From the NCBI RefSeq assembly GCF_900232905.1, contig NZ_OCTQ01000003.1:186001-250000 (forward strand): 64,000 bases of DNA, read 5' to 3'. The notes beneath the pieces are model-generated. The model was given only the letters and a program-made list of their open reading frames with translations. It made no database searches and had not been told where the DNA came from. Positions within the stretch are counted from its first letter, which is position 1. Each line of letters starts with the position of its first letter. The DNA comes from Miniphocaeibacter massiliensis. Its GTDB lineage: Bacteria > Bacillota > Clostridia > Tissierellales > Peptoniphilaceae. This document shows, in pieces, positions 1-64,000 of the stretch. The position numbers and the translations under genes were made by a program.

Positions 1-435
1 GTATATTATACCAATCTCACTATACATTGTTTTGACATCTTCTATTACTTCATATGTTGTAGTTTCATTTAATGTAAAATCATATTCACCTGAGTCATAT
101 TCTTTTACTAATTCGACAAAGGCATTTGCTACAAAAAGATAATGTTGTGAAGAAGCACAAAATCTATGTTTTGTATTAGGACCAGTTATGTATTTAGTTT
201 CTAAAAGTTCTGCCTGTGTAAGAACTTGCTGAGCATAACCTAAAAATTCAGCACCTTTATTAGATAGAACTACTCCTCTATTATTTCTAATGAAAATTGC
301 AAATTGTAATTCTTTTTCAAGTTCCTTAATAGCGTTGGAAAGACTTGGTTGTGATATAAAAAGTTCTTTAGCAGCTTCATTGATAGATCCTTTTTCAGCA
401 ACTTTAACTATATATTTTAATTGTTGTAAAGTCAT
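1..435 (-). CDS. LysR-family transcriptional regulator (5' part; 3' end outside window)
   Basis: The minus strand is open from an ATG at 435 to the window edge, 145 codons, with a GAGGTG ribosome-binding site upstream. The start MTLQQLKYIVKVAEKGSINE followed by AAKELFISQPSLSNAIKELE is a classic LysR winged helix-turn-helix (residues about 1-60). The first part of the substrate-binding domain follows and ends in SEIGIIY. The C-terminal half of the family's usual ~300 residues lies outside the window. It is transcribed away from the GNAT gene at 580, so a shared intergenic control region is possible. The ligand and target genes cannot be read from this fragment. Confidence 0.93.
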   Translation of the reverse strand, partial: MTLQQLKYIVKVAEKGSINEAAKELFISQPSLSNAIKELEKELQFAIFIRNNRGVVLSNKGAEFLGYAQQVLTQAELLETKYITGPNTKHRFCASSQHYLFVANAFVELVKEYDSGEYDFTLNETTTYEVIEDVKTMYSEIGIIY

Positions 436-579
436 AAATACACCTCATATTTTATACTAATAAAAGAATATCATATAAATGAGTAAATATGTAATAGGAG
501 TTAAATTATACTAAAGAATGATATGATACAATAAATTAGAAAATATTAAAATATTAGGTAAAGACATTAGGAGTAAGGT

Positions 580-1014
580 ATGGATATAGAAATAAGAGAG
601 TGTAAAGTAGAAGATGTAGAGAGTATTTACAATTTAAATAAAAATAGTTTAGATTGTGACTTTAACAAGGATATAATAAAAGAAAATCTAGAAAAAATAA
701 TAGAAAACAAAAATTATAAAATTTTAGTGGCAACATATTATAGGGAAGTAGTAGGGTATATTCAAGCACATGACTATACTAGCTTATACCAAGAATCATT
801 AACAGATATTATTGGACTAGCAGTAGATAAAAGGTACCAAGGGAAATGTATAGGAAAAAGACTTGTACAAAGCATAGAAGAATGGGCAATAGAAGAAGGC
901 TCAAAAGGATTAAGGTTAGTTACAAGAATTGACAGAGAAAGTGCACACGAATTTTATAAAAAGAAAGGCTTTGAAGAGATAAAATTGCAAAAAAATTTTA
1001 AAAAATATTTTTAG
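580..1014 (+). CDS. GNAT-family N-acetyltransferase
   Basis: A 144-residue protein with the GNAT fold pattern: an N-terminal IRECKVEDVESIYNLNK stretch, a central VGYIQAH strand, the acetyl-CoA-binding segment DIIGLAVDKRYQGKCIGKRL (about residues 76-95), and the C-terminal SAHEFYKKKGF signature. AGGAG lies 8 bases upstream of the ATG. The acceptor substrate is unknown. The next gene is a close paralogue starting 10 bases after this stop, so the pair arose by tandem duplication, but only this copy is intact. Confidence 0.88.
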   Translation: MDIEIRECKVEDVESIYNLNKNSLDCDFNKDIIKENLEKIIENKNYKILVATYYREVVGYIQAHDYTSLYQESLTDIIGLAVDKRYQGKCIGKRLVQSIEEWAIEEGSKGLRLVTRIDRESAHEFYKKKGFEEIKLQKNFKKYF

Positions 1015-1023
1015 GAGAAATAT

Positions 1024-1455
1024 ATGGAAAATATAAGAGAATGTAAAATTGAAGATGCAGTTGCAATACACTCAATTAATAAAAACGAAATGAATTATGA
1101 TTTTTCAATAGAAGAAACTAAAATAAATATAAAAAATTTATTAAAGAGTAAAAATGAGAAAATTTTTGTTTATGAAATAAACGAAAAAGTAGTAGGTTAT
1201 GTTCATGCTAATAATTATCAATGCACATATGCACCAGCAATGAAAAATATAATGGGCATAGCAGTAGATTCTAATTATAAGAGATTAAGAATTTGTAAAA
1301 AATTATTATAAGCAGTAGAAAATTGGGCAATAGAAGATAAAGTATTTATAATAAGACTTGTATCGGGCTATTCTAGAAAAGAGGCTCATGAATTTTATAA
1401 TAAATGTGGTTATGCAGAAGGTAAGAAACAATTAAATTTTAAGAAAAAATTATAG
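1024..1455 (+). pseudogene. GNAT-family acetyltransferase, interrupted by a nonsense codon
   Basis: This copy matches the upstream GNAT over its whole length (IRECKIEDAVAIHSINK at the start, EAHEFYNKCGY near the end). The frame has a TAA at 1309-1311 where the paralogue has a glutamine codon, consistent with one CAA-to-TAA change. Translation resumes in the same frame with AVENWAIEDKVFIIRLVSGY and stops at 1453-1455. Without readthrough the product is 95 residues and lacks the last part of the GNAT fold. The coenzyme A loop also differs (RLRICKKL instead of the glycine-containing loop). Likely a recent pseudogene. Confidence 0.85.
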
Positions 1456-1470
1456 TAAAATACATGATAG

Positions 1471-2225
1471 AGGATATACACGAGAAGATTATTTAAGGAC
1501 AAGATTATTTATAATTTTGAATATGGAATGAGAGAAAATTATAGGATAGATTCGGGAGATACAATAATAGTTGAAACATGTGATTGCTTTCATGAGCAGA
1601 TTGATAGCGAAGAACAAATACTTATGGAAATAGATATGAATATAATTAATCCTGCTACAGGTTAGATTTATGTAAATGGTGCAGTTAATTATTTAGGTAA
1701 AAAGATTCCCTTGAATCCTATGATAGGGTCATTGGAGTTGCGCCTAAAAAAGAAGATGGAGAGTGGGGAACGCATACTCCTTGGAAACACGGAGGGAATA
1801 TGGATTCTAAAATTATAACTAAAGGAGCTAACCTTTACTTTAACGTAAATCAAAAAGGTGCGATGCTAGCACTAGTTGATTTACACGCTGTTATGGGAGA
1901 TGGGAAACTTTGCTTTACAGGGGTGGAAATTTCTGGAGAAGTTGAACTAAGGGTATCTGTAATAAAAGCTATAAGAGAAATTAAATGACCTATTGTAGAA
2001 CTTAAAGATAGAATAGAAATAATATCTTCAGGTGAAACATTGGGAAATGCAATAATAGAAGCTTTAAAAACAGCAGTTGATTATATACAAAAAGTTTTAA
2101 ATGTATCTTGGGCAGAAACTTATTTAATGGCAAGTCAAGTTATGGATTTAAATATTTCACAAATTGTCAATCCAATGAAAACGGTGAGAGCATCAATCCC
2201 TAAGTATATATGTAACATAGATTAA
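1471..2225 (+). pseudogene. Acetamidase/formamidase family protein, decayed
   Basis: Fragments in two frames read as an acetamidase/formamidase (FmdA/AmdA family, amide to carboxylate plus ammonia). The first frame has YRIDSGDTIIVETCDCF and INPATG followed by a TAG at 1663-1665. A frameshift near 1725 leads to PYDRVIGVAPKKEDG and HTPWKHGGNMD, then the core LYFNVNQKGAMLALVDLHAV. A TGA at 1986-1988 interrupts the third part, which continues in frame with PIVELKDRIEII and ends MKTVRASIPKYICNID. No valid start is present. With two stop codons and a frameshift it cannot make the family's ~300-residue enzyme. The left boundary is approximate. Confidence 0.85.
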
Positions 2226-2236
2226 ATATTAAAATA

Positions 2237-2266
2237 AAAAATAACAGCTTTATAGCTGTTATTTTT
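2237..2266. terminator. Bidirectional rho-independent terminator
   Basis: A 13-base-pair arm pair, AAAAATAACAGCT and its complement around a TTAT loop, with T-runs on both strands. It sits between the acetamidase remnant and the end of the convergent sulfatase gene, whose stop codon it overlaps. Confidence 0.85.
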
Positions 2267-3776
2267 TATTTTTCGCTTCTTCTTTTTCTTTCGCTTCTTT
2301 TTCTTTTTCCAATTTTATAACATCTTTATAATCATCACCTAAAATAAAATCATTAAAAAACTTAGAGTTTTTTCCAACTTCTTCATTTAGAAAATCATAT
2401 CCATATTTTTCAGACAAAGTTTCTTTATCTGAAAATAAATTTACACCTAAGCCCAGTTGATTTCCTTCAATATTAGCACCGATGCTGGCTAAAATAGTAG
2501 GATACATATCAAAAGATGTCATTGTTCTATTTTTGCTGTTTTTAGGCTCAGTTGAAGGATTTATAAATACATTATAAACACTTCTCTCGTGTCCATCTAT
2601 CATATTATCTTCATAAAAATCTGTTTGCATGCCTAGATGATCACCTAAGACCACTATAGTGGTATCTTTATAAAAATCTTGCTCTTTTACCCAATTTATA
2701 TATTCATTAATTTGTGTAGAATTATAAGAATATACATTTTCATATTGTGTATTAAATTTCTTAGGTGCTTCTTCTTCGAGATATCCATTTTCAAAGTGGG
2801 TATTAGCTGTTTCTATTACTAGATTAAAAGGTTTATCATCTTTAGCGAGTTCTAAAGTTTCTTCTTTAGTCCATTTAAATAAATCAGTGTCATCAAAACC
2901 CCACCAAACCTTGTCTTCAGATTTCATGTATCCATTATCTACAGCATAGTTAAAGTCAAAAATATCATAATTACCATGAGAAAGGAAATATTTATCTTTA
3001 TTTCCAGCCTTTGAATCTGAGCCCATACATACTTTAAGATTGTACCCATTTTCTTTTAGTATATCTCCAAGAGCATAAGTTCCAGATAGGAAATTATCGG
3101 AAGTATAAGTATTTGCCATGCTAACTTTCATGTTTATTCCAGATGTAATAGCCACTATACCAGATACTGTCCAAGTAGAACCGTTGGTATGATAAAAACC
3201 ACCTATTTTTTTATTATTTGAAAAATTTGTATTTGATAAAGCTAATTCTTCAAGTTCAGGCATTACTGAATATTCCCAACCTCCACCTAACTCTTTATCA
3301 ATTAGTGAATTTTCCATAGATTCAGCAAAAATAACTATTAAGTTTTTCTTTTTCTCAGGAAAAGTAATATTAACTTTCCTACCGTCAATGTAGTTTTCTT
3401 CAATAAAATCTGAAGATGCAAGAGAGTTTTTTATAAAAAGGTCTACTCTAAGAGAAAATGTAAATATCAGTAAAGTTAAAGTGAAAAAAGCTAAAGTAAA
3501 TTTAACTTGGTGATTTTCAAAAAATCTATTTTTAACAAATAAAATGATTCCAACAAACACGATAAGTGGAAGTATAGCTTTTTTTATAGCAGTAATAAAA
3601 ACATCTGAAGATGAATTTTCTCCACCATTGAAAGCATAAAATAGTATTTCTTCTATTGTCTGGTCTCTAAAAGTAAATTTTATATATAAACTAGCTACTA
3701 TTATTAAACAAAATATAATTACAAGTAAATTTGTTATTCTCTTTTTATTAATTGTAATCACACTCCTTTTTATCAT
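2259..3776 (-). CDS. LtaS/MdoB-type phosphoglycerol transferase (membrane sulfatase family)
   Basis: An N-terminal part with about three hydrophobic helices is followed by an extracytoplasmic sulfatase-fold domain. The visible motifs are LIVIFAESMENS (first metal ligand), NGSTWTVSGIVAITSG with the likely threonine nucleophile as in OpgB/MdoB, and VVLGDHLGM (metal-binding Asp-His). Such enzymes move glycerol phosphate onto lipoteichoic acid or periplasmic glycans; the substrate here is unknown. The tail is Lys/Glu-rich. The start is uncertain: the ATG at 3776 has a poor ribosome-binding site, while a good AAAGGAG lies inside the frame upstream of an ATT codon. An ATG at 3815 would lie further inside the upstream gene. 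It overlaps the upstream membrane-protein gene, so the two are probably cotranslated. Confidence 0.82.
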   Translation of the reverse strand: MIKRSVITINKKRITNLLVIIFCLIIVASLYIKFTFRDQTIEEILFYAFNGGENSSSDVFITAIKKAILPLIVFVGIILFVKNRFFENHQVKFTLAFFTLTLLIFTFSLRVDLFIKNSLASSDFIEENYIDGRKVNITFPEKKKNLIVIFAESMENSLIDKELGGGWEYSVMPELEELALSNTNFSNNKKIGGFYHTNGSTWTVSGIVAITSGINMKVSMANTYTSDNFLSGTYALGDILKENGYNLKVCMGSDSKAGNKDKYFLSHGNYDIFDFNYAVDNGYMKSEDKVWWGFDDTDLFKWTKEETLELAKDDKPFNLVIETANTHFENGYLEEEAPKKFNTQYENVYSYNSTQINEYINWVKEQDFYKDTTIVVLGDHLGMQTDFYEDNMIDGHERSVYNVFINPSTEPKNSKNRTMTSFDMYPTILASIGANIEGNQLGLGVNLFSDKETLSEKYGYDFLNEEVGKNSKFFNDFILGDDYKDVIKLEKEKEAKEKEEAKNKK

Positions 3777-4482
3777 TATTTTTCTTAGATAACCCTTTAA
3801 GGTGTATATATCCAAGAGATACTATAAATAATGCTCCTATAACATCTACTATAATATCTTTCATTGTATCCATTAAAGCATTATGTCCTGTTAAAATAGT
3901 ACCATTAGCAGTCATGAATTTTTGCATGTTAGTTCCTAAAATGTAATCTGCTAAATATTCATATATTTCCCAAATTGCTCCACAAGTAACTGCAAAACAA
4001 AAAGCGAAAAGCGAAACAAAAAATGGACTAAGTTGTGTACCTTTAATTTGATTGCTATTAAAGAATTGAACTAGAATAAATCCTAAAGAACCCAACATTG
4101 TAGCACTAAAAGCGTGCAGTATAGTATCCCAGTGAGGGATTTTATAGTAGAAGTCTTTAACTTCTCCCAAATAAATAGCACAAAACAGAAAAATGAAGTA
4201 CATTATTTCCATTGTATCAGGAATATCTAATCCAAATTTTCTTTCAAATTGAGATGGAAGAAAGATAACAATCATCCCTACAATACATTGTAAAATTCTT
4301 AAGACATAATCGCTTTTAACCATTTCATATTCTTTATTAGGTATACTAGCAGGTGAATTTATAAAATTATAAATTGAAAAAATTGCTGATATTGCTAGTA
4401 AAGCAAAAACTATTTTAAAAATTCTAGTTTTTCTTTTAGCAGTTAATTTTTTCTTGAAATTTTCATCTTTAATAATTTTCAT
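3748..4482 (-). CDS. YjdF/DUF2238-like integral membrane protein
   Basis: A 244-residue protein with about six hydrophobic segments. The conserved polar motifs match the DUF2238/YjdF group: HWDTILHAFSATMLGSLGF, then GAIWEIYEYLADYILGTNMQ, then DTMKDIIVDVIGALF near the C terminus. The biochemical function of this family is not established. The stop codon lies inside the start region of the phosphoglycerol-transferase-like gene, so they form a two-gene operon and the protein may act in the same envelope process. That link is inferred from gene order only. Confidence 0.8.
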   Translation of the reverse strand: MKIIKDENFKKKLTAKRKTRIFKIVFALLAISAIFSIYNFINSPASIPNKEYEMVKSDYVLRILQCIVGMIVIFLPSQFERKFGLDIPDTMEIMYFIFLFCAIYLGEVKDFYYKIPHWDTILHAFSATMLGSLGFILVQFFNSNQIKGTQLSPFFVSLFAFCFAVTCGAIWEIYEYLADYILGTNMQKFMTANGTILTGHNALMDTMKDIIVDVIGALFIVSLGYIHLKGLSKKNNDKKECDYN

Positions 4483-4704
4483 ATATGCTCCTTATATTAA
4501 CTACAATATTATATCATAGAATTAGGGGTTTTAGCCTTAATCATAGATAGAGTAATAAGATTTACAATAAAAAATAAATCAAATAAGGGTGTATAATTAT
4601 ATTTAAGACAGTAGCTATGATAAATGTAAAAAAGTAAGAAACACTACTTTTAAAATATGTAGTATAATATAAAATATTATGGAAAAGATGTTAGGAGAAA
4701 TTTT

Positions 4705-5490
4705 ATGAGATATAAAGAATTTGACAGACGGGTAAAAAATCATTTGTCAAAATACAAAAAAGATATTTTGAGAATTGAAGAAAGTGGATATCATAATGGA
4801 AAATTAGAAGATTATATACTTCCAGATAGCATAGAGAAGAACTTTATAGGAAATAGTTATTCAATTTATAAAGAGAAATATGATAAAAATAGAACTCATC
4901 TTTATTCAAATCATTTATGCTCTTCACAAGTTATGAATATAAACTTTTTTATTCCTTTAATAGAAGAAATAGATTTATTAAATAAAATTATAAAACACAT
5001 TTTAAATTTAGATGATAAATTAGGAAAAATAAAAAAATATGAATTTGACTATAAGCCAGGATTAGATGAAAAAAAAGAGATAGACTTATATTTAGAATAT
5101 GAAGATGGAAAAAAAGTATATATCCAAACAAAGTATGTAGAAAGTAATTTTGGAGAATTTTTAGACAATAATAAGTCTAAAGAATGGGAGGAAAAATATT
5201 CTGAATTATTAAGTGAGAGTTTATATTTAAAAGATATTAAGAAAGATGAATTTTACAAAAATTATGAGCTAAATAGAAATATTGGTTTAGTTAGAAGTGA
5301 TAATGAATATTCGGTATTTATCTATCCTTATGAAAATGAAAGCTTAAGAAATATAGTTGAAGATATAGATATGAAAAATATAAAGGGAATAGATTGGAAT
5401 AGTATAGTATATTATGTTCTAAAACTTGTTAATGATAGTGAGCTAGAAGATTACTACAGAGAATTTTCAAGAAAATACTTAAATTATTAA
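4705..5490 (+). CDS. Putative PD-(D/E)XK nuclease-superfamily protein (PGN_0703-like)
   Basis: A 261-residue soluble protein. The layout resembles the PGN_0703 group of putative restriction-type nucleases: an SSQVMNINFFIPL segment (about 74-86), an acidic strand KKEIDLYLEYEDGKKVY and then IQTKYVESNFGEF. In PD-(D/E)XK enzymes these two strands carry Asp and (E/D)xK. Here the second motif reads QTK, so the usual acidic residue is glutamine. No methylase or specificity gene is adjacent, and it sits alone between a promoter region and a terminator. An inverted repeat ACTAC/GTAGT (4643-4663) just before a TATAAT at 4664 could be an operator. The fold call comes from motif shape only. Confidence 0.5.
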   Translation: MRYKEFDRRVKNHLSKYKKDILRIEESGYHNGKLEDYILPDSIEKNFIGNSYSIYKEKYDKNRTHLYSNHLCSSQVMNINFFIPLIEEIDLLNKIIKHILNLDDKLGKIKKYEFDYKPGLDEKKEIDLYLEYEDGKKVYIQTKYVESNFGEFLDNNKSKEWEEKYSELLSESLYLKDIKKDEFYKNYELNRNIGLVRSDNEYSVFIYPYENESLRNIVEDIDMKNIKGIDWNSIVYYVLKLVNDSELEDYYREFSRKYLNY

Positions 5491-5516
5491 AAAGGATCTT
5501 TGAAGATCTTTTTTTT
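5491..5516 (+). terminator. Rho-independent terminator
   Basis: The stem AAGGATCT/AGATCTTT (one G-U pair) with a TTGA loop is followed by a run of T, right after the stop codon of the orphan nuclease-like gene. Confidence 0.85.
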
Positions 5517-5564
5517 GATTTTATTGGGTAGAATAATAGTATTGATATAAAATAGGAGGGTTTT

Positions 5565-6683
5565 ATGAAAGTAGGCTTAATTATAAATCCAGTTGCTGGA
5601 ATTGGTGGTTCCGTTGGATTAAAGGGAAGTGATGGAGAAAAGGTTCAAAAACTTGCTTTAGAAAAGGGAGGAACTTATCAATCTAACAATAAAACCAAAA
5701 TTGCGTTAAATGAAATAGTTAGTTTGAAGGAAAAGATAACATTTTATACTGGCTTTGGAGAAATGGGAGAAAATCTTCTTAAAGAGCTAGGATTTAATTA
5801 TGAAGTATTAGGAGAAGAGAAAGATAAAACAAATTTCGAAGATACTGAAAAATTAGCAAAATCTATGAAAGATTTAAACATAGATTTGCTTGTATTCGCA
5901 GGAGGAGATGGTACAGCTAGAAATATATATAATGCAATAGAGATTTCTATTCCAGTAGTAGGAATCCCAGCAGGAGTTAAAATACATTCGGCAGTTTATG
6001 CAAATAATCCTAAAGATGCAGGTTTAGCAATAAAAGAGTATATTGAAAATCCAGATAGAGTAGATGTAGTAAATTCAGAAGTTATGGATATAGATGAAGA
6101 AAAATTCAGAAAAAATATAGTTGAGGCTAAATTATATGGATATTTAAAAGTACCTCGTATTCAACATTTAATGCAACAATCAAAATCTTCTTCAAATTCT
6201 GATTCAACAGATATAGATGGCATGGCAGATGAAGTAGAAGAAAGAATGGAGAAAGAAAATGAAGATGTTTGCTATGTTTTTGGAACGGGTGGAACGACTT
6301 TTTCTATTTTGGAAAAGCTGGGGTATGAAGGTAGCCTACTAGGCGTAGATATACTTTATAAGAACGAATTGGTTATAAATGATGGGACAGAAAAAGAAAT
6401 TTATAATTTTATAAAAGATAAGAAAACTATTTTGATAGTAACAGTAATTGGTGGACAAGGTCATGTTTTTGGTAGAGGAAATCAACAATTAAGTCCTAGA
6501 GTTATTAAAGAAATAGGTAAAGATAATATATGGATAGTTTCTTCACAAGACAAAATATACACTTTGCCAGATGGATATTTAAGAGTAGATACTTCAGATG
6601 TTGAATTAGATGAAGAATTATCAGGTTATTACAAAATAATAATAGGCTATAAAAGAACGATAATGGCACAAGTTAAGGCATAA
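5565..6683 (+). CDS. ATP-NAD kinase family protein
   Basis: A 372-residue protein starting KVGLIINPVAGIGGSVGLKG, with VFAGGDGTARNIYNAI near residue 110. This GGDGT motif is the nucleotide-phosphate site of the NAD kinase/diacylglycerol kinase superfamily. The length and the N-terminal GIGGSVGLKGSDG fit the COG3199 (AcoX-like) group rather than the shorter housekeeping NAD kinase. A second glycine-rich stretch, YVFGTGGTTFSILEKL, lies near residue 240. A polar, acidic segment (about 205-230) separates the two halves. AGGAGG lies upstream of the ATG. It is monocistronic. Its true phosphoryl acceptor is not shown by the sequence. Confidence 0.85.
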   Translation: MKVGLIINPVAGIGGSVGLKGSDGEKVQKLALEKGGTYQSNNKTKIALNEIVSLKEKITFYTGFGEMGENLLKELGFNYEVLGEEKDKTNFEDTEKLAKSMKDLNIDLLVFAGGDGTARNIYNAIEISIPVVGIPAGVKIHSAVYANNPKDAGLAIKEYIENPDRVDVVNSEVMDIDEEKFRKNIVEAKLYGYLKVPRIQHLMQQSKSSSNSDSTDIDGMADEVEERMEKENEDVCYVFGTGGTTFSILEKLGYEGSLLGVDILYKNELVINDGTEKEIYNFIKDKKTILIVTVIGGQGHVFGRGNQQLSPRVIKEIGKDNIWIVSSQDKIYTLPDGYLRVDTSDVELDEELSGYYKIIIGYKRTIMAQVKA

Positions 6684-6709
6684 AGACTACTAAAAAGTAG
6701 TCTTTTTTA
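6682..6709 (+). terminator. Rho-independent terminator
   Basis: The arms AAAGACTAC/GTAGTCTTT around a TAAAAA loop are followed by a T-run, overlapping the stop codon of the ATP-NAD kinase family gene. Confidence 0.9.
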
Positions 6710-6736
6710 TTTGTAAAAAATAATATAAAAAAAGAG

Positions 6737-6765
6737 TTGACAATTAAAAAAATAAATTGTACTAT
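6737..6765 (+). promoter_or_regulatory. Sigma-A type promoter for the ABC transporter operon
   Basis: TTGACA (6737-6742) and TACTAT (6760-6765) are separated by exactly 17 bases. They lie 36 bases before the ATG of the ATPase gene and just after the preceding terminator. Confidence 0.75.
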
Positions 6766-6801
6766 GTACTAAGACAACAGAACACTAAGAAGGAGATATA
6801 A

Positions 6802-7716
6802 ATGGAAAAAGTATTGGAAATAAAAAACATAGATAAGAGTTATGGAAAACATTTAGTAATAAAAAATGTGAATTTAACTGTAAATAAAGGAGATATATAC
6901 GGTTTAATAGGTAAGAATGGATCTGGAAAGACAACATTATTCAAAATAATAATGGGACTTTCTAAGCAAAGCAAAGGTAGTGTTAATATTTTAGGAAGTA
7001 AAGATAATGCTTCTTTAGAAAAAGCTAGAAAAAACATAGGGTTTTTTATTGGAAGTAACTTTTTTCCATATTTAACTGCTAGAGAAAATATCAATTATTA
7101 CAGAAAGATAAAAGGAATAAAAGATAAAAGTGAAATAGATAGAGTTTTAAAAATTGTCGAATTAGACAAAGTAAATAAAAAATTTAAAGACTTTTCTATG
7201 GGTATGAAGCAAAGACTAGGAATAGCCAATGCTATTTTAGGAAATCCTAAAATAGTTATATTGGATGAACCCATAAATGGGTTAGACCCTCAAGGAATAG
7301 TAGATATTAGAAATACCTTACATTATCTGCAAGAAGAATATGGTACAACTTTAATGGTATCATCTCATATTCTTTCAGAGCTAGAATTAGTTGCAAATAA
7401 ATTTGGATTTATTAATAAAGGAACTTTAGTTAGGGAGTTAAGCAGGGAAGAACTTAGAAATGAAGCAAAATCATTTGTAAGTTTAAGGGTAGATGATTCA
7501 AAATCTGCAATAAATATTCTTGAGAATATGTTAAATATTGATGGATTAAGGATAGAGTCTAATTTAATAAAATTACCTTCTGAGTATGCAAAGACAACAG
7601 ATGTTATTAATGAAAAATTAGTAAAAAATAATATAAGAGTTTATGAAATTCTAGTAGAGGAATTAACTTTAGAAAATTATTATTTCAATTTGATAGGAGA
7701 AGGAAAAAATGTTTAA
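6802..7716 (+). CDS. ABC transporter ATP-binding protein (drug/bacteriocin export type)
   Basis: A 304-residue ATPase with Walker A GLIGKNGSGKTTLFK (about 34-48), signature FSMGMKQRLGIANAIL, Walker B IVILDEPINGLDPQG and the H-loop MVSSHILSELE. The extra ~90 residues after the ATPase core are typical of the CcmA/BcrA-like group that works with ABC-2 permeases. The stop overlaps the permease start by 8 bases, so the two are translationally coupled. Substrate unknown; lantibiotic/bacitracin-type export or immunity is common for this architecture, but there is no adjacent sensor to support it. Confidence 0.92.
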   Translation: MEKVLEIKNIDKSYGKHLVIKNVNLTVNKGDIYGLIGKNGSGKTTLFKIIMGLSKQSKGSVNILGSKDNASLEKARKNIGFFIGSNFFPYLTARENINYYRKIKGIKDKSEIDRVLKIVELDKVNKKFKDFSMGMKQRLGIANAILGNPKIVILDEPINGLDPQGIVDIRNTLHYLQEEYGTTLMVSSHILSELELVANKFGFINKGTLVRELSREELRNEAKSFVSLRVDDSKSAINILENMLNIDGLRIESNLIKLPSEYAKTTDVINEKLVKNNIRVYEILVEELTLENYYFNLIGEGKNV

Positions 7717-8455
7717 TTATTTAAAAGCAGAAATTTATAGAATATTTAAGAAGAGAAGTTTTTATATATTAATGATACTTGCGGCTGTAAGTTATATAGC
7801 TATTAATTTTATTATGAATAATGATGGATATAATGCTGAAACATTGATGATGACAACTGGGGTGTTAGTACAGCTAGGAACAATAATATTAGGTATATTT
7901 ATATTTACGACTGTTTATAACGATGATTTTAACAGCAAATCTATGCAAGCTATAATAGGGTACGGTATAAAGAGAAATAAATTAGTTATATTTAAAATTA
8001 TAACTACAGCGATAATGTCAGTTATAGTGTTTACATTATTGAGTATAATATTTTTTGTGAATTTAAAGTTATTAAATATGTCATTAAGTAGCGATAACTT
8101 AAGAGCAATAGCCTCTCTTGTAACAAGCAATATAGTGAAGATATTGGTAATTTCTGCTATAGCTGGAATATTTTCTTTTTTCTATCAAAAGGCAGTTCCA
8201 GGAACTATAGTATTTGTACTAGCTATATCACAAGTTTTAGATATGTTTCTAAGTACAATATTAGGACTTAATTCTGTAATTTCTTTAATAGGAGATAGAA
8301 GAGAACTAGTATTAGGAAGTGTTTTATCAAATTTTGAAGAAATTATTTACACAGGAAATATAGAAATTATTCCGATAGCTGCTATAATAATATATTTTTT
8401 AGGAGCAATATTAATTACGATGTTTACATTTAAAAATAGAGAACTAGAATTTTAG
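7709..8455 (+). CDS. ABC-2 type transporter permease
   Basis: A 248-residue protein with about six transmembrane segments, beginning MFNYLKAEIYRIFKKRSFYI, the standard opening of ABC-2 permeases that pair with BcrA-like ATPases. A YNDDFNSKSMQAIIGYGIKR segment between helices 2 and 3 matches the family's conserved cytoplasmic loop. It overlaps the ATPase gene by 8 bases and is followed 9 bases later by a YxeA-like gene. Confidence 0.88.
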   Translation: MFNYLKAEIYRIFKKRSFYILMILAAVSYIAINFIMNNDGYNAETLMMTTGVLVQLGTIILGIFIFTTVYNDDFNSKSMQAIIGYGIKRNKLVIFKIITTAIMSVIVFTLLSIIFFVNLKLLNMSLSSDNLRAIASLVTSNIVKILVISAIAGIFSFFYQKAVPGTIVFVLAISQVLDMFLSTILGLNSVISLIGDRRELVLGSVLSNFEEIIYTGNIEIIPIAAIIIYFLGAILITMFTFKNRELEF

Positions 8456-8464
8456 GAGGAAAAT

Positions 8465-8860
8465 ATGAAGAAATTAATGGGGTTTTTAATAGGAATAATA
8501 CTTATTGGCTTAATAGGGCTTGGAGTATATAAAGGGAAAGAATACTATAATGATAGATATGTTGGAGAAACATATTATATAGTAGTACCAGAAAATCAGT
8601 CACTAGAATTAGAAAAACAATACGCAGATAATGGTGAAGAATTAGGACTTGGCAAAGAATATAAATTAATAGGATATAATAAAAAAGGAGAGAGTAAAGA
8701 GTTAGAATTTACTGTAAGAACAGATAATCCTAAAGATTTATTTAAAAGAGGAACTTATTTAGCAGTTGAGAGTAGTAATCAAATTGTATTAGGTGAAAAA
8801 TCTATAGATAAATCTGAAATACCAGATAATGTATTAAAATTAATAGAAGAAAATAAATAA
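8465..8860 (+). CDS. YxeA-family small exported protein
   Basis: A 131-residue protein with one N-terminal membrane anchor or signal segment (LMGFLIGIILIGLIGLGVY). The extracytoplasmic domain contains ETYYIVV, GLGKEYKLIGYNKKGESKEL and RGTYLAVE. This matches the YxeA/DUF1093 pattern, a small OB-like domain of unknown function often found beside ABC-2 exporters. AGGAGG is 5 bases before the ATG. It is the last gene of the operon, followed directly by a terminator. It may assist or modulate the transporter; that is inferred from context. Confidence 0.78.
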   Translation: MKKLMGFLIGIILIGLIGLGVYKGKEYYNDRYVGETYYIVVPENQSLELEKQYADNGEELGLGKEYKLIGYNKKGESKELEFTVRTDNPKDLFKRGTYLAVESSNQIVLGEKSIDKSEIPDNVLKLIEENK

Positions 8861-8888
8861 AAAAGGATAGTTTTAACTATCCTTTTTT
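8861..8888. terminator. Rho-independent terminator
   Basis: AAAAGGATAG/CTATCCTTTT arms around a TTTTAA loop, then more T, right after the YxeA-like gene. Confidence 0.88.
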
Positions 8889-8926
8889 ATTTAGATAAAA
8901 GAGGTATAATTTAAAGGAGGTGAAAT

Positions 8927-10009
8927 ATGAGAAAAATAATAAAGTTACCAATTTTATTTATAATAGCCATTATTAGTATTACTAGTTGTAACAATAAAGA
9001 ATATACTAAATATGATAATACTTTTTATGATGCATTTGATACTATTATAGTATTTACAGCCTATACTAAAACAGATGAAGAATTTAACAAATACTATGAT
9101 ATAGTTAAAAATGAATTTGAAAGATTACATAAATTATATAATCAATATGATAGTTTTAAAGGTATTAATAATATAAAAACTATTAATGAGAATGCAGGAA
9201 TAAAGGCAATAAAAGTAGATAAAGATATTATAAATTTACTAAAATTTTCTAAAGATATGTCAGAAAAATATTCTAACAAGACAAATATAGCTTTTGGTTC
9301 TGTTTTGGAAATTTGGCATGAATATAGAACAGAAGGTTTAAATAAGCCTGAAAATGCAAAGTTACCAAATATGGAAGATCTTAAAAAAGCTTCAGAATAT
9401 ATAGATTTATCTAAGGTAATAATAGATGAGAAAAACAGTACAGTATTTTTAAAAGATAAAAACATGGCTCTAGACATAGGAGCAACATCAAAGGGTTATG
9501 CCTCTCAATTAGTAATAGATAAAGTAAAAGAAGAAGGATGTATCTCTGCAATATTAAATGCAGGGGGAAATATTTTATCTGTCGGAAAACCTGAAGAAAA
9601 AGGAAAATATAAGTGGAGTATAGGTATACAAAATCCTAATAGCGAGATGGGTGATACAGGGACATCAAATACTGACATAGTATATGCAAATGATATTTCT
9701 GTTGTAACAAGTGGAGATTATCAAAGATATTATGAGGTAGAGGGAAAAAGGTATAATCATATAATAGACCCTAGTACATTAATGCCAGCTGATAAATTTA
9801 AATCAGTTACAGTACTTTCAAAAGATAGTGGAGTTGCAGACTTTTTTTCAACAACATTATTTATGTTATCGTTAGAAGAAGGAAAAGAATTACTAGAAAA
9901 AGTAGAAGATGTAGAAGCTATTTGGATAGATAAAAATAATAAAATTACGACAACAAATGGAATGAAACAATATTTAAAAAGCAAAGGTGCAAAAGCTATT
10001 AGTGATTAA
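8927..10009 (+). CDS. apbE: FAD:protein FMN transferase, lipoprotein
   Basis: A 360-residue ApbE-family enzyme that attaches FMN to a threonine or serine of target flavoproteins outside the membrane. The signal peptide ends in the lipobox-like ITSC, so it should be lipid-anchored. Family motifs seen: FDTIIVFTAY near the start, LDIGATSKGYASQLVID (flavin-binding, about residue 183) and AILNAGGNILSVG. Near the C terminus come YNHIIDPSTLMPADK and the metal-site stretch DSGVADFFSTTLFML, where the family usually has AD-x-ST. It is monocistronic, with no Rnf, NQR or other flavinylation target next to it. Confidence 0.92.
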   Translation: MRKIIKLPILFIIAIISITSCNNKEYTKYDNTFYDAFDTIIVFTAYTKTDEEFNKYYDIVKNEFERLHKLYNQYDSFKGINNIKTINENAGIKAIKVDKDIINLLKFSKDMSEKYSNKTNIAFGSVLEIWHEYRTEGLNKPENAKLPNMEDLKKASEYIDLSKVIIDEKNSTVFLKDKNMALDIGATSKGYASQLVIDKVKEEGCISAILNAGGNILSVGKPEEKGKYKWSIGIQNPNSEMGDTGTSNTDIVYANDISVVTSGDYQRYYEVEGKRYNHIIDPSTLMPADKFKSVTVLSKDSGVADFFSTTLFMLSLEEGKELLEKVEDVEAIWIDKNNKITTTNGMKQYLKSKGAKAISD

Positions 10010-10017
10010 AAAGAGAG

Positions 10018-10056
10018 AAACCTATATACATGGGGTATGTATATAGGTTTTTTATT
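10018..10056. terminator. Strong hairpin terminator between apbE and grdD
   Basis: A perfect 14-base-pair stem (AAACCTATATACAT with its complement, loop GGGGT) followed by TTTTTT on the plus strand. On the minus strand the stem is followed by TCTCTCTTTTT, so it may also end the convergent grd operon, less perfectly. Confidence 0.88.
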
Positions 10057-10087
10057 TTAATGAATTTATGAAACGTTTTGAGTTTAT

Positions 10088-11227
10088 TTATAAGAAATCT
10101 TCTTCCTTTAAGATTTCAGTTGCTTTTTCTACATTTGCTTCGCTAATCATAACTATAGGTCCTGTACATCCCATGCCACTTTCAGCGTAAATATTATTTT
10201 TCCAAAGAGCGATAACAGCATCTTCTAAATCTAAGATATCAACTCCAGGGATTGAGCCTGTTACAACTTCTTTAGGAGGTGCTTTAACATCTGTAGTATC
10301 TTCTACAGGACGCTTAGCATTGATTGCTTCTATTACTTTGTCAAAGCAGTAAGAATTTACTTCTTTGTATTCTTCTTCTCGTATTTTATTAATATTTCCA
10401 ACTAATAAATCATAAGCATATTTTATAGCATTTGCAATAACTGGAGCTCCAGATGCTCTAGATATAATTAGTATGTTTCTATGGTATCCCTCTCCGATAC
10501 CAGGACCATATCCATACCCTAGAGATTCATAACTTCCACCAGTAGTAAATGCTGAAAACATCTTCATTAAGATATTGCCAGTAAGTGAATCTGTAACACA
10601 TACATCAGGAACTCCTTGTAGAACATCGTTACCTCTAAGTACTGCGCCACCATCACTTCTTGCTGATTCTGTATATTCGAAATTATATCCATTAGCTCTT
10701 AAATTATTTAAAGCTTTTTCGACTTGTTTAGCGCCATCTACGTTTAAAATACCAACAGTTGGATTTTCTATTCCTAAAGATTTAGCAACAGTAATACCAG
10801 CAATAGTATTTCGAACCATACTCTCTACTCTGTTTGTAGAGCTTGTACCAGTAGTGGTAGCAAGAAGCATTTCTTTTCCAACTCCAGGAGTTATAACTCT
10901 ACCAACGGTAGAAACTCCAACAGGGAAATTATAATGCATAGTTATACAAGCATCTATATATTTAGAATCTAATAATTCTTCCATTTTACTATGAGCTTCT
11001 TCTTCATTTGAAACTTCAACTAGTTCAAATTCTGTTTCAATTTTTGGACCAATTAATACTATGTCATAGTTTAAAGATTTTGCTAAATTAGCGGCTTGAA
11101 GAGTGTTTTCTATTCCATGTTCACTACCTAATAATGTAAGACCTATTTTAGGTTTTTTCATAAAAGATCCACTTTCAATACCATTAGCTATTTCTAATAA
11201 TACGTCTGCAATAATATTTTTTGACAT
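10088..11227 (-). CDS. grdD: Glycine/sarcosine/betaine reductase component C, alpha subunit
   Basis: A 379-residue protein beginning MSKNIIADVLLEIANGIESG, typical of GrdD. With GrdC it takes the carboxymethyl-selenoether on protein A, forms an acetyl thioester and releases acetyl phosphate with phosphate. A conserved cysteine in ESGMGCTGPIVMIS (residue 354) is probably equivalent to the thioester cysteine known from Eubacterium acidaminophilum; that mapping is by motif. The fold resembles phosphotransacetylase/PlsX-type proteins. It is the last gene of the operon, 10 bases after grdC, with GAGGTG before the ATG. Confidence 0.95.
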   Translation of the reverse strand: MSKNIIADVLLEIANGIESGSFMKKPKIGLTLLGSEHGIENTLQAANLAKSLNYDIVLIGPKIETEFELVEVSNEEEAHSKMEELLDSKYIDACITMHYNFPVGVSTVGRVITPGVGKEMLLATTTGTSSTNRVESMVRNTIAGITVAKSLGIENPTVGILNVDGAKQVEKALNNLRANGYNFEYTESARSDGGAVLRGNDVLQGVPDVCVTDSLTGNILMKMFSAFTTGGSYESLGYGYGPGIGEGYHRNILIISRASGAPVIANAIKYAYDLLVGNINKIREEEYKEVNSYCFDKVIEAINAKRPVEDTTDVKAPPKEVVTGSIPGVDILDLEDAVIALWKNNIYAESGMGCTGPIVMISEANVEKATEILKEEDFL

Positions 11228-11237
11228 ATTATCACCT

Positions 11238-12770
11238 CTATTCTTTTAGCATATTTGCTGCTAGTTCTCTTAAAGATTCACCAATTATTTTCTTGATTTC
11301 TTCTTTAGATGCTCCTTGTTCAGCTTCTTCTTCACCAGGATTTCTTTCACATATAAAAGAAACACCATCAAAAAGATTAGTCATTCTACCTAAGAATAAA
11401 CTTCCTTTACCTACAACCATAGCTCTAGTTTTATCTCCAGTAGAAAGATCATCAATCATGAATCCAACATAAGGAACTCCTGAAGGAATATGGCCTTGAG
11501 TAGGTGCCCAACCAGGTAACCCTTTTTCATCAATTAAAGTTTTTAATTCACTTCTTTCAATATCACCACGTTTTACAGCTAAAGCAGCTATCATTTTAAA
11601 GTTAGCTTCAGGTACATTTCCAGCACCAGCTGGCATTGTGATGTCTGGATTTTGCATTTCAACTGAATAAGTATCTACATCAGTAATTTTTAAATTAGCT
11701 CTATCTAATCCAGCAGTAATAAGAGAAGTCATTACAGCTTGAGGTGAAGAACCAGTACCAACACTGTGCTTACCTGTTAAATCAGTTCTAAAAATAGGAC
11801 TTATTCCATCATTTTCAGAAACTAATACTGCAAATGCTCCTAGAACATCTTCTAGAACAGGATAACCTTTTTTGACATGGTCTTTAGCATTCATTCCAAG
11901 TTTAGCAGTAGCTCCACCAGCAACAACTAAAACATTTTTATAAACGCCAGCTTTAACTAAAGCAGCAGCTTCGATTAAAGAATGAGTAGGAGCAGCACAG
12001 AAACCTCTAGTATCAGAACCAGAAGCATTGGTTAAACCTGCAACTTCAGCAATAGCTTTAGCAAAGTTACCACCACCTCTTTGGTTAATATCTCCACAAG
12101 CTTCTTCTGAACACTCAATTACATAATCTATATCGTCTTTATTAATTGAAGAATTTCTCAATAAACTAATGGCAGCTAACACTCCAGAAGCTTTAACAAC
12201 AAGATTTTCAAAAATTGTATGAGCATTTAAGTTAACATCGACGTCATGAGCAGCTTTTACTATACCAACAAGCTTTCCATCATGGTACAATCCCTCTGCT
12301 TTATGTTCATCTAATAGATGTTTGTCTGATTCTAAATCAGAAGGTTTTATTTTATCTAAATCTTCCTTAAATTCAGGATAGTTTTTTTCGATTTTAGGTT
12401 TTACTTCATTAATGAATTCTTCAGTTAGTTCAACTAATTCAAAAGAATCACAAATTTTCATTATAGCAATAAACTCGTCTTGAGGAGTTATTTCACCAAA
12501 TTTACCAGTTCTTTCACCTTTGTATTCTTTATTATACCAAGGCATTTCATAATTATTTAATTCTTCTGGTCTTAAGTTTCCAATGTAAACTTGGTTAGGT
12601 AAATAGTTTACAACTTCTTCATAAGATCTAATATGGTTCCCAACTTCTTTTAAAAATTCAGAATCTGGATTTACGATTCTTTCTGTTGAACAAGTTGAAC
12701 CGTTTTGTACAATCATGTCTGGAGTATGAACTAATACATAACCAGCGTTTTTAACAACAGGGAAAGACAT
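11238..12770 (-). CDS. grdC: Glycine/sarcosine/betaine reductase component C, beta subunit
   Basis: A 510-residue GrdC. It begins MSFPVVKNAGYVLVHTPDMI and contains the condensing-enzyme-like core VIECSEEACGDINQRGGGNF and DTRGFCAAPTHSLIEAAALV, then GASGSDTRGF-type and GKGSLFLGRMTNLFDG segments. It works with GrdD to cleave the selenoether and make acetyl phosphate. GGAGG lies upstream of the ATG. Full length for the family, no interruption. A 57-base gap with a large perfect palindrome separates it from grdB, unlike the 10-base gap to grdD. Confidence 0.96.
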   Translation of the reverse strand: MSFPVVKNAGYVLVHTPDMIVQNGSTCSTERIVNPDSEFLKEVGNHIRSYEEVVNYLPNQVYIGNLRPEELNNYEMPWYNKEYKGERTGKFGEITPQDEFIAIMKICDSFELVELTEEFINEVKPKIEKNYPEFKEDLDKIKPSDLESDKHLLDEHKAEGLYHDGKLVGIVKAAHDVDVNLNAHTIFENLVVKASGVLAAISLLRNSSINKDDIDYVIECSEEACGDINQRGGGNFAKAIAEVAGLTNASGSDTRGFCAAPTHSLIEAAALVKAGVYKNVLVVAGGATAKLGMNAKDHVKKGYPVLEDVLGAFAVLVSENDGISPIFRTDLTGKHSVGTGSSPQAVMTSLITAGLDRANLKITDVDTYSVEMQNPDITMPAGAGNVPEANFKMIAALAVKRGDIERSELKTLIDEKGLPGWAPTQGHIPSGVPYVGFMIDDLSTGDKTRAMVVGKGSLFLGRMTNLFDGVSFICERNPGEEEAEQGASKEEIKKIIGESLRELAANMLKE

Positions 12771-12786
12771 AAATTACCTCCATTTT

Positions 12787-12819
12787 ATTATGGATTCTGC
12801 TAATAGCAGAATCCATAAT
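12787..12819. repeat. Perfect 15-bp palindrome in the grdB-grdC gap
   Basis: The two 15-base arms are exact reverse complements around a 3-base loop (ATTATGGATTCTGCT on one arm). In the minus-strand mRNA this is a stable hairpin between the grdB stop and the grdC ribosome-binding site. No T-run follows, so it is not a normal terminator. A role in mRNA processing or stability is possible. Confidence 0.85.
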
Positions 12820-12827
12820 TTAAATTT

Positions 12828-14138
12828 TTAGTTATCAAATACAGTTTGATCTTGGATTTTAGTTTCTAAAGCACTTAAAGCTTTTTCAACTAATTTTCTT
12901 CTTAAAGCTTTTTCCTCAACAGGATCCAAAGCTGGATTTCCTAATGGATGAGGGATAGCTATTGTAGGTACGATTCTATTTGCTCCTACAGTTAATGAGA
13001 TAGGAACTACAGTACACATATGAACTACTGTAATACCAGTTTTTTCAATTTCTTTAACCATTGTTGCACCGCAACGTGTACAAGTGCCTCACGTTGAAGT
13101 TAAGATAACTGCATCCACACCAGCAGCAACTAATTTTTCGCCTATTTCATGAGCGAATTTCTTAGCACTTGCTACAGCAGTACCATTACCAACAGTACTA
13201 TAGAAGTAATCGTATAATTTACCGATTTTACCTTCTTTTTCTAAATCTCTTAAAACGTCAACAGGGATTACTCTGTCAGCATCTTCATTGGCATAAACCG
13301 GGTCATGACCACCATGAGCAGTTTCAAAAGTTTCTTCTGTTAAGTCATCAATTCCAGCTATTGAATATTCGCCATATTTTGAAGCTGAAGAAGATTCTAT
13401 TCTGTCAGGGTTTACTTTAGGAACTATACCACCAGAAGTAACAATTGCAATAGTAGCTGTAGATAAATCATCTATAGCAAAAGCTGGAGGAACTCTGTCA
13501 AATGTTGGCATAGGATATTCTGTTTCAAAGTCTTCACCTTTGATTTTTTTAACAAGCATATCAACTGCTCTTTCAGAACCACGCTTTTCATTAAAGTAGT
13601 TTACTCTAATTCCTCTTTGAATATAATTTTCTTCTTTAGGTCCAAGAATTTCTTCGCCGTTCGCTAATTTAATACCTAAAGATGCCATTTTAGGAAGAGC
13701 TTTTCTCATTCCTGCGGCAGAGTTAGCAGTTTCTATTATATACAAATCTTTCTTAAACATATCTGCACCAGGATTTTCAGTGTACATTCCTGTTACAACA
13801 GGTATATTTAATTCTTCTTGAACTAATTTTGCGATAGTTCCAGCAGCAACACCATAACGTCCTGCGTTAAATGCTGGACCTGATATAAATAAATCAGGGT
13901 TAAAACCTTTAATCATTTCAAGAACTTCTTTACTTGCTGAATCTAAATTTTCGTTAAAATAACTATCTCCACAAACAATAGTAGCTACTACTTCAAAGTC
14001 TTCTCCTAGTTTAGCTTCTAATTGTTTACTTATTGGAGGTAACTCTTCAGCAATAAAAGGCTTAGTATCGGCTTTTTCTTCTCCTCCAATTCCAGCAAAG
14101 AATTGGTTTATATAATGCACGACTTTTTTATTCGCCAT
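12828..14138 (-). CDS. grdB: Glycine reductase component B, gamma subunit, selenoprotein
   Basis: The full gene is 436 residues and includes an in-frame TGA at 13089-13091 (residue 350). The first part begins MANKKVVHYINQFFAGIGGE and ends VDAVILTST; after the TGA comes GTCTRCGATMVKEIEKTG. The combined motif T-S-T-Sec-G-T-C-T-R-C-G is the known GrdB selenocysteine site. This subunit is the substrate-specific part of protein B, which binds glycine and passes it to the selenocysteine of GrdA. A hairpin 3' of the TGA (13063-13075) is a likely SECIS. selA, selB and tRNA-Sec lie nearby. Annotation that treats TGA as stop would give two false genes. Confidence 0.97.
13063..13091 (-). promoter_or_regulatory. 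Bacterial SECIS hairpin of grdB with its Sec codon
   Basis: Starting 13 bases after the TGA (13091-13089, minus strand), GTTGC and GCAAC form a 5-bp stem around a GGT loop. A short hairpin with G and U in the loop at this distance is what SelB recognises in bacterial mRNAs. Called from base pairing only. Confidence 0.65.
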
Positions 14139-14181
14139 ATATATCCTCCTATTTATAATATTTAATATAGATGTTAAAAGA

Positions 14182-14640
14182 TTATCCTCTTATGTCAGCC
14201 ATTTCTTCAGCTATTTCATCAACATCTAATACCATTTCCATCATGCCTATTTGTTCGTCATAAACAGCTGGATCAAATAATTCTTTCATTTCATTTTCAA
14301 CAACATGATAAGCACCTAAGCCTAATTCAACACCAGCTAAAGGACCAGCGAATGTAGGATCTCCAGTAGTAACTGTTTCGGCTGCAAGACCTGCAGCTTC
14401 TGCTTCTGCCGCACCTAGTAAAACCACAAGATTTTCTGCTCCATATTTATCAGCAGCATCTTTAACTCTTTTTTGGTTTTCTAAGTCCATAGCACCAGCA
14501 CTAGTTCAGACAAAACATTCAGTTGATGAGAAAACTACCTCTGTATTAGGAACTGTTTTTACACATTCTTCTATTGCAGGAGCAGGTATTCCATCACGGT
14601 CGCCTATTATGATTATTTTTTTATTTTCTAATAAACTCAT
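14182..14640 (-). CDS. grdA: Glycine reductase protein A, selenoprotein
   Basis: The gene starts at 14640 ([20 protein letters not shown]) and has an in-frame TGA at 14506-14508, residue 45, in the context TECFV[14 protein letters not shown]. That is the strictly conserved GrdA selenocysteine site. Full length is 152 residues, normal for the family. GrdA carries the carboxymethyl group as a selenoether from protein B to protein C and is reduced again by thioredoxin. Starting at the internal ATG at 14490 would lose the catalytic residue. AGGAGG lies upstream of the true ATG. Confidence 0.97.
14490..14508 (-). promoter_or_regulatory. Likely SECIS hairpin of grdA with its Sec codon
   Basis: Right after the TGA, UAGU and GCUA (one G-U pair) can pair around the loop GCUGGU. 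The stem is short (4 bp), so the call is weaker than for grdB, but the position and the G/U-containing loop fit a bacterial SECIS. Confidence 0.45.
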
Positions 14641-14677
14641 GATATCCTCCTAAAATTTTAATTTTTAATTTGTATTA

Positions 14678-15964
14678 TTAATAAGTTTTTGCAGTTAAAT
14701 AATTAAATCCAGTTTCGTTAGTCGCACCAGTTATAGCTTGAATTTCTACTTCTATAGTTCCATCTGCTCTTAAAGAACCTTTAGCTCCACCAGCTATAGT
14801 ATCAACTACTTCAATATGACCAATTATTCTATCTAATTTTGGTAATTCAACTACTTGGTTTGCATTACCACCAGTAACAACTGCATTAGCTTTCGGATCA
14901 GCATCTGCTAATGATTGAGATGCACCATCTCTACCAGCGTACTCATCAGTTACAATTACTGTTTTAACACCTTTTTCTTCGATTTTTTTACAGTTCATTA
15001 TTAAGTCTGTATCTGGATTACCAAAACCTTCTTGAGATACAATAACAGCATCTGCACCAATGTATTCAACTAACTTTGAAGTCCAGTTTGAAGATCTTTC
15101 TTTGTCCATTAAATATACGTTTTCGTTAGTTATTATTACACCTAAGAAGTTGTAATCTACACCATGTCTTGCATATAAATCTTCAATAACACCATTATTC
15201 AAATGAACATAAGTTGGGTTTTTATCACATGCAGATACACAGTTACCACTAACAATAGCTCCATCCATTATTTCAGTAGGGTAAAGTATAGTAGGAACTA
15301 TTTGCTTAGCATCTACACCATATACATAAGTATCATGTAGTAAACCTTGAGTTTGCAACATATATACATAAGCTACCTTAGGTAAACTAGGATATTCAGT
15401 AATTTGTTGTAGTAATGGTTTAGTTTCGTAAGTGCTAGTTTCATCAGGAGTTAAATCTTTTGCAAGTTCTCCAATATAAGTAGCTGCTTTAAAACCAATC
15501 ATTCTAACAGCTTTTTCATGATCATGTTGTTTTAATCCATCAATAGGTTCACAGATAACAACTAAGTTGTTTAGTTTTGAGAAAGGAGTATATTTAGCAC
15601 CTTCACCAACCATGTCTATGATTCCTTCTTGGAAACCTACGATTTTACCAGTAGTAACAACTGCCATTCCTTTTAATGCATAAGTTGTACCTTCACCAAC
15701 AGTATCTACTTTATTTAAGATACCAGGGAATATTTGTCCATTTCCATCAACCTTTACTCTAGGTTCTATTACATCTTTTACAGGAGTAATTCTAACGCTT
15801 TCACCTGGTCTAGCAATATCAAAATCTATAGATTTAATATGCTCGTCTCCACCGACAGCCTCTAGTAATTCTTCCTTACTAATATAAAGAACGCCATTTT
15901 CGATTTTTGATGAATCAGCAAATTGTATGTCTTTAATAAAAATTTTGCCTAATTCTAATCGCAT
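14678..15964 (-). CDS. grdE: Glycine reductase component B, alpha/beta proprotein
   Basis: A 428-residue protein starting MRLELGKIFIKDIQFADSSK. It holds the processing site SGNCVSACDKNPTYVHLNN, with Cys242 in the position where GrdE is cleaved to give two subunits and a pyruvoyl group. The pyruvoyl group is thought to form a Schiff base with glycine. The length and site match known GrdE, so glycine rather than sarcosine (GrdG) or betaine (GrdI) is the expected substrate; the closest paralogues were not compared directly. GGAGGTG precedes the ATG. Confidence 0.95.
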   Translation of the reverse strand: MRLELGKIFIKDIQFADSSKIENGVLYISKEELLEAVGGDEHIKSIDFDIARPGESVRITPVKDVIEPRVKVDGNGQIFPGILNKVDTVGEGTTYALKGMAVVTTGKIVGFQEGIIDMVGEGAKYTPFSKLNNLVVICEPIDGLKQHDHEKAVRMIGFKAATYIGELAKDLTPDETSTYETKPLLQQITEYPSLPKVAYVYMLQTQGLLHDTYVYGVDAKQIVPTILYPTEIMDGAIVSGNCVSACDKNPTYVHLNNGVIEDLYARHGVDYNFLGVIITNENVYLMDKERSSNWTSKLVEYIGADAVIVSQEGFGNPDTDLIMNCKKIEEKGVKTVIVTDEYAGRDGASQSLADADPKANAVVTGGNANQVVELPKLDRIIGHIEVVDTIAGGAKGSLRADGTIEVEIQAITGATNETGFNYLTAKTY

Positions 15965-16022
15965 TCTACACCTCCAGCTTAATTAATTGTTTATATATAA
16001 AATACTTTTGTATTTTACTTTC

Positions 16023-16343
16023 TTAATTATAATGTTGTACTATCATTGCTTCTATATTTTCAATAGTAGCATCGTCTTTAGTTATTTCAGCAACAATTTC
16101 TCCATCTTTGTACATAAGCATAGTTGGTAAGCCTAAAACTTTTTGCTTAATAGCTAATCTTCTAGCTTTTGTAGTATCTAAAGAACAAAATTTAATTTTG
16201 TCACCATATTTTTCAGCTAGTTTGTGAACATCTGGCATTAAAGCTTTACACGGCTCACAACCTTCACTCCAAAAGTCTACAAAAACATAACCTTGTGCGT
16301 TTAACACTTCATCATCAAAAGTTTTTTTATCTAGTTCTAACAT
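16023..16343 (-). CDS. trxA: Thioredoxin of the glycine reductase operon
   Basis: A 106-residue thioredoxin fold. The active site is [12 protein letters not shown] (Cys29, Cys32), i.e. GCEPC rather than the common WCGPC. Variant GCxPC sites are typical of thioredoxins encoded in grd operons, which reduce the oxidised selenocysteine/cysteine pair of GrdA. The cis-proline region reads [13 protein letters not shown]. It lies 11 bases after trxB with AGGAGG before the ATG. Confidence 0.94.
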
Positions 16344-16354
16344 ATTAATTCCTC

Positions 16355-17296
16355 CTATTCAAAATGTTCGTCTATATATTTTTCAGCAGTTACTGCAGCA
16401 ATTGCACCATCTGCAGCAGCTGTTACAACCTGACGTAAAGTTTTTACTCTAACATCTCCTGCGGCATAAACTCCTTCGATATTAGTTCTCATTTCGGTAT
16501 CAGTAACAATATACCCATTTTCTAAGTTTATCTTTCCTTCAAATAATGAAGTTTGAGGGATTAGACCAACAAATATGAAAACTCCCATTGTTCCATCATC
16601 TTCGTCAGCAACATATTCTGAAGTTTCACCAGTAACAGTATCTTTTAAAAGTACTGATTCTAGGATTCCATCACCTTTAATTTCAATTATTTCTTTATTT
16701 AACCAAAATTCTATTTTGTCATTAGCTTGAGCTTTTTCTACAATTGACTTAGCTGCTTTAAAAGTATCTTTTCTATGAACTAAATATACTTTTCTAGCAA
16801 ATTTAGTTAAATACATAGCTTCTTCTAAGGCACTATCTCCACCACCAACAACTATTACCTCAAAATCTTCAAAGAAATCAGCGTCACAAGTAGCACAGTA
16901 TGAAACACCTTTACCAGTAAATTCTTTTTCACCAGTACAACCTAATTTTCTTGGAGAAGCACCTGTTGCTAAAATAACCGCTTTAGCTTTGTAAGTTTCA
17001 TCATCACAAATTACTTCTTTGATTTTTGAATCTAAATTGATATCTTTAACATTTGCTTTTTTTATTTCTGCACCGAAATGTTCAACTTGGTCTGCAAATC
17101 TTTTTGTTAGAGAAGGACCAGTAGCATTTTCCACAGAACCAGGATAGTTTTCTACTTCACTAGTAACAACTATTTGACCACCTTTTTTTTCTTTTTCTAA
17201 AACTAAAGTTTTCATTTTAGCTCTAGCACCATATAATCCTGCTGCAAGACCAGCTGGACCAGCACCGATAATTACTAAATCATAAATATTGTCCAT
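16355..17296 (-). CDS. trxB: Thioredoxin reductase of the glycine reductase operon
   Basis: A 313-residue low-molecular-weight thioredoxin reductase. FAD-binding [20 protein letters not shown] is at the N terminus, the redox-active CATC is at residues 134-137 ([12 protein letters not shown]), a second dinucleotide site [14 protein letters not shown] follows, and [20 protein letters not shown] closes the FAD domain. The start at 17296 is chosen because GGAGG lies 5 bases upstream; an ATG at 17308 overlaps that site. It passes electrons from NAD(P)H to TrxA and on to GrdA. Confidence 0.95.
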
Positions 17297-17354
17297 TAAT
17301 ACCTCCATAATAAATAAGTTAAAATATTATCATATTTACTTAAAAAAATATTTA

Positions 17355-17714
17355 TTAAATACGCTCAAGAGCGTTATCAATCAAATCTTTATCAATTACT
17401 TTAAAATCTTCTAAAATATCTTCTGTCCACTTAAAGTTTTTGTTCATTTCATAGAATTTTTCTGCTGTTAATATAGATTCTTCAATTAACCTTATTGAAT
17501 CAAAGGGGATGCCTTCTGATTTTTTTAATACTAAAGTACGATATACAGTTTCATAAGGCTTAACACTACCATATAAAGGATGCGTTAAAAGTTCGTAGTT
17601 TTTATGTATATAGTCTCTACCTTCTTTTAGAATACCTAGATAGTCTGTGTCAATGTAATTTACTTCGTAATTAGTATATGATATAAATTTGGGATTGTTT
17701 GTGATTATCATCAT
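17355..17714 (-). CDS. grdX: GrdX family protein
   Basis: A 119-residue protein starting MMIITNNPKFISYTNYEVNY, with the family core ILKEGRDYIHKNYELLTHPL and YGSVKPYETVYRTLVLK. GrdX is found at the head of glycine reductase operons; its function is unknown. The start at 17714 follows an AAGGAGGTG site. The frame stays open upstream to 17819, but that stretch is riboswitch RNA, so the longer version is false. It is the first gene of the operon, behind the riboswitch terminator. Confidence 0.92.
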   Translation of the reverse strand: MMIITNNPKFISYTNYEVNYIDTDYLGILKEGRDYIHKNYELLTHPLYGSVKPYETVYRTLVLKKSEGIPFDSIRLIEESILTAEKFYEMNKNFKWTEDILEDFKVIDKDLIDNALERI

Positions 17715-17730
17715 ATAGAACACCTCCTTA

Positions 17731-17770
17731 AACAAAAACGACAGAAGAATCTGCCTGATTCCTCTGTCGT
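17731..17770 (-). terminator. Riboswitch expression-platform terminator
   Basis: On the minus strand ACGACAGAGGAATC pairs with GATTCTTCTGTCGT (one mismatch, loop AGGCA) and is followed by TTTTTGTTT. It lies between the glycine aptamer and the grdX ribosome-binding site. Readthrough must be regulated for the operon to be made; glycine-induced readthrough is the likely mode. Confidence 0.88.
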
Positions 17771-17880
17771 TATCTCCAGATAATAGTCCAGTATTAGTAC
17801 TTGTACCTGAGAATTTCATTTACAACTTGGCAAGAAGTAAACTTGTCCCTTCGGTTTCATTAATGAATCTCCCAATACCT
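17771..17880 (-). ncRNA. Glycine riboswitch, single aptamer
   Basis: Read on the minus strand, the leader has the conserved glycine-aptamer blocks in order: GGGAGA, then ATGAAACCGAAGGGACAAG, then ATTCTCAGGTACAAG, then ACTGGAC, then TCTGGAGA. Only one ACCGAAGG block is present, so it is a singlet and not the common tandem. It precedes a terminator and the grd operon. In known cases glycine binding turns gene expression on, which fits glycine catabolism. Confidence 0.93.
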
Positions 17881-17903
17881 TCAACCCATATTAAGTTGAA
17901 TTA

Positions 17904-17932
17904 AGTATATCATTTGATTGACAAATAGTCAA
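17904..17932 (-). promoter_or_regulatory. Promoter of the glycine reductase operon
   Basis: On the minus strand TTGACT (17932-17927) and TATACT (17909-17904) are 17 bases apart, placing transcription start about 25 bases before the glycine aptamer. Confidence 0.78.
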
Positions 17933-18058
17933 CAAAAAAATCTACAAAAGAAAGGAAAACGCGTCAAAAAATAAACTTTAAAAATTTTATAAATATTGAA
18001 AAATCAGTAAAAAAGATACAAAATAATTTACAAGAAAACGATACCTATAAAAAAGAAA

Positions 18059-18087
18059 TTAATATATACTCTCTATTAGTATATAAT
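18059..18087 (+). promoter_or_regulatory. Likely promoter of selA-selB
   Basis: TTAATA (18059-18064), a 17-base spacer and a perfect TATAAT (18082-18087), 28 bases before the selA ATG. The -35 box is weak. Confidence 0.5.
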
Positions 18088-18115
18088 ATATGTATATAGC
18101 TTTTAGGAGGAAATT

Positions 18116-19513
18116 ATGGAAAAAAGAGACTTACTTAGAAATTTACCAGCAGTAGAAGAAGTATTGAAACAGGTAAATATCAAAGATGACAGTTATACAA
18201 AAAGTATGAAAACAGAAGCTGTGAGAGAATCATTGGATTATTTTAGAAATATGATATTAGATTCTTCAGATGGAAATCTAGAAAAAATAAAAATAGACAA
18301 TGATGAAATAACAATAAAAGTAAGAGAGATATTGGAGAAAAAGTATTCATTGTCATTAGAGAAAGTTATAAATGGAACAGGAACTATATTACATACAAAT
18401 TTAGGACGTTCTCTTTTGAGTGAGAGTATAAAAGATGAAGTATGGAAAATAGCATCGGGATATTCTAACTTAGAATATGATTTAGAAAAGGGTAAAAGAG
18501 GTTCTAGATATATACATGTAACTAAAATGATAAAATTACTTTTTAACGTTGAAGATGTTTTAGTGGTAAATAATAATGCAGCTGCCGTTCTTTTAGTATT
18601 AAGTACTTTTGCGAAGAACAAAGAAGCTATAGTTTCAAGAGGAGAGCTTGTAGAAGTTGGAGGGGCATTTAGAATACCAAGTGTAATGTCAATGAGTGGG
18701 GCAAAGCTAGTAGAGGTTGGTTCTACGAATAAAACTAGAATTGAAGATTACGAGGAAGCAATAACGGAAGAAACTAAATTATTGATGAAAGTGCATACTA
18801 GTAATTATAAATTAATAGGATTTACAGAAAATGTTCCTAATAATGAGCTTAATGTATTAGGGAAAAAATATAATATACCTGTAGTAGAAGATTTGGGAAG
18901 TGGAGTTTATTTTGACTTAGAAAAATTTGGACTAAAACATGAGCCTACTATTGCTGAGTCTATAAAATCTGGAATAGATATAATAACATTTAGTGGAGAT
19001 AAACTTTTGGGTGGACCTCAAGCGGGAATAATAGTTGGTAAAAAAGAGTATATCGATGAAATGAAAAAAAATCAGCTACTAAGAGCCTTAAGAGTTGATA
19101 AAATAACTTTAGCAGCCTTGGAAGCGACGTTAAAATTATATTTTGACGAAGAAAAAGCTAAAGACAATATACCTACAATTAGAATGTTATCATATTCAAT
19201 AGAAGAACTTGAAACTAGGATTAAGATATTATTAAATAAAATATCAAATAAGAACTTAGATATAGAAATATCTATTGAAAATGAGTTTTCAACAATTGGT
19301 GGAGGTTCTATGCCAGGAGAAGTAATCCCATCAAAAGTTTTGGTTATTTCTACAAATAAACTTTCGGTATCTAAATTAGAAGAAAAATTAAGACTTTCTA
19401 AAAGTCATATTATTGGAAGAATAAAAGAAGATAGATATATGTTAGATATTAGAACAATTCAAGATGATGAATTTGATATTATAGCAAATGAATTAGAGAG
19501 CTTATTTAAGTAG
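18116..19513 (+). CDS. selA: L-seryl-tRNA(Sec) selenium transferase
   Basis: A 465-residue PLP enzyme that converts seryl-tRNA(Sec) to selenocysteyl-tRNA(Sec) with selenophosphate. Motifs: VINGTGTILHTNLGRSLLSE (about 85-104), YDLEKGKRGSRYIH, and the PLP lysine in ITFSGDKLLGGPQAGI (Lys296). Full length for the family. AGGAGG is upstream of the ATG. selB starts 12 bases later and tRNA-Sec follows, so the decoding genes form one unit, divergent from the grd operon that needs them. The selenophosphate synthetase gene selD is not in the window. Confidence 0.96.
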   Translation: MEKRDLLRNLPAVEEVLKQVNIKDDSYTKSMKTEAVRESLDYFRNMILDSSDGNLEKIKIDNDEITIKVREILEKKYSLSLEKVINGTGTILHTNLGRSLLSESIKDEVWKIASGYSNLEYDLEKGKRGSRYIHVTKMIKLLFNVEDVLVVNNNAAAVLLVLSTFAKNKEAIVSRGELVEVGGAFRIPSVMSMSGAKLVEVGSTNKTRIEDYEEAITEETKLLMKVHTSNYKLIGFTENVPNNELNVLGKKYNIPVVEDLGSGVYFDLEKFGLKHEPTIAESIKSGIDIITFSGDKLLGGPQAGIIVGKKEYIDEMKKNQLLRALRVDKITLAALEATLKLYFDEEKAKDNIPTIRMLSYSIEELETRIKILLNKISNKNLDIEISIENEFSTIGGGSMPGEVIPSKVLVISTNKLSVSKLEEKLRLSKSHIIGRIKEDRYMLDIRTIQDDEFDIIANELESLFK

Positions 19514-19525
19514 TTTGGAGGATAA

Positions 19526-21403
19526 ATGAAGAATATAATAGTTGGAACGGCGGGACATATTGATCATGGAAAAACAACGCTGGTAAAAGCATTAACAGGA
19601 AGGGAAACAGACACTTTATCTGAAGAAAAGCAAAGAGGAATATCAATTAATTTAGGATTTACTTACTTGGATTTGCCAAATGGAAATAGAATAGGAATAG
19701 TTGATGTTCCAGGCCATGAAAAGTTTGTGAAAAATATGATGGCAGGAGCAACAGGAATAGACCTAGTATTATTTATAATTGCTGCAGACGAAGGAGTAAT
19801 GCCCCAGTCTAAAGAGCATTTGGATATACTAACATACTTAAATATAAAAAAGGGAATAATAGTTTTAACAAAATGTGATTTAGTAGAAGATGATTATTTA
19901 GAACTTGTAGAAGACGAGTTAAAGGATTTTACAAAAGGTACATTTCTCGAAGGATCAGAAATTGTAAAAGTAGATTCTATTTCCAAAAGAGGAATAGATG
20001 AATTAATAAACTTACTGGAAAAAGAAAGTGAAATAATAGAAGAAAAAGAAAGTGATGTTCCAGAAAGAATGCATATAGACAGGGCTTTTCCAGTAAAGGG
20101 GATAGGAACCGTTATAACTGGGACTTTAATGGAAGGGAAAGTTACTAGAGGTGATGAACTTTTTATTTATCCGGTAGAAGAGAAAGTTAAAGTTAGAAGT
20201 GTTCAAGTTCACGGTGAAGATGTTGAAACAGCTTATGCTGGACAAAGAACAGCAATTAATATATCTACTTTGAAAAAAAATACAATATCAAGGGGAGATA
20301 TAATAGCTAAGGAAGGTTCGGTTGTAACAACCAGTATAATAGATGCAAAAGTAATGGTTTCTAAAAATAGAGATTTTTCAATAAAGCACTGGACTAGGAT
20401 TAGGTTAGCTTTGGGAACACGAGAAATATTGTGTAGAGCAGTACCTTTGGAGAGTGAAGAGATACTTCCAGGAGATGAAGGTTTTGTACAATTTAGGCTT
20501 GAAGAGCCTTTAGTTTGTAGAAATAGAGATAGATTTGTGTTACGGTCATATTCGCCTGTTGAAACGATAGGAGGGGGAATAATAATAGATCCTCTTTCTA
20601 AAAAAAGACATGTAGATGATGAATTAATAGAAAAACTAAGAATAAAAGAGTCTGGTGACTTAGATAAAATAATATTACAGTTTACAGAAACAGAAGATAA
20701 TCTTGTGGAATTAAAAGATATAATTTCCTATACAGGAGAAAGTGAAGTAGAAGTAAATAAAGAAATAACTAAATTAATTTCAGAAAGCTTAATATTAAAT
20801 ATAGATAAAAAATATTTGAATGAAAAAATATTGGGTAAAATAAAAGCGAATATAAAAGAAGTTTTAGAGAAACATCACAAGGATAATCCTTTATCTTTAG
20901 GGTTTACTAAGGATGAATTAAAGACAAAAATAAATTATGATGTAAGTTTAAAAGAAATGGAAATAATTTTAGATATTTTAATTAGTAGAGATATTTTAAG
21001 AAAAAATAACGATAGCTACAGTCTAAAAGAATTTAATATTGGACTTAGCAAAAAACAAGAGAAAATGAGAAAGGATATTATAGGAGAACTGAAAAATAAT
21101 TCTTTTGACAAAATAGAAACTATTAAATCTTTTGCAGGAAAAGACAAAGAAAAAGAACAAATATTAAAATATATGATAAATAAAGATATTGTAATATTTG
21201 GAGATAATAATATTCTTTTAAAAGAAGACTATGATAAAGCTGTAAAACTAGTAAAAGATTATATAGAAAAAAATGGCAATATAACTATTTCTGAGTATAG
21301 GGATTTATTAAATTCTAGTAGGAAGAATACTCTATTACTAATGGATCATTTTGATAGCATAAAATTAACTAAAAGGGTAGATGATAGCAGAATACTAGTT
21401 TAG
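19526..21403 (+). CDS. selB: Selenocysteine-specific elongation factor
   Basis: A 625-residue SelB. The GTPase domain has GTAGHIDHGKTTLVKALTG (P-loop), DVPGHEKFVKNM (G3) and LTKCDLVEDDY (G4 region), then EF-Tu-like domains II/III with FPVKGIGTVITGTLMEGKV. The C-terminal ~250 residues are Lys/Glu-rich winged-helix repeats that in SelB bind the SECIS hairpin. It delivers Sec-tRNA to UGA codons of grdA and grdB. Full length, no interruption. Confidence 0.96.
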   Translation: MKNIIVGTAGHIDHGKTTLVKALTGRETDTLSEEKQRGISINLGFTYLDLPNGNRIGIVDVPGHEKFVKNMMAGATGIDLVLFIIAADEGVMPQSKEHLDILTYLNIKKGIIVLTKCDLVEDDYLELVEDELKDFTKGTFLEGSEIVKVDSISKRGIDELINLLEKESEIIEEKESDVPERMHIDRAFPVKGIGTVITGTLMEGKVTRGDELFIYPVEEKVKVRSVQVHGEDVETAYAGQRTAINISTLKKNTISRGDIIAKEGSVVTTSIIDAKVMVSKNRDFSIKHWTRIRLALGTREILCRAVPLESEEILPGDEGFVQFRLEEPLVCRNRDRFVLRSYSPVETIGGGIIIDPLSKKRHVDDELIEKLRIKESGDLDKIILQFTETEDNLVELKDIISYTGESEVEVNKEITKLISESLILNIDKKYLNEKILGKIKANIKEVLEKHHKDNPLSLGFTKDELKTKINYDVSLKEMEIILDILISRDILRKNNDSYSLKEFNIGLSKKQEKMRKDIIGELKNNSFDKIETIKSFAGKDKEKEQILKYMINKDIVIFGDNNILLKEDYDKAVKLVKDYIEKNGNITISEYRDLLNSSRKNTLLLMDHFDSIKLTKRVDDSRILV

Positions 21404-21466
21404 CGATATGTATTTATAAATATAATTGAAAATATAAATAATTAATGGTACTATAAAAAAGTACTT

Positions 21467-21563
21467 GGGGATGAATGAGTGCTGGTGTGCTCTCTGGTCT
21501 TCAACACCAGTATGAGGGGTTAGGAGCCTCTTGGGTGGGTTCGATTCCCACGCATTCCCGCCA
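21467..21563 (+). tRNA. selC: tRNA-Sec (anticodon TCA)
   Basis: A 97-base gene with encoded CCA. It has a 6-bp D stem (GAGTGC/GTGCTC, two G-U pairs, 4-base loop), an anticodon stem CTGGT/ACCAG with loop CTTCAAC (anticodon TCA), a long variable arm, and a T arm GTGGG-TTCGATT-CCCAC. The acceptor pairs GGGGATG with CATTCCC (one G-U). The eighth pair expected for bacterial tRNA-Sec would be A-G, a mismatch. Large size, TCA anticodon and location after selB make the identity firm. Confidence 0.96.
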
Positions 21564-21854
21564 TAAACATAGGTGAAGTTAAGCAGTATAAAATTTTTTC
21601 AGGTATTTTCTAATATAAATATAATTAATGGTAGATTGGAGAAAGGAGGACAAGGTTTTCCTAAAAAACGAATAAAAGATGTAAAATTCAACGTTTAAAT
21701 AGGAAAAAAATGAATCATAGTATATTTATATGGAAATGTGGGTTAAATTAGTATTGCATGACTAGCTATAAAATCAAAAATACAAATTCAACTAGATGAA
21801 TTTTCAGATAGAAAACGTTATTTTAGTTGTAATTATGTATGAAGGGAGACTATT
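21564..21854 (+). other. Non-coding gap between tRNA-Sec and the first symporter
   Basis: About 290 bases without a supported gene. It contains a Shine-Dalgarno-like AAAGGAGG (about 21641-21650) with no start codon at the right distance, and an imperfect inverted repeat AATTCAACTA/TAGTTGTAATT close to the symporter. A copy of AATATAAAT(AT)AATTAATGGTA lies at 21612-21633, matching 21431-21450 on the other side of the tRNA. No glycine-aptamer consensus is visible. Confidence 0.6.
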
Positions 21855-23258
21855 ATGGATTATTTAGCAAAAATGATAGAATCAATTAATAAAGTATTAG
21901 TTGATAATGTATTAATGTATGTTTTACCATTAGTAGGAATATTTTTTACATTATATTTAGGGTTTCCACAAATAAGAAGATTTCCAGCAGCAATTAAACA
22001 AACATTTGGTGGTTTATTTGACAAGGAAGAAAATGCTAGAAAAAAAGCAGCAGGTGAAATTTCATCTTTTCAAGCTTTAGCTGTAGCTATAGCGGCACAA
22101 GTAGGAACGGGTAATGTTGCTGGTGTTGCAACTGCAATTATGGCAGGAGGACCAGGAGCTATATTTTGGATGTGGCTTTCAGCGTTTTTTGGAATGTCAA
22201 CAATATTCGTAGAGGCTATTTTAGCTCAAAAGTATAGAACAAAAGATAAAGAAGGAAACTTAGTAGGAGGACCAGCGTATTATATAAGCCAAGGTTTTAA
22301 ACACAAGGGTATAGGAAAATTTTTAGCTGGGTTCTTTGCAGTAGCAATAATTTTAGCATTAGGATTTATAGGTAATATGGTTCAGTCAAATTCTATATCA
22401 ACTTCCATACATACTGCTTTTAATATTCCACTTTGGATAGTAGGAGTAGCTATAGCCATATTGGCAGGTTTGGTATTTATAGGAGGTATAAAGAGAATAG
22501 CATCATTTGCTGAAATGGTAGTTCCAGTAATGGCAATTATATATATTGCTTTAGCTGTGGCTATAATGGTGATATTTAGAAATGAAGTTGGAAGTGTATT
22601 TAAATTAATATTTACAGAAGCCTTTAGTTTTAAAGCAGTAGGCGGAGGGGCAGCAGGTATTATAATAAAAGAAGCTATGAGATATGGTGTTGCGAGAGGA
22701 CTATTTTCAAATGAAGCTGGTATGGGTTCAACTCCTCAAGCTCATGCAACAGCTCATGTTAAGCATCCAGCAGAGCAAGGGTTAACAGCTATGGTTGGAG
22801 TAGTTGTAGATACTGGGTTAGTTTGTACAGCTACAGCATTAATTATATTAGTAACAGGAGCAGCTAACATTTCAGGATTAGATGGTGCATTAGTAACGCA
22901 AAAAGCTTTTGAATTAGCATTTGGAAAGACAGGTCAAATTTTATTAACAATATGTTTAACATTCTTTGCATTTACTACAGTAGTAGGATGGTATTATTTT
23001 GGAGAAACAAATGTAAAATATTTATTTGGTGAAAAAGGCTTATGGCCTTATAGAATATTGGTATTAGCATTTATAGTAATAGGCTCTGCGTTAAAAGTTA
23101 CATTAGTATGGAATATGGCAGATATGTTCAATACTATAATGGTACTTCCTAACTTAATAGGTATAATGGTATTATTTAAGCAAGCGAAAGCAATTACAAA
23201 AGACTATGATAGATGTAGAAAACTTGGGAAAATTGAATACAATTATGAATATGAATAA
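21855..23258 (+). CDS. Amino acid carrier, alanine/glycine:sodium symporter (AgcS) family
   Basis: A 467-residue membrane protein with about eleven hydrophobic segments. Family signatures: GFPQIRRFPAAIKQTFGGLF near residue 35, VAAQVGTGNVAGVATAI-type stretch (IAAQVGTGNVAGVATAIM), GGPGAIFWMW, and ARGLFSNEAGMGSTPQAHAT. AgcS proteins import alanine or glycine with sodium. Next to a glycine reductase operon, glycine uptake is attractive but unproven. AAGGGAG lies before the ATG. A second homologue follows after a terminator. Confidence 0.94.
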   Translation: MDYLAKMIESINKVLVDNVLMYVLPLVGIFFTLYLGFPQIRRFPAAIKQTFGGLFDKEENARKKAAGEISSFQALAVAIAAQVGTGNVAGVATAIMAGGPGAIFWMWLSAFFGMSTIFVEAILAQKYRTKDKEGNLVGGPAYYISQGFKHKGIGKFLAGFFAVAIILALGFIGNMVQSNSISTSIHTAFNIPLWIVGVAIAILAGLVFIGGIKRIASFAEMVVPVMAIIYIALAVAIMVIFRNEVGSVFKLIFTEAFSFKAVGGGAAGIIIKEAMRYGVARGLFSNEAGMGSTPQAHATAHVKHPAEQGLTAMVGVVVDTGLVCTATALIILVTGAANISGLDGALVTQKAFELAFGKTGQILLTICLTFFAFTTVVGWYYFGETNVKYLFGEKGLWPYRILVLAFIVIGSALKVTLVWNMADMFNTIMVLPNLIGIMVLFKQAKAITKDYDRCRKLGKIEYNYEYE

Positions 23259-23267
23259 AATTATAAA

Positions 23268-23299
23268 AAGGAGCAGGATTTAATACCTGTTCTTTTTTT
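23268..23299 (+). terminator. Rho-independent terminator
   Basis: AAGGAGCAGG pairs with CCTGTTCTTT (one G-U) around ATTTAATA, then a T-run. It separates the two symporter genes, so they are probably not one operon. Confidence 0.85.
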
Positions 23300-23424
23300 G
23301 TGAAATTTTTTAATTAAATAGCTTAAATGATAATAATCACATACTACTTGTAAAAAAAAATGGTAACCTAAAAAAGATTTATCATAGATAAATAATAAAC
23401 AATAAATTTTACAAGGAGATTATT

Positions 23425-24876
23425 ATGAATATTATTGAAAATATTGTAAGTGTTATTAATAGTATAACTAGAGATAAGATACTACTTGCTATACTACCAT
23501 TGACAGGAATATTTTTTACGTTATATCTGGGATTTCCACAAATTAGAAGATTACCATCAGCATTTAAACAAACATTTGGGGGATTATTTGACAAGGAAGA
23601 AAATAAGAGAAGAAAAGCAGCGGGAGAAGTTACATCATTTCAAGCGCTATCAGTAGCTGTAGCCGCACAAGTAGGAACAGGAAATATTGTAGGAGTTGCT
23701 ACTGCCATAGTATTAGGTGGTCCAGGAGCGGTATTTTGGATGTGGATGGCAGCCTTTTTAGGCATGGGTACAATATTTGCAGAAGCTATTTTAGCACAAA
23801 AATATAGAGAAAGGGACTCTGAGGGAGAATTAATAGGAGGACCAGCTTATTACATAAAGAATGGTATAAAAAATAAAACATTAGGCAAAATACTAGCTAC
23901 TACTTTTTCTGTATTAATTATAATAGCGTTGGGGTTAATAGGAAACATGGTACAAGCTAATTCTATTGCAGCAACAGTTGGATCATCAATAGCAGTAGAT
24001 CCTATATGGGTTGGAATTATAGTAATGGTATTAGCAGGAATGGTATTTTTAGGAGGAATAGGTAGAATAGCATCTTTTGCAGAAAAAATTGTGCCAGTAA
24101 TGGCGATTTTTTATATAAGTTTAGCAATTTATGCGATGTTTGCTTATAGTAGTGAGGTAGTTCCAGTATTAAAAACTATTTTCAGAGAGGCTTTTAGTAC
24201 AGGTGCTTTAATAGGTGGTGGAGCAGGTATAGCAATACAAAAGGCTATGACATTTGGAGTTTCTAGAGGATTGTTTTCAAATGAAGCTGGAATGGGTTCA
24301 ACTCCACATGCACATGCAACAGCAAAGGTGAACCATCCTTTAGAGCAAGGGTTAACAGCTATTATAGGGGTATTTATTAGTACATTTTTAATTTGTACAG
24401 CTACAGCAGTTGTGATACTGGTAACTGAAGCAAACTTTTTAGACAAGCCAGTTGCATTAATTACTCAGGAAGCATTCTATACAGTATTTGGAAATTTTGG
24501 AAAACATGCACTAACAATTTGTATTTCTTGTTTTTCGTTTACGACTATAGTCGGATGGTATTATTTCGGAGAGTCTAATATTAAATTTTTATTTGGAGAA
24601 AAATTATTAACACCATATAGATTAGTTGTTTTATCTTTTGTTTTTATTGGAGCAATAGCAAAGGTTGACTTAGTATGGGAACTTGCAGATATGTTTAACT
24701 CACTAATGGTTATTCCAAACTTAATAGCAATTGTAATGCTAGCAAAGCAAGTTAAAGGAATTACAAGAGATTATGATAGGTGTAAAAAACTTGGGAAAAT
24801 CACTTATGATTATGAATATGACAAAGTAGTGATGAAGCCTGAAATAGATCTTGAAGTTGCAACAGATAAAATATAA
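23425..24876 (+). CDS. Amino acid carrier, alanine/glycine:sodium symporter (AgcS) family, second copy
   Basis: A 483-residue paralogue of the preceding symporter, sharing nearly the same GFPQIRRLPSAFKQTFGGLF, AAQVGTGNIVGVATAIVLGG and SRGLFSNEAGMGSTPHAHAT blocks. It differs by a longer C-terminal tail (DKVVMKPEIDLEVATDKI) and changes in the loops. AAGGAG lies upstream of the ATG, and the 166-base gap before it contains a terminator, so it has its own promoter. The two transporters may differ in substrate or affinity. Confidence 0.94.
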   Translation: MNIIENIVSVINSITRDKILLAILPLTGIFFTLYLGFPQIRRLPSAFKQTFGGLFDKEENKRRKAAGEVTSFQALSVAVAAQVGTGNIVGVATAIVLGGPGAVFWMWMAAFLGMGTIFAEAILAQKYRERDSEGELIGGPAYYIKNGIKNKTLGKILATTFSVLIIIALGLIGNMVQANSIAATVGSSIAVDPIWVGIIVMVLAGMVFLGGIGRIASFAEKIVPVMAIFYISLAIYAMFAYSSEVVPVLKTIFREAFSTGALIGGGAGIAIQKAMTFGVSRGLFSNEAGMGSTPHAHATAKVNHPLEQGLTAIIGVFISTFLICTATAVVILVTEANFLDKPVALITQEAFYTVFGNFGKHALTICISCFSFTTIVGWYYFGESNIKFLFGEKLLTPYRLVVLSFVFIGAIAKVDLVWELADMFNSLMVIPNLIAIVMLAKQVKGITRDYDRCKKLGKITYDYEYDKVVMKPEIDLEVATDKI

Positions 24877-24902
24877 AAAAACTGCCAAATGGCAGTTTTT
24901 TT
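24875..24902. terminator. Bidirectional terminator
   Basis: AAAAAACTGCC/GGCAGTTTTTT arms around AAAT with T-runs on both strands, between the second symporter and the convergent fumC. Confidence 0.9.
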
Positions 24903-24904
24903 AG

Positions 24905-26269
24905 TTAAATCATATTTTCAGGATTAACCCAATTATCGAATTCTTCTTCTGTTAAATACTCAAGCTCTAGTGCAGACTCTTTTAGTGTTAATCCTTTTAA
25001 ATGAGCATTTCTAGCTATTTTTGAAGCTTTATCATAGCCTATATGTGTATTTAAAGCTGTTACTAACATAAGAGAATTGTTTAAGTTATCCTTTATTTTT
25101 TCTTTGTTAGCTTTAATTCCAATTAGGCAATTTTCTCTAAAAGATTTTATACCATCAGCTAAAAGTCTGACAGATTGTAAAAAGTTATATATAATTACAG
25201 GCATATAAACATTTAATTCAAAATTACCTTGAGAAGCTCCAAATGAGATAGTAACATCATTTCCAAAAACTTGAGCAACAATCATAGTTAAGGCTTCTGC
25301 TTGTGTAGGATTTACCTTTCCAGGCATAATAGAACTTCCAGGTTCATTTTCAGGTATGGATATTTCTCCAAGACCACTTCTAGGACCAGAAGCTAACCAT
25401 CTAACATCATTAGCAATTTTTAACAAATCGGCAGCTAATGCTTTTAATGCTCCATGACAGAACACTAACTCGTCTTTACTAGTTAAAGAGTGAAATTTAT
25501 TTTCGGCTGTAGTAAATTCTATACCAGTTAAATTTGAAATTTCTTCAGCAACTATAACATCAAAACCTTCAGAACAATTTATTCCAGTTCCAACAGCAGT
25601 TCCTCCTAAAGCAAGTTCATGCATACCAAAAGAGCTATCTTTTATATTGTTTATAGATTTTTCAATCATAGAAGACCAACCGCTAATTTCTTGACCAAGA
25701 GTAAGAGGTGTTGCATCCTGTAAATGAGTTCTTCCTATTTTTATAATATCTCTATTTTCAATTGAAAGATTGTATAGAACGTCCAATGTTTTTTCGAGTT
25801 CTGGAATTAGATAATTTTCAACAGCAACTGTGGCAGAGATATGCATAGCGGTAGGGAAAGTATCGTTTGAACTTTGAGATTTGTTAACATCATCATTTGG
25901 ATGAAGTAATTTTTCATTAATGATTTCATTACCACGATTGGAAATAACTTCGTTCATATTCATATTGCTTTGAGTTCCACTACCAGTTTGCCAAACAACT
26001 AAGGGAAAGTTGCCATCAAGCTTACCTTCTAAAATTTCATTGGTAACTTTATCAATAATATCTTTTTTTTCATCTGTTAAAATGCCAAGTTTATTATTTG
26101 TAATAGCACAAGCTTTTTTTAAAATAGCAAAAGCATCTGTTATTTCCAAAGGCATTTTTTCAACACCTATTTTGAAATTTTGGTAACTTCTTTGTGTTTG
26201 AGCTCCCCAGTATTTTTCAGAAGGGACTTTTAACTCACCCATACTGTCTTTTTCAATTCTATAATCCAC
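24905..26269 (-). CDS. fumC: Class II fumarate hydratase
   Basis: Interconverts fumarate and L-malate. The fumarase/aspartase signature [20 protein letters not shown] is present, and [20 protein letters not shown] together with [15 protein letters not shown] fits FumC rather than aspartate ammonia-lyase. About 454 residues. The start is taken as GTG at 26269 because the protein then begins [20 protein letters not shown], like other FumC. A TTG at 26275 is equally compatible with the GGATGTGA site. It lies downstream of pyruvate carboxylase on the same strand, but a terminator separates them. Confidence 0.94.
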
Positions 26270-26398
26270 TATCAATCACATCCTTAAAATAATTAAAGTA
26301 TTAAATAGTTAACTTTAATTATAATATAACATAAGTTAAGAAAGTAATGATTTTAAATATAAAAAGATAGATAAATTTTTATTATATATATTGAAAAC

Positions 26399-26430
26399 AA
26401 AAAGCGGTATGAATTATCATACCGCTTTTA
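26399..26430 (-). terminator. Rho-independent terminator of the pyruvate carboxylase gene
   Basis: AAAAGCGGTATGA/TCATACCGCTTTT arms around a 4-base loop. On the minus strand the stem is followed by TTTTTGTTTTC. Confidence 0.9.
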
Positions 26431-26431
26431 A

Positions 26432-29400
26432 TTATTCTAATCTTAAAAGTAATTGACCAGCTTCTACCATCTCACTATCTTTAACAACTATGGATTCAAC
26501 AGTACCATCAACAGGAGAAACTATATTAGTTTCCATTTTCATAGCTTCTACTACCATTAAAGGGTCACCAGCTTTAATTTTATCCCCAACATTAACTAAA
26601 ACTTTTAGTATAGTTCCAGGAATACTAGAACCAATTTCGAGTTCGTTGTCAGGATCAGCAAGTTGTAAGTAAGTATTATCTGCAGTTTTCTTACTATCTT
26701 TGTCAAATATTTTTATTTCTCTTCTATTACCGTTTATTTCGAAAGCTAAAGTTACATAACCTTCATCATCTGTTTCGCTCATTTCAACAAGTTTGATTAT
26801 TAATGTCTTACCTTCTTCTATTTCAACTTCTCTAGTTTGTCCTAGGTTGATTCCATGGAAGAACACATGGCTACTAACATGAGATAAATCTCCACTTAGC
26901 TTTAAATTATCTAAATAATCTTCGAAAACTTTAGGATACAATGCATATGCTAATAAATCTTCTTCAGTTGCAGTGATACCATATTTTTCATCTAAATATT
27001 TTTTGTTGGCATCAAAATCTTCATCAGGTAAAAGTTCACCAGCTCTTACAGTAATAGGTTCTTCACCTTTTAATACAATTTTTTGTATATCTTCAGGGAA
27101 ACCTCCTAAAGGTTGACCCATCATACCCTTAAAATAAGTTACTACAGAATCTGGATAATCTAAGAATTTACCTTTTTCCACAATATTTTCAGGAGTTAAA
27201 TCATTTTGAACCATAAAGATTGCAAAATCTCCTACCATTTTAGAAGAAGGAGTAACCTTTACAATATCTCCAACCATATCATTTACAGATTTGTACATAT
27301 CCTTAACTTCTTTAAATCTATGTCCTAAACCAAAGCTATCAACCTGAGGTTTGAAGTTTGAATATTGTCCTCCAGGAATTTCATACTTGTATATTTCAGT
27401 AGAACCAGATTTTAAATCAGATTCAAAATTAGCATATACAGGTCTTACAGCTTCCCAATACTTAGAAATCAATTCTGCATTGTCTAAGTTTACACCAGTA
27501 CTTCTACGAGTATTTTCTAAAGCAGCTACAACAGAATTTAGAGCTGGCTGGCTAGTTAAACCTCCCATAGAATTAAATGCTGTATCTACTATATCAGCTC
27601 CAGCTTCAGCGGCCATTAATACAGTAGCAACTCCGTTTCCAGTAGTATCATGAGTATGAAGATGGATAGGTACAGAAACTTCATTTTTAAGAGCTTTAAT
27701 TAACTTGGCACTTGCATATGGCTTTAATAAACCAGACATATCTTTTATAGCGATTATATGACTACCAATTTTTTCTAATTCTTTAGCCATATCAACGTAA
27801 TATTGTAAAGTGTATTTATCTCTAGTTTCGTCTAATATATCTCCAGTGTAGCACATAGTACCTTCTAAGATTTTATCATTTTCTAAAACTTGATCCATAG
27901 CATAACGCATACCTTCAATCCAGTTTAGAGAATCAAAAACCCTGAATATATCTATACCATTTTCAGCAGATTTCTTTACGAATCTTTTAACTACGTTATC
28001 TGGATAGTTTTTATATCCTACAGTGTTATTTCCTCGTAGCAACATTTGGAATAATATATTAGGTATTCTCTTACGTAATTCTTTAAGTCTAATCCAAGGA
28101 TCTTCTTGCAAAAATCTATATGCAACGTCAAATGTTGCACCTCCCCACATTTCAAGAGAGAATAAGTCACTCATATAGTTGCTAACAGCAGGAGCTACCC
28201 TTAACATATCTGTAGTTCTAACCCTTGTAGCGAGTAGTGACTGGTGTGCATCTCTAAATGTAGTATCTGTTAACAAAGTTTTTTGCTGACCTTTAACCCA
28301 GTTGATTAAGCCATTCACACCCTTTAAATCAAAAATTTGTTTAGTGCCAGACTCAAAACTTGAATTATTTAAGTCATCAAAGTTTATGGGTATATCAAAT
28401 TCAGTATTTATTCTGCTTTTGTTATTTACAACATTTTCACCGATAAAATTTAATACTTTTAATTCTCTATCGTTTCTTGGTTTAACATCAAATAATTGAG
28501 GATTATTTTCTATAAAACCAGTATTACAAGTACCTTGTTGGAATTGTTCAGAGTTTAGAACATTAACCAAGAAAGGAATATTAGTTTTAACACCACTTAT
28601 TTTTAATTCTTTTAAAGCTCTTTTCGATTTGTTTATTGTATCTTTAAAAGTTCTTGATTTAGAAGTTATTTTTACAAGTAAACTATCATAGAAAGGAGTA
28701 ACAACTGAACCGACATAAGCATTACCAACATCAAGTCTAACTCCAAAACCAGAACCAGAACGATAAACATCTATTTTTCCTGTATCTGGAGCAAAGTCGT
28801 TAGCAGGGTCTTCAGTCGTAACTCTACATTGAATAGAATAGCCATTAACTTTTATATCATCTTGAGAACGGATACCAATTTCATCGCTATCTAAGCTATG
28901 ACCTTCAGCAATTAAAATTTGAGATTGAACAATATCTATTCCAGTAACTAATTCAGTTACAGTATGCTCAACTTGTACTCTAGGATTAACTTCTATAAAG
29001 TAATGATTTAAGTCAGCATCTACCAAAAACTCTACAGTACCAGCATTATAATAATCTACACTTTTTGCTATTTTTAAAGCATCTTCACATATTTTTTCTC
29101 TTAAGTCTGTAGGTAATGAAAATGCAGGAGTATATTCGATTATTTTTTGGTGACGTCTTTGAATAGAACAATCTCTTTCAAATAAGTGAACAATATTTCC
29201 GTGTTTATCTCCAAGTATTTGAACTTCTATATGTTTAGGCTTTTTTAAATACTTTTCTATAAACATATCATCTATACCAAAAGCTTTTTTAGCCTCGGAT
29301 TGAGCATTTCTAAAAGCGGGAATTAAATCTTCTTCTTTTTCAACTATCCTCATCCCTCTACCACCACCGCCAGCAGCAGCCTTAATCATAACAGGATATC

Positions 29401-29866
29401 CAGCTTCTTTTGCAAAGTCTAGAGCATCTTGTTTAGTTCTAATAGGCTTATCAACACCTGGGATAGTAGGAACTTCAGCTTTTTTTGCTACTATTTTAGA
29501 TTTTATTTTATCCCCTAAACTATCCAATACGTTATAGCTAGGACCTATAAAAGTGATTCCATTTTCTTCACATCTTCTTGCAAATTCTTTATTTTCTGAT
29601 AAAAATCCATATCCTGGATGTATAGCATCTACCCCTTTGTTTTTAGCTAGGGAAATGATTTCATTCATATCCAAATAAGCTTCTAAAGGAGTTTTACCAA
29701 ATCCTACCTCGTAAGACTCATCTGCTTTAGTTCTAAAAAGAGCAGTATTGTCTTCTTCAGAATAAATGGCTACAGATCTAATTCCTAGTTCTGAACAAGC
29801 TCTAAATATTCTTACAGCTATCTCGCCTCTATTTGCGACTAATATTTTTTTAAACTTTTTTGCCAT
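26432..29866 (-). CDS. pyc: Pyruvate carboxylase
   Basis: A 1144-residue single-chain enzyme making oxaloacetate from pyruvate, bicarbonate and ATP. Biotin carboxylase domain: KILVANRGEIAVRIFRA at the start and KAAAGGGGRGMRIV. Carboxyltransferase: TTFRDAHQSLLATRVRTTDM in mid-protein with MRYAMDQVLEN and HLHTHDTTGNGVAT. Biotin carrier: VVEAMKMETNIVSPVDG at the C terminus with the biotinyl lysine in AMKM. The start at 29866 is preceded by GGGGAG 6 bases upstream; upstream methionines up to 29902 lack a site. With fumC it could feed a partial reductive TCA branch. Confidence 0.97.
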   Translation of the reverse strand: MAKKFKKILVANRGEIAVRIFRACSELGIRSVAIYSEEDNTALFRTKADESYEVGFGKTPLEAYLDMNEIISLAKNKGVDAIHPGYGFLSENKEFARRCEENGITFIGPSYNVLDSLGDKIKSKIVAKKAEVPTIPGVDKPIRTKQDALDFAKEAGYPVMIKAAAGGGGRGMRIVEKEEDLIPAFRNAQSEAKKAFGIDDMFIEKYLKKPKHIEVQILGDKHGNIVHLFERDCSIQRRHQKIIEYTPAFSLPTDLREKICEDALKIAKSVDYYNAGTVEFLVDADLNHYFIEVNPRVQVEHTVTELVTGIDIVQSQILIAEGHSLDSDEIGIRSQDDIKVNGYSIQCRVTTEDPANDFAPDTGKIDVYRSGSGFGVRLDVGNAYVGSVVTPFYDSLLVKITSKSRTFKDTINKSKRALKELKISGVKTNIPFLVNVLNSEQFQQGTCNTGFIENNPQLFDVKPRNDRELKVLNFIGENVVNNKSRINTEFDIPINFDDLNNSSFESGTKQIFDLKGVNGLINWVKGQQKTLLTDTTFRDAHQSLLATRVRTTDMLRVAPAVSNYMSDLFSLEMWGGATFDVAYRFLQEDPWIRLKELRKRIPNILFQMLLRGNNTVGYKNYPDNVVKRFVKKSAENGIDIFRVFDSLNWIEGMRYAMDQVLENDKILEGTMCYTGDILDETRDKYTLQYYVDMAKELEKIGSHIIAIKDMSGLLKPYASAKLIKALKNEVSVPIHLHTHDTTGNGVATVLMAAEAGADIVDTAFNSMGGLTSQPALNSVVAALENTRRSTGVNLDNAELISKYWEAVRPVYANFESDLKSGSTEIYKYEIPGGQYSNFKPQVDSFGLGHRFKEVKDMYKSVNDMVGDIVKVTPSSKMVGDFAIFMVQNDLTPENIVEKGKFLDYPDSVVTYFKGMMGQPLGGFPEDIQKIVLKGEEPITVRAGELLPDEDFDANKKYLDEKYGITATEEDLLAYALYPKVFEDYLDNLKLSGDLSHVSSHVFFHGINLGQTREVEIEEGKTLIIKLVEMSETDDEGYVTLAFEINGNRREIKIFDKDSKKTADNTYLQLADPDNELEIGSSIPGTILKVLVNVGDKIKAGDPLMVVEAMKMETNIVSPVDGTVESIVVKDSEMVEAGQLLLRLE

Positions 29867-30083
29867 TCGTATCTCCCCATTCATAAATATAATTAATTCC
29901 AACTATTATATCACAGTAAAGTAAATAAGTACAACAACAATATAGCTACAGAATATACAAATAATATTGTATCTTTATTGTAACCTATAAAAATAGTTTG
30001 ATTGTTATAATTCATTATATCAGGATAACATTGATATATAAATTTTAATGTTGAAAAAAACAAAGGAAGAGGAAGGTTAAAAT

Positions 30084-31247
30084 ATGAAGAAAAGTTTTAA
30101 AGGCTTATTATTATTAATTATTATTATATTTACAGGTTGTAGTAGTAAAACAGAAAAATTGAAATTGATTAGTAATGATATAGAAGCTAATGAAGAAAAT
30201 TATACTGCAAAAATAACTGCTACAGGGGATATTATGTATCATCCTTGGACATTTAGAGATGTTAAAGATTCAGATGGAAATTATGATTTTTCACATTTTT
30301 ATCAAGAAATGCAAGATGAAATAATAAAATCTGATTTAATGATAGGAAATTTTGAAACAACTTCAACACCTAGTAGGAAAATGAGTGGATTTCCAATGTT
30401 TAATACACCAGAAAAAGCAATAGAAGATTTAAAAAAATCGGGTTTTGATATTCTAACGACAGCTAATAATCATTGTATAGATTCAGGAAAAGTAGGAATA
30501 GAAGATACTATAGATGCTTTTGATAAAAACGGAATAAAACATACCGGAACTTGGAAAAAAGGAGAAAATAAAAAATATTTAATAGAGGAAGTAAATAATA
30601 TAAAAATAGGATTTTTAGCATATACAGAAAGCTTTAATGGGGTGGAAGGAAATTTAAAGCAAGATGAAAAAAGTATGATAAGTCCCTTAAACGAGGAAGA
30701 AATAAAAAAAGATATAGAAACTTTAAAAGATAAAAAAGCGGACTTTATTGTTATTTTCCCACATTGGGGTGTGGAATATTCTACTAAACCTAACGATTTT
30801 CAAAAAGAGTTGGGGCATAAAATGCTAGATTGGGGAGCAGATGTTATTTTAGGTAGTCATCCTCATGTTATACAACCAATTGAAAAAGTAGAAAAAGATG
30901 GGAAAGAAAAATATATTATATACTCAATGGGAAATTCAATATCTGGCCAAAGAGAAAGATATTCTAAAAATTCTAATACAGAAGCAGGAGTATTTGTTAA
31001 CTTAAATATAGAAAAGAAATCTTCAGAAAATGAAGCTGTAATAAAAAATATAGAAATTAGTCCAACTTGGGTTAAAGAAGAGAAAAATGAAGGTAAGAAA
31101 ATACTTGAAGTTGTTCCAATGAATGAATATTTAGAAAGTGGAAAGCTTAGAAGTACAGTATCATCAGATAATCTCAATAGAATATTAAATATCAGGAAAA
31201 ATTCAATAGATATATTAGAATCTATGGGGTATGAAACTGGACTATAA
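30084..31247 (+). CDS. CapA/PgsA-family metallophosphatase-like lipoprotein
   Basis: A 387-residue protein. The signal peptide ends in FTGCSSK, a lipobox, so it should be anchored outside. The domain has calcineurin-like motifs: TATGDIMYHPW, IGNFETT, TTANNHCIDSG, IVIFPHWGVEYS and ILGSHPHVIQPIE, the pattern of the CapA family (capsule poly-gamma-glutamate synthesis-associated). No capB/capC neighbours are present, so poly-gamma-glutamate synthesis is not supported here. It is monocistronic and ends at a terminator. Confidence 0.9.
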   Translation: MKKSFKGLLLLIIIIFTGCSSKTEKLKLISNDIEANEENYTAKITATGDIMYHPWTFRDVKDSDGNYDFSHFYQEMQDEIIKSDLMIGNFETTSTPSRKMSGFPMFNTPEKAIEDLKKSGFDILTTANNHCIDSGKVGIEDTIDAFDKNGIKHTGTWKKGENKKYLIEEVNNIKIGFLAYTESFNGVEGNLKQDEKSMISPLNEEEIKKDIETLKDKKADFIVIFPHWGVEYSTKPNDFQKELGHKMLDWGADVILGSHPHVIQPIEKVEKDGKEKYIIYSMGNSISGQRERYSKNSNTEAGVFVNLNIEKKSSENEAVIKNIEISPTWVKEEKNEGKKILEVVPMNEYLESGKLRSTVSSDNLNRILNIRKNSIDILESMGYETGL

Positions 31248-31269
31248 AGGCTGAGTACAGCCTTTTTTT
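31246..31269 (+). terminator. Rho-independent terminator
   Basis: AAAGGCTG/CAGCCTTT arms with an AGTA loop and a long T-run, overlapping the stop of the CapA-like gene. Confidence 0.9.
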
Positions 31270-31355
31270 ATTGCAAGTAACGAATTTAAAAAAATTGTAG
31301 CATTTATTAAGAAAAAATTAATAAAGATACTATATAATTAAAGGGGAGGCTTAAA

Positions 31356-31991
31356 ATGGAATTAGAATACTTAAAAAATAGAGGATATAAAGAATTTTAT
31401 GAAGATAAATTAAAATATATAGAAAAGGCCATGGAAATAATATATGAAAAGATTAAATGTATGGGAGAAAAACATTTAGTTTTAGAAGATAGAAATCCAA
31501 TAGAACATGTTAAATATAGAGTAAAACACCCAAAGAGCGTAAAAGAAAAATTAGAAAGACAAAAATTAGAAGTATCTTTAGAAAATTCATTAAATGAAAT
31601 ACAAGACGTTTGTGGATTTAGAATAGTATGTACTTTTATTAGCGATGTAAAATATATAATAAAAAAGATAGAAGAAATAGAAAATATTACAGTAGTTATA
31701 AAAAAAGATTACATAAATAAGCCTAAAAAAAATGGATATAGAAGTTATCATATTATATTGTCCTTACCTGTAGAAATAAATGGTGTAATAGAAAAAATAT
31801 ATGTAGAACTTCAAATAAGAACAATAGCTATGGATTGCTGGGCTAGCTTAGAGCATCAGCTAATGTATAAAAAAGATATAAGTAAGAGAGAATTATTTAA
31901 AGAAGAATTAAAAAAATGTGCAGATGAGATGGCAACAACAGACTTAAATTTAGAAACAATTATGACATTCATAGAAAGTGAAGGTATTTAA
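31356..31991 (+). CDS. Small alarmone synthetase (RelA/SpoT-type GTP pyrophosphokinase)
   Basis: A 211-residue single-domain synthetase of the YjbM/YwaC type, with no HD hydrolase or regulatory domains. Family features: EHVKYRVKHPKSVKEKL near the ATP site, EIQDVCGFRIVCTFISDV (residues about 81-98), NKPKKNGYRSYHIILSLP and EKIYVELQIRTIAMDCWASL with EHQLMYKK. These are the RelA_SpoT fold's substrate strands. It makes (p)ppGpp from ATP and GDP/GTP. GGGGAGG is upstream of the ATG and TATAAT (31333-31338) lies close before it. The following response regulator starts on the next base after its stop, so the two are cotranslated. Confidence 0.9.
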   Translation: MELEYLKNRGYKEFYEDKLKYIEKAMEIIYEKIKCMGEKHLVLEDRNPIEHVKYRVKHPKSVKEKLERQKLEVSLENSLNEIQDVCGFRIVCTFISDVKYIIKKIEEIENITVVIKKDYINKPKKNGYRSYHIILSLPVEINGVIEKIYVELQIRTIAMDCWASLEHQLMYKKDISKRELFKEELKKCADEMATTDLNLETIMTFIESEGI

Positions 31992-32666
31992 GTGAGACTT
32001 TTATATGCAGAAGATGAAATACAATTAGCTAGAGCCATATCTACAATATTAGAATATAACAATTATATAGTAGATAATGCTTATGATGGAGAAGAAGCAT
32101 TAAACCTTGCGGTTAATAATAATTATGATGCTATAATACTAGATATAATGATGCCTAAAAAAGACGGAGTTGAAGTATTAAGGGAAATAAGGAGTAAAAA
32201 TATATTGACACCAATAATTATGGTAACTGCAAAAGGGGAAAACTCAGATAAAATTGATGGTCTAGAATCTGGAGCAGATGATTACTTAGCAAAACCTTTT
32301 CAGACTAATGAACTTATAGCAAGATTAAAAGCACTAACAAGGAGAAATACAAACTACATAGATAATTATAAAATAGGAGATATAAATTATAATATCTCTG
32401 GAAATAAATTTGAAAAAGACAATAAAACATTAATACTAAATAGTGAAGAAGTAAAAATTATAAATAAATTTATATCTAATATGGATGCGACATTAAAATA
32501 TGAACAAATATTAACGGTTTTAGACATGGATGAAAGTGAAAAAAATTTGTCTAAGATTAAATTATATATAGCATATATAAATAAAAAATTTGAAGAACTG
32601 GAGTCAGAGTATCGAATATTTGGAGATATAGAATTTGGAATAAAATTAGGGATAAAAAATGTATAG
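31992..32666 (+). CDS. Response regulator with diverged OmpR-like output domain
   Basis: A 224-residue protein starting at GTG directly after the synthetase stop codon. The receiver domain is intact: acidic pocket AEDE (6-9), phosphoacceptor Asp51 in LDIMMPKKDG, Thr79 and Lys101 (LAKPF). The C-terminal part (about 130-224) aligns only loosely with the OmpR winged helix. The recognition-helix segment reads LSKIKLYIAYINKKFEEL and lacks the usual arginine-rich HISRLRKKL, and the wing lacks TVRGVGY. It may bind DNA differently or act by protein contact. It overlaps the kinase gene by 8 bases. Confidence 0.88.
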   Translation: MRLLYAEDEIQLARAISTILEYNNYIVDNAYDGEEALNLAVNNNYDAIILDIMMPKKDGVEVLREIRSKNILTPIIMVTAKGENSDKIDGLESGADDYLAKPFQTNELIARLKALTRRNTNYIDNYKIGDINYNISGNKFEKDNKTLILNSEEVKIINKFISNMDATLKYEQILTVLDMDESEKNLSKIKLYIAYINKKFEELESEYRIFGDIEFGIKLGIKNV

Positions 32667-33894
32667 AAGATTAAGAAAAAACTTTATTTTAGTAACAACA
32701 TTATCACTATTATTAGTTCTAGGATTAACTATGTTCATATTAAATATAGTTACTATGAACAGAACAAGAGAATTAGCAGATTTGAAAATCTCGGCGATAT
32801 ATAAGGCATATAGCAAAAAAAATGACTTTGACATAAAAGATCTTGAAAGTATTTTACAAAAATTAGATGAAGCAGAAATTACTAAAGATACACCATATAA
32901 AATTAGATATTTCTACGTAGTTTTTGATAAAAATAAGATTCTTACAGAAATAAATGTTGATAGAATAGCAGAAGAAAATGAAGCAAAGGCAAAAGAACTT
33001 TCTGAAAAAATAATAAATGAAAATAAAAGTAAGGGATATATTGAAAAATATCGTTATAATGTGGAATCTACAGAAAATGGAGAAATGGTTATATTCTTAG
33101 ATACTGTTAGTGACTTACAAGCTCAAAAAGTGATTTTGGAATCTTCACTTATTATAGGAGCAACAATAAGTGGTCTTGTAATACTTATAGTCTCAATGTT
33201 ATCTAAAAAAGTGATACAACCTTTTATAGATAATGAAGAGAAACAAAGACATTTTATAACAGATGCTGGACACGAATTAAAAACGCCGATATCTATAATT
33301 TCAGCAAATACAGAAATGGTTGAAATATTAAATGGAGAAAGTGAATGGACAGAAAGTACAAAGGTACAGTTAGTTAGAATGGAGAAACTTATAAAAAACT
33401 TCTTAGCACTTTCGAAATCTGATGAAACTAGCATTGAAACTCAAGAAGAAATAAATTTTTCAGAATTATTGAAAAATGTATGCAAAGATTTTAAAGGTAG
33501 GGCAGAAATTAAAGGAAAAACGATAAAAGCAGAAATACAAGGCGACATAAAAATAATGGCGGACTATGAGCAAATTCAACAAGTTATTAATATATTAATT
33601 GATAATGCAATAAAATATGCACAAGACGATAATGCTATATTTGTTAATTTAAATAAAATAAGAAAAACAGCATCTTTAAAAATAGGTAATAAAATAGAAA
33701 ATTTTACAAAAGAAGATGAGAAAAAAATATTTAATAGATTTTATAGAACAGACGACTCTAGGTCTAGAGATACAGGAGGATTTGGATTGGGACTTTCAAT
33801 AGCAGCGAAAATAATAGGTGCTCATGGTGGGAAAATTACAACAACATATAAAAATAGTTGGTTATTTTTCAATCTTGAATTTCCAATATTATAA
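32659..33894 (+). CDS. Sensor histidine kinase
   Basis: A 411-residue kinase. The first transmembrane helix is at about 10-32, an extracytoplasmic Lys/Glu-rich sensor follows to about 160, and the second helix is at about 163-182. The DHp follows almost at once, with no clear HAMP: DAGHELKTPISII with phosphoacceptor His205. N box QVINILIDNAIKYA, and ATP-lid motifs DSRSRDTGGFGLGLSIA. It is the partner of the preceding regulator, whose gene it overlaps. The signal is unknown. Confidence 0.92.
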   Translation: MYRRLRKNFILVTTLSLLLVLGLTMFILNIVTMNRTRELADLKISAIYKAYSKKNDFDIKDLESILQKLDEAEITKDTPYKIRYFYVVFDKNKILTEINVDRIAEENEAKAKELSEKIINENKSKGYIEKYRYNVESTENGEMVIFLDTVSDLQAQKVILESSLIIGATISGLVILIVSMLSKKVIQPFIDNEEKQRHFITDAGHELKTPISIISANTEMVEILNGESEWTESTKVQLVRMEKLIKNFLALSKSDETSIETQEEINFSELLKNVCKDFKGRAEIKGKTIKAEIQGDIKIMADYEQIQQVINILIDNAIKYAQDDNAIFVNLNKIRKTASLKIGNKIENFTKEDEKKIFNRFYRTDDSRSRDTGGFGLGLSIAAKIIGAHGGKITTTYKNSWLFFNLEFPIL

Positions 33895-33921
33895 TAAATA
33901 ATATTTAGAAAGGTGTTAATT

Positions 33922-34491
33922 TTGTCAGAAATAGATGTATTAAAAAAAGAAAATATACTAGAAAAATTTTTGGATAGTAGAGAAATAAAAGAAATATTAC
34001 GAATTATAGATAACTTGGGGTTAAAAGAAGCTTGTCTATGTGCTGGAGCAATTAGAAATAACCTATGGAATATTATAGATGGAAAAGAGTTGGAATTTGA
34101 TACAGATATAGATGTAATATTCTATGACAAGGAAATATCTTATGAAAAAACTTGTGAAATAGAAGATAGTTTAAAAGAAAATTATCCTAAATATAATTGG
34201 GAATTAAAGAACCAAGTATACATGCATATACATTCTAGTAGTGAAGCTTTTTTGAATGTAGAAGAAGCTATAAGTAAATTTCCTGAAACTTGTACAGCTG
34301 TGGGGATAATATTTGAAAAAGATAGTTATAAATGGATAGCTCCTTATGGACTAGAAGATATTTTTAATAAAATAGTAAGACCTACTCCTGAATTTAGAAA
34401 AAATAAAAGAAAAATGAATATCTATATTAATAGAGTAAAGAATAAAAAATGGGAGAAAAAGTGGAAAGATATAAAGGTATTTTATGAATAA
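33922..34491 (+). CDS. DUF925-like nucleotidyltransferase family protein
   Basis: A 189-residue protein. The visible family motifs are CLCAGAIRNNLWNIIDGK, FDTDIDVIFYD (metal-binding Asp pair), YNWELKNQVYMHIH and CTAVGIIFEKD. The layout fits the DUF925 nucleotidyltransferase-fold group. The start is taken as TTG at 33922 because AAAGG lies 8 bases upstream; a GTG at 33913 overlaps that site. It is 27 bases after the kinase gene and probably in the same operon. Substrate unknown. Confidence 0.82.
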   Translation: MSEIDVLKKENILEKFLDSREIKEILRIIDNLGLKEACLCAGAIRNNLWNIIDGKELEFDTDIDVIFYDKEISYEKTCEIEDSLKENYPKYNWELKNQVYMHIHSSSEAFLNVEEAISKFPETCTAVGIIFEKDSYKWIAPYGLEDIFNKIVRPTPEFRKNKRKMNIYINRVKNKKWEKKWKDIKVFYE

Positions 34492-34507
34492 AAACTAATA
34501 TAAATAG

Positions 34508-34536
34508 AAGAGGTGACTATATTCATCTCTTTTTTA
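34508..34536 (+). terminator. Rho-independent terminator
   Basis: AAGAGGTG/CATCTCTT arms (one G-U) around ACTATATT, then a T-run. It closes the alarmone synthetase-two-component operon. Confidence 0.85.
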
Positions 34537-34586
34537 TATTAGAAAATATATTACTTATGGTATTATTTTAGTTATAGGAGAAAATA

Positions 34587-36173
34587 ATGATAATAATAAA
34601 TAATATAAAATTAGGGATAGATGAAGATACAAGTGAATTAAAAGATAAAATAAAGAAAAAATTAAAAATAAAATATGATAATTTTTCATATGATGTATAT
34701 AGAAGGTCAATAGATGCTAGAAAGAAAAATAACATACAATTTGTATATCAAATTTTAGTAGATATTGATTTATCTGAAAAGAGACTTTCTAAATTAAAAG
34801 ATAATGATATTTCTCTATTTGAAGAAAAAACATTTAATATAATACCAACTAAAAAATTTAATAAAAGACCAATAGTTGTTGGACTTGGACCCTCTGGGCT
34901 TTTTTGTGGCTATATGCTTGCTAAATATGGATATAATCCAATTATTATAGAACGTGGAAAAGAAGTAGATGAAAGAGCGAAAGATATTGAGGGTTTTTGG
35001 GAAACTGGCAAGTTAAACTATGAATCAAATGTTCAATTTGGGGAAGGTGGTGCTGGAACTTTCTCTGATGGAAAATTAACATCAAGGTCTAATAATTTTA
35101 GAATTAGGGAAATTTTAAACATATTTGTGGAAAACGGTGCTCCAGAAGAAATTTTAATATTACAGAAACCACATATTGGAACAGATTTATTAAGAGATGT
35201 TGTGAAAAATATAAGAGAGAAGATAATTTCTTTTGGTGGTGAAGTGTATTTTGAAACAAAACTAGAGGAAATATTAATAAAAGATAGTAAAGTTACTGGA
35301 ATAAAAACAAATAAAGGTAATTTTGAAACAGAAGATTTATTTTTGGCAATAGGACATAGTGCTAGGGATACTTTTGAAATGATACATTCTAAAAATATTA
35401 AAATCGAAAATAAACCATTTGCAGTAGGATTTAGAATAGAACATCCTCAAATTTTAATAAATAAGTCACAGTATGGAGAATCTTTTGCTTCTCCTAAGCT
35501 AGCTGCAGCAGAATATCAACTAACCTATAGAAGTGAAAGTGGAAGGGGAGTATATACTTTTTGTATGTGTCCAGGAGGAAGGGTAATTTCTGCAAGTTCA
35601 TTTAAAGATGAACTTTGTGTAAATGGAATGAGTTATCATTCTAGAGATTTGGAGAATGCTAATAGTGCTATAATTGCAAATATTTCCGAAGAAGATTATG
35701 GAACAGAAATTCTTTCGGGAATGTATTTTCAACAAGATATTGAAAAAAGGGCTTACGAACTAGGTGGAGGAAAATATGTTGCTCCAGTACAAAGAGTAAA
35801 AGATTATATTGAAGATGTTGAAACTACAATTCTTGGAGAGGTTGTTCCAAGTTATAAGCCAAGTTACAAACTATCTAATTTAAATAGGATATATCCTAAA
35901 AATATTAATGATTCTATTAAAGAAGCCATAATAAATTTGGATAAAAAATTAAAAGGATTTTCACTAGATGATGCTATCCTAACTGGTGTGGAAACAAGGT
36001 CTTCATCTCCTATTAGAATATTAAGAGATAAAGAAAGTTATGAGTCAGTAAATATAAAAGGATTATATCCTATAGGAGAAGGTGCAGGATATGCAGGAGG
36101 TATAATGAGCTCGGCAGTAGATGGAATAATGTCGGTCGAAAGAGTAGTAGAAAATACAAAATCATCTGTATAG
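34587..36173 (+). CDS. FAD-dependent dehydrogenase (COG2509-type)
   Basis: A 528-residue flavoprotein. The N-terminal ~90 residues form a small KKKNNIQFVYQ-type domain. Then comes the dinucleotide site VVGLGPSGLFCGYMLAKYGY (about 93-112) with IIIERGKEVDERAKDIE, and the family motif VQFGEGGAGTFSDGKLTSR. C-terminal GEGAGYAGGIMSSAVDG is the second FAD contact. This matches the uncharacterised FAD-dependent dehydrogenase group common in Firmicutes; the substrate is unknown. The downstream HAD gene starts 8 bases after its stop. Confidence 0.92.
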   Translation: MIIINNIKLGIDEDTSELKDKIKKKLKIKYDNFSYDVYRRSIDARKKNNIQFVYQILVDIDLSEKRLSKLKDNDISLFEEKTFNIIPTKKFNKRPIVVGLGPSGLFCGYMLAKYGYNPIIIERGKEVDERAKDIEGFWETGKLNYESNVQFGEGGAGTFSDGKLTSRSNNFRIREILNIFVENGAPEEILILQKPHIGTDLLRDVVKNIREKIISFGGEVYFETKLEEILIKDSKVTGIKTNKGNFETEDLFLAIGHSARDTFEMIHSKNIKIENKPFAVGFRIEHPQILINKSQYGESFASPKLAAAEYQLTYRSESGRGVYTFCMCPGGRVISASSFKDELCVNGMSYHSRDLENANSAIIANISEEDYGTEILSGMYFQQDIEKRAYELGGGKYVAPVQRVKDYIEDVETTILGEVVPSYKPSYKLSNLNRIYPKNINDSIKEAIINLDKKLKGFSLDDAILTGVETRSSSPIRILRDKESYESVNIKGLYPIGEGAGYAGGIMSSAVDGIMSVERVVENTKSSV

Positions 36174-36181
36174 GAGAAAAA

Positions 36182-37009
36182 ATGAAATATAAAATAATCG
36201 CTTGTGATATGGATGAAACTTTTTTAAATGATCAAAGTGAAATTCCAGACAATAACTTAAATATAGTTAAAATATTAGACGAGGAATATGGAATAAAATT
36301 TGTACCAGCTTCAGGGAGAGGTCATTATTCTTTACAAAACGAAATTAGATGGCTAGGATATGATAAGAAAGATAAAGAATATATTATTGGTTTAAATGGT
36401 GCTACTATAACAGAAGCAAATAGTGGAGAAATTTTATATTTTAAAGGCTTAGATTATAAGATAGCAAAAGAATTGTTTGAATTTGGGAAAAATGAGGATA
36501 TTTGTATAGAAATTTATACAAGTGATAATTTATATGTTTATAATTTAAGTGAAGATGAAAAAGAATATATGCTTAAAAAAGATATTAAATGGATAGATAT
36601 AGTGGAAGATAGTATAGATTTTTTGAAAAATGAAAATATAGCTAAAGTATTATTTCAAAAAACTGATATGGAATTTTTAAAAAATCTTAAAAAAAATATT
36701 ATTGAAGTTATTAACCATGAAGTTAGTATTACTTATTCGTCTAATAGATATTTAGAATTTAATTCACCAAGAGTTAACAAAGGAGAAGGAATCAAAAATT
36801 TGTGCGAAATTTTGAATATTAACAAAGAAGAAGTAATAGCAATAGGTGATAATCATAATGATATAGATATGTTAAAAGTTGCAGGACTGTCAATTTCAGT
36901 ATCAAATGCAGTTGATGAAGTGAAAGAAATGGTTGATTATATTGGAAAATACAATAATAATGATGGGATATTAGAAGAAGTTTTTAATAAATTTATTAAA
37001 GATAGATAA
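36182..37009 (+). CDS. Cof-type HAD-IIB phosphatase
   Basis: A 275-residue HAD hydrolase: motif I CDMDETFLND, motif II VPASGRG, and motif IV GDNHNDIDMLKVAG, with the C2-type cap between. Such enzymes dephosphorylate sugar phosphates, flavin or cofactor intermediates; the sequence does not say which. AGGAG overlaps the end of the flavoprotein gene, so the two are probably cotranscribed. Confidence 0.93.
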   Translation: MKYKIIACDMDETFLNDQSEIPDNNLNIVKILDEEYGIKFVPASGRGHYSLQNEIRWLGYDKKDKEYIIGLNGATITEANSGEILYFKGLDYKIAKELFEFGKNEDICIEIYTSDNLYVYNLSEDEKEYMLKKDIKWIDIVEDSIDFLKNENIAKVLFQKTDMEFLKNLKKNIIEVINHEVSITYSSNRYLEFNSPRVNKGEGIKNLCEILNINKEEVIAIGDNHNDIDMLKVAGLSISVSNAVDEVKEMVDYIGKYNNNDGILEEVFNKFIKDR

Positions 37010-37081
37010 TCTTCTAGTTTTAATATTATAAGATAAATGATATAATAATCTTTGAATTTTTAATAGCATATGGAGGATATA

Positions 37082-37552
37082 ATGAAGAAATTTTTTATAA
37101 CAATTGGAGTTTTAGTTTTAGCTCTTTCAATATTTGGGATATATGATACATCTCAAAAGAAAAAAGAGGCAGAAGCTATAGCTGCAAAAACAAGCAATAT
37201 TATAGCAACTATAGAAAATATAGAAGAATCAGATGGAAAAAACAAAATAACTATAGTTGCAACTGACGAAAATGAAGACAAATTTAAAGGCAAAAAATAT
37301 GTTTTTACAGAAGGTAAAGTAGAAAAGTTATCTGTTAATAATGAGAAGAATGAAGAAGCAAAATTAAAAGATTTAGAAAAAGGAAAGAAAATATACATTC
37401 AGCATATAGGAGATATTAAAGACGGCGATATTAATGAGTTTACAGGTGAAATAGTCATTACAATAATACCTGAAGAACAAATGTCTACAGAGCCTACTGG
37501 AGCTACTGAAGCTACAGAAACTGAACCTACAAAAGAAACAAAAGCGGAATAA
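37082..37552 (+). CDS. Small anchored or secreted protein, unknown function
   Basis: A 156-residue protein I do not recognise. The N terminus MKKFFITIGVLVLALSIFG is a signal or membrane anchor. The middle (about 40-130) is a predicted mixed-strand domain with KKYVFTEGKVEKLSVN and GDINEFTGEIVITII, possibly an OB-like fold. The C-terminal tail is Thr/Glu-rich (TEPTGATEATETEPTKETK). Starts at 37082 because GGAGG is 5 bases upstream; an ATG at 37070 overlaps that site. Terminator immediately after. Confidence 0.8.
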   Translation: MKKFFITIGVLVLALSIFGIYDTSQKKKEAEAIAAKTSNIIATIENIEESDGKNKITIVATDENEDKFKGKKYVFTEGKVEKLSVNNEKNEEAKLKDLEKGKKIYIQHIGDIKDGDINEFTGEIVITIIPEEQMSTEPTGATEATETEPTKETKAE

Positions 37553-37561
37553 TAGTATATT

Positions 37562-37595
37562 AAAATCATCTACAGCAAATTGTAGATGATTTTTT
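37562..37595 (+). terminator. Rho-independent terminator
   Basis: AAATCATCTACA/TGTAGATGATTT arms around GCAAAT, followed by T. Confidence 0.9.
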
Positions 37596-37623
37596 AATGT
37601 AAATTTAGACAAACAAGAAAACC

Positions 37624-37652
37624 TTTTCAAAATTTAAAAAATAGTTTATAAT
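37624..37652 (+). promoter_or_regulatory. Promoter of the first SDR gene
   Basis: TTTTCA (37624-37629), 17 bases, TATAAT (37647-37652). The same boxes with the same spacing precede the second SDR gene. Confidence 0.65.
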
Positions 37653-37664
37653 AATTTTAATAGA

Positions 37665-37701
37665 AATAATAAATTGTTAAATAACTAAATAATTTATTAT
37701 T
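37665..37701. repeat. Inverted repeat in the first SDR leader
   Basis: 11-base arms AATAATAAATT and AATTTATTATT, exact complements, spaced by 15 bases. They start 12 bases after the -10 box, so they lie near or after the transcription start: a candidate operator or a leader hairpin. Confidence 0.7.
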
Positions 37702-37740
37702 AAATCTATAATATATAAGTTAGATTTATTGGAGGAGAAT

Positions 37741-38514
37741 ATGAACTATTTTAATTTTAACAATAAGGTAGCAGTAGTTTTTGGAGCATCTTCAGGTATA
37801 GGAAAGGCAGCAGCTTTAGGATATGGAGATTCAGGAGCAAGTGTTGCGGTGCTAGCGAGGAGAAAAGAAAAATTAGATACTCTTGTTAAAGAAATGAGAG
37901 ATAGAGGATATACAGCAGAGGCATTTGAATGTGATGTAACGAGTGAAGAAAGTATAAAAAATGCAGCTAAGGAAATCGTTAAGAAATTTGGAAAGATAGA
38001 TATTTTATTTAATAACGCAGGGATTGCTGTACCTGGTTCGGTTGAAAACTTGACAATTGAGCAATGGAATAATTCAATGAATACAAATGTAAGAGGAGCT
38101 TACATGACAATGAAGTATTTAGTTCCAGAAATGAAGAAAAATGGATATGGGAAAATTGTAAATACAGCTTCAGTAAATGCAGTTTTATTTGATAAAAATG
38201 ATGAGCTAGTAAGACATGCTTACAATGTATCTAAATCAGCAATGGTAGGTTTAACTAAAGCAGTAGCTTCTACATATATGAAAGATGGGATTACAGTTAA
38301 TTCAGTAGGTCCAGGCTTATTTGAAACAGAAATGACAGAAAATACTTTATTTAAACATGAAGGGTTTATGAATTCTTATAATGCAGTAAACCCAGCAGGA
38401 CGTCCAGGTAAAATGGAAGAGTTGGTAGGAACAATTTTATATTTATCATCAGATGCTTCAAATTATGTAACAGGTCAATTAATATTGGTAGATGGTGGAA
38501 TTACATTGGTATAA
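37741..38514 (+). CDS. Short-chain dehydrogenase/reductase (first copy)
   Basis: A 257-residue SDR. Cofactor site VFGASSGIGKAAALGYG, NNAGI, active-site Ser in NTASVNA and YNVSK (Tyr-x3-Lys), and C-terminal SSDASNYVTGQLILVDGG as in FabG-like 3-oxoacyl/sugar-alcohol dehydrogenases. Starts at 37741 with GGAGG 6 bases upstream. The substrate is unknown; no fatty-acid synthesis genes are adjacent. The next gene is a close paralogue. Confidence 0.93.
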   Translation: MNYFNFNNKVAVVFGASSGIGKAAALGYGDSGASVAVLARRKEKLDTLVKEMRDRGYTAEAFECDVTSEESIKNAAKEIVKKFGKIDILFNNAGIAVPGSVENLTIEQWNNSMNTNVRGAYMTMKYLVPEMKKNGYGKIVNTASVNAVLFDKNDELVRHAYNVSKSAMVGLTKAVASTYMKDGITVNSVGPGLFETEMTENTLFKHEGFMNSYNAVNPAGRPGKMEELVGTILYLSSDASNYVTGQLILVDGGITLV

Positions 38515-38539
38515 AACAGAGAGAATATCTCTGTTTTTA
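38513..38539 (+). terminator. Rho-independent terminator
   Basis: AAACAGAGA/TCTCTGTTT arms with a GAATA loop, then T. It separates the two SDR genes into independent units. Confidence 0.82.
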
Positions 38540-38610
38540 ATGTATTAGGAAAATAATTTCATAATAAAATACATTGGAATAAAAAAGATAAGATAGAATA
38601 CGAAAAAACA

Positions 38611-38639
38611 TTTTCAAATAGTTAACTATTGTATATAAT
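38611..38639 (+). promoter_or_regulatory. Promoter of the second SDR gene, with a palindrome in the spacer
   Basis: TTTTCA (38611-38616), 17 bases, TATAAT (38634-38639). The spacer contains the perfect 14-base palindrome AATAGTTAACTATT (38617-38630), a likely repressor or activator site. Confidence 0.65.
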
Positions 38640-38651
38640 AGTATTAACAAC

Positions 38652-38692
38652 GATAATATATTGTTAGATACCTATTAAAATAATTTATTATC
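38652..38692. repeat. Inverted repeat in the second SDR leader
   Basis: 11-base arms GATAATATATT and AATTTATTATC (one mismatch), spaced by 19 bases, again beginning exactly 12 bases after the -10 box, as in the first SDR leader. Confidence 0.65.
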
Positions 38693-38725
38693 ATAATATA
38701 AGAAATAAACAATTAAGGGGGAGTT

Positions 38726-39484
38726 ATGAATTATTTTGATTTTAAAAACAAAGTAGCAGTAGTTTTTGGTGCAACTTCTAGAATAGGAAGAGCAGCAGCG
38801 TTAGGATATGGCGATTGTGGTGCTAAAGTAGCTATTTTATCAGAAAATAAAGAAGATTTAAAAGAATTATTTAAAGAAATGGGAAATAAAGGATATACAG
38901 TAGCTATGTTTGAATGTGATGTCACTAGTGAAGATAGTATAAAAAATGCGGCAGAAGAAATAGTAGAGAGATTTGGAAGTTTAGATATACTATTTAATAA
39001 TTCAGGAATTATACAACATGGATCTATTGAAGATTTAACAGAAGAAGAGTGGAATCAATCTATGAATATAAATGTTAGATCCGCATATATGACTATGAAA
39101 TATTTAATCCCAGAAATGAAGAAGAATGGTTATGGAAAAATTGTAAATACATCTTCAGCAAATGCGGTAGTCTTTAATAAAAATGAAAACTTAGTAAGAC
39201 ATGCTTATAACGTTTCAAAAGCTGCAATGGTAGGGCTTACAAAAGCAGTTGGAGCAACATATATGAAAGATGGTATAACCGTTAATTCAGTTGGACTTGG
39301 TATTTTTGAAGGAGAACTAGGAGATGAAAAAGAATTAGTAGAAAATTATCTTTTAAATAATCCATCAGGCCGTTTAGGGAAAATGGAAGAATTAATAGGG
39401 ACTATTATGTACTTATCATCAGATGCATCTAACTATATAACAGGACAATTTTTATTAGCTGATGGTGGAATGACATTAGTGTAA
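38726..39484 (+). CDS. Short-chain dehydrogenase/reductase (second copy, altered cofactor motif)
   Basis: A 252-residue paralogue of the preceding SDR. YNVSK and the serine (NTSSANA) are kept. The nucleotide loop reads VFGATSRIGRAAA, so the central glycine of GxxxGIG is arginine. NNAG is NNSG, and VGPG is VGLG. The substrate-lid region is 5 residues shorter. These changes suggest a changed cofactor preference or weakened activity. GGGGGAG precedes the ATG. It has its own promoter and terminator. Confidence 0.9.
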   Translation: MNYFDFKNKVAVVFGATSRIGRAAALGYGDCGAKVAILSENKEDLKELFKEMGNKGYTVAMFECDVTSEDSIKNAAEEIVERFGSLDILFNNSGIIQHGSIEDLTEEEWNQSMNINVRSAYMTMKYLIPEMKKNGYGKIVNTSSANAVVFNKNENLVRHAYNVSKAAMVGLTKAVGATYMKDGITVNSVGLGIFEGELGDEKELVENYLLNNPSGRLGKMEELIGTIMYLSSDASNYITGQFLLADGGMTLV

Positions 39485-39491
39485 ATCAATA

Positions 39492-39520
39492 AAAAGAGAG
39501 TAAATTATTTACTCTCTTTT
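39492..39520. terminator. Bidirectional terminator
   Basis: AAAAGAGAGTAAA/TTTACTCTCTTTT arms around a 3-base loop, between the second SDR and the convergent hypothetical gene. Confidence 0.85.
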
Positions 39521-39951
39521 GTTATGTCTTCAAATTTAAACATAATATTTTCTTCATTTTTATCATCACCATATATGTAATAAACTCTTCCTGGCTTTAC
39601 ATTATAAATGGCTTCTATTTTATCGGTAGTTACATTTTTTTTAATAACATGATTTTCTATATATTGAAAATTCAAATTAACAATATTTGTATATTCAAAC
39701 AAATATCCCCTAGAATTTTTAGGAATAGCTTTGAAATTTAGGCAATCTTTTTTTTCTAAAGGAATTGGAATATATCCGTTAATAGATATTATGTTAATAT
39801 ATGGACTAACAAATAAGTAACAAAGATTATCTTTTTCTATTTTTTCTAATCTTTTTTTTTCAGCATTTCTTCTCTTGTATATAGAAGCAGTATATATAAT
39901 AAGTCCTACTACAAAAATTATAGATAATATATTCATAAATGTATTATTCAT
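39505..39951 (-). CDS. Hypothetical membrane-anchored protein
   Basis: A ~148-residue protein I do not recognise. One N-terminal membrane segment (MNILSIIFVVGLIIYTASIY) is followed by a basic stretch and a soluble domain with YIPIPLEKKDCLNFKAIP and YNVKPGRVYYIYGDD. The start at 39951 follows AGAGGTG; a GTG two codons earlier is also possible. It is monocistronic and convergent with the SDR genes. No domain family can be assigned by eye. Confidence 0.72.
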   Translation of the reverse strand: MNNTFMNILSIIFVVGLIIYTASIYKRRNAEKKRLEKIEKDNLCYLFVSPYINIISINGYIPIPLEKKDCLNFKAIPKNSRGYLFEYTNIVNLNFQYIENHVIKKNVTTDKIEAIYNVKPGRVYYIYGDDKNEENIMFKFEDITKESK

Positions 39952-40055
39952 AAGCACCTCTGATAATTGTTATTAACATATTATACCATACTTTAATTTT
40001 ATACTTTTAAGCAAGGGTGAGAAAATACAAAAAAATTAGAGGGAATTCCCTCTAA

Positions 40056-41741
40056 TTAATATAATATTTCTTTTCCTCCAAAATAGTCTAATTTTTTTAT
40101 TCCTATTTTAGCAGATGCAACAGGATATACTATTTCAGTAGTTTGAGTATTAATTTCTACTAATGTAAACTTATTATTATTTAAAGCTTTATCAATTATT
40201 TCATCTATTTCAGAAATATCATTTATTTTATAAGCTTCAGTATTCGGGTAAGATTCTACTAATTTGCAAAAATCAGGGTTACAAGTAAATTCTATACCAC
40301 TATATCTTTTATTACTGCTAAAATATTGAAGCTGTCGAACTAAATTCAATGATGAATTATTGAATAAAAATACCTTTATAGGTAAATTTTGTTCTAAAGC
40401 AGTAGCTATTTCGGCAAAATTCATTTGTAAAGATCCATCTCCGCATACATTTATAACTATTTCATCAGGATTTGCTTTAGCAACTCCTATAGAAGCTGGA
40501 AGTCCATACCCCATAGTACCAAGTCCACCTGAAGTAATGAATCTACCTGGCTTTGAAAAATTATAGAACTGAGCAGTAAACATTTGATGCTGTCCCACTT
40601 CTGTACAAACAAAAGCTTCTCCATTTGTTTTTTCAGAAAGTCTTTCTATAACTATTGGTGGATTAAGTACAGTATTGTCATAAGTCATAGGATATTTTTT
40701 ATCCAATTTTCGTACATCATCTATCCATTCCGAAAAAATCAAATCGTCAATTATAGGATTAAATTCATCTAGAAAATTCTTTATATCAGAAACTACAGGA
40801 TAATGGGTTTTTATGTTTTTTCCTAGTTCAGCAGGGTCTATATCTACATGAACAATTGTGGCTTTTGGAGCAAAGTTATCTGTAATCATCGTAGCTCTAT
40901 CATCAAATCTAGCCCCTAAACTAATAATTAAATCACATTCGTTAATGGCGTAATTTGCAGCTGCTGTTCCGTGTAGTCCTAACATACCAAAATAGTTATC
41001 AATGTAATTGTTAATAGCTGCCTTACCCATTAAAGTAGTCAATATAGGAGCTTTGACTTTATGAAATAATTCTTCTAATTCGGAAAAACATTTAGAATAA
41101 ACTGAACCACCACCAATTAGAAATACAGGTTTTTTAGATTTTTCTAATATATTTTTAATTCTTTCAACTTGCTTTATATTAGGTTCATAATTAGGACTAT
41201 ATCCCATTAAATTAGGCTTTGTAGGCTCTGTATATTCAAATTCAGACAATTGTATGTCTTTTGGAATATCAATTAATACAGGCCCTTTTCGTCCTGTGTT
41301 TGCAATATGAAATGCATTTTCAAAAATTTGAGGTATTTCTGAAGCGTCTTTTACCAAATAACTATGTTTAACGATAGGCAAAGTTATACCAGTTATATCA
41401 ACTTCTTGAAAAGCATCAGTACCAACCATAGAAGTTGCAACCTGCCCAGTAATAGCGATTAATGGTACAGAATCCATAAAAGCAGTTGCAATACCAGTAA
41501 CTAAATTTGTAGCTCCTGGACCTGAAGTTGCTAAACATACACCAACAGTGTTAGTTGAACGAGATTGACCACTGGCAGCGTGGGCAGCGGATTGTTCTTC
41601 TCTAACCAAAATATGCTCTATATCAGTATTCAGAAGTTCATCATAAAGTGGAATTACAGCACCACCAGGATAGCCATATATACATTTAACATTTTGTTTT
41701 TCTAAGGATTTTATAACAGCTTGTGCTCCAGTTATTTTCAT
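40056..41741 (-). CDS. ilvB: Acetolactate synthase, large (catalytic) subunit
   Basis: A 561-residue thiamine-diphosphate enzyme that joins two pyruvates (or pyruvate and 2-oxobutyrate). N-terminal IYGYPGGAVIPLYDELL and ILVREEQSAAHAASGQSRST hold the catalytic glutamate region. The ThDP motif is VINVCGDGSLQMNFAEIATA. The regulatory subunit gene ilvN is immediately upstream, overlapping by 4 bases, so this is the biosynthetic (IlvBN) type. No other branched-chain amino acid genes lie nearby. Confidence 0.95.
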   Translation of the reverse strand: MKITGAQAVIKSLEKQNVKCIYGYPGGAVIPLYDELLNTDIEHILVREEQSAAHAASGQSRSTNTVGVCLATSGPGATNLVTGIATAFMDSVPLIAITGQVATSMVGTDAFQEVDITGITLPIVKHSYLVKDASEIPQIFENAFHIANTGRKGPVLIDIPKDIQLSEFEYTEPTKPNLMGYSPNYEPNIKQVERIKNILEKSKKPVFLIGGGSVYSKCFSELEELFHKVKAPILTTLMGKAAINNYIDNYFGMLGLHGTAAANYAINECDLIISLGARFDDRATMITDNFAPKATIVHVDIDPAELGKNIKTHYPVVSDIKNFLDEFNPIIDDLIFSEWIDDVRKLDKKYPMTYDNTVLNPPIVIERLSEKTNGEAFVCTEVGQHQMFTAQFYNFSKPGRFITSGGLGTMGYGLPASIGVAKANPDEIVINVCGDGSLQMNFAEIATALEQNLPIKVFLFNNSSLNLVRQLQYFSSNKRYSGIEFTCNPDFCKLVESYPNTEAYKINDISEIDEIIDKALNNNKFTLVEINTQTTEIVYPVASAKIGIKKLDYFGGKEILY

Positions 41742-42241
41742 CTTATGGATACCCCCTTACTTTTTTTAGCTCCTCTTGAAAGAGCAACCATACCAGTTCT
41801 AACTATTTCTCGGATGCCATAAGGTCGCAAAGCCTTTTCTAAGGCAGATATTTTACTTGTTGTTCCAGTAGCTTCAATTACAAAAGAACTAACATTCATA
41901 TCAATAACTTTGGCTCTAAATATGTCAACAACTTGTAATATTTCAGTTCTAGTACTTTTGCTAACGCTTAATTTAATTAAAACTAGCTCTCTTTCTACGA
42001 ATTCTTCATCTGTTAAATGAATGACTTTGATTACATCTATAAGCTTGTAGAGTTGTTTTTCTACCTGTTCAATAATTCGCTCATCACCATTAACTACAAT
42101 TGTCATTCTGGAAATTCCAGGAACATCTGTTTCGCCAACAGCTAAACTTTCAATATTATAACCACGTCTAGAGAAAAGTCCAGAGACACGAGTAAGTACC
42201 CCAGATTTATTTTCAACTATAACAGAAATTGTATGTTCCAT
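41738..42241 (-). CDS. ilvN: Acetolactate synthase, small (regulatory) subunit
   Basis: A 167-residue ACT-domain subunit: MEHTISVIVENKSGVLTRVS then FSRRGYNIESLAVGETDVPG, the valine-binding ACT fold, and a C-terminal domain ending IREIVRTGMVALSRG. The start at 42241 is chosen for the AAGGAGGGGG site; the frame is open further upstream without one. It overlaps ilvB by 4 bases. No T-box or leader peptide was found in the short upstream region. Confidence 0.95.
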   Translation of the reverse strand: MEHTISVIVENKSGVLTRVSGLFSRRGYNIESLAVGETDVPGISRMTIVVNGDERIIEQVEKQLYKLIDVIKVIHLTDEEFVERELVLIKLSVSKSTRTEILQVVDIFRAKVIDMNVSSFVIEATGTTSKISALEKALRPYGIREIVRTGMVALSRGAKKSKGVSIR

Positions 42242-42434
42242 ATTTACCCCCTCCTTTGAAGAATTATAAAAATATATTACTAAGAATAGTATTATATTAA
42301 AGTGCAAAAGTCAATTATTATATTAAAATTAATCTATGAAATTAATATTATTAATATAAAAATAACATGTAACCTAAGAAAAGTATATAAATCAGGGTAT
42401 AAAAGAATTAAGAAACAAATTAGGAGGAAAAACC

Positions 42435-43055
42435 ATGAAATACAATGTACTATTGGCTAAGTTTTCAGTAAGGAGTGAAGGGTATGAGGCGTTTATAACC
42501 TTGAGTAATAAAAGTGCTAGTGAAAAATACTTTATAAATCAAATGGTACTTGCTCTAAGAAAAGACAATAAATTAGAAATAGAAGATATATATGATTCAG
42601 GAAAAGATACAAATGATGATACTATCTTAGGTGGAATACTAGGAGGTATAGTTGGAATATTTAGTGGTCCTATAGGATTTTTGCTATGGGGAAGTTTAGG
42701 TGCATTAATAGGGAGTGCAAAGGACGCGTCCGATGAGACAGAAGATATGAGTTTATTAGAAAGAGTTTGCAAAATATTAGATAATGATGAGATAGCTATA
42801 ATAGCATTAATAGAAGAAGATGAATTAACTGAAATAAATGAAATGTTAAATAAATATAATGCTGAAATAGTAAGATTTGATGCTAGTGAAGTTCAATACG
42901 AAGTAGAAAAAGCTAAAGAATTACAAGAAGAATTAGAGAAAGAAACTAAAAGGAAGATGAGAGAAGAAAGAAAGGGAGCTAGAAAAGAAAAACTTAAAGA
43001 CATTAAAGAAAAAATCTCAGATGAATTTAAAAATCTTAAAAGCATAGTAAAATAA
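42435..43055 (+). CDS. DUF1269-like protein with glycine-rich membrane segment
   Basis: A 206-residue protein. An N-terminal domain (about 1-60) precedes a glycine-rich hydrophobic segment GGILGGIVGIFSGPIGFLLW and GSLGALIGSAKDASDE. A second small domain then has IIALIEEDELTEINEMLNKY, and a highly charged coiled-coil tail (KAKELQEELEKETKRKMREE) closes it. The glycine-zipper and surrounding layout resemble DUF1269 proteins, which have no known function. AGGAGG precedes the ATG. Single-gene unit. Confidence 0.68.
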   Translation: MKYNVLLAKFSVRSEGYEAFITLSNKSASEKYFINQMVLALRKDNKLEIEDIYDSGKDTNDDTILGGILGGIVGIFSGPIGFLLWGSLGALIGSAKDASDETEDMSLLERVCKILDNDEIAIIALIEEDELTEINEMLNKYNAEIVRFDASEVQYEVEKAKELQEELEKETKRKMREERKGARKEKLKDIKEKISDEFKNLKSIVK

Positions 43056-43083
43056 ACTCCAGAATCTGGAGTTTATTTTTTTA
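43050..43083. terminator. Bidirectional terminator
   Basis: AATAAACTCCAG/CTGGAGTTTATT arms around AAT with a T-run. It serves the DUF1269-like gene and probably the convergent dCMP deaminase gene, whose end it overlaps. Confidence 0.88.
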
Positions 43084-43501
43084 GGATAGGTATATATTCT
43101 ATTCCGTTTTTTTCCAAAAGTTCAATTGCATAATCATCTATTCTATATCCATTTAAGTAGTATATTTTTGAAATTCCTGCTTGAATTAATGCTTTGGTAC
43201 AGTTTAGACACGGAAAATGAGTAACATAACATTTACAATCTTTAACTGAAATGCCTTCCTTTGCACAATACAATAATGCATTCATTTCAGCATGAATTGT
43301 AGCTATGCAATGTCCATCTCTCATTGTATGTCCTATTTCATCACAATGAGGATTTCCAGCAACAGAACCATTATATCCAGTAGAAACAATTCTATTATCT
43401 TTGTTGACTAGCACACAACCAACGTATGCTCTATCACAAGTTCCTCTATCAGCAACACTTTGAGCTAAATCTATAAAATATTCATCCCATGATTTTCTCA
43501 T
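43073..43501 (-). CDS. dCMP deaminase family protein (ComEB-like)
   Basis: A 142-residue zinc deaminase: zinc/proton-shuttle motif [15 protein letters not shown] (His-Ala-Glu) and [17 protein letters not shown] (Pro-Cys-x2-Cys), with [20 protein letters not shown] upstream. It makes dUMP from dCMP, feeding thymidylate synthesis. The start at 43501 has GGAGG 10 bases upstream; a longer frame from 43516 includes that site. A pgsA gene lies upstream on the same strand. Confidence 0.93.
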
Positions 43502-43547
43502 AAAATATACCTCCAAATTATAAAATAATTATATCATAAAGTGAAAG

Positions 43548-44078
43548 TTAATTTTTCATGTTTTTTCTATATCTTTTAAACTCAGGGATGTAAAATAATG
43601 CTGCAATAATCGCACAAATTGTAGCAGTACAAAGTATTATAAAAATAATATTTTTAGGCATAGAAGGAATTAATACTATCAAAGTCATTCCTATATAGTA
43701 AACAAAAGTAGAAACTTTTCCGAAAATTTTTGCACCTTCAATTTTAACGTTATTTTTCATAAGATAACTACCAATTATAATCATACCTAAATCTTTGAAA
43801 ATCATGATAGCAAAGAAATACCAATATTGCCTTAATATATAAGCAAGTGTCAAAGATACAGCAGCTTGTGTCAATTTGTCTGCAGCAGGATCTAAAACTT
43901 TTCCAAAGTCTGTAATCCAGTTAAATTTTCTAGCTAAATATCCATCAATAAAATCTGTAAAACCTGAAAAAATAAGTATTAATCCAGCATTTAATGTATT
44001 TCCATTTATCATTTGAAAAACAAAAAAAGGTATTAATATAATTCTAAAAATAGATATTATATTGGGTATGTATTTCAT
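43548..44078 (-). CDS. pgsA: CDP-diacylglycerol-glycerol-3-phosphate 3-phosphatidyltransferase
   Basis: A 176-residue membrane enzyme for phosphatidylglycerol synthesis. The CDP-alcohol phosphotransferase motif D-x2-DG-x2-AR-x8-G-x3-D-x3-D is complete: DFIDGYLARKF followed by GKVLDPAADK. Several hydrophobic helices follow. The start at 44078 follows TAGGAGGA; the frame is open further upstream without a site. The dCMP deaminase gene follows 46 bases downstream. Confidence 0.92.
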   Translation of the reverse strand: MKYIPNIISIFRIILIPFFVFQMINGNTLNAGLILIFSGFTDFIDGYLARKFNWITDFGKVLDPAADKLTQAAVSLTLAYILRQYWYFFAIMIFKDLGMIIIGSYLMKNNVKIEGAKIFGKVSTFVYYIGMTLIVLIPSMPKNIIFIILCTATICAIIAALFYIPEFKRYRKNMKN

Positions 44079-44286
44079 TTTTCCTCCTAAGTAAAAGTTA
44101 TAATATTCAACAATTACAAAATATAACATAAAGTATTTTATATTAATAACTACAAGAGCTAGTATACCATTAAATTATAAAAATATAGTAGTAAAAATTA
44201 ATTGTTATTTATAAAAGTATATATTAATACATAAGAAGCATATTGTAGTACAATAATGTATATAGATGTAATTTCAAGGAGGAGAA

Positions 44287-45093
44287 ATGAAACTACAGGT
44301 ATTGGTGGACAATAACACATACATAGATCATTATTGCTATGGAGAGCCAGGAGCAAGTTTTTATATAGAAATAGATGATAAAAGAATACTATTTGATACA
44401 GGTTATTCAGACATATTTATTACAAATGCAGAGAAATTAAATGTAAATTTAAAAGAGATAACTAATATTGTACTATCTCATGGTCATGATGACCATACAG
44501 GAGGTCTAAAATACCTAGATAATTATATGGATATTTCTAATATAGAACTAATATCACATGTTGATACTTTCTATAATAAAAAGTCGGGTTCTGAAATTTG
44601 TGGAGCTCCTTTTAGTTTAGAAGAAATAGACGATAAGGTAAACTTCAAACCGACTAAAGAAGCATATAAAATATCAGAAAATTGCATATTTCTGGGAGAA
44701 ATACCAGCATATAACGATTTTGAAAAAAGAAGAGTGTTGGGTAAGAAAAATGTAAATGGAGAATGGATAGATGATTATATGCTAGATGATTCAGCGATTT
44801 GTTGTAAAACAAATATTGGAATATTCATTATAACAGGGTGCTCACATAGTGGAATTTGCAATATTATAGAACATGCAAAAAAAGTTACAAAAGAGGATAA
44901 AGTAGCAGGAGTTATAGGAGGCTTTCATTTATTTGAATTAGATGAAAGAGGCAAGAAAACAATAGAATACTTTAGAAAAAACAAAATAGACTCAGTTTAC
45001 CCAAGCCATTGTACATCACTCAAAATAAAAGCTGAAATATTAAAATATTTTGAATTTAATGAAGTAGGAGTAGGATTTGAAATAAAGTTATAA
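44287..45093 (+). CDS. MBL-fold metallohydrolase (COG1237-like)
   Basis: A 268-residue metallo-beta-lactamase-fold protein. The metal motif is IVLSHGHDDHTGGLKYL, a second ligand stretch is GCSHSGICNII, and later IGGFHLFELDE and YPSHCTSLK complete the site. This arrangement fits the COG1237 group (dihydropterin-aminobenzene phosphate synthase-like). The substrate is not known. AAGGAGG is upstream, and the flavoprotein gene follows after 15 bases, probably in the same operon. Confidence 0.9.
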   Translation: MKLQVLVDNNTYIDHYCYGEPGASFYIEIDDKRILFDTGYSDIFITNAEKLNVNLKEITNIVLSHGHDDHTGGLKYLDNYMDISNIELISHVDTFYNKKSGSEICGAPFSLEEIDDKVNFKPTKEAYKISENCIFLGEIPAYNDFEKRRVLGKKNVNGEWIDDYMLDDSAICCKTNIGIFIITGCSHSGICNIIEHAKKVTKEDKVAGVIGGFHLFELDERGKKTIEYFRKNKIDSVYPSHCTSLKIKAEILKYFEFNEVGVGFEIKL

Positions 45094-45108
45094 AATGAGG
45101 AGGAGATT

Positions 45109-45867
45109 ATGAATAATACAATAAAATGTCAATTAAATCACAGAACAATTAGAGAATTTAAAGAAAAAGAAGTACCAAAGGATTTATTGGAGAAATTTGT
45201 AGAGGTGATTCAAAGAACAGCAAGTAGTACAGGAATGCAAACTTGCTCTGTAATAAGAGTAACAGATAAGGAAGTAAAAGATAAAATTTCAAAAGTTTGT
45301 GGACAAGAGTATGTGGCAAGAGCTCCAGAGTTGTTTATATTTATTGTAGATGCATATAGAAATAACAAAATAGCAGAAGAGATTTCTGGAAAAGAGTTTA
45401 CTGAAAGCCATGATATGGATAGGTTTTTTCAAGGGTGGACAGATGCAGTACTAGCAGCACAAAATCTTACAAATGCAATAGAATCGGAAAAATTGGGAGC
45501 AGTTTATTTAGGTTCAATATTAAATGACACCAATGAAATAATAGACATTCTTAATCTTCCTAAACTAACATTTCCAGTTTTGGGAGTTGCTTTTGGATAT
45601 CCAAATCAAGAACCTCAATTAAAGCCTAGAATGGACATGAATTTAAGATTATTTGAAAATGAATACAAAGCATTTGATAATTACAAAGAAGAAATAAAAG
45701 AATATGATGAAGAAATGCAAACATACTATGATTTGAGAGAAGCAAACAAAAGAGTAGATAGTTTTAGTAGGCAAGTAATAAGTAGACTAGAAAATACTTT
45801 GGAAAGTAGAGCAAAAATCTTAAATTCAGTAGTTAGACAAGGATTTGATTTAAAAACAGAGAAATAG
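45109..45867 (+). CDS. NfsA-like NADPH-dependent flavin oxidoreductase (nitroreductase family)
   Basis: A 252-residue nitroreductase-fold protein of the NfsA/FRP size class: N-terminal NHRTIREFKEKEVPKDLLEK with the FMN-phosphate arginines, STGMQTCSVIRVTDKEVKDK, IESEKLGAVYLGSI, and LPVLGVAFGYPNQEPQLKPR-like PVLGVAFGYPNQEPQLKPRM. The C-terminal helical tail is charged. GAGGAG precedes the ATG. Role: reduction of flavin, nitro compounds or quinones; the sequence does not distinguish. Confidence 0.9.
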   Translation: MNNTIKCQLNHRTIREFKEKEVPKDLLEKFVEVIQRTASSTGMQTCSVIRVTDKEVKDKISKVCGQEYVARAPELFIFIVDAYRNNKIAEEISGKEFTESHDMDRFFQGWTDAVLAAQNLTNAIESEKLGAVYLGSILNDTNEIIDILNLPKLTFPVLGVAFGYPNQEPQLKPRMDMNLRLFENEYKAFDNYKEEIKEYDEEMQTYYDLREANKRVDSFSRQVISRLENTLESRAKILNSVVRQGFDLKTEK

Positions 45868-45917
45868 AATAATGGAGTATATTATACAGTTTTTTAATAA
45901 AGGAAGGGTTATTTTAT

Positions 45918-47042
45918 ATGAAAAAAAGAATATTATTGATTTTATTATTTAGTTTAACAGGGTTGATAGTAGCATGTAAAAGTAATCAAAAAGGGAGTAT
46001 TATTAAAAATAATGAAGAGTTATTACTAGCAGTTAGCATAGGAGATAAATGGGGTTATATAAATGAAGAAGGGGATTATGTTATAAATCCAAAGTACTTT
46101 AATGCTAAAAATTTCAACGAAAGTGGATTAGCAGTAGTTAGTATAAAAGAAAATGAAGAAATAAAATATGGATATATTAATTCTGAAGGAGAATACGTAA
46201 TAGAACCACAATTTGATGATGCATATAATTTTGAAAATGAGTTAGCAGCTGTAGCCATAGGAGATAAATGGGGGTACATAAATAAAAAAGGAGAGATAGT
46301 AATAAATCCTCAATATGAATACGCAAGTGATTTTACAGAAATTGGTGTTGCAAGAGTATTATCTAATCAAAAGTATGGATATATTGATAAAAATGGGAAA
46401 TATACAATAGAGCCACAATTTGACTATGCAGAAGATTTTAATCAAAGTGGATTAGCAGTAGCAGGGTATGAGGAGTATAATGACGATAATTATGAAAAAC
46501 ATCTAGGATACATAAATGATAAAGGAAAGTTTGTAATAAATCCTCAGTTTGAAGAAGCGCATAATTTTTCAAATAATGGGTTAGCATGGGTTATGATATA
46601 TGAAGAAGATACCACAAAGTATGGATATGTAAATAAAAAGGGAGATTATATAATAACTCCAACTGAAAGATGGTCATCTTTTTTTGGAGAAAATGGATTA
46701 GCAGTATCTGATGATTTAGGAACTGATGAAGAAAATTATAGTAAGCAAGGGTATATAGATAAAACAGGTGATATGGTAATAAAACCACAATTCGATTATG
46801 CATTTAATTTTAGTAACGGTTTAGCAGTTGTAAACTTAGATAGTAAATGTGGATATATAGATGAAAAAGGTGAAATTATTATAGAACCTCAATTTGAAAT
46901 GGCCGATAATTTTTCAGAAAGGGGTTTAGCAGCTGTATATATAGAAGATAAATGGGGCTATATAAATAGGAAAGGTGATATGGTAATAGAACCACAATTT
47001 ACTTATGTTGATTTTGAAGCAGAAGATTTAAGATTCCAGTAG
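45918..47042 (+). CDS. WG-repeat lipoprotein
   Basis: A 374-residue protein. The signal peptide ends in LIVACKSN, a lipobox, so it is lipid-anchored outside. The rest is nine tandem WG repeats of ~35-45 residues, each with a core like DKWGYINEEGDYVINPKY or QKYGYIDKNGKYTIEPQF. Such repeats form beta-strand-rich surface domains of unknown function. In some repeats the W is Y or C. AAGGAAGG lies upstream. No clear operon partner; the downstream DUF4177 gene is 64 bases away. Confidence 0.92.
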   Translation: MKKRILLILLFSLTGLIVACKSNQKGSIIKNNEELLLAVSIGDKWGYINEEGDYVINPKYFNAKNFNESGLAVVSIKENEEIKYGYINSEGEYVIEPQFDDAYNFENELAAVAIGDKWGYINKKGEIVINPQYEYASDFTEIGVARVLSNQKYGYIDKNGKYTIEPQFDYAEDFNQSGLAVAGYEEYNDDNYEKHLGYINDKGKFVINPQFEEAHNFSNNGLAWVMIYEEDTTKYGYVNKKGDYIITPTERWSSFFGENGLAVSDDLGTDEENYSKQGYIDKTGDMVIKPQFDYAFNFSNGLAVVNLDSKCGYIDEKGEIIIEPQFEMADNFSERGLAAVYIEDKWGYINRKGDMVIEPQFTYVDFEAEDLRFQ

Positions 47043-47106
47043 TATATGGCTTGTCATTGAATATAATATGTTGTTAAAAAACTAGATAGATAAGTAGGAG
47101 CTTATA

Positions 47107-47316
47107 GTGAAGAAATATGAATATAAATTTATAAGAGTAGAAAGAGATAAAGGGTTTAATATAAAACCAGGAGATACTTTTGAAAAATGTAAGGATATAA
47201 TTATAAAAGAAGGAGAAAATGGCTGGAAATTAAATCAAGTGGTAGAAGTGTTTAATGAAAAGTCAGGGGTAAATTCTTACTTAGGCTATGAAATAATATT
47301 TGAAAGAGAAAGTTAA
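47107..47316 (+). CDS. DUF4177-like small protein
   Basis: A 69-residue protein starting at GTG (AGGAG 7 bases upstream): KKYEYKFIRVERD, then ENGWKLNQVVEV, then YLGYEIIFERES. This matches the DUF4177 pattern of tiny strand-helix-strand domains with a conserved GW(K/E)L. Function unknown. It lies between the WG-repeat gene and a bidirectional terminator. Confidence 0.8.
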   Translation: MKKYEYKFIRVERDKGFNIKPGDTFEKCKDIIIKEGENGWKLNQVVEVFNEKSGVNSYLGYEIIFERES

Positions 47317-47326
47317 CTTTCTCTTT
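47303..47326. terminator. Bidirectional terminator
   Basis: A perfect 24-base palindrome (arm AAAGAGAAAGTT) overlapping the DUF4177 stop, with T after it on the plus strand. Confidence 0.85.
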
Positions 47327-47328
47327 TT

Positions 47329-47832
47329 TTATTTTAAAACTTTTCCCATATAGTATTCATCATAATATTTGTTGTTCATAAAGACGGAGTTTTTCTTAAC
47401 ACCTTCAACAATAAAACCTTTACTATCATAAAGATTTTTAGCAATGGTATTTTCACATATAACCGTTAATTCTAGTTTTGTAATTTTATTGTTTCTTGCC
47501 CAAAGTTCGAGTTCGTTAAATAAATTTGATCCTATTCCTAAACCTCTATAGTCCTTTAGAACACCTATAACAATATAACCAATATGTTTTATTTTATTTA
47601 ACATATCTCTGTTTAAAGAGATATAGCTTACAATTTTTTCATTAATAGTTGCAAGTAAAATAAAATTAACATTATTTTTAACTTTTAAAATGTTATTTTT
47701 TATTAACTCCAAATTTTTAGGTCTTTCTTTTGGTTCAAAAAGAATATAATTTGTTTCAGTATCTAGTTTACTTAACCTATTCCAATAATTTTCATCGTCA
47801 TTTTCTTCTATTAGCCAATAACATATTTTCAT
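47329..47832 (-). CDS. GNAT-family N-acetyltransferase
   Basis: A 167-residue GNAT: VSYISLNRD strand, IGYIVIGVLKDYRGLGIGSN (acetyl-CoA loop R-G-L-G-I-G) and the C-terminal NTIAKNLYDSKGFIVEGVKK signature. The family usually has N-x2-A-x2-LY-x-K-x-GF, as here. AGGAGG upstream of the ATG. The acceptor is unknown. Convergent with the DUF4177 gene. Confidence 0.9.
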   Translation of the reverse strand: MKICYWLIEENDDENYWNRLSKLDTETNYILFEPKERPKNLELIKNNILKVKNNVNFILLATINEKIVSYISLNRDMLNKIKHIGYIVIGVLKDYRGLGIGSNLFNELELWARNNKITKLELTVICENTIAKNLYDSKGFIVEGVKKNSVFMNNKYYDEYYMGKVLK

Positions 47833-47884
47833 AAAAACCTCCTAGAGCATATATAAGTTCTTTTAGAATTATACACTATAGTTA

Positions 47885-47903
47885 ATCTTAAGGTTATCTT
47901 AAG
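47885..47903 (+). promoter_or_regulatory. Direct-repeat regulator site upstream of the ABC exporter
   Basis: ATCTTAAG occurs at 47885-47892 and 47896-47903, an 11-base period typical of OmpR/PhoB-type response-regulator sites. A TATATT (47917-47922) lies 13 bases downstream as a possible -10. The two-component genes at 49492-51529 are plausible binders (inference). Confidence 0.55.
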
Positions 47904-47978
47904 CTTAAATATAAATTATATTTAACTTGAAATTGTAATATGTAGTTAAAGGAAAGGAAAACAACTAGGAGGAGCAGT

Positions 47979-48659
47979 ATGATAGAATGTAAAAAATTAG
48001 TAAAAAAGTACGGAGATAGAAATGTGGTTGATGGAATAACATTTAAGATAAATAATGGTGAAGTTTTTGCCATTTTAGGAAGCAACGGAGCTGGAAAAAC
48101 CACAACTATAAAAATGATTTTAGGTCTTACTAAAAAAACTTCAGGAGATATTTTTTGGGAGAAAAAACAAAGAGTTGGATATTCTCCAGAAAGACCTAAC
48201 TTTTATGGAATGTTGACAGGATTTGAACATCTAAAATATTATTGTGAGTTACAAAAAATACCTAGAAAAGATATAAAAACAGAAATTTTACGAGTTATGG
48301 ATTTGATAGGGTTAGAAAATAATAAAACAAAGATAAAAGGATATTCAAAAGGCATGAGGCAGAGGTTGTCTATAGCACAGTCACTACTTGGTAATCCGGA
48401 AATTTTAATTTTAGATGAACCAACATCGGACTTAGATGTTATAGGAAGAAATGTAGTGATGGACTTAATAATAGATCTAAAAAGACGAGGGAAAACCATA
48501 ATAATTAATTCACATATATTAAATGATATAGAAAGAACATGTGATAGAGGAATAATTATGGATAAAGGCAGTACTGTGTTCGAATGGGAAAAAGGAAAAA
48601 CTAGTAAATCTTTAGATGAGATATTTATAGAAAGGGTTGGAAGATATGAGCATAGCTAA
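47979..48659 (+). CDS. ABC transporter ATP-binding protein
   Basis: A 226-residue ATPase: Walker A AILGSNGAGKTTTIKMILGL, signature YSKGMRQRLSIAQSLLG, Walker B ILILDEPTSDLDVIG and the H-loop NSHILNDIERT. The first half after Walker A is unusually short (FWEKKQRVGYSPERPNFY). AGGAGG upstream of the ATG; the permease overlaps its 3' end by 14 bases. Substrate unknown. Confidence 0.93.
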   Translation: MIECKKLVKKYGDRNVVDGITFKINNGEVFAILGSNGAGKTTTIKMILGLTKKTSGDIFWEKKQRVGYSPERPNFYGMLTGFEHLKYYCELQKIPRKDIKTEILRVMDLIGLENNKTKIKGYSKGMRQRLSIAQSLLGNPEILILDEPTSDLDVIGRNVVMDLIIDLKRRGKTIIINSHILNDIERTCDRGIIMDKGSTVFEWEKGKTSKSLDEIFIERVGRYEHS

Positions 48660-49398
48660 AATAATAGCAAGAAAGAATTTAAGTTCAAAAAATTTTATAA
48701 TAGTAGGAATTTTAGCATTAATATTAAGTTTCTTATTTTATTCTCCAGAATCTATATTAATAAATGGAAAGCCAATTAATGGTTTTAAGGAAGTGTTTCC
48801 AATACTACTCTCAATAATTGTGTTTTTTGGTTGTATAATAGCAACATTTATTTCAGCAGGTTCAATACCGAGTGAATATGAAAGTTCGAGAAATCATTTA
48901 GTTTATATAAGAGGTATAAAACAGCCAGTATACCATCTTAACATGATGTTAGGAAATGTATTTTCATCCATAATGTATTACCTAATTATTTACATACCAG
49001 TAGTAATTGTTGCAATAAAATATAAGAGTGATGTAAATTTACTAAAATTGGTTGTATTATTTTTCATATCAGCTTTGGGAATAATATTTATTTCAGTTCT
49101 AAGCACAACTATCTCAAATATTGGCGGATTTGTTTTGGGGGTTATATTTGGAGTAATATTCACAATTTTGGGAAGTATGCATAATTTATTAGAAAGTTTA
49201 AGTAATATGACAGAAGGGATACTTTCTAAAGTAATAAATATTTTATTAAGTATTTCACCAAACATAGAAGATAGTTTAAATTTTGGAGAAAATTATTTAT
49301 TTAATAATAAATTAGATTATAAAATAATAATTTATTTGGTAATTGCTATTATTATAGCCATTGTGGTACTACCATTATGTAAAAGGAAAAACGATTAA
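48646..49398 (+). CDS. ABC transporter permease
   Basis: A 250-residue protein with about six hydrophobic segments, starting MSIAKIIARKNLSSKNFIIV. The start is set at 48646 (GGAAG upstream); a TTG at 48637 lies in frame but is less likely. A cytoplasmic SIPSEYESSRNHLVYIRGIK segment after the second helix is typical of ABC-2 permeases. Terminator follows, before the two-component genes. Confidence 0.88.
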   Translation: MSIAKIIARKNLSSKNFIIVGILALILSFLFYSPESILINGKPINGFKEVFPILLSIIVFFGCIIATFISAGSIPSEYESSRNHLVYIRGIKQPVYHLNMMLGNVFSSIMYYLIIYIPVVIVAIKYKSDVNLLKLVVLFFISALGIIFISVLSTTISNIGGFVLGVIFGVIFTILGSMHNLLESLSNMTEGILSKVINILLSISPNIEDSLNFGENYLFNNKLDYKIIIYLVIAIIIAIVVLPLCKRKND

Positions 49399-49430
49399 AA
49401 GGTATTAGTTATATAACTAATACCTTTTTT
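49397..49430 (+). terminator. Rho-independent terminator
   Basis: AAAAGGTATTAGTT/AACTAATACCTTTT arms around ATAT with a T-run, after the ABC permease gene. Confidence 0.88.
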
Positions 49431-49491
49431 AGATAAAATATAGAATTTGTAATATCATTAATATAGTAAATACAAAACGAGGAAATAAAAA

Positions 49492-50175
49492 ATGAAATAC
49501 AAAATTTTAGTAGCAGATGATGAAATAGAGTTATTAGAAGTATTAGAACTTTATTTTAAAAGAGAAAGTTGGAAAATTATTAAGGCAAAAGATGGAAAAG
49601 AAGCTTTGGAAAAATTTAAAGAAGCAGACTTAATTGTTTTGGACATTATGATGCCAGAAGTTGATGGTATAAAAGTTCTACAAAAAATTAGAGAAGAAAG
49701 TCAAGTTCCAGTAATTATGTTAACTGCTAGAAGTCAAGATTACGACAAAATAATAGGGTTGGATTTAGGTGCTGATGATTATATAACAAAGCCATATAAT
49801 CCTATGGAAGTAGTTGCTAGAGTAAGAGCACAACTTAGAAGAAATTATGAAATTTCAAATAAAAATGAAAAATTGGAATTAATAATTGGAGATTTAAAAA
49901 TAAATAAAGGCACAGGAGAATTCTATTTTATAGATAAAGAAGTAGAACTAACTTTTACAGAGTTCAAAATAATAACTTTATTAATGGAAAATCCTAATAG
50001 AATTTTTACTAAAGAGCAGATATTTTCATATGTTTGGGAAGATGAATACATGAATGATGAAAATACTGTAATGGTTCATATTAGTAGACTACGAAATAAA
50101 ATTGGAGACAGAAATAAAGAGATTATAAAAACAATAAAAGGATTAGGATATAAATTGGTAGATAAAAATGAATAA
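49492..50175 (+). CDS. OmpR-family response regulator
   Basis: A 227-residue regulator with a receiver (ADDE at 8-11, Asp51 in LDIMMPEVDG, TAR, K of ITKPYNPMEVVAR) and a canonical winged-helix output domain: VELTFTEFKIITLLMENPNR, IFTKEQIFSYVWEDEY and NTVMVHISRLRNKIGDR with IKTIKGLGYKLV. Unlike the regulator at 31992 its DNA-binding domain is fully conserved. It overlaps the kinase gene by 8 bases. Confidence 0.95.
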   Translation: MKYKILVADDEIELLEVLELYFKRESWKIIKAKDGKEALEKFKEADLIVLDIMMPEVDGIKVLQKIREESQVPVIMLTARSQDYDKIIGLDLGADDYITKPYNPMEVVARVRAQLRRNYEISNKNEKLELIIGDLKINKGTGEFYFIDKEVELTFTEFKIITLLMENPNRIFTKEQIFSYVWEDEYMNDENTVMVHISRLRNKIGDRNKEIIKTIKGLGYKLVDKNE

Positions 50176-51529
50176 GAAAAAAACTTTATTTAAAGAATTA
50201 CTTGGAAGTTTTATTAAATTTACACTATTATTAATTCTAGCATTTATAGTAATGACAGTTATATTGATATATGGTGGATTCATGAAAATGGGGTTGAATA
50301 TAAATCATACGAGTGAATTTATAACCCAAGAAGGTGAATTTAACGAACGCTTTATCATAGACAGACTTAATGGCTGGATAGAAAAAATAGATAGCGATAA
50401 TGAAGTTAGAGAAGTTGTAGGAAGTAAGAAGAATAGTAAAAGTAAGTATACAGAGAAAGAATTGGAAAAAATGTTGAGTTATTCTAATTCAGATAATAAG
50501 TATATGACAACTATGGAAGAAATAGATGGTGAAAGATATTTAATAGTAGTTGAAAAAGATAGAATTGACATTTCATATAATTTAAATCCTATAAAAAAAT
50601 ATTTTACAGAGATTGGTATAATTGTATTTTTAGGATTATATGTATTAATAATTTACTTAATGAGTAAAAACATCTCAACTAAAATAAAAGAACCTATTTA
50701 TAAAATTTTGGATGGAATGGATAAAGTAAAGTCTGGTGAAAAAAACATACACATAGATTTTTATTCTAAAAATGAATTAAATGAATTAAAAGATAATTTT
50801 AACGAAATGATTTTAAAACTTGAAAGAGAAGAGAATAATAGGATACAGAAGGAAGAAGAAAAAAATAGATTATTACTAGATTTATCTCACGATATAAAAA
50901 CTCCAATATCTACAATAAAATCATATTCAATAGCACTAAAAGATAATCTAGTAGATGAAAAAGATAAAAATGATTATTACGAAATTATAGATAAAAAATC
51001 ATCTAGAATAAGTTATCTGGTAGATGAGATGAACAATCTTTTGAAGTTGGATAGCCATGAATATAAAATAAATTTAGAATATGTAAATTTTTCAGAAATA
51101 GTTAGAAAAGTGATATCTGAATATTATACAGATTTAGAAAATAAAGGTTTAGAAACTAATTTAGATATTCAAGAAAAAGATATTTATTTAAACATAGAAC
51201 CTAATTTAATAAAAAGAGTATTAAATAATTTGATAGAAAATCAAATAAAATATAATAATGGAAAAATGTTTGAAATTTCACTCTATAAAGAAAATAGTAA
51301 TGTATATTTTAAAATAAGAGATGACGGGGATATCATAGATATAGATTTACAGAAAAATTTATTTTATCCATTTACAAGAGGAGATAAAGCAAGAGTAAGT
51401 TCAGGGGGTCTAGGTTTAGGTTTGTCCATATCTAAAAAGATAATAGACAAGCATAATGGCGAAATATATTATACTGATGAAAATAATTTCAACAATTTTA
51501 TTATAGTACTAAAAGATAATTTAAAATAA
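50168..51529 (+). CDS. Sensor histidine kinase
   Basis: A 453-residue kinase: first membrane helix about 14-37, extracytoplasmic domain, second helix about 150-166, then a HAMP linker (LDGMDKVKSGEKNIHIDF), DHp with DLSHDIKTPISTI (His241), N box VLNNLIENQIKYNNG and ATP-lid GGLGLGLSISKKIID. Partner of the preceding regulator, overlapping genes. Located after the ABC exporter that it may control (inference). Confidence 0.94.
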   Translation: MNKKKTLFKELLGSFIKFTLLLILAFIVMTVILIYGGFMKMGLNINHTSEFITQEGEFNERFIIDRLNGWIEKIDSDNEVREVVGSKKNSKSKYTEKELEKMLSYSNSDNKYMTTMEEIDGERYLIVVEKDRIDISYNLNPIKKYFTEIGIIVFLGLYVLIIYLMSKNISTKIKEPIYKILDGMDKVKSGEKNIHIDFYSKNELNELKDNFNEMILKLEREENNRIQKEEEKNRLLLDLSHDIKTPISTIKSYSIALKDNLVDEKDKNDYYEIIDKKSSRISYLVDEMNNLLKLDSHEYKINLEYVNFSEIVRKVISEYYTDLENKGLETNLDIQEKDIYLNIEPNLIKRVLNNLIENQIKYNNGKMFEISLYKENSNVYFKIRDDGDIIDIDLQKNLFYPFTRGDKARVSSGGLGLGLSISKKIIDKHNGEIYYTDENNFNNFIIVLKDNLK

Positions 51530-51564
51530 TTGTAGTATAATTAGATATTAAAAGGAGGTTGGAT

Positions 51565-52122
51565 ATGAATCATTTAGGAACTGTTGAACTGGAAACTGAA
51601 AGGTTATTACTTAGGAGAATAACTAAAGAAGATGCTAAATATGCCTTTGAAAATTGGATGAGCGACGACGAAGTTACGAAATATTTACGCTGGGAAAATC
51701 ATAAGTCAGTTGAAGAGTCTCTAGAAATAATAAGCTCATGGATTGAGGAATATAATAGTAATCAAGTGTACCATTGGACAATAGTATTAAAAGAGATTAA
51801 TGAACCAATAGGAATGATTGGTGTTATAGAATTAGATAAAAAAACAGAAAAAGTTCACATAGGTTATGCATTGGGAAGAGCTTGGTGGAATAATGGAATT
51901 ATGACTGAAGCTTTCCAAAGAATAATAAAATTTTTATTTGAAGAAGTAGAAGTTAATAGAATAGAATCTTTGCATGATCCTAATAATCCAGGTTCTGGAA
52001 TAGTTATGAAAAAAAGTGGGTTAAAGTATGAAGGAACTTTGAAACAAGCAGATTGGAATAATTCTGGAATAGTTGATGCAGTATGTTATGGTTTAATATC
52101 AGAAGACTATTTTGAAGAATAA
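51565..52122 (+). CDS. RimJ/RimL-type GNAT acetyltransferase
   Basis: A 185-residue acetyltransferase: LETERLLLRRITKEDAKYAF at the N terminus, IGYALGRAWWNNGIMTEAFQ (acetyl-CoA site) and RIESLHDPNNPGSGIVMKKS near the C terminus. This is the RimJ/RimL group that acetylates protein N termini or small amines; the target is unknown. Starts at 51565, AAAGGAGG upstream. Terminator follows. Confidence 0.92.
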   Translation: MNHLGTVELETERLLLRRITKEDAKYAFENWMSDDEVTKYLRWENHKSVEESLEIISSWIEEYNSNQVYHWTIVLKEINEPIGMIGVIELDKKTEKVHIGYALGRAWWNNGIMTEAFQRIIKFLFEEVEVNRIESLHDPNNPGSGIVMKKSGLKYEGTLKQADWNNSGIVDAVCYGLISEDYFEE

Positions 52123-52139
52123 AAGATATAATAAATTAG

Positions 52140-52169
52140 AAGCCTCCAATAAATTAGGAGGCTTTTTTA
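52140..52169. terminator. Bidirectional terminator
   Basis: AAGCCTCC/GGAGGCTT arms around AATAAATTA with T-run, between the GNAT gene and the convergent DUF1624 gene. Confidence 0.85.
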
Positions 52170-52170
52170 C

Positions 52171-52908
52171 TTAATATAAAGGTTTTTTATAGATAAATGA
52201 TAACGTCATATATATTATAGGCTGATGAGCCATATAAATTAATAAACTATGCCTACCAATGAAGCAAATAGGATTTAAACTTTTCTTTTTCAAGGTAGGT
52301 TTTTTTGATAAAAAAATTCTTCCTATAAAAAATCCTGCAATAAACAAGAAAAACCAAGGTATAAGTGGGTAATAGTCTGATGAAACAAAATTATCACTAG
52401 GAAAGCCTAACCAAAAAAATGCTTTTGAATCATATAATGTTCTAGGCAGTATGTATTTATTTGTGAAAATATAAATATATCCATTTGCAATAAACTTAGT
52501 TGAAGCAAATAACAACAGTGAAACAATAAGCCCTAGGTAAGAATTTATATGCTTTAAAACACTATCAATTAAAAGTAATATTAACGTTGCAAAAGCAAAA
52601 AAATGAATAATTCCAAAAGCTATAAATTCATTTTTCATAAAGAAAAAAGTATAGGTTGATAAAATAGCAGAACAAATTATTAAATATAAAAATTTACGAG
52701 AATTTTTCTTTCCAAAATTATAAGCTATACCAGAGGTTATTATAAAAGTCATAGCAATTAAGTTTTGCCAAATACTACTGAAAGTAGATGGGAAGAAAGA
52801 AAAATTCTCATCAAAAATATATACTAAATCATAAAATAAATGATAAAGTATCATATTTACTATTGCAAATCCTCTAATAAAATCTATAATATTATATCTT
52901 TTTTTCAT
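52171..52908 (-). CDS. DUF1624-like membrane protein
   Basis: A 245-residue protein with about seven hydrophobic helices, beginning RYNIIDFIRGFAIVNMILYH, then FIITSGIAYNFGKKNSRKF, IIHFFAFATLILL, PWFFLFIAGFFIGR and GRHSLLIYMAHQPII. This is the DUF1624/heparan-acetyltransferase-like pattern of acyltransferase-type membrane proteins. Function in bacteria is not settled. Close behind cardiolipin synthase (10 bases), so probably cotranscribed. Confidence 0.86.
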   Translation of the reverse strand: MKKRYNIIDFIRGFAIVNMILYHLFYDLVYIFDENFSFFPSTFSSIWQNLIAMTFIITSGIAYNFGKKNSRKFLYLIICSAILSTYTFFFMKNEFIAFGIIHFFAFATLILLLIDSVLKHINSYLGLIVSLLLFASTKFIANGYIYIFTNKYILPRTLYDSKAFFWLGFPSDNFVSSDYYPLIPWFFLFIAGFFIGRIFLSKKPTLKKKSLNPICFIGRHSLLIYMAHQPIIYMTLSFIYKKPLY

Positions 52909-52918
52909 ATATTTCCCT

Positions 52919-54454
52919 CTACATTATAGGTGCAAAAACTTTTAATACTGACATTATTAATTTTTTTATAAAACTTGTATTTTTAACTTTATGCAAGGTT
53001 TGCTGTTCAGATATTTTAATAGTTTCTAAAAAGTCTTTTTTTACATCATTAACTATTGAAGAGTTGTAAAACCAAACTGCATCTTCAAAATGAAGGTATA
53101 AACTTCTGAAATCAACATTAATAGTTCCTACAACTGCAATATTATCATCTGTTACTACATTCTTAGCATGCATAAACCCAGGAGTATATTCATATATTTT
53201 TACACCAGCAGAAAGTAATTGCTCATAGTAGCTTCTAGTAACATAGAAGACAGACTTCTTATCTGGAATATGAGGTGTTAAAATTCTAACATCTATACCA
53301 CATTTAGCAGCGTTACAAAGAGACATTAATATCTCGTTTGAGAGTACTAAGTAAGGTGTAGTAATATAAATATAATCTTTAGCCTTATTTATTATATTAA
53401 GATATACAACTTCACCTGTGGGTTCTGAATCTAATGGAGTATCTGAAAAAGGTTGGATATAACCATTTTCTTTTCTATCTATCAATAAATGATCATCAAC
53501 CTCAAGTAAATAATCTTCAAAAACCAAGTCGTCATCTGTAAGGGAATTCCACATAGCTAAAAACATTATAGTTAAACTCCAAACAGCTTGTCCATATAAC
53601 TTTACAGCACTATCTTTCCAACGACCAAATTTTTCAATTTTATTAATGTACTCATCAGCTAAATTAGCCCCACCAGTATAACCGATAGTTCCGTCTATAA
53701 CCACAATCTTTCTGTGATCTCTATTATTATGTTTTGGCATGACAATAAGTTTAATAGGGTTAAATACACAACATTTTATGCCTTTACTACGAAGAAAATT
53801 ATCATATTTTCTGGGTAATTTTGACATGCAGCCAAAATCATCGTAAATCAAGCTAACATCTACTCCAGATTTAGCCTTTTCTTCTAAGATTTCAAGAATA
53901 GATTCCCACATGTATCCTTCTTCAATAATAAAAAATTCTAAGAAAATAAATTTCTTTGCATTTTTCAAATCTTTTAATAGTTCTTGGAAAAAATCTTCAC
54001 CAGTAGGAAAATATGTAGGTTTTGTATTTTTATATACTGGAAAGTTGGCATATCTTTCTATATACCTACTTTGCATGTAAGAGTCTACATTTGAAATTTC
54101 ATCTAATATATTTTCGTGTTTAGACATTAAATAATGAAAAGAAGATACAGTTGTTGCCATAGACATTCTTATATTTGCAACAAATCTATTTTGTGCAAAA
54201 AACAAGTATATAATTGATCCGAACACAGGAAATACAAAAATAGGTATTAACCAAGCTATTTTATATGCGGGATTTGTATCTTTGTTAATTATATGAATTG
54301 CTAGTATAATTCCTAGAATTAAGTTTAATACATAGAAAAGAAAAAACTTGTCCCTTAATATAACATACGCTTCATAAACCAGAGCTATTTGAAATAGGAA
54401 AATTAATCCTATAAAAAACATTCTACTAGTAATGAATTTAAAAAAATTTTTCAT
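52919..54454 (-). CDS. cls: Cardiolipin synthase
   Basis: A 511-residue phospholipase D-superfamily enzyme: two N-terminal membrane helices, then two HxK motifs, HNNRDHRKIVVIDGTIGYTG and FMHAKNVVTDDNIAVVGTIN with VDFRSLYLHFED. It joins two phosphatidylglycerols to make cardiolipin. Family full length. PgsA, which makes its substrate, is encoded elsewhere in the window. Confidence 0.95.
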   Translation of the reverse strand: MKNFFKFITSRMFFIGLIFLFQIALVYEAYVILRDKFFLFYVLNLILGIILAIHIINKDTNPAYKIAWLIPIFVFPVFGSIIYLFFAQNRFVANIRMSMATTVSSFHYLMSKHENILDEISNVDSYMQSRYIERYANFPVYKNTKPTYFPTGEDFFQELLKDLKNAKKFIFLEFFIIEEGYMWESILEILEEKAKSGVDVSLIYDDFGCMSKLPRKYDNFLRSKGIKCCVFNPIKLIVMPKHNNRDHRKIVVIDGTIGYTGGANLADEYINKIEKFGRWKDSAVKLYGQAVWSLTIMFLAMWNSLTDDDLVFEDYLLEVDDHLLIDRKENGYIQPFSDTPLDSEPTGEVVYLNIINKAKDYIYITTPYLVLSNEILMSLCNAAKCGIDVRILTPHIPDKKSVFYVTRSYYEQLLSAGVKIYEYTPGFMHAKNVVTDDNIAVVGTINVDFRSLYLHFEDAVWFYNSSIVNDVKKDFLETIKISEQQTLHKVKNTSFIKKLIMSVLKVFAPIM

Positions 54455-54475
54455 AATTTCTCCATTTACATGAAT

Positions 54476-54946
54476 TTACTTTTTAGATTTGCCTTTAATA
54501 TCAATTACTTGTATTTTAAAAGTTTTAGTTCTATTCATTGCGGTAGGATTAAATTTAAAGTCATCATTTTTATGGTAATGATTAACCAGCAGTTCTAAAG
54601 CTCTGAATTTTTCATCATAATTTGTGACTTCTTCAATTATTCCTTTGCCTATAATAGAATCATAGGTCATTGAACAGTAACCTTTTTCATAGACGATTAA
54701 AAGCTCATGATTACAGTCTACCTCAAAAGAAACTTTAGCGCCATCATAAATATATTGATATTTAGTACCTTTAATTGCTCCATGGAAATAAAAATATAAA
54801 GTATTATTCTTTATTTCACAGCCATAATTAACAGGCAATATATAAGGAAAGTCGTCATTAGCAAAAGCCAATATTAATGCGTCTCCTTGCTCAGCTATAT
54901 TCAACATGTTTTTTAAACCTAGAACTTCTCTATCTGCTTTTCTCAT
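54476..54946 (-). CDS. NimA-like FMN-binding split-barrel protein (second of tandem pair)
   Basis: A 156-residue pyridoxamine-5'-phosphate-oxidase-fold protein: MRKADREVLGLKNMLNIAEQ, then DFPYILPVNYGCEIKNNTLY, YFHGAIKGTKYQYI, and SFEVDCNHELL. The pattern is of the COG3467/NimA-type flavoproteins (some reduce 5-nitroimidazoles). It is a near-copy of the upstream gene (similar blocks in order). Its biological substrate is unknown. RBS TTTAAAAAGGAG upstream. Confidence 0.88.
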   Translation of the reverse strand: MRKADREVLGLKNMLNIAEQGDALILAFANDDFPYILPVNYGCEIKNNTLYFYFHGAIKGTKYQYIYDGAKVSFEVDCNHELLIVYEKGYCSMTYDSIIGKGIIEEVTNYDEKFRALELLVNHYHKNDDFKFNPTAMNRTKTFKIQVIDIKGKSKK

Positions 54947-54969
54947 AAAATCTCCTTTTTATAATATAA

Positions 54970-55440
54970 TTATACTTGAGCTTTACCAATTATATCAAAA
55001 GTTTGTATTTGAAAAACTCTAGTTTTATTTAAAATAGCATCATTATAAGGTGCGTTACTTACTAAATATTGTGAAACAATTAAATCTAAAGCAGGTATAA
55101 TTTCATCTTTGGTTTTTAATTCTTTAATAGTACCTTTACCAATAATAGATTTATATTTCATAGATAGTGAACATTTATTTTTATCATTAACAACTAATTC
55201 ATGTTTACAATCTATCTCAAAAGAAATATTAGCTCCGTCATATAGATAATTATACTTATTGCCTTCCAGTGCACTATGGAAATATAAAAATAAAGTATTA
55301 TCTTTTAATTCACAACCGTAGTTAAGAGGGAGTATGTAAGGGAATTCATCACCATTAAAAGCTAATAATAGCACATCTCCTTCTTTAGCGATATTGGAAA
55401 AGTTATCTACTCCTACTATCTCTCTATCTTTTCTTCGCAT
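54970..55440 (-). CDS. NimA-like FMN-binding split-barrel protein (first of tandem pair)
   Basis: A 156-residue paralogue of the gene at 54476: MRRKDREIVGVDNFSNIAKE, EFPYILPLNYGCELKDNTLF, YFHSALEGNKYNYLYDG, and SFEIDCKHELV. Same FMN-binding split-barrel fold and length. The two genes are 23 bases apart and probably cotranscribed. GGAGG upstream of the ATG. Confidence 0.88.
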   Translation of the reverse strand: MRRKDREIVGVDNFSNIAKEGDVLLLAFNGDEFPYILPLNYGCELKDNTLFLYFHSALEGNKYNYLYDGANISFEIDCKHELVVNDKNKCSLSMKYKSIIGKGTIKELKTKDEIIPALDLIVSQYLVSNAPYNDAILNKTRVFQIQTFDIIGKAQV

Positions 55441-55547
55441 AATAAAACCTCCATGTAAATATTAATTGTACTATAAAAGAATTTTTTATAAAATGGTAAT
55501 AAAAAACAAACTAAATAATTTTTTTGAAAAAGATAGTAAATATACTA

Positions 55548-55576
55548 TTCACAAATTATTTAAGTTAGTATATAAT
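55548..55576 (+). promoter_or_regulatory. Promoter of the small gene at 55605
   Basis: TTCACA (55548-55553) and TATAAT (55571-55576) with a 17-base spacer, 28 bases before the ATG. Confidence 0.62.
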
Positions 55577-55604
55577 AATTCCTTGAATGGAAGAGGAGAT
55601 AGAA

Positions 55605-55895
55605 ATGGAAAAAAAATATAGTGTAAAAATATTATTGAAAAATTTAGTGGATTGTTTAGATATTATTGAAGAATCTGTAATAATTGTAAAATCTAAAAAT
55701 ATAGACGAAATAAAAGAACAAGTTGAATTATATGTTGAAAGATTAAATGCAAACAGCAGAGATTCAAAAATATTTGAACTTATTTCAATATTAGATTATT
55801 TTGAAATAAAAGAAAATATACAAATAGATGATTCTTTTGTAGATGTTTATAGTAGATATTTAAATAAGGAAGAATTAGAAATATATGGAATATAA
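55605..55895 (+). CDS. Small DUF4288-like protein
   Basis: A 96-residue acidic protein: YSVKILLKNLVDCLDIIEES, then VIIVKSKNIDEIKEQVELYV, ending VDVYSRYLNKEELEIYGI. The strand-helix pattern and VYSR ending weakly resemble DUF4288 (unknown function). Starts at 55605, AGAGGAG upstream; an ATG at 55587 lies in frame but overlaps that site. It has its own promoter and terminator. Confidence 0.65.
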   Translation: MEKKYSVKILLKNLVDCLDIIEESVIIVKSKNIDEIKEQVELYVERLNANSRDSKIFELISILDYFEIKENIQIDDSFVDVYSRYLNKEELEIYGI

Positions 55896-55922
55896 AAAAA
55901 GCTCGCATTTGCGAGCTTTTTA
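55895..55922. terminator. Bidirectional terminator
   Basis: AAAAGCTCGC/GCGAGCTTTT arms around ATTT, between the small gene and the convergent aldolase-like gene. Confidence 0.9.
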
Positions 55923-56948
55923 TAATTTATCTATAAGTTGATCAACGTATTCTTCTTTAGTATTCCAACCAGTAGCTATTCTTATTTCTTTATGGTTGCT
56001 ATCATATTGAGACATTATTTCAAAACTAAAATCTTTTGATAATTCATTTAGTTTTTTATCTTCAATTACAGCAAAAGTTAAATTAGTAGGCGAATTAACT
56101 GTTAATTTATATCCTTTTTCCACAAGAGCTTTTCTTATTTTTGTAGCTAAATAATTTGCGTTTTTAGCCAAGTTAAAATATAAATTATCTCTAAATAATT
56201 CAGAGAATTGCACGCCCATAAATCTTCCTTTAGCAAGTAGAGCGCCTCTTAATTTTAAATTGTATTGAAAATCAACTCTCAACTTAGGATTCACAACAAC
56301 AAGAGCTTCTCCGTACATAGCTCCTAGTTTTGTACCTCCTATATAGAACATATCACAATGACTAGCTATAAACTCTAAGTCCACATCATTATTTTCAGCA
56401 GACAGAGCATAACCAAGTCTAGCTCCGTCAATATATAAAAGTAAATTTAAATCTTGACATAAATTATATAAATCTTCTAATTCTCTTTTTGTATAGATAG
56501 TTCCAAATTCAGTTGAATTTGAAATATAAACCATTTTTGGTTGAACATCATGAATTCTAGCCATTCCTTGAACATGATGGGCTTCTATCATTGCTTTTAT
56601 ATCAGATGGAATAAGTTTGCCATCATGATTTGGTAAAGTTAGTATTTTATAACCACTATTTTCAACGGCTCCACATTCATGAGTGTTTATGTGGCCAGTA
56701 TCTGCAGAAATAACCGCTTGATAATGCATTAAAGCGGCAGATATAGCGGTGATATTTGTTTGAGTTCCACCTGAAATAAAATAAATATCCATATCTTGGT
56801 TATTACATAGGTCTTTAATTTGTTGCTTAGCAGCGTAAGAAAATTCGTCTAGACCATATACTCCGGTTTGCATATCATTAGTTTCTGATAATTTGCTTAA
56901 AACATTTGGATGAACACCATCTGCATAATCACAATTTAAATAAATCAT
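55920..56948 (-). CDS. Low-specificity L-threonine aldolase-like PLP enzyme
   Basis: A 342-residue fold-type I PLP protein: YADGVHPNVLSKLSETNDMQ, YFISGGTQTNITAISAALMH, YISNSTEFGTIYTKRELEDL, LYIDGARLGYAL, and the lysine in YIGGTKLGAMYGEALVV. This is the beta-eliminating lyase/threonine-aldolase group that splits threonine (and allo-threonine) into glycine and acetaldehyde. In this organism it could supply glycine to the reductase system; the substrate was not tested. The gene is 18 bases from murC. Confidence 0.88.
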   Translation of the reverse strand: MIYLNCDYADGVHPNVLSKLSETNDMQTGVYGLDEFSYAAKQQIKDLCNNQDMDIYFISGGTQTNITAISAALMHYQAVISADTGHINTHECGAVENSGYKILTLPNHDGKLIPSDIKAMIEAHHVQGMARIHDVQPKMVYISNSTEFGTIYTKRELEDLYNLCQDLNLLLYIDGARLGYALSAENNDVDLEFIASHCDMFYIGGTKLGAMYGEALVVVNPKLRVDFQYNLKLRGALLAKGRFMGVQFSELFRDNLYFNLAKNANYLATKIRKALVEKGYKLTVNSPTNLTFAVIEDKKLNELSKDFSFEIMSQYDSNHKEIRIATGWNTKEEYVDQLIDKL

Positions 56949-56966
56949 ACTTTACCTCTTTCTAGT

Positions 56967-58355
56967 TTATTCTACAATCATTCTTGCTAAAACATCTGGA
57001 TTTCCACAACCAGTAGTTAAAACTACATCTTGGCTTTTTACATCTTTTTGTATATATTCTTTAGCTTCTTCAAAAGTCTTTAAATATATGGCATTTACAC
57101 CATTTTTTCTAAGCTTTTCAACTAAATCTATTGAATGTATTGTAGGGTCAAAGTTTTCTCTTGCAGCATAAATTTCAGTTACTATTACTTCATCAGCATC
57201 ATAGAAAGAATTTGCAAAATCATCTAACAAATGTTTAGTTCTACTATAAGTATGAGGTTGGAAAACACAAATTAATTTTTCTTTTTTATGCTCACCTAAA
57301 GCGGATAAAGTAGCTTGTATTTCTACAGGGTGATGACCATAATCAGTCATAATAATAGCATCATTGTAGTTACCAACAACCTCCATTCTTCTATGAAGGT
57401 TTTGATATGAATTTATATTTTCGGTTATAGTTTTTAAATCTATTCCTGATTCAAATGCGGCAATAATTGCAGCAGCAGAATTATAGATGTTATATCTACC
57501 TATTATATTTAATTCAAAGTGGTTGATTCCAAAATTATTTCTATTACTAACAATATCAAATCTTGGATGTCCAATTTCATCAAAAGAGATATTTGTCACA
57601 TTGTAAACAGCTTTATCATTTTCTATACCAAAAGTTAAAGCATCTCCTTTGATATGGTCTAATAAAGGTAAGCAATTTTCGTCATCTATGTTTATTAGAG
57701 CTTTTGCATTTTCGTCTAAATTTTTCATATAACCAATAAAAGTGCTTACAATATGGTTAATATCTTTGTAAAAATCTAAATGATCTTCGTCAATGTTTAA
57801 AATTATTGCAAGTGAAGGATAATAATTTAAAATATTAGCTTTGAACTCGCAAGCTTCAGTTAAAAGGTAATCACTTACACCACAATGTACATTACCATCT
57901 ATTTCGTCTAATTTACCACCAAGTAATATAGAAGGATCAACTTCAGAACTAACTAGTATTTTAGCTATCATACTTGTTGTAGTTGATTTACCATGAGAAC
58001 CAGAAACACCTATAGAGTACTTGTAATTTCTCATTAATGCACCTAAGAATACACCTCTAGTAACACAAGGAGCACCAGTATTTTGAGCAGCGATAAGTTC
58101 TTCATTATCTGGTAAAATTGCATCTGTATATATAATTAAATCGGGATTATCTATATTTTCTTTTTTTTGTCCTACATAAATTTTTATTCCATAACTTCTC
58201 AGTTTATCTAATGTATCAGAATCATCTCTATCAGACCCAGAAACTTCAAAATTGTGGAATGCTAAAAGCTGTGCTATTCCACTCATACTTACTCCACCTA
58301 TTCCTATAAAGTGGATTTTTTTTATATTTTTATCATTCAAATTAAAATTAAACAT
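56967..58355 (-). CDS. murC: UDP-N-acetylmuramate-L-alanine ligase
   Basis: A 462-residue Mur ligase: IHFIGIGGVSMSGIAQLLAF (UDP-MurNAc-binding Rossmann part), ATP loop IGVSGSHGKSTTTSMIAKIL, later NLHRRMEVVG and IIMTDYGHHPVEIQATLSAL, typical of MurC. Full length for the family. Adds L-alanine to UDP-MurNAc in peptidoglycan synthesis. Its ATG lies 141 bases from the divergent glmU start. Confidence 0.96.
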   Translation of the reverse strand: MFNFNLNDKNIKKIHFIGIGGVSMSGIAQLLAFHNFEVSGSDRDDSDTLDKLRSYGIKIYVGQKKENIDNPDLIIYTDAILPDNEELIAAQNTGAPCVTRGVFLGALMRNYKYSIGVSGSHGKSTTTSMIAKILVSSEVDPSILLGGKLDEIDGNVHCGVSDYLLTEACEFKANILNYYPSLAIILNIDEDHLDFYKDINHIVSTFIGYMKNLDENAKALINIDDENCLPLLDHIKGDALTFGIENDKAVYNVTNISFDEIGHPRFDIVSNRNNFGINHFELNIIGRYNIYNSAAAIIAAFESGIDLKTITENINSYQNLHRRMEVVGNYNDAIIMTDYGHHPVEIQATLSALGEHKKEKLICVFQPHTYSRTKHLLDDFANSFYDADEVIVTEIYAARENFDPTIHSIDLVEKLRKNGVNAIYLKTFEEAKEYIQKDVKSQDVVLTTGCGNPDVLARMIVE

Positions 58356-58496
58356 ATATTCCTCCTGAACAAAGCTTATTATATCACGCGAATGAAATTA
58401 CACAAAGTAAATGGTTAACAATTTGCTAATTTGGTATTTATAAAGTAAGCGAATATAGTATAATATTAATGTAATTCATGACAATGGAGGTCTAAA

Positions 58497-59888
58497 ATGA
58501 ATATATGTATTATACTTGCAGCAGGTGAAGGAACTAGAATGAAGTCTAAGAATTCAAAAGTTTTACATAAACTTATGAATAAACCTATGATTAATTATGT
58601 ACTTGAGGCAAGTGATAGTGTAAATGTAAAAAAGAAAATAGTTATAGCTGGAAAGAATAAAAATGATTTAGAAAGCTTATTTAAAGATGAAGATATATTA
58701 ATAAAAGAACAAAAAATTGGAAAAGAATACCCTTATGGAACGGGCTATGCTGTTAGTTTAGCACTAGCTGAAATAGAGGATAATGATAAAGTTTTAATAT
58801 TAACAGGAGATACTCCTTTAATTAAAGGAGATACTTTAGAAAAATTCATGGATTATCATAATAAAAATGGAAATACAGCAACAGTTCTTACTGCTGAAAT
58901 AGATGACCCAACTGGATATGGTAGAATAATAAAAGATAATAATGGAAATTTAATTGAAATAGTAGAACATAAAGACTGTACAGAAGAACAATTGCTTATA
59001 AAAGAATTTAATTCTGGATTTATGGCGATAAACGGAGATGCATTAAAAAATAGCATAAGTAAATTAGATCAAAATAATAATCAAGGAGAAATGTATCTAA
59101 CAGACATATTTAGCATAATGAGAGAAGAAGGTAATAAAATATCTACTTTTCTAATAGATGATGTAGAAGAAGTTTACGGTATTAATTCAAAGTTACAATT
59201 ATCAATAGCTCAAGAGGTACTAAGAAAAAGAATTAATGAAGCTCATATGGCAAATGGTGTTGTAATGGAAAATCCAGCTAATATTTTTGTAGAAGATTCT
59301 GTAATTATAGGGAAAGATACAGAAATAAGATCAGGGGTTAGATTAACAGGCAAGACTGTAATAGGTGAAGATTGTTTGATTTATGGTGATACTATAATTG
59401 ATAATTCTATAATAGAAAACGAAGTAATAGTAAAATCTTCAGTTATAGAAAACAGTTTTGTAGGAGAAGGTACAGACATAGGACCTTTTGCACATCTAAG
59501 ACCGAATTCGAAATTAGACAAAAAAGTTCATATTGGAAATTTTGTTGAAGTGAAAAATGCAAATATAGGAGAAAATACAAAAGCTGGACATTTAGCGTAT
59601 ATAGGGGATGCTGACTTAGGTAAAAATATAAATATAGGTTGTGGAGTTATATTTGTAAATTACGATGGTAAATTCAAACATAGAAGTATAGTTAAAGATG
59701 GAGGATTTATAGGAAGTAATGCAAATATAGTAGCGCCTGTAACTATAGAAGAAGAAGGATTTATAGCAGCGGGAGCAACTATTACAAAAGATGTTGGGAA
59801 AGGAGAACTTTCCATAGAAAGAAGTGAACAAAGAAATATACCAGGTTGGGTAGAAAGAAAAAAAGAAAGAGATAGTAGGAAAAATTAA
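58497..59888 (+). CDS. glmU: Bifunctional UDP-GlcNAc pyrophosphorylase / glucosamine-1-phosphate N-acetyltransferase
   Basis: A 463-residue two-domain enzyme. N-terminal pyrophosphorylase with IILAAGEGTRMKSKNSKVLH and KIGKEYPYGTGYAVSLALA, then left-handed beta-helix acetyltransferase with hexapeptide repeats, GPFAHLRPNSKLDKKVHIGN and GCGVIFVNYDGKFKHRSIV. Makes UDP-GlcNAc from glucosamine-1-P. GGAGG upstream of the ATG. pth starts 2 bases after its stop. The common neighbour prs is missing from this order. Confidence 0.96.
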   Translation: MNICIILAAGEGTRMKSKNSKVLHKLMNKPMINYVLEASDSVNVKKKIVIAGKNKNDLESLFKDEDILIKEQKIGKEYPYGTGYAVSLALAEIEDNDKVLILTGDTPLIKGDTLEKFMDYHNKNGNTATVLTAEIDDPTGYGRIIKDNNGNLIEIVEHKDCTEEQLLIKEFNSGFMAINGDALKNSISKLDQNNNQGEMYLTDIFSIMREEGNKISTFLIDDVEEVYGINSKLQLSIAQEVLRKRINEAHMANGVVMENPANIFVEDSVIIGKDTEIRSGVRLTGKTVIGEDCLIYGDTIIDNSIIENEVIVKSSVIENSFVGEGTDIGPFAHLRPNSKLDKKVHIGNFVEVKNANIGENTKAGHLAYIGDADLGKNINIGCGVIFVNYDGKFKHRSIVKDGGFIGSNANIVAPVTIEEEGFIAAGATITKDVGKGELSIERSEQRNIPGWVERKKERDSRKN

Positions 59889-59889
59889 G

Positions 59890-60471
59890 TTGAAACTAGT
59901 AGTAGGATTAGGTAATCCAGGAAAAAAATATGAAGGAAATAGACATAATGTTGGATTTATGGCTATTGATAAAATAGCTTATGATAATAATATAACTATT
60001 AATAAATCCAAATTTAATTCTGTTTATGGAGAAGGAAGAATAGGAAATGAAAAAGTTATTCTAATGAAACCCTTAACATATATGAATAATTCAGGAATAG
60101 CTGTAATGGAGTGCAAAAAGTATTATGATATTCTTGTAGAAGATATAATAGTTATTTGTGATGATATAGATATTCCATTTGGAACTATAAGAATAAAGAA
60201 AAAGGGCTCAGCAGGAACACACAATGGATTAAAATCAATAATTTATCATTTACGAGATGATAACTTTCCGCGGTTTAAAATTTCGGTAGGTAAAAAAATT
60301 CCACAAATGGATTTAGCAGATTTTGTGCTAAGCAATTTTTCAAATAATGAAAAAGAAATATTACAAGAAGAGATAGAAGATGTATCAAAAGCTGTTGAAA
60401 TAAGTATAGAAAGTAGTATAGAAGAAGCCATGAACTTGTATAACGGAAGAAATCATAGCTTAACAAAATAA
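59890..60471 (+). CDS. pth: Peptidyl-tRNA hydrolase
   Basis: A 193-residue enzyme that releases peptides from peptidyl-tRNA. Begins MKLVVGLGNPGKKYEGNRHN, with conserved catalytic His/Asn sites and IVICDDIDIPFGTIRIKKKG and GTHNGLKSIIYHL. It starts with TTG directly after the glmU stop, so it is translationally coupled. Length normal. Confidence 0.95.
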   Translation: MKLVVGLGNPGKKYEGNRHNVGFMAIDKIAYDNNITINKSKFNSVYGEGRIGNEKVILMKPLTYMNNSGIAVMECKKYYDILVEDIIVICDDIDIPFGTIRIKKKGSAGTHNGLKSIIYHLRDDNFPRFKISVGKKIPQMDLADFVLSNFSNNEKEILQEEIEDVSKAVEISIESSIEEAMNLYNGRNHSLTK

Positions 60472-60481
60472 TAATACCCCT

Positions 60482-60507
60482 AGCTCAGAGAAATCTGAGC
60501 TTCTTTA
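60482..60507 (+). terminator. Hairpin between pth and mfd
   Basis: AGCTCAGA/TCTGAGCT arms with a GAAA loop. Only a short TCTTT follows, so termination is probably partial and mfd can still be read through from pth. Confidence 0.5.
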
Positions 60508-60534
60508 AGTTAATATTAAGAAAGGAGGAGTAAT

Positions 60535-63500
60535 ATGAACTATGTAACTGATCAGCTTAAGAATTTAAATTCATATAATGATTTATTAGAAGCAATAGAC
60601 AATAAAGTAAAATCCATTTACATGCATGGATTAGTGAAAGAGAGTATAGGACATTTCATTTATTCACTATTTGAACACAAAAGAAAGAACATAGTAGTTA
60701 TATTAGAGGATGAGTTATCTGTAAAAAATCTATATGAGAATATATCCTCCTTTGGTAAAGATATAGTAGAGATATATCCTAGTAGCGATATAAATTATTA
60801 CAATATTTCTAGTTTAGAAAATAAAGATGAAGACACCAGGTTAAAAGTTATAAATAGATTAATGAATAAAGAAAAATTTATAACTGTAACAACTCCACTA
60901 GCTTTACAAAGAAAGATATCCTCAGTTAAAAATTTCAATAAATTAAGTTTGAAAATAAACATTGAAGATTTAATAAATTTAGAAGAAATTACTGAGAGAT
61001 TAAGTTATTTACAATATGAGAGAGTAAATACTATAGAAAGTAAAGGACAATTTGCCATTAGAGGTGGAATACTAGATATATATCCAATACAAATGGATAA
61101 TCCAGTGAGAATTGAATTATTTGATGATGAGATAGATTCAATGAGGTTATTTGATATTTCAAGCCAACGTTCAATAGAAAACATAGATAATTTTATAATA
61201 CCACCATCAAAAGAGTTGATTCTAAATGATAAGCAGAGGAAAAAAATAATAGACGGACTTTGTAAAGATTTAGATAAGATAGAACATAGAACTATGTATG
61301 GGATAGATAAAGAAAAGTTATCTGAAAAATTTGTTGGTATTTTAGAACATATGGAGCAAGAACTTCACATATCAAATATGGACTTAATTACTCCTTATCT
61401 AAGGGATACAGATTATGGAAACTTGTTTGATTATATACCAGAAGATTCTTTAATATATGTTGAGGACTTAGCAAGAGTATATGACAGAAGTAGCGAGATG
61501 CAAAATCTCAAACTAGAAGAATTAACATATAAAATGGAAAAAGGTGAAGCTTTTGAAAGTCATGAAAATATTTTATTGCCTTTTTCTGATATTTTAATAG
61601 ACATAAAAAAATTTATAGCTATAAACTCTACAGCATTAGTAAAGAAAACTAGGCTTTTAAATCCAGAAATAGATATAAAGATTGAATCTATGGAAGCTCC
61701 TAATTTTAATAGGAATATTACAGCATTAATAGAAACTATAGAACAAAACTTATATAATGGATATAAAATAGTTATATTCGCAGATTCAGAAGAAAAGGGT
61801 AACTCTTTAAAATTATTATTTGAGGCAGAAGGAATTACTCCTATAATAAGGGATAATTTTGAAGGGGAAATAAAGACAGGACAAGTTGTAATAGTAAGTA
61901 AATCACTTCTAAGGGGATTTGAATATCATAAATTAAAATATTTATTCCTAACTCATAAAGAAATTTATGGAAAAGAAAGAATAAAAAGTAAAAAGAGGAA
62001 AGCTAGGAAAAAAACCTCCCAAGATATTATAAACTATTCAGATTTAGTAGTAGATGATTTTGTTGTTCATGAAAATCATGGAGTTGGACAATATAAAGGT
62101 ATAGAACAAATTGAAGTACAAGGTATAAAAAAAGATTATATAGTTATTCAATATAGAGGACAAGATAAGTTATTTATACCAACAGATCAAATGAATTTAG
62201 TTCAAAAATATATTGGTGGAGAAGTTGCAAAGCCTAAAATAAATAAATTAAGTGGAACAGAGTGGCAAAAAACTAAGTATAGAGCAAAAAAAGCTATAGA
62301 AGAAATAGCCGAAGATCTTGTAGAACTTTACGCAAAAAGGTTAGAAGTTAAAGGATATAAATTTTCAAAAGATACAGAATGGCAAAAAGAATTTGAAGAC
62401 TCTTTTATATATGAAGAAACTCCTAGTCAACTAAGGAGCATAGATGAGATAAAACAAGATATGGAGTCTGAAAAACCAATGGATAGACTACTTTGTGGAG
62501 ATGTTGGATATGGAAAAACAGAAGTAGCAATTAGAGCGGCATTTAAGGCAATTATGGATGGAAAACAAGTAGCTTTTTTAGTTCCAACAACAATTTTAGC
62601 TCAGCAACATTACAATACAATAGTAGAAAGATTTAAAGAATATCCTATAAAAGTAGAGATGCTATCTAGATTTAGAACTGCAAAAGAGCAAAATAAAATT
62701 TTAAAAGATACATCTAAAGGATTAATAGACATTGTTGTAGGAACCCATAAAATACTTTCCAATAAATTAGAATTTAAAGATTTAGGACTTTTAATAGTAG
62801 ATGAAGAACAGAGGTTTGGAGTTAAACACAAAGAGACACTTAAAAAGCTAAGTGAAAATATAGATGTACTAACTTTATCAGCAACACCTATACCTAGAAC
62901 ACTTCAAATGGGACTTGTAGGAATAAGAGACATGTCACTATTAGAGGATCCTCCAGAAGAAAGATTTCCAATTAATACTTATGTAATAGAATATAATGAA
63001 CAAATAATAAGAGATGCCATAGAAAAGGAAATATCTAGAGGTGGACAAATATACTTTGTATACAATAGAATCGAGGATATAGATGATAGAAGAGAGGAAT
63101 TATTAAACTTAGTTCCAGATGCTAAAATTGCAATTGCCCATGGTAGAATGACGGAAAAAGAGTTAGAAAGTGTAATGTTAGATTTTACAGATGGAGAATA
63201 TGACATACTATTGTGTACTACAATAATTGAAACAGGACTTGATATTGCCAATGTAAATACTATGATAGTATATGGTGCAGATAGAATGGGACTTTCACAA
63301 TTGTATCAATTGAAAGGAAGAATAGGCAGAGGAGATAGAACATCTTTTGCATATTTTACTTATCAAGAAAATAAATCACTATCAGAAATATCAGAAAAAA
63401 GATTAATGGCAATAAAGGATTTTACAGAATTTGGTTCAGGTTTTAAAATAGCAATGAGAGACTTAGAACTAAGAGGTGCAGGAAATATACTTGGTGAAAG

Positions 63501-64000
63501 CCAAAGTGGATATATATCCTCTATAGGTTATGATTTATATGTTAAACTATTAGAAGAGACTCTTGGAGAAATTAAAGGAGAAACAAAAATCGTAAGAGAA
63601 TCTGAGATAGAAATAGATATAAAGTTGGACGGATACATACCTTCAAGTTATATAGATGACTCAAATGAAAAAATAGATATGTATAAAAAAATTGCAACAA
63701 TATCATCTGAAGAAGATTATGATGAAATAGTAGAAGAGTTAATTGATAGATTTGGAGATGTTCCTAAGATGGTTCAAAATATAATGGATATATCATTAAT
63801 GAAGTCATATGCTGCTAAAGTTGGATTTTCTAGAATATATGAGAAGGCAAGCTTTATAAATTTAGTTTATAGTGAGAAAAAAGAAGTAAACTTCAAAGAA
63901 CTAGAATATATGAGTGAAAACTATAAAGGTAAAATGAGTTTTGATTTATCAGATATACCTGTTATATCTGTTGAAATAAAGGAAAAGAATATAAAACCAA
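60535..64000 (+). CDS. mfd: Transcription-repair coupling factor (3' end outside window)
   Basis: Open from the ATG at 60535 (AAGGAGG upstream) to the window edge, 1155 codons. N-terminal UvrB-homology part, then the RNA-polymerase-interacting domain near [20 protein letters not shown] and [10 protein letters not shown]. The translocase follows: Walker A [57 protein letters not shown] and [17 protein letters not shown]. The window ends in the C-terminal TRCF domain, shortly before the usual stop. Mfd removes stalled RNA polymerase and recruits UvrA. Confidence 0.96.
   Translation, partial: [1155 protein letters not shown]

Follow-up and report, generated by a model that had tools for sequence, protein, structure and literature searches.

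In Streptococcus mutans, relP, which encodes a small alarmone synthetase, shares an operon with relRS (SMU.926-928), and the gene order there is that of the locus described here (PMC4963387, PMC7545056). A further S. mutans study reported that RelRS activates relP (PMC7674665). When RelS is activated in S. agalactiae, both RelR phosphorylation and purine genes rise, without positive autoregulation (PMC11502775). The window, that is, the whole 64,000-nucleotide stretch of DNA analysed, carries an operon of this RelPRS type, in which a membrane sensor, its partner regulator and a (p)ppGpp-making enzyme are made together. An earlier note on this DNA knew of no described system of this composition; however, relPRS had already been described (PMC4963387, PMC7545056) and the composition is common, with a synthetase beside the two-component pair in 45 of 80 contigs picked by regulator similarity. 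This trio has been found in streptococci and occurs widely among gut Firmicutes; what is odd about the present locus is the strongly diverged output domain of its regulator. The features of the locus are as follows.

31246..31265, + strand: terminator-like hairpin with a T run, belonging to the preceding gene; upstream operon border
31306..31338, + strand: putative promoter/operator, conserved in three genus members
31356..31991, + strand: small alarmone synthetase (SAS), RelP/YwaC-like, 211 aa (PF04607, 2.1e-30)
31992..32666, + strand: response regulator (RR), RelR-like, 224 aa, with receiver 1-118 and diverged OmpR-type winged helix 125-221 (PF00072, 2e-30)
32659..33894, + strand: membrane sensor histidine kinase (HK), RelS-like, 411 aa (HisKA PF00512 and HATPase_c PF02518)
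33913..34491, + strand: PF06042 (DUF925) nucleotidyltransferase, accessory gene (PF06042, 6.3e-49)
34506..34533, + strand: terminator-like hairpin with a T run; downstream operon border

The SAS, RR and HK genes are adjacent and in the RelPRS order, and all four genes follow one another on the + strand almost without gaps. The GTG start of the regulator directly abuts the TAA stop of the synthetase, and the regulator and kinase genes overlap by 8 nt. The gene positions, abutment and overlap given in the earlier note thus agree with the ORF coordinates, and its claim that (p)ppGpp synthesis and a sensor are produced together holds: judged by their layout, the genes are co-expressed. Three terminator-like sites were observed in the region, compared with 0.4 expected from shuffled sequences. 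Elsewhere in the window, two similar short-chain dehydrogenase genes stand in tandem (37729-38514 and 38726-39484), evidently through duplication.

The fourth gene had been taken as a further nucleotide-handling enzyme of the same unit. It does adjoin the kinase gene between the same terminators, but the PF06042 gene was absent from the 24 other family genomes examined (both genus-mates and 22 more), and in both genus-mates the kinase is followed, beyond a hairpin, by a FAD-dependent gene. Because it is absent in the genus-mates, we rejected it as part of a nucleotide-signalling unit; judged from its distribution, it is a species-level addition and lies outside the conserved module. Its annotated GTG start may be wrong, as GAAAGGTG resembles a ribosome-binding site for a TTG start several codons downstream, at about 33922.

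The synthetase has intact NGYRSYH and VELQIRT motifs, and its catalytic motifs align with those of RelP and YwaC. It matches PF04607 only, has no hydrolase domain, and its 211 aa fall within the expected length of about 200-250 aa; from the intact motifs, it would be expected to synthesize (p)ppGpp. Its best matches among solved structures were Staphylococcus aureus RelP (6ewz, 2.3e-38) and Bacillus subtilis YwaC (6fgk, 5.3e-38), with a weaker match to YjbM/RelQ (5f2v, 3.3e-28). The pairwise scores were 135 bits for RelP/YwaC and 102 bits for YjbM, so that by best match the enzyme is apparently nearer to RelP/YwaC, and the label "YjbM-like" in the earlier note should be replaced accordingly. 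Another open frame of the same genome, 745 aa in length, belongs to the long Rel type. A 456-aa protein encoded elsewhere in the genome (L003:673-2043, - strand) has a weaker RelA_SpoT domain (47.8 bits) that reads NGFEIYKID in place of the usual NGYRSYH motif, and its long C-terminal part matches nothing in Pfam. Most family genomes contain similar open frames, 440-490 aa in length; the protein may be an alarmone synthetase that is altered or inactive.

The 80 genome contigs were picked by regulator similarity alone, and because this sampling favoured relatives of the window regulator, the locus frequencies are not population figures. An SAS lay beside the two-component pair in 45 of them. 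In 43 it was upstream on the same strand in the order SAS-RR-HK (41 within about 220 nt, most within 26 nt), and in two further loci (L066 and L072) it followed the kinase. The earlier note had allowed that relatives might commonly carry the synthetase elsewhere; instead, most close relatives of the regulator are SAS-linked. Two Lachnospiraceae loci (L035:1299-3693 and L042:4363-6681) have a gap of about 1.0-1.1 kb between synthetase and regulator, with room for an inserted gene. Within the family, 16 of 130 genomes encode an SAS of the window kind: the three genus members and G013 in the order SAS-RR-HK, G030 in the order RR-HK-SAS, and 11 without a neighbouring regulator. In the phylum sample, the 29 best SAS loci besides these included nine with a regulator within reach.

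The phylogenetic tree of 92 SAS rows placed 57 of the 58 linked synthetases in one clade (100/99), spanning Clostridia, Negativicutes, Erysipelotrichia and Coriobacteria. Stand-alone synthetases and the RelP, YwaC and YjbM rows fell outside it, the YjbM row on an unreliable long branch. The locus outside the clade, L150, had been labelled linked only through a distant regulator nearby. In the regulator tree, 45 linked and two unlinked rows formed one clade (99/100) of ordinary winged-helix regulators, with the window regulator inside it. The coupling, studied mainly in streptococci, is thus an old and widespread cassette whose synthetases form a clade of their own, and its many natural variants could help to identify what RelRS senses and what it targets.

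The 43 loci in the order SAS-RR-HK, the two with the synthetase last, the single clades of linked synthetases and regulators, and the reported activation of relP by RelRS in S. mutans (PMC7674665) favour the reading that we consider probable, namely a stress module of RelPRS type running from sensing through D51 phosphorylation and repeat binding to more synthetase. The membrane kinase would detect an envelope or environmental cue and phosphorylate D51 of the regulator. The regulator would then dimerise, and its diverged winged helix would bind an 11-bp direct repeat that replaces the -35 box of the operon. Binding would activate the operon, and the higher synthetase level would raise basal (p)ppGpp.

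An alignment of the H, N and G boxes showed that the H box of the kinase is intact. The sensor region (1-185) is diverged, with 42% identity to a genus-mate compared with 80% in the catalytic region. Instead of a regular G1 box (DxGxG), the window kinase (32659-33894) and nearly all SAS-linked relatives (L005-L111) have N-containing variants; because the relatives share this change, we rejected it as a special feature and regard it as a clade trait.

The receiver of the regulator is ordinary (PF00072, 2e-30), intact as the earlier note had claimed, and keeps the invariant D8, D51, T79 and K101. The C-terminal domain scored 16.9-18.6 bits against Trans_reg_C (PF00486), under the curated cut-off of 26.2. 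The domain is indeed an outlier within its genome (18.6 bits, whereas its 17 other PF00486 matches score 70.9-98.9), which bears out its description as atypical. Among 36 aligned clade regulators, 35 matched Trans_reg_C at E<0.001, the window regulator being the lone exception. Its median identity to linked relatives was 54% in the receiver and 21% in the output domain, compared with 68% and 45% among the linked relatives themselves. Trp178, present in 42 of 42 relatives, and R/K197 of the recognition helix, present in 40 of 42, are lost in the genus, and the recognition helix is only 25% identical to that of relatives. The genus stem in the regulator tree is long (1.78). From the low score, the low output identity, the two lost residues and the long stem, the drift of the output domain is real and specific to the genus, and it comes on top of a clade-wide type of wing. 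The TVRGxGY wing, reported as missing, is absent from the window regulator, but the clade alignment shows the same absence throughout the SAS-linked clade.

An AlphaFold2 model built on a 36-sequence alignment had a mean pLDDT of 91.9 and an output domain with a sheet (125-148), three helices (151-162, 170-177 and, as recognition helix, 183-202) and a hairpin that forms the wing (207-221); the pLDDT of recognition helix and wing was about 90. The nearest full-length folds in the PDB included 1kgs and DNA-bound RpaA, KdpE, PmrA and PhoP, although a different placement of the two domains limits the whole-chain TM-scores to about 0.5. A control folding the output domain from its single sequence was of poor, unusable quality, and the predicted fold therefore rests on homology. 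The output domain thus models as a complete OmpR winged helix. On the strength of this model and the clade alignment, we rejected a missing output domain; the structure prediction that the earlier note had proposed thus gave, with relatives aligned, one half of the outcome that the note itself had named as refuting.

Between genus-mates, dN was 0.022 and dS 0.494 in the output domain (dN/dS about 0.045), close to the receiver (dN 0.018, dS 0.708, dN/dS 0.026), and these ratios indicate that the output domain is under purifying selection. In the comparison between species, window against G002, recognition helix and wing were 73% kept and the a2 region 29%, as expected of a working surface, whether its partner is DNA or protein. 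Decay of the output domain, with loss of regulator function in the genus, would fit the PF00486 score below threshold and an eight-residue deletion in genus-mate G001, yet three species show no frameshift or stop and the dN/dS values speak for constraint, making this reading barely credible. The G001 deletion removes 24 bp in frame from the output domain of the L006 regulator, corresponding to window positions 32418-32441, and is flanked by two similar ATT-TTA-AAT stretches; it is either real or an assembly error, in an assembly of 880 contigs with 9% contamination.

The terminator-to-SAS interval contains, in all three genus members, ATTAAGAAAA-NN-TTAA followed by 11 nt and TATAAT. Of the 33 positions in this block, 25 are invariant, and the DNA further upstream is much less alike. 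The TTAA direct repeat at 31306-31322 has its copies 11 bp apart at the -35 position, with period and spacing to the -10 box constant; an 11-bp repeat period is typical of OmpR/PhoB proteins. No -35 consensus hexamer stands at the repeat, and a sigma-70 scan gave no hit at 31306-31338. The operon's own promoter is the single exact match to the full pattern in the genome. A genome search for a regulon with this pattern gave no excess of near matches (33, compared with 30 in a reversed control). Taken by itself, the direct repeat has no significance in such AT-rich DNA (10 occurrences on the two strands of the window, where base composition predicts about 16 per strand); only its conservation and position count as evidence. 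The conserved repeat, its period, its -35 position and the single exact match suggest that the regulator targets its own operon, with a putative operator at 31306-31322.

The regulator might instead bind DNA with its main targets elsewhere, for example at purine or nucleotide-metabolism genes, the operon promoter being constitutive and the conserved block a promoter or UP element. The rise of purine genes without autoregulation on RelS activation in S. agalactiae (PMC11502775) counts against autoactivation and points this way, as does the commonness of the repeat in AT-rich DNA. However, only the promoter-proximal block, with its constant period and spacing, is conserved while upstream DNA has diverged, the promoter lacks a -35 box, and the genome holds no second exact site, so we regard main targets elsewhere as unlikely.

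The earlier note had proposed that the phosphorylated regulator switches the co-made synthetase or another protein by contact and not through DNA. The strong divergence of the output domain and the tight translational coupling with the synthetase would suit such a role. Nevertheless, relatives with ordinary output domains are tightly coupled as well, the regulator models as a complete winged helix whose recognition helix and wing are selectively kept, and the promoter is conserved and operator-like; action by contact is distinctly improbable. Its narrower form, in which a RelR-type regulator left DNA in this genus and became a phosphorylation-dependent partner of the co-encoded synthetase, is a long shot; if it were true, the sensor kinase would control (p)ppGpp synthesis post-translationally.

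Counted against a DNA-acting regulator are the sub-cut-off PF00486 score, the loss of Trp178 and R/K197, the G001 deletion and the leaning of the fold model on the relatives' alignment. On the other side stand the complete winged-helix model, the low dN/dS, the kept helix and wing, and a conserved promoter with a -10 but no -35 box. Fold, selection and promoter together favour DNA over protein as the target, and the drift at genus level offers a test of the limits of co-evolution between winged helix and operator.

Among known systems, the regulator shares its receiver and predicted winged-helix architecture with the OmpR/PhoB-type DrrD (1kgs), ArlR and KdpE, but lacks their arginine-rich TVxxHIRRLR helix and TVRGxGY wing. 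The synthetase shares fold and motifs with the stand-alone S. aureus RelP (6ewz), B. subtilis YwaC (6fgk) and YjbM/RelQ (5f2v), which lie outside the two-component-linked clade that holds it. The cassettes of Lachnospiraceae, Ruminococcaceae, Veillonellaceae, Erysipelotrichaceae, Coriobacteriaceae and Gallicola (L034-L111, L080) have the same order, spacing and strand, with synthetase and regulator in the same clades as those of the window; however, their regulators keep Trp178 and R/K197 and pass PF00486, and identity is only 36-46%. S. mutans relPRS likewise has a RelP-type synthetase, then an OmpR-type regulator, then a histidine kinase in one operon. From gene order and type, we infer kinship to the streptococcal RelPRS; compared with S. 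mutans relPRS and S. agalactiae RelRS, the window locus is from a different class and has a strongly diverged output domain and an extra PF06042 gene.
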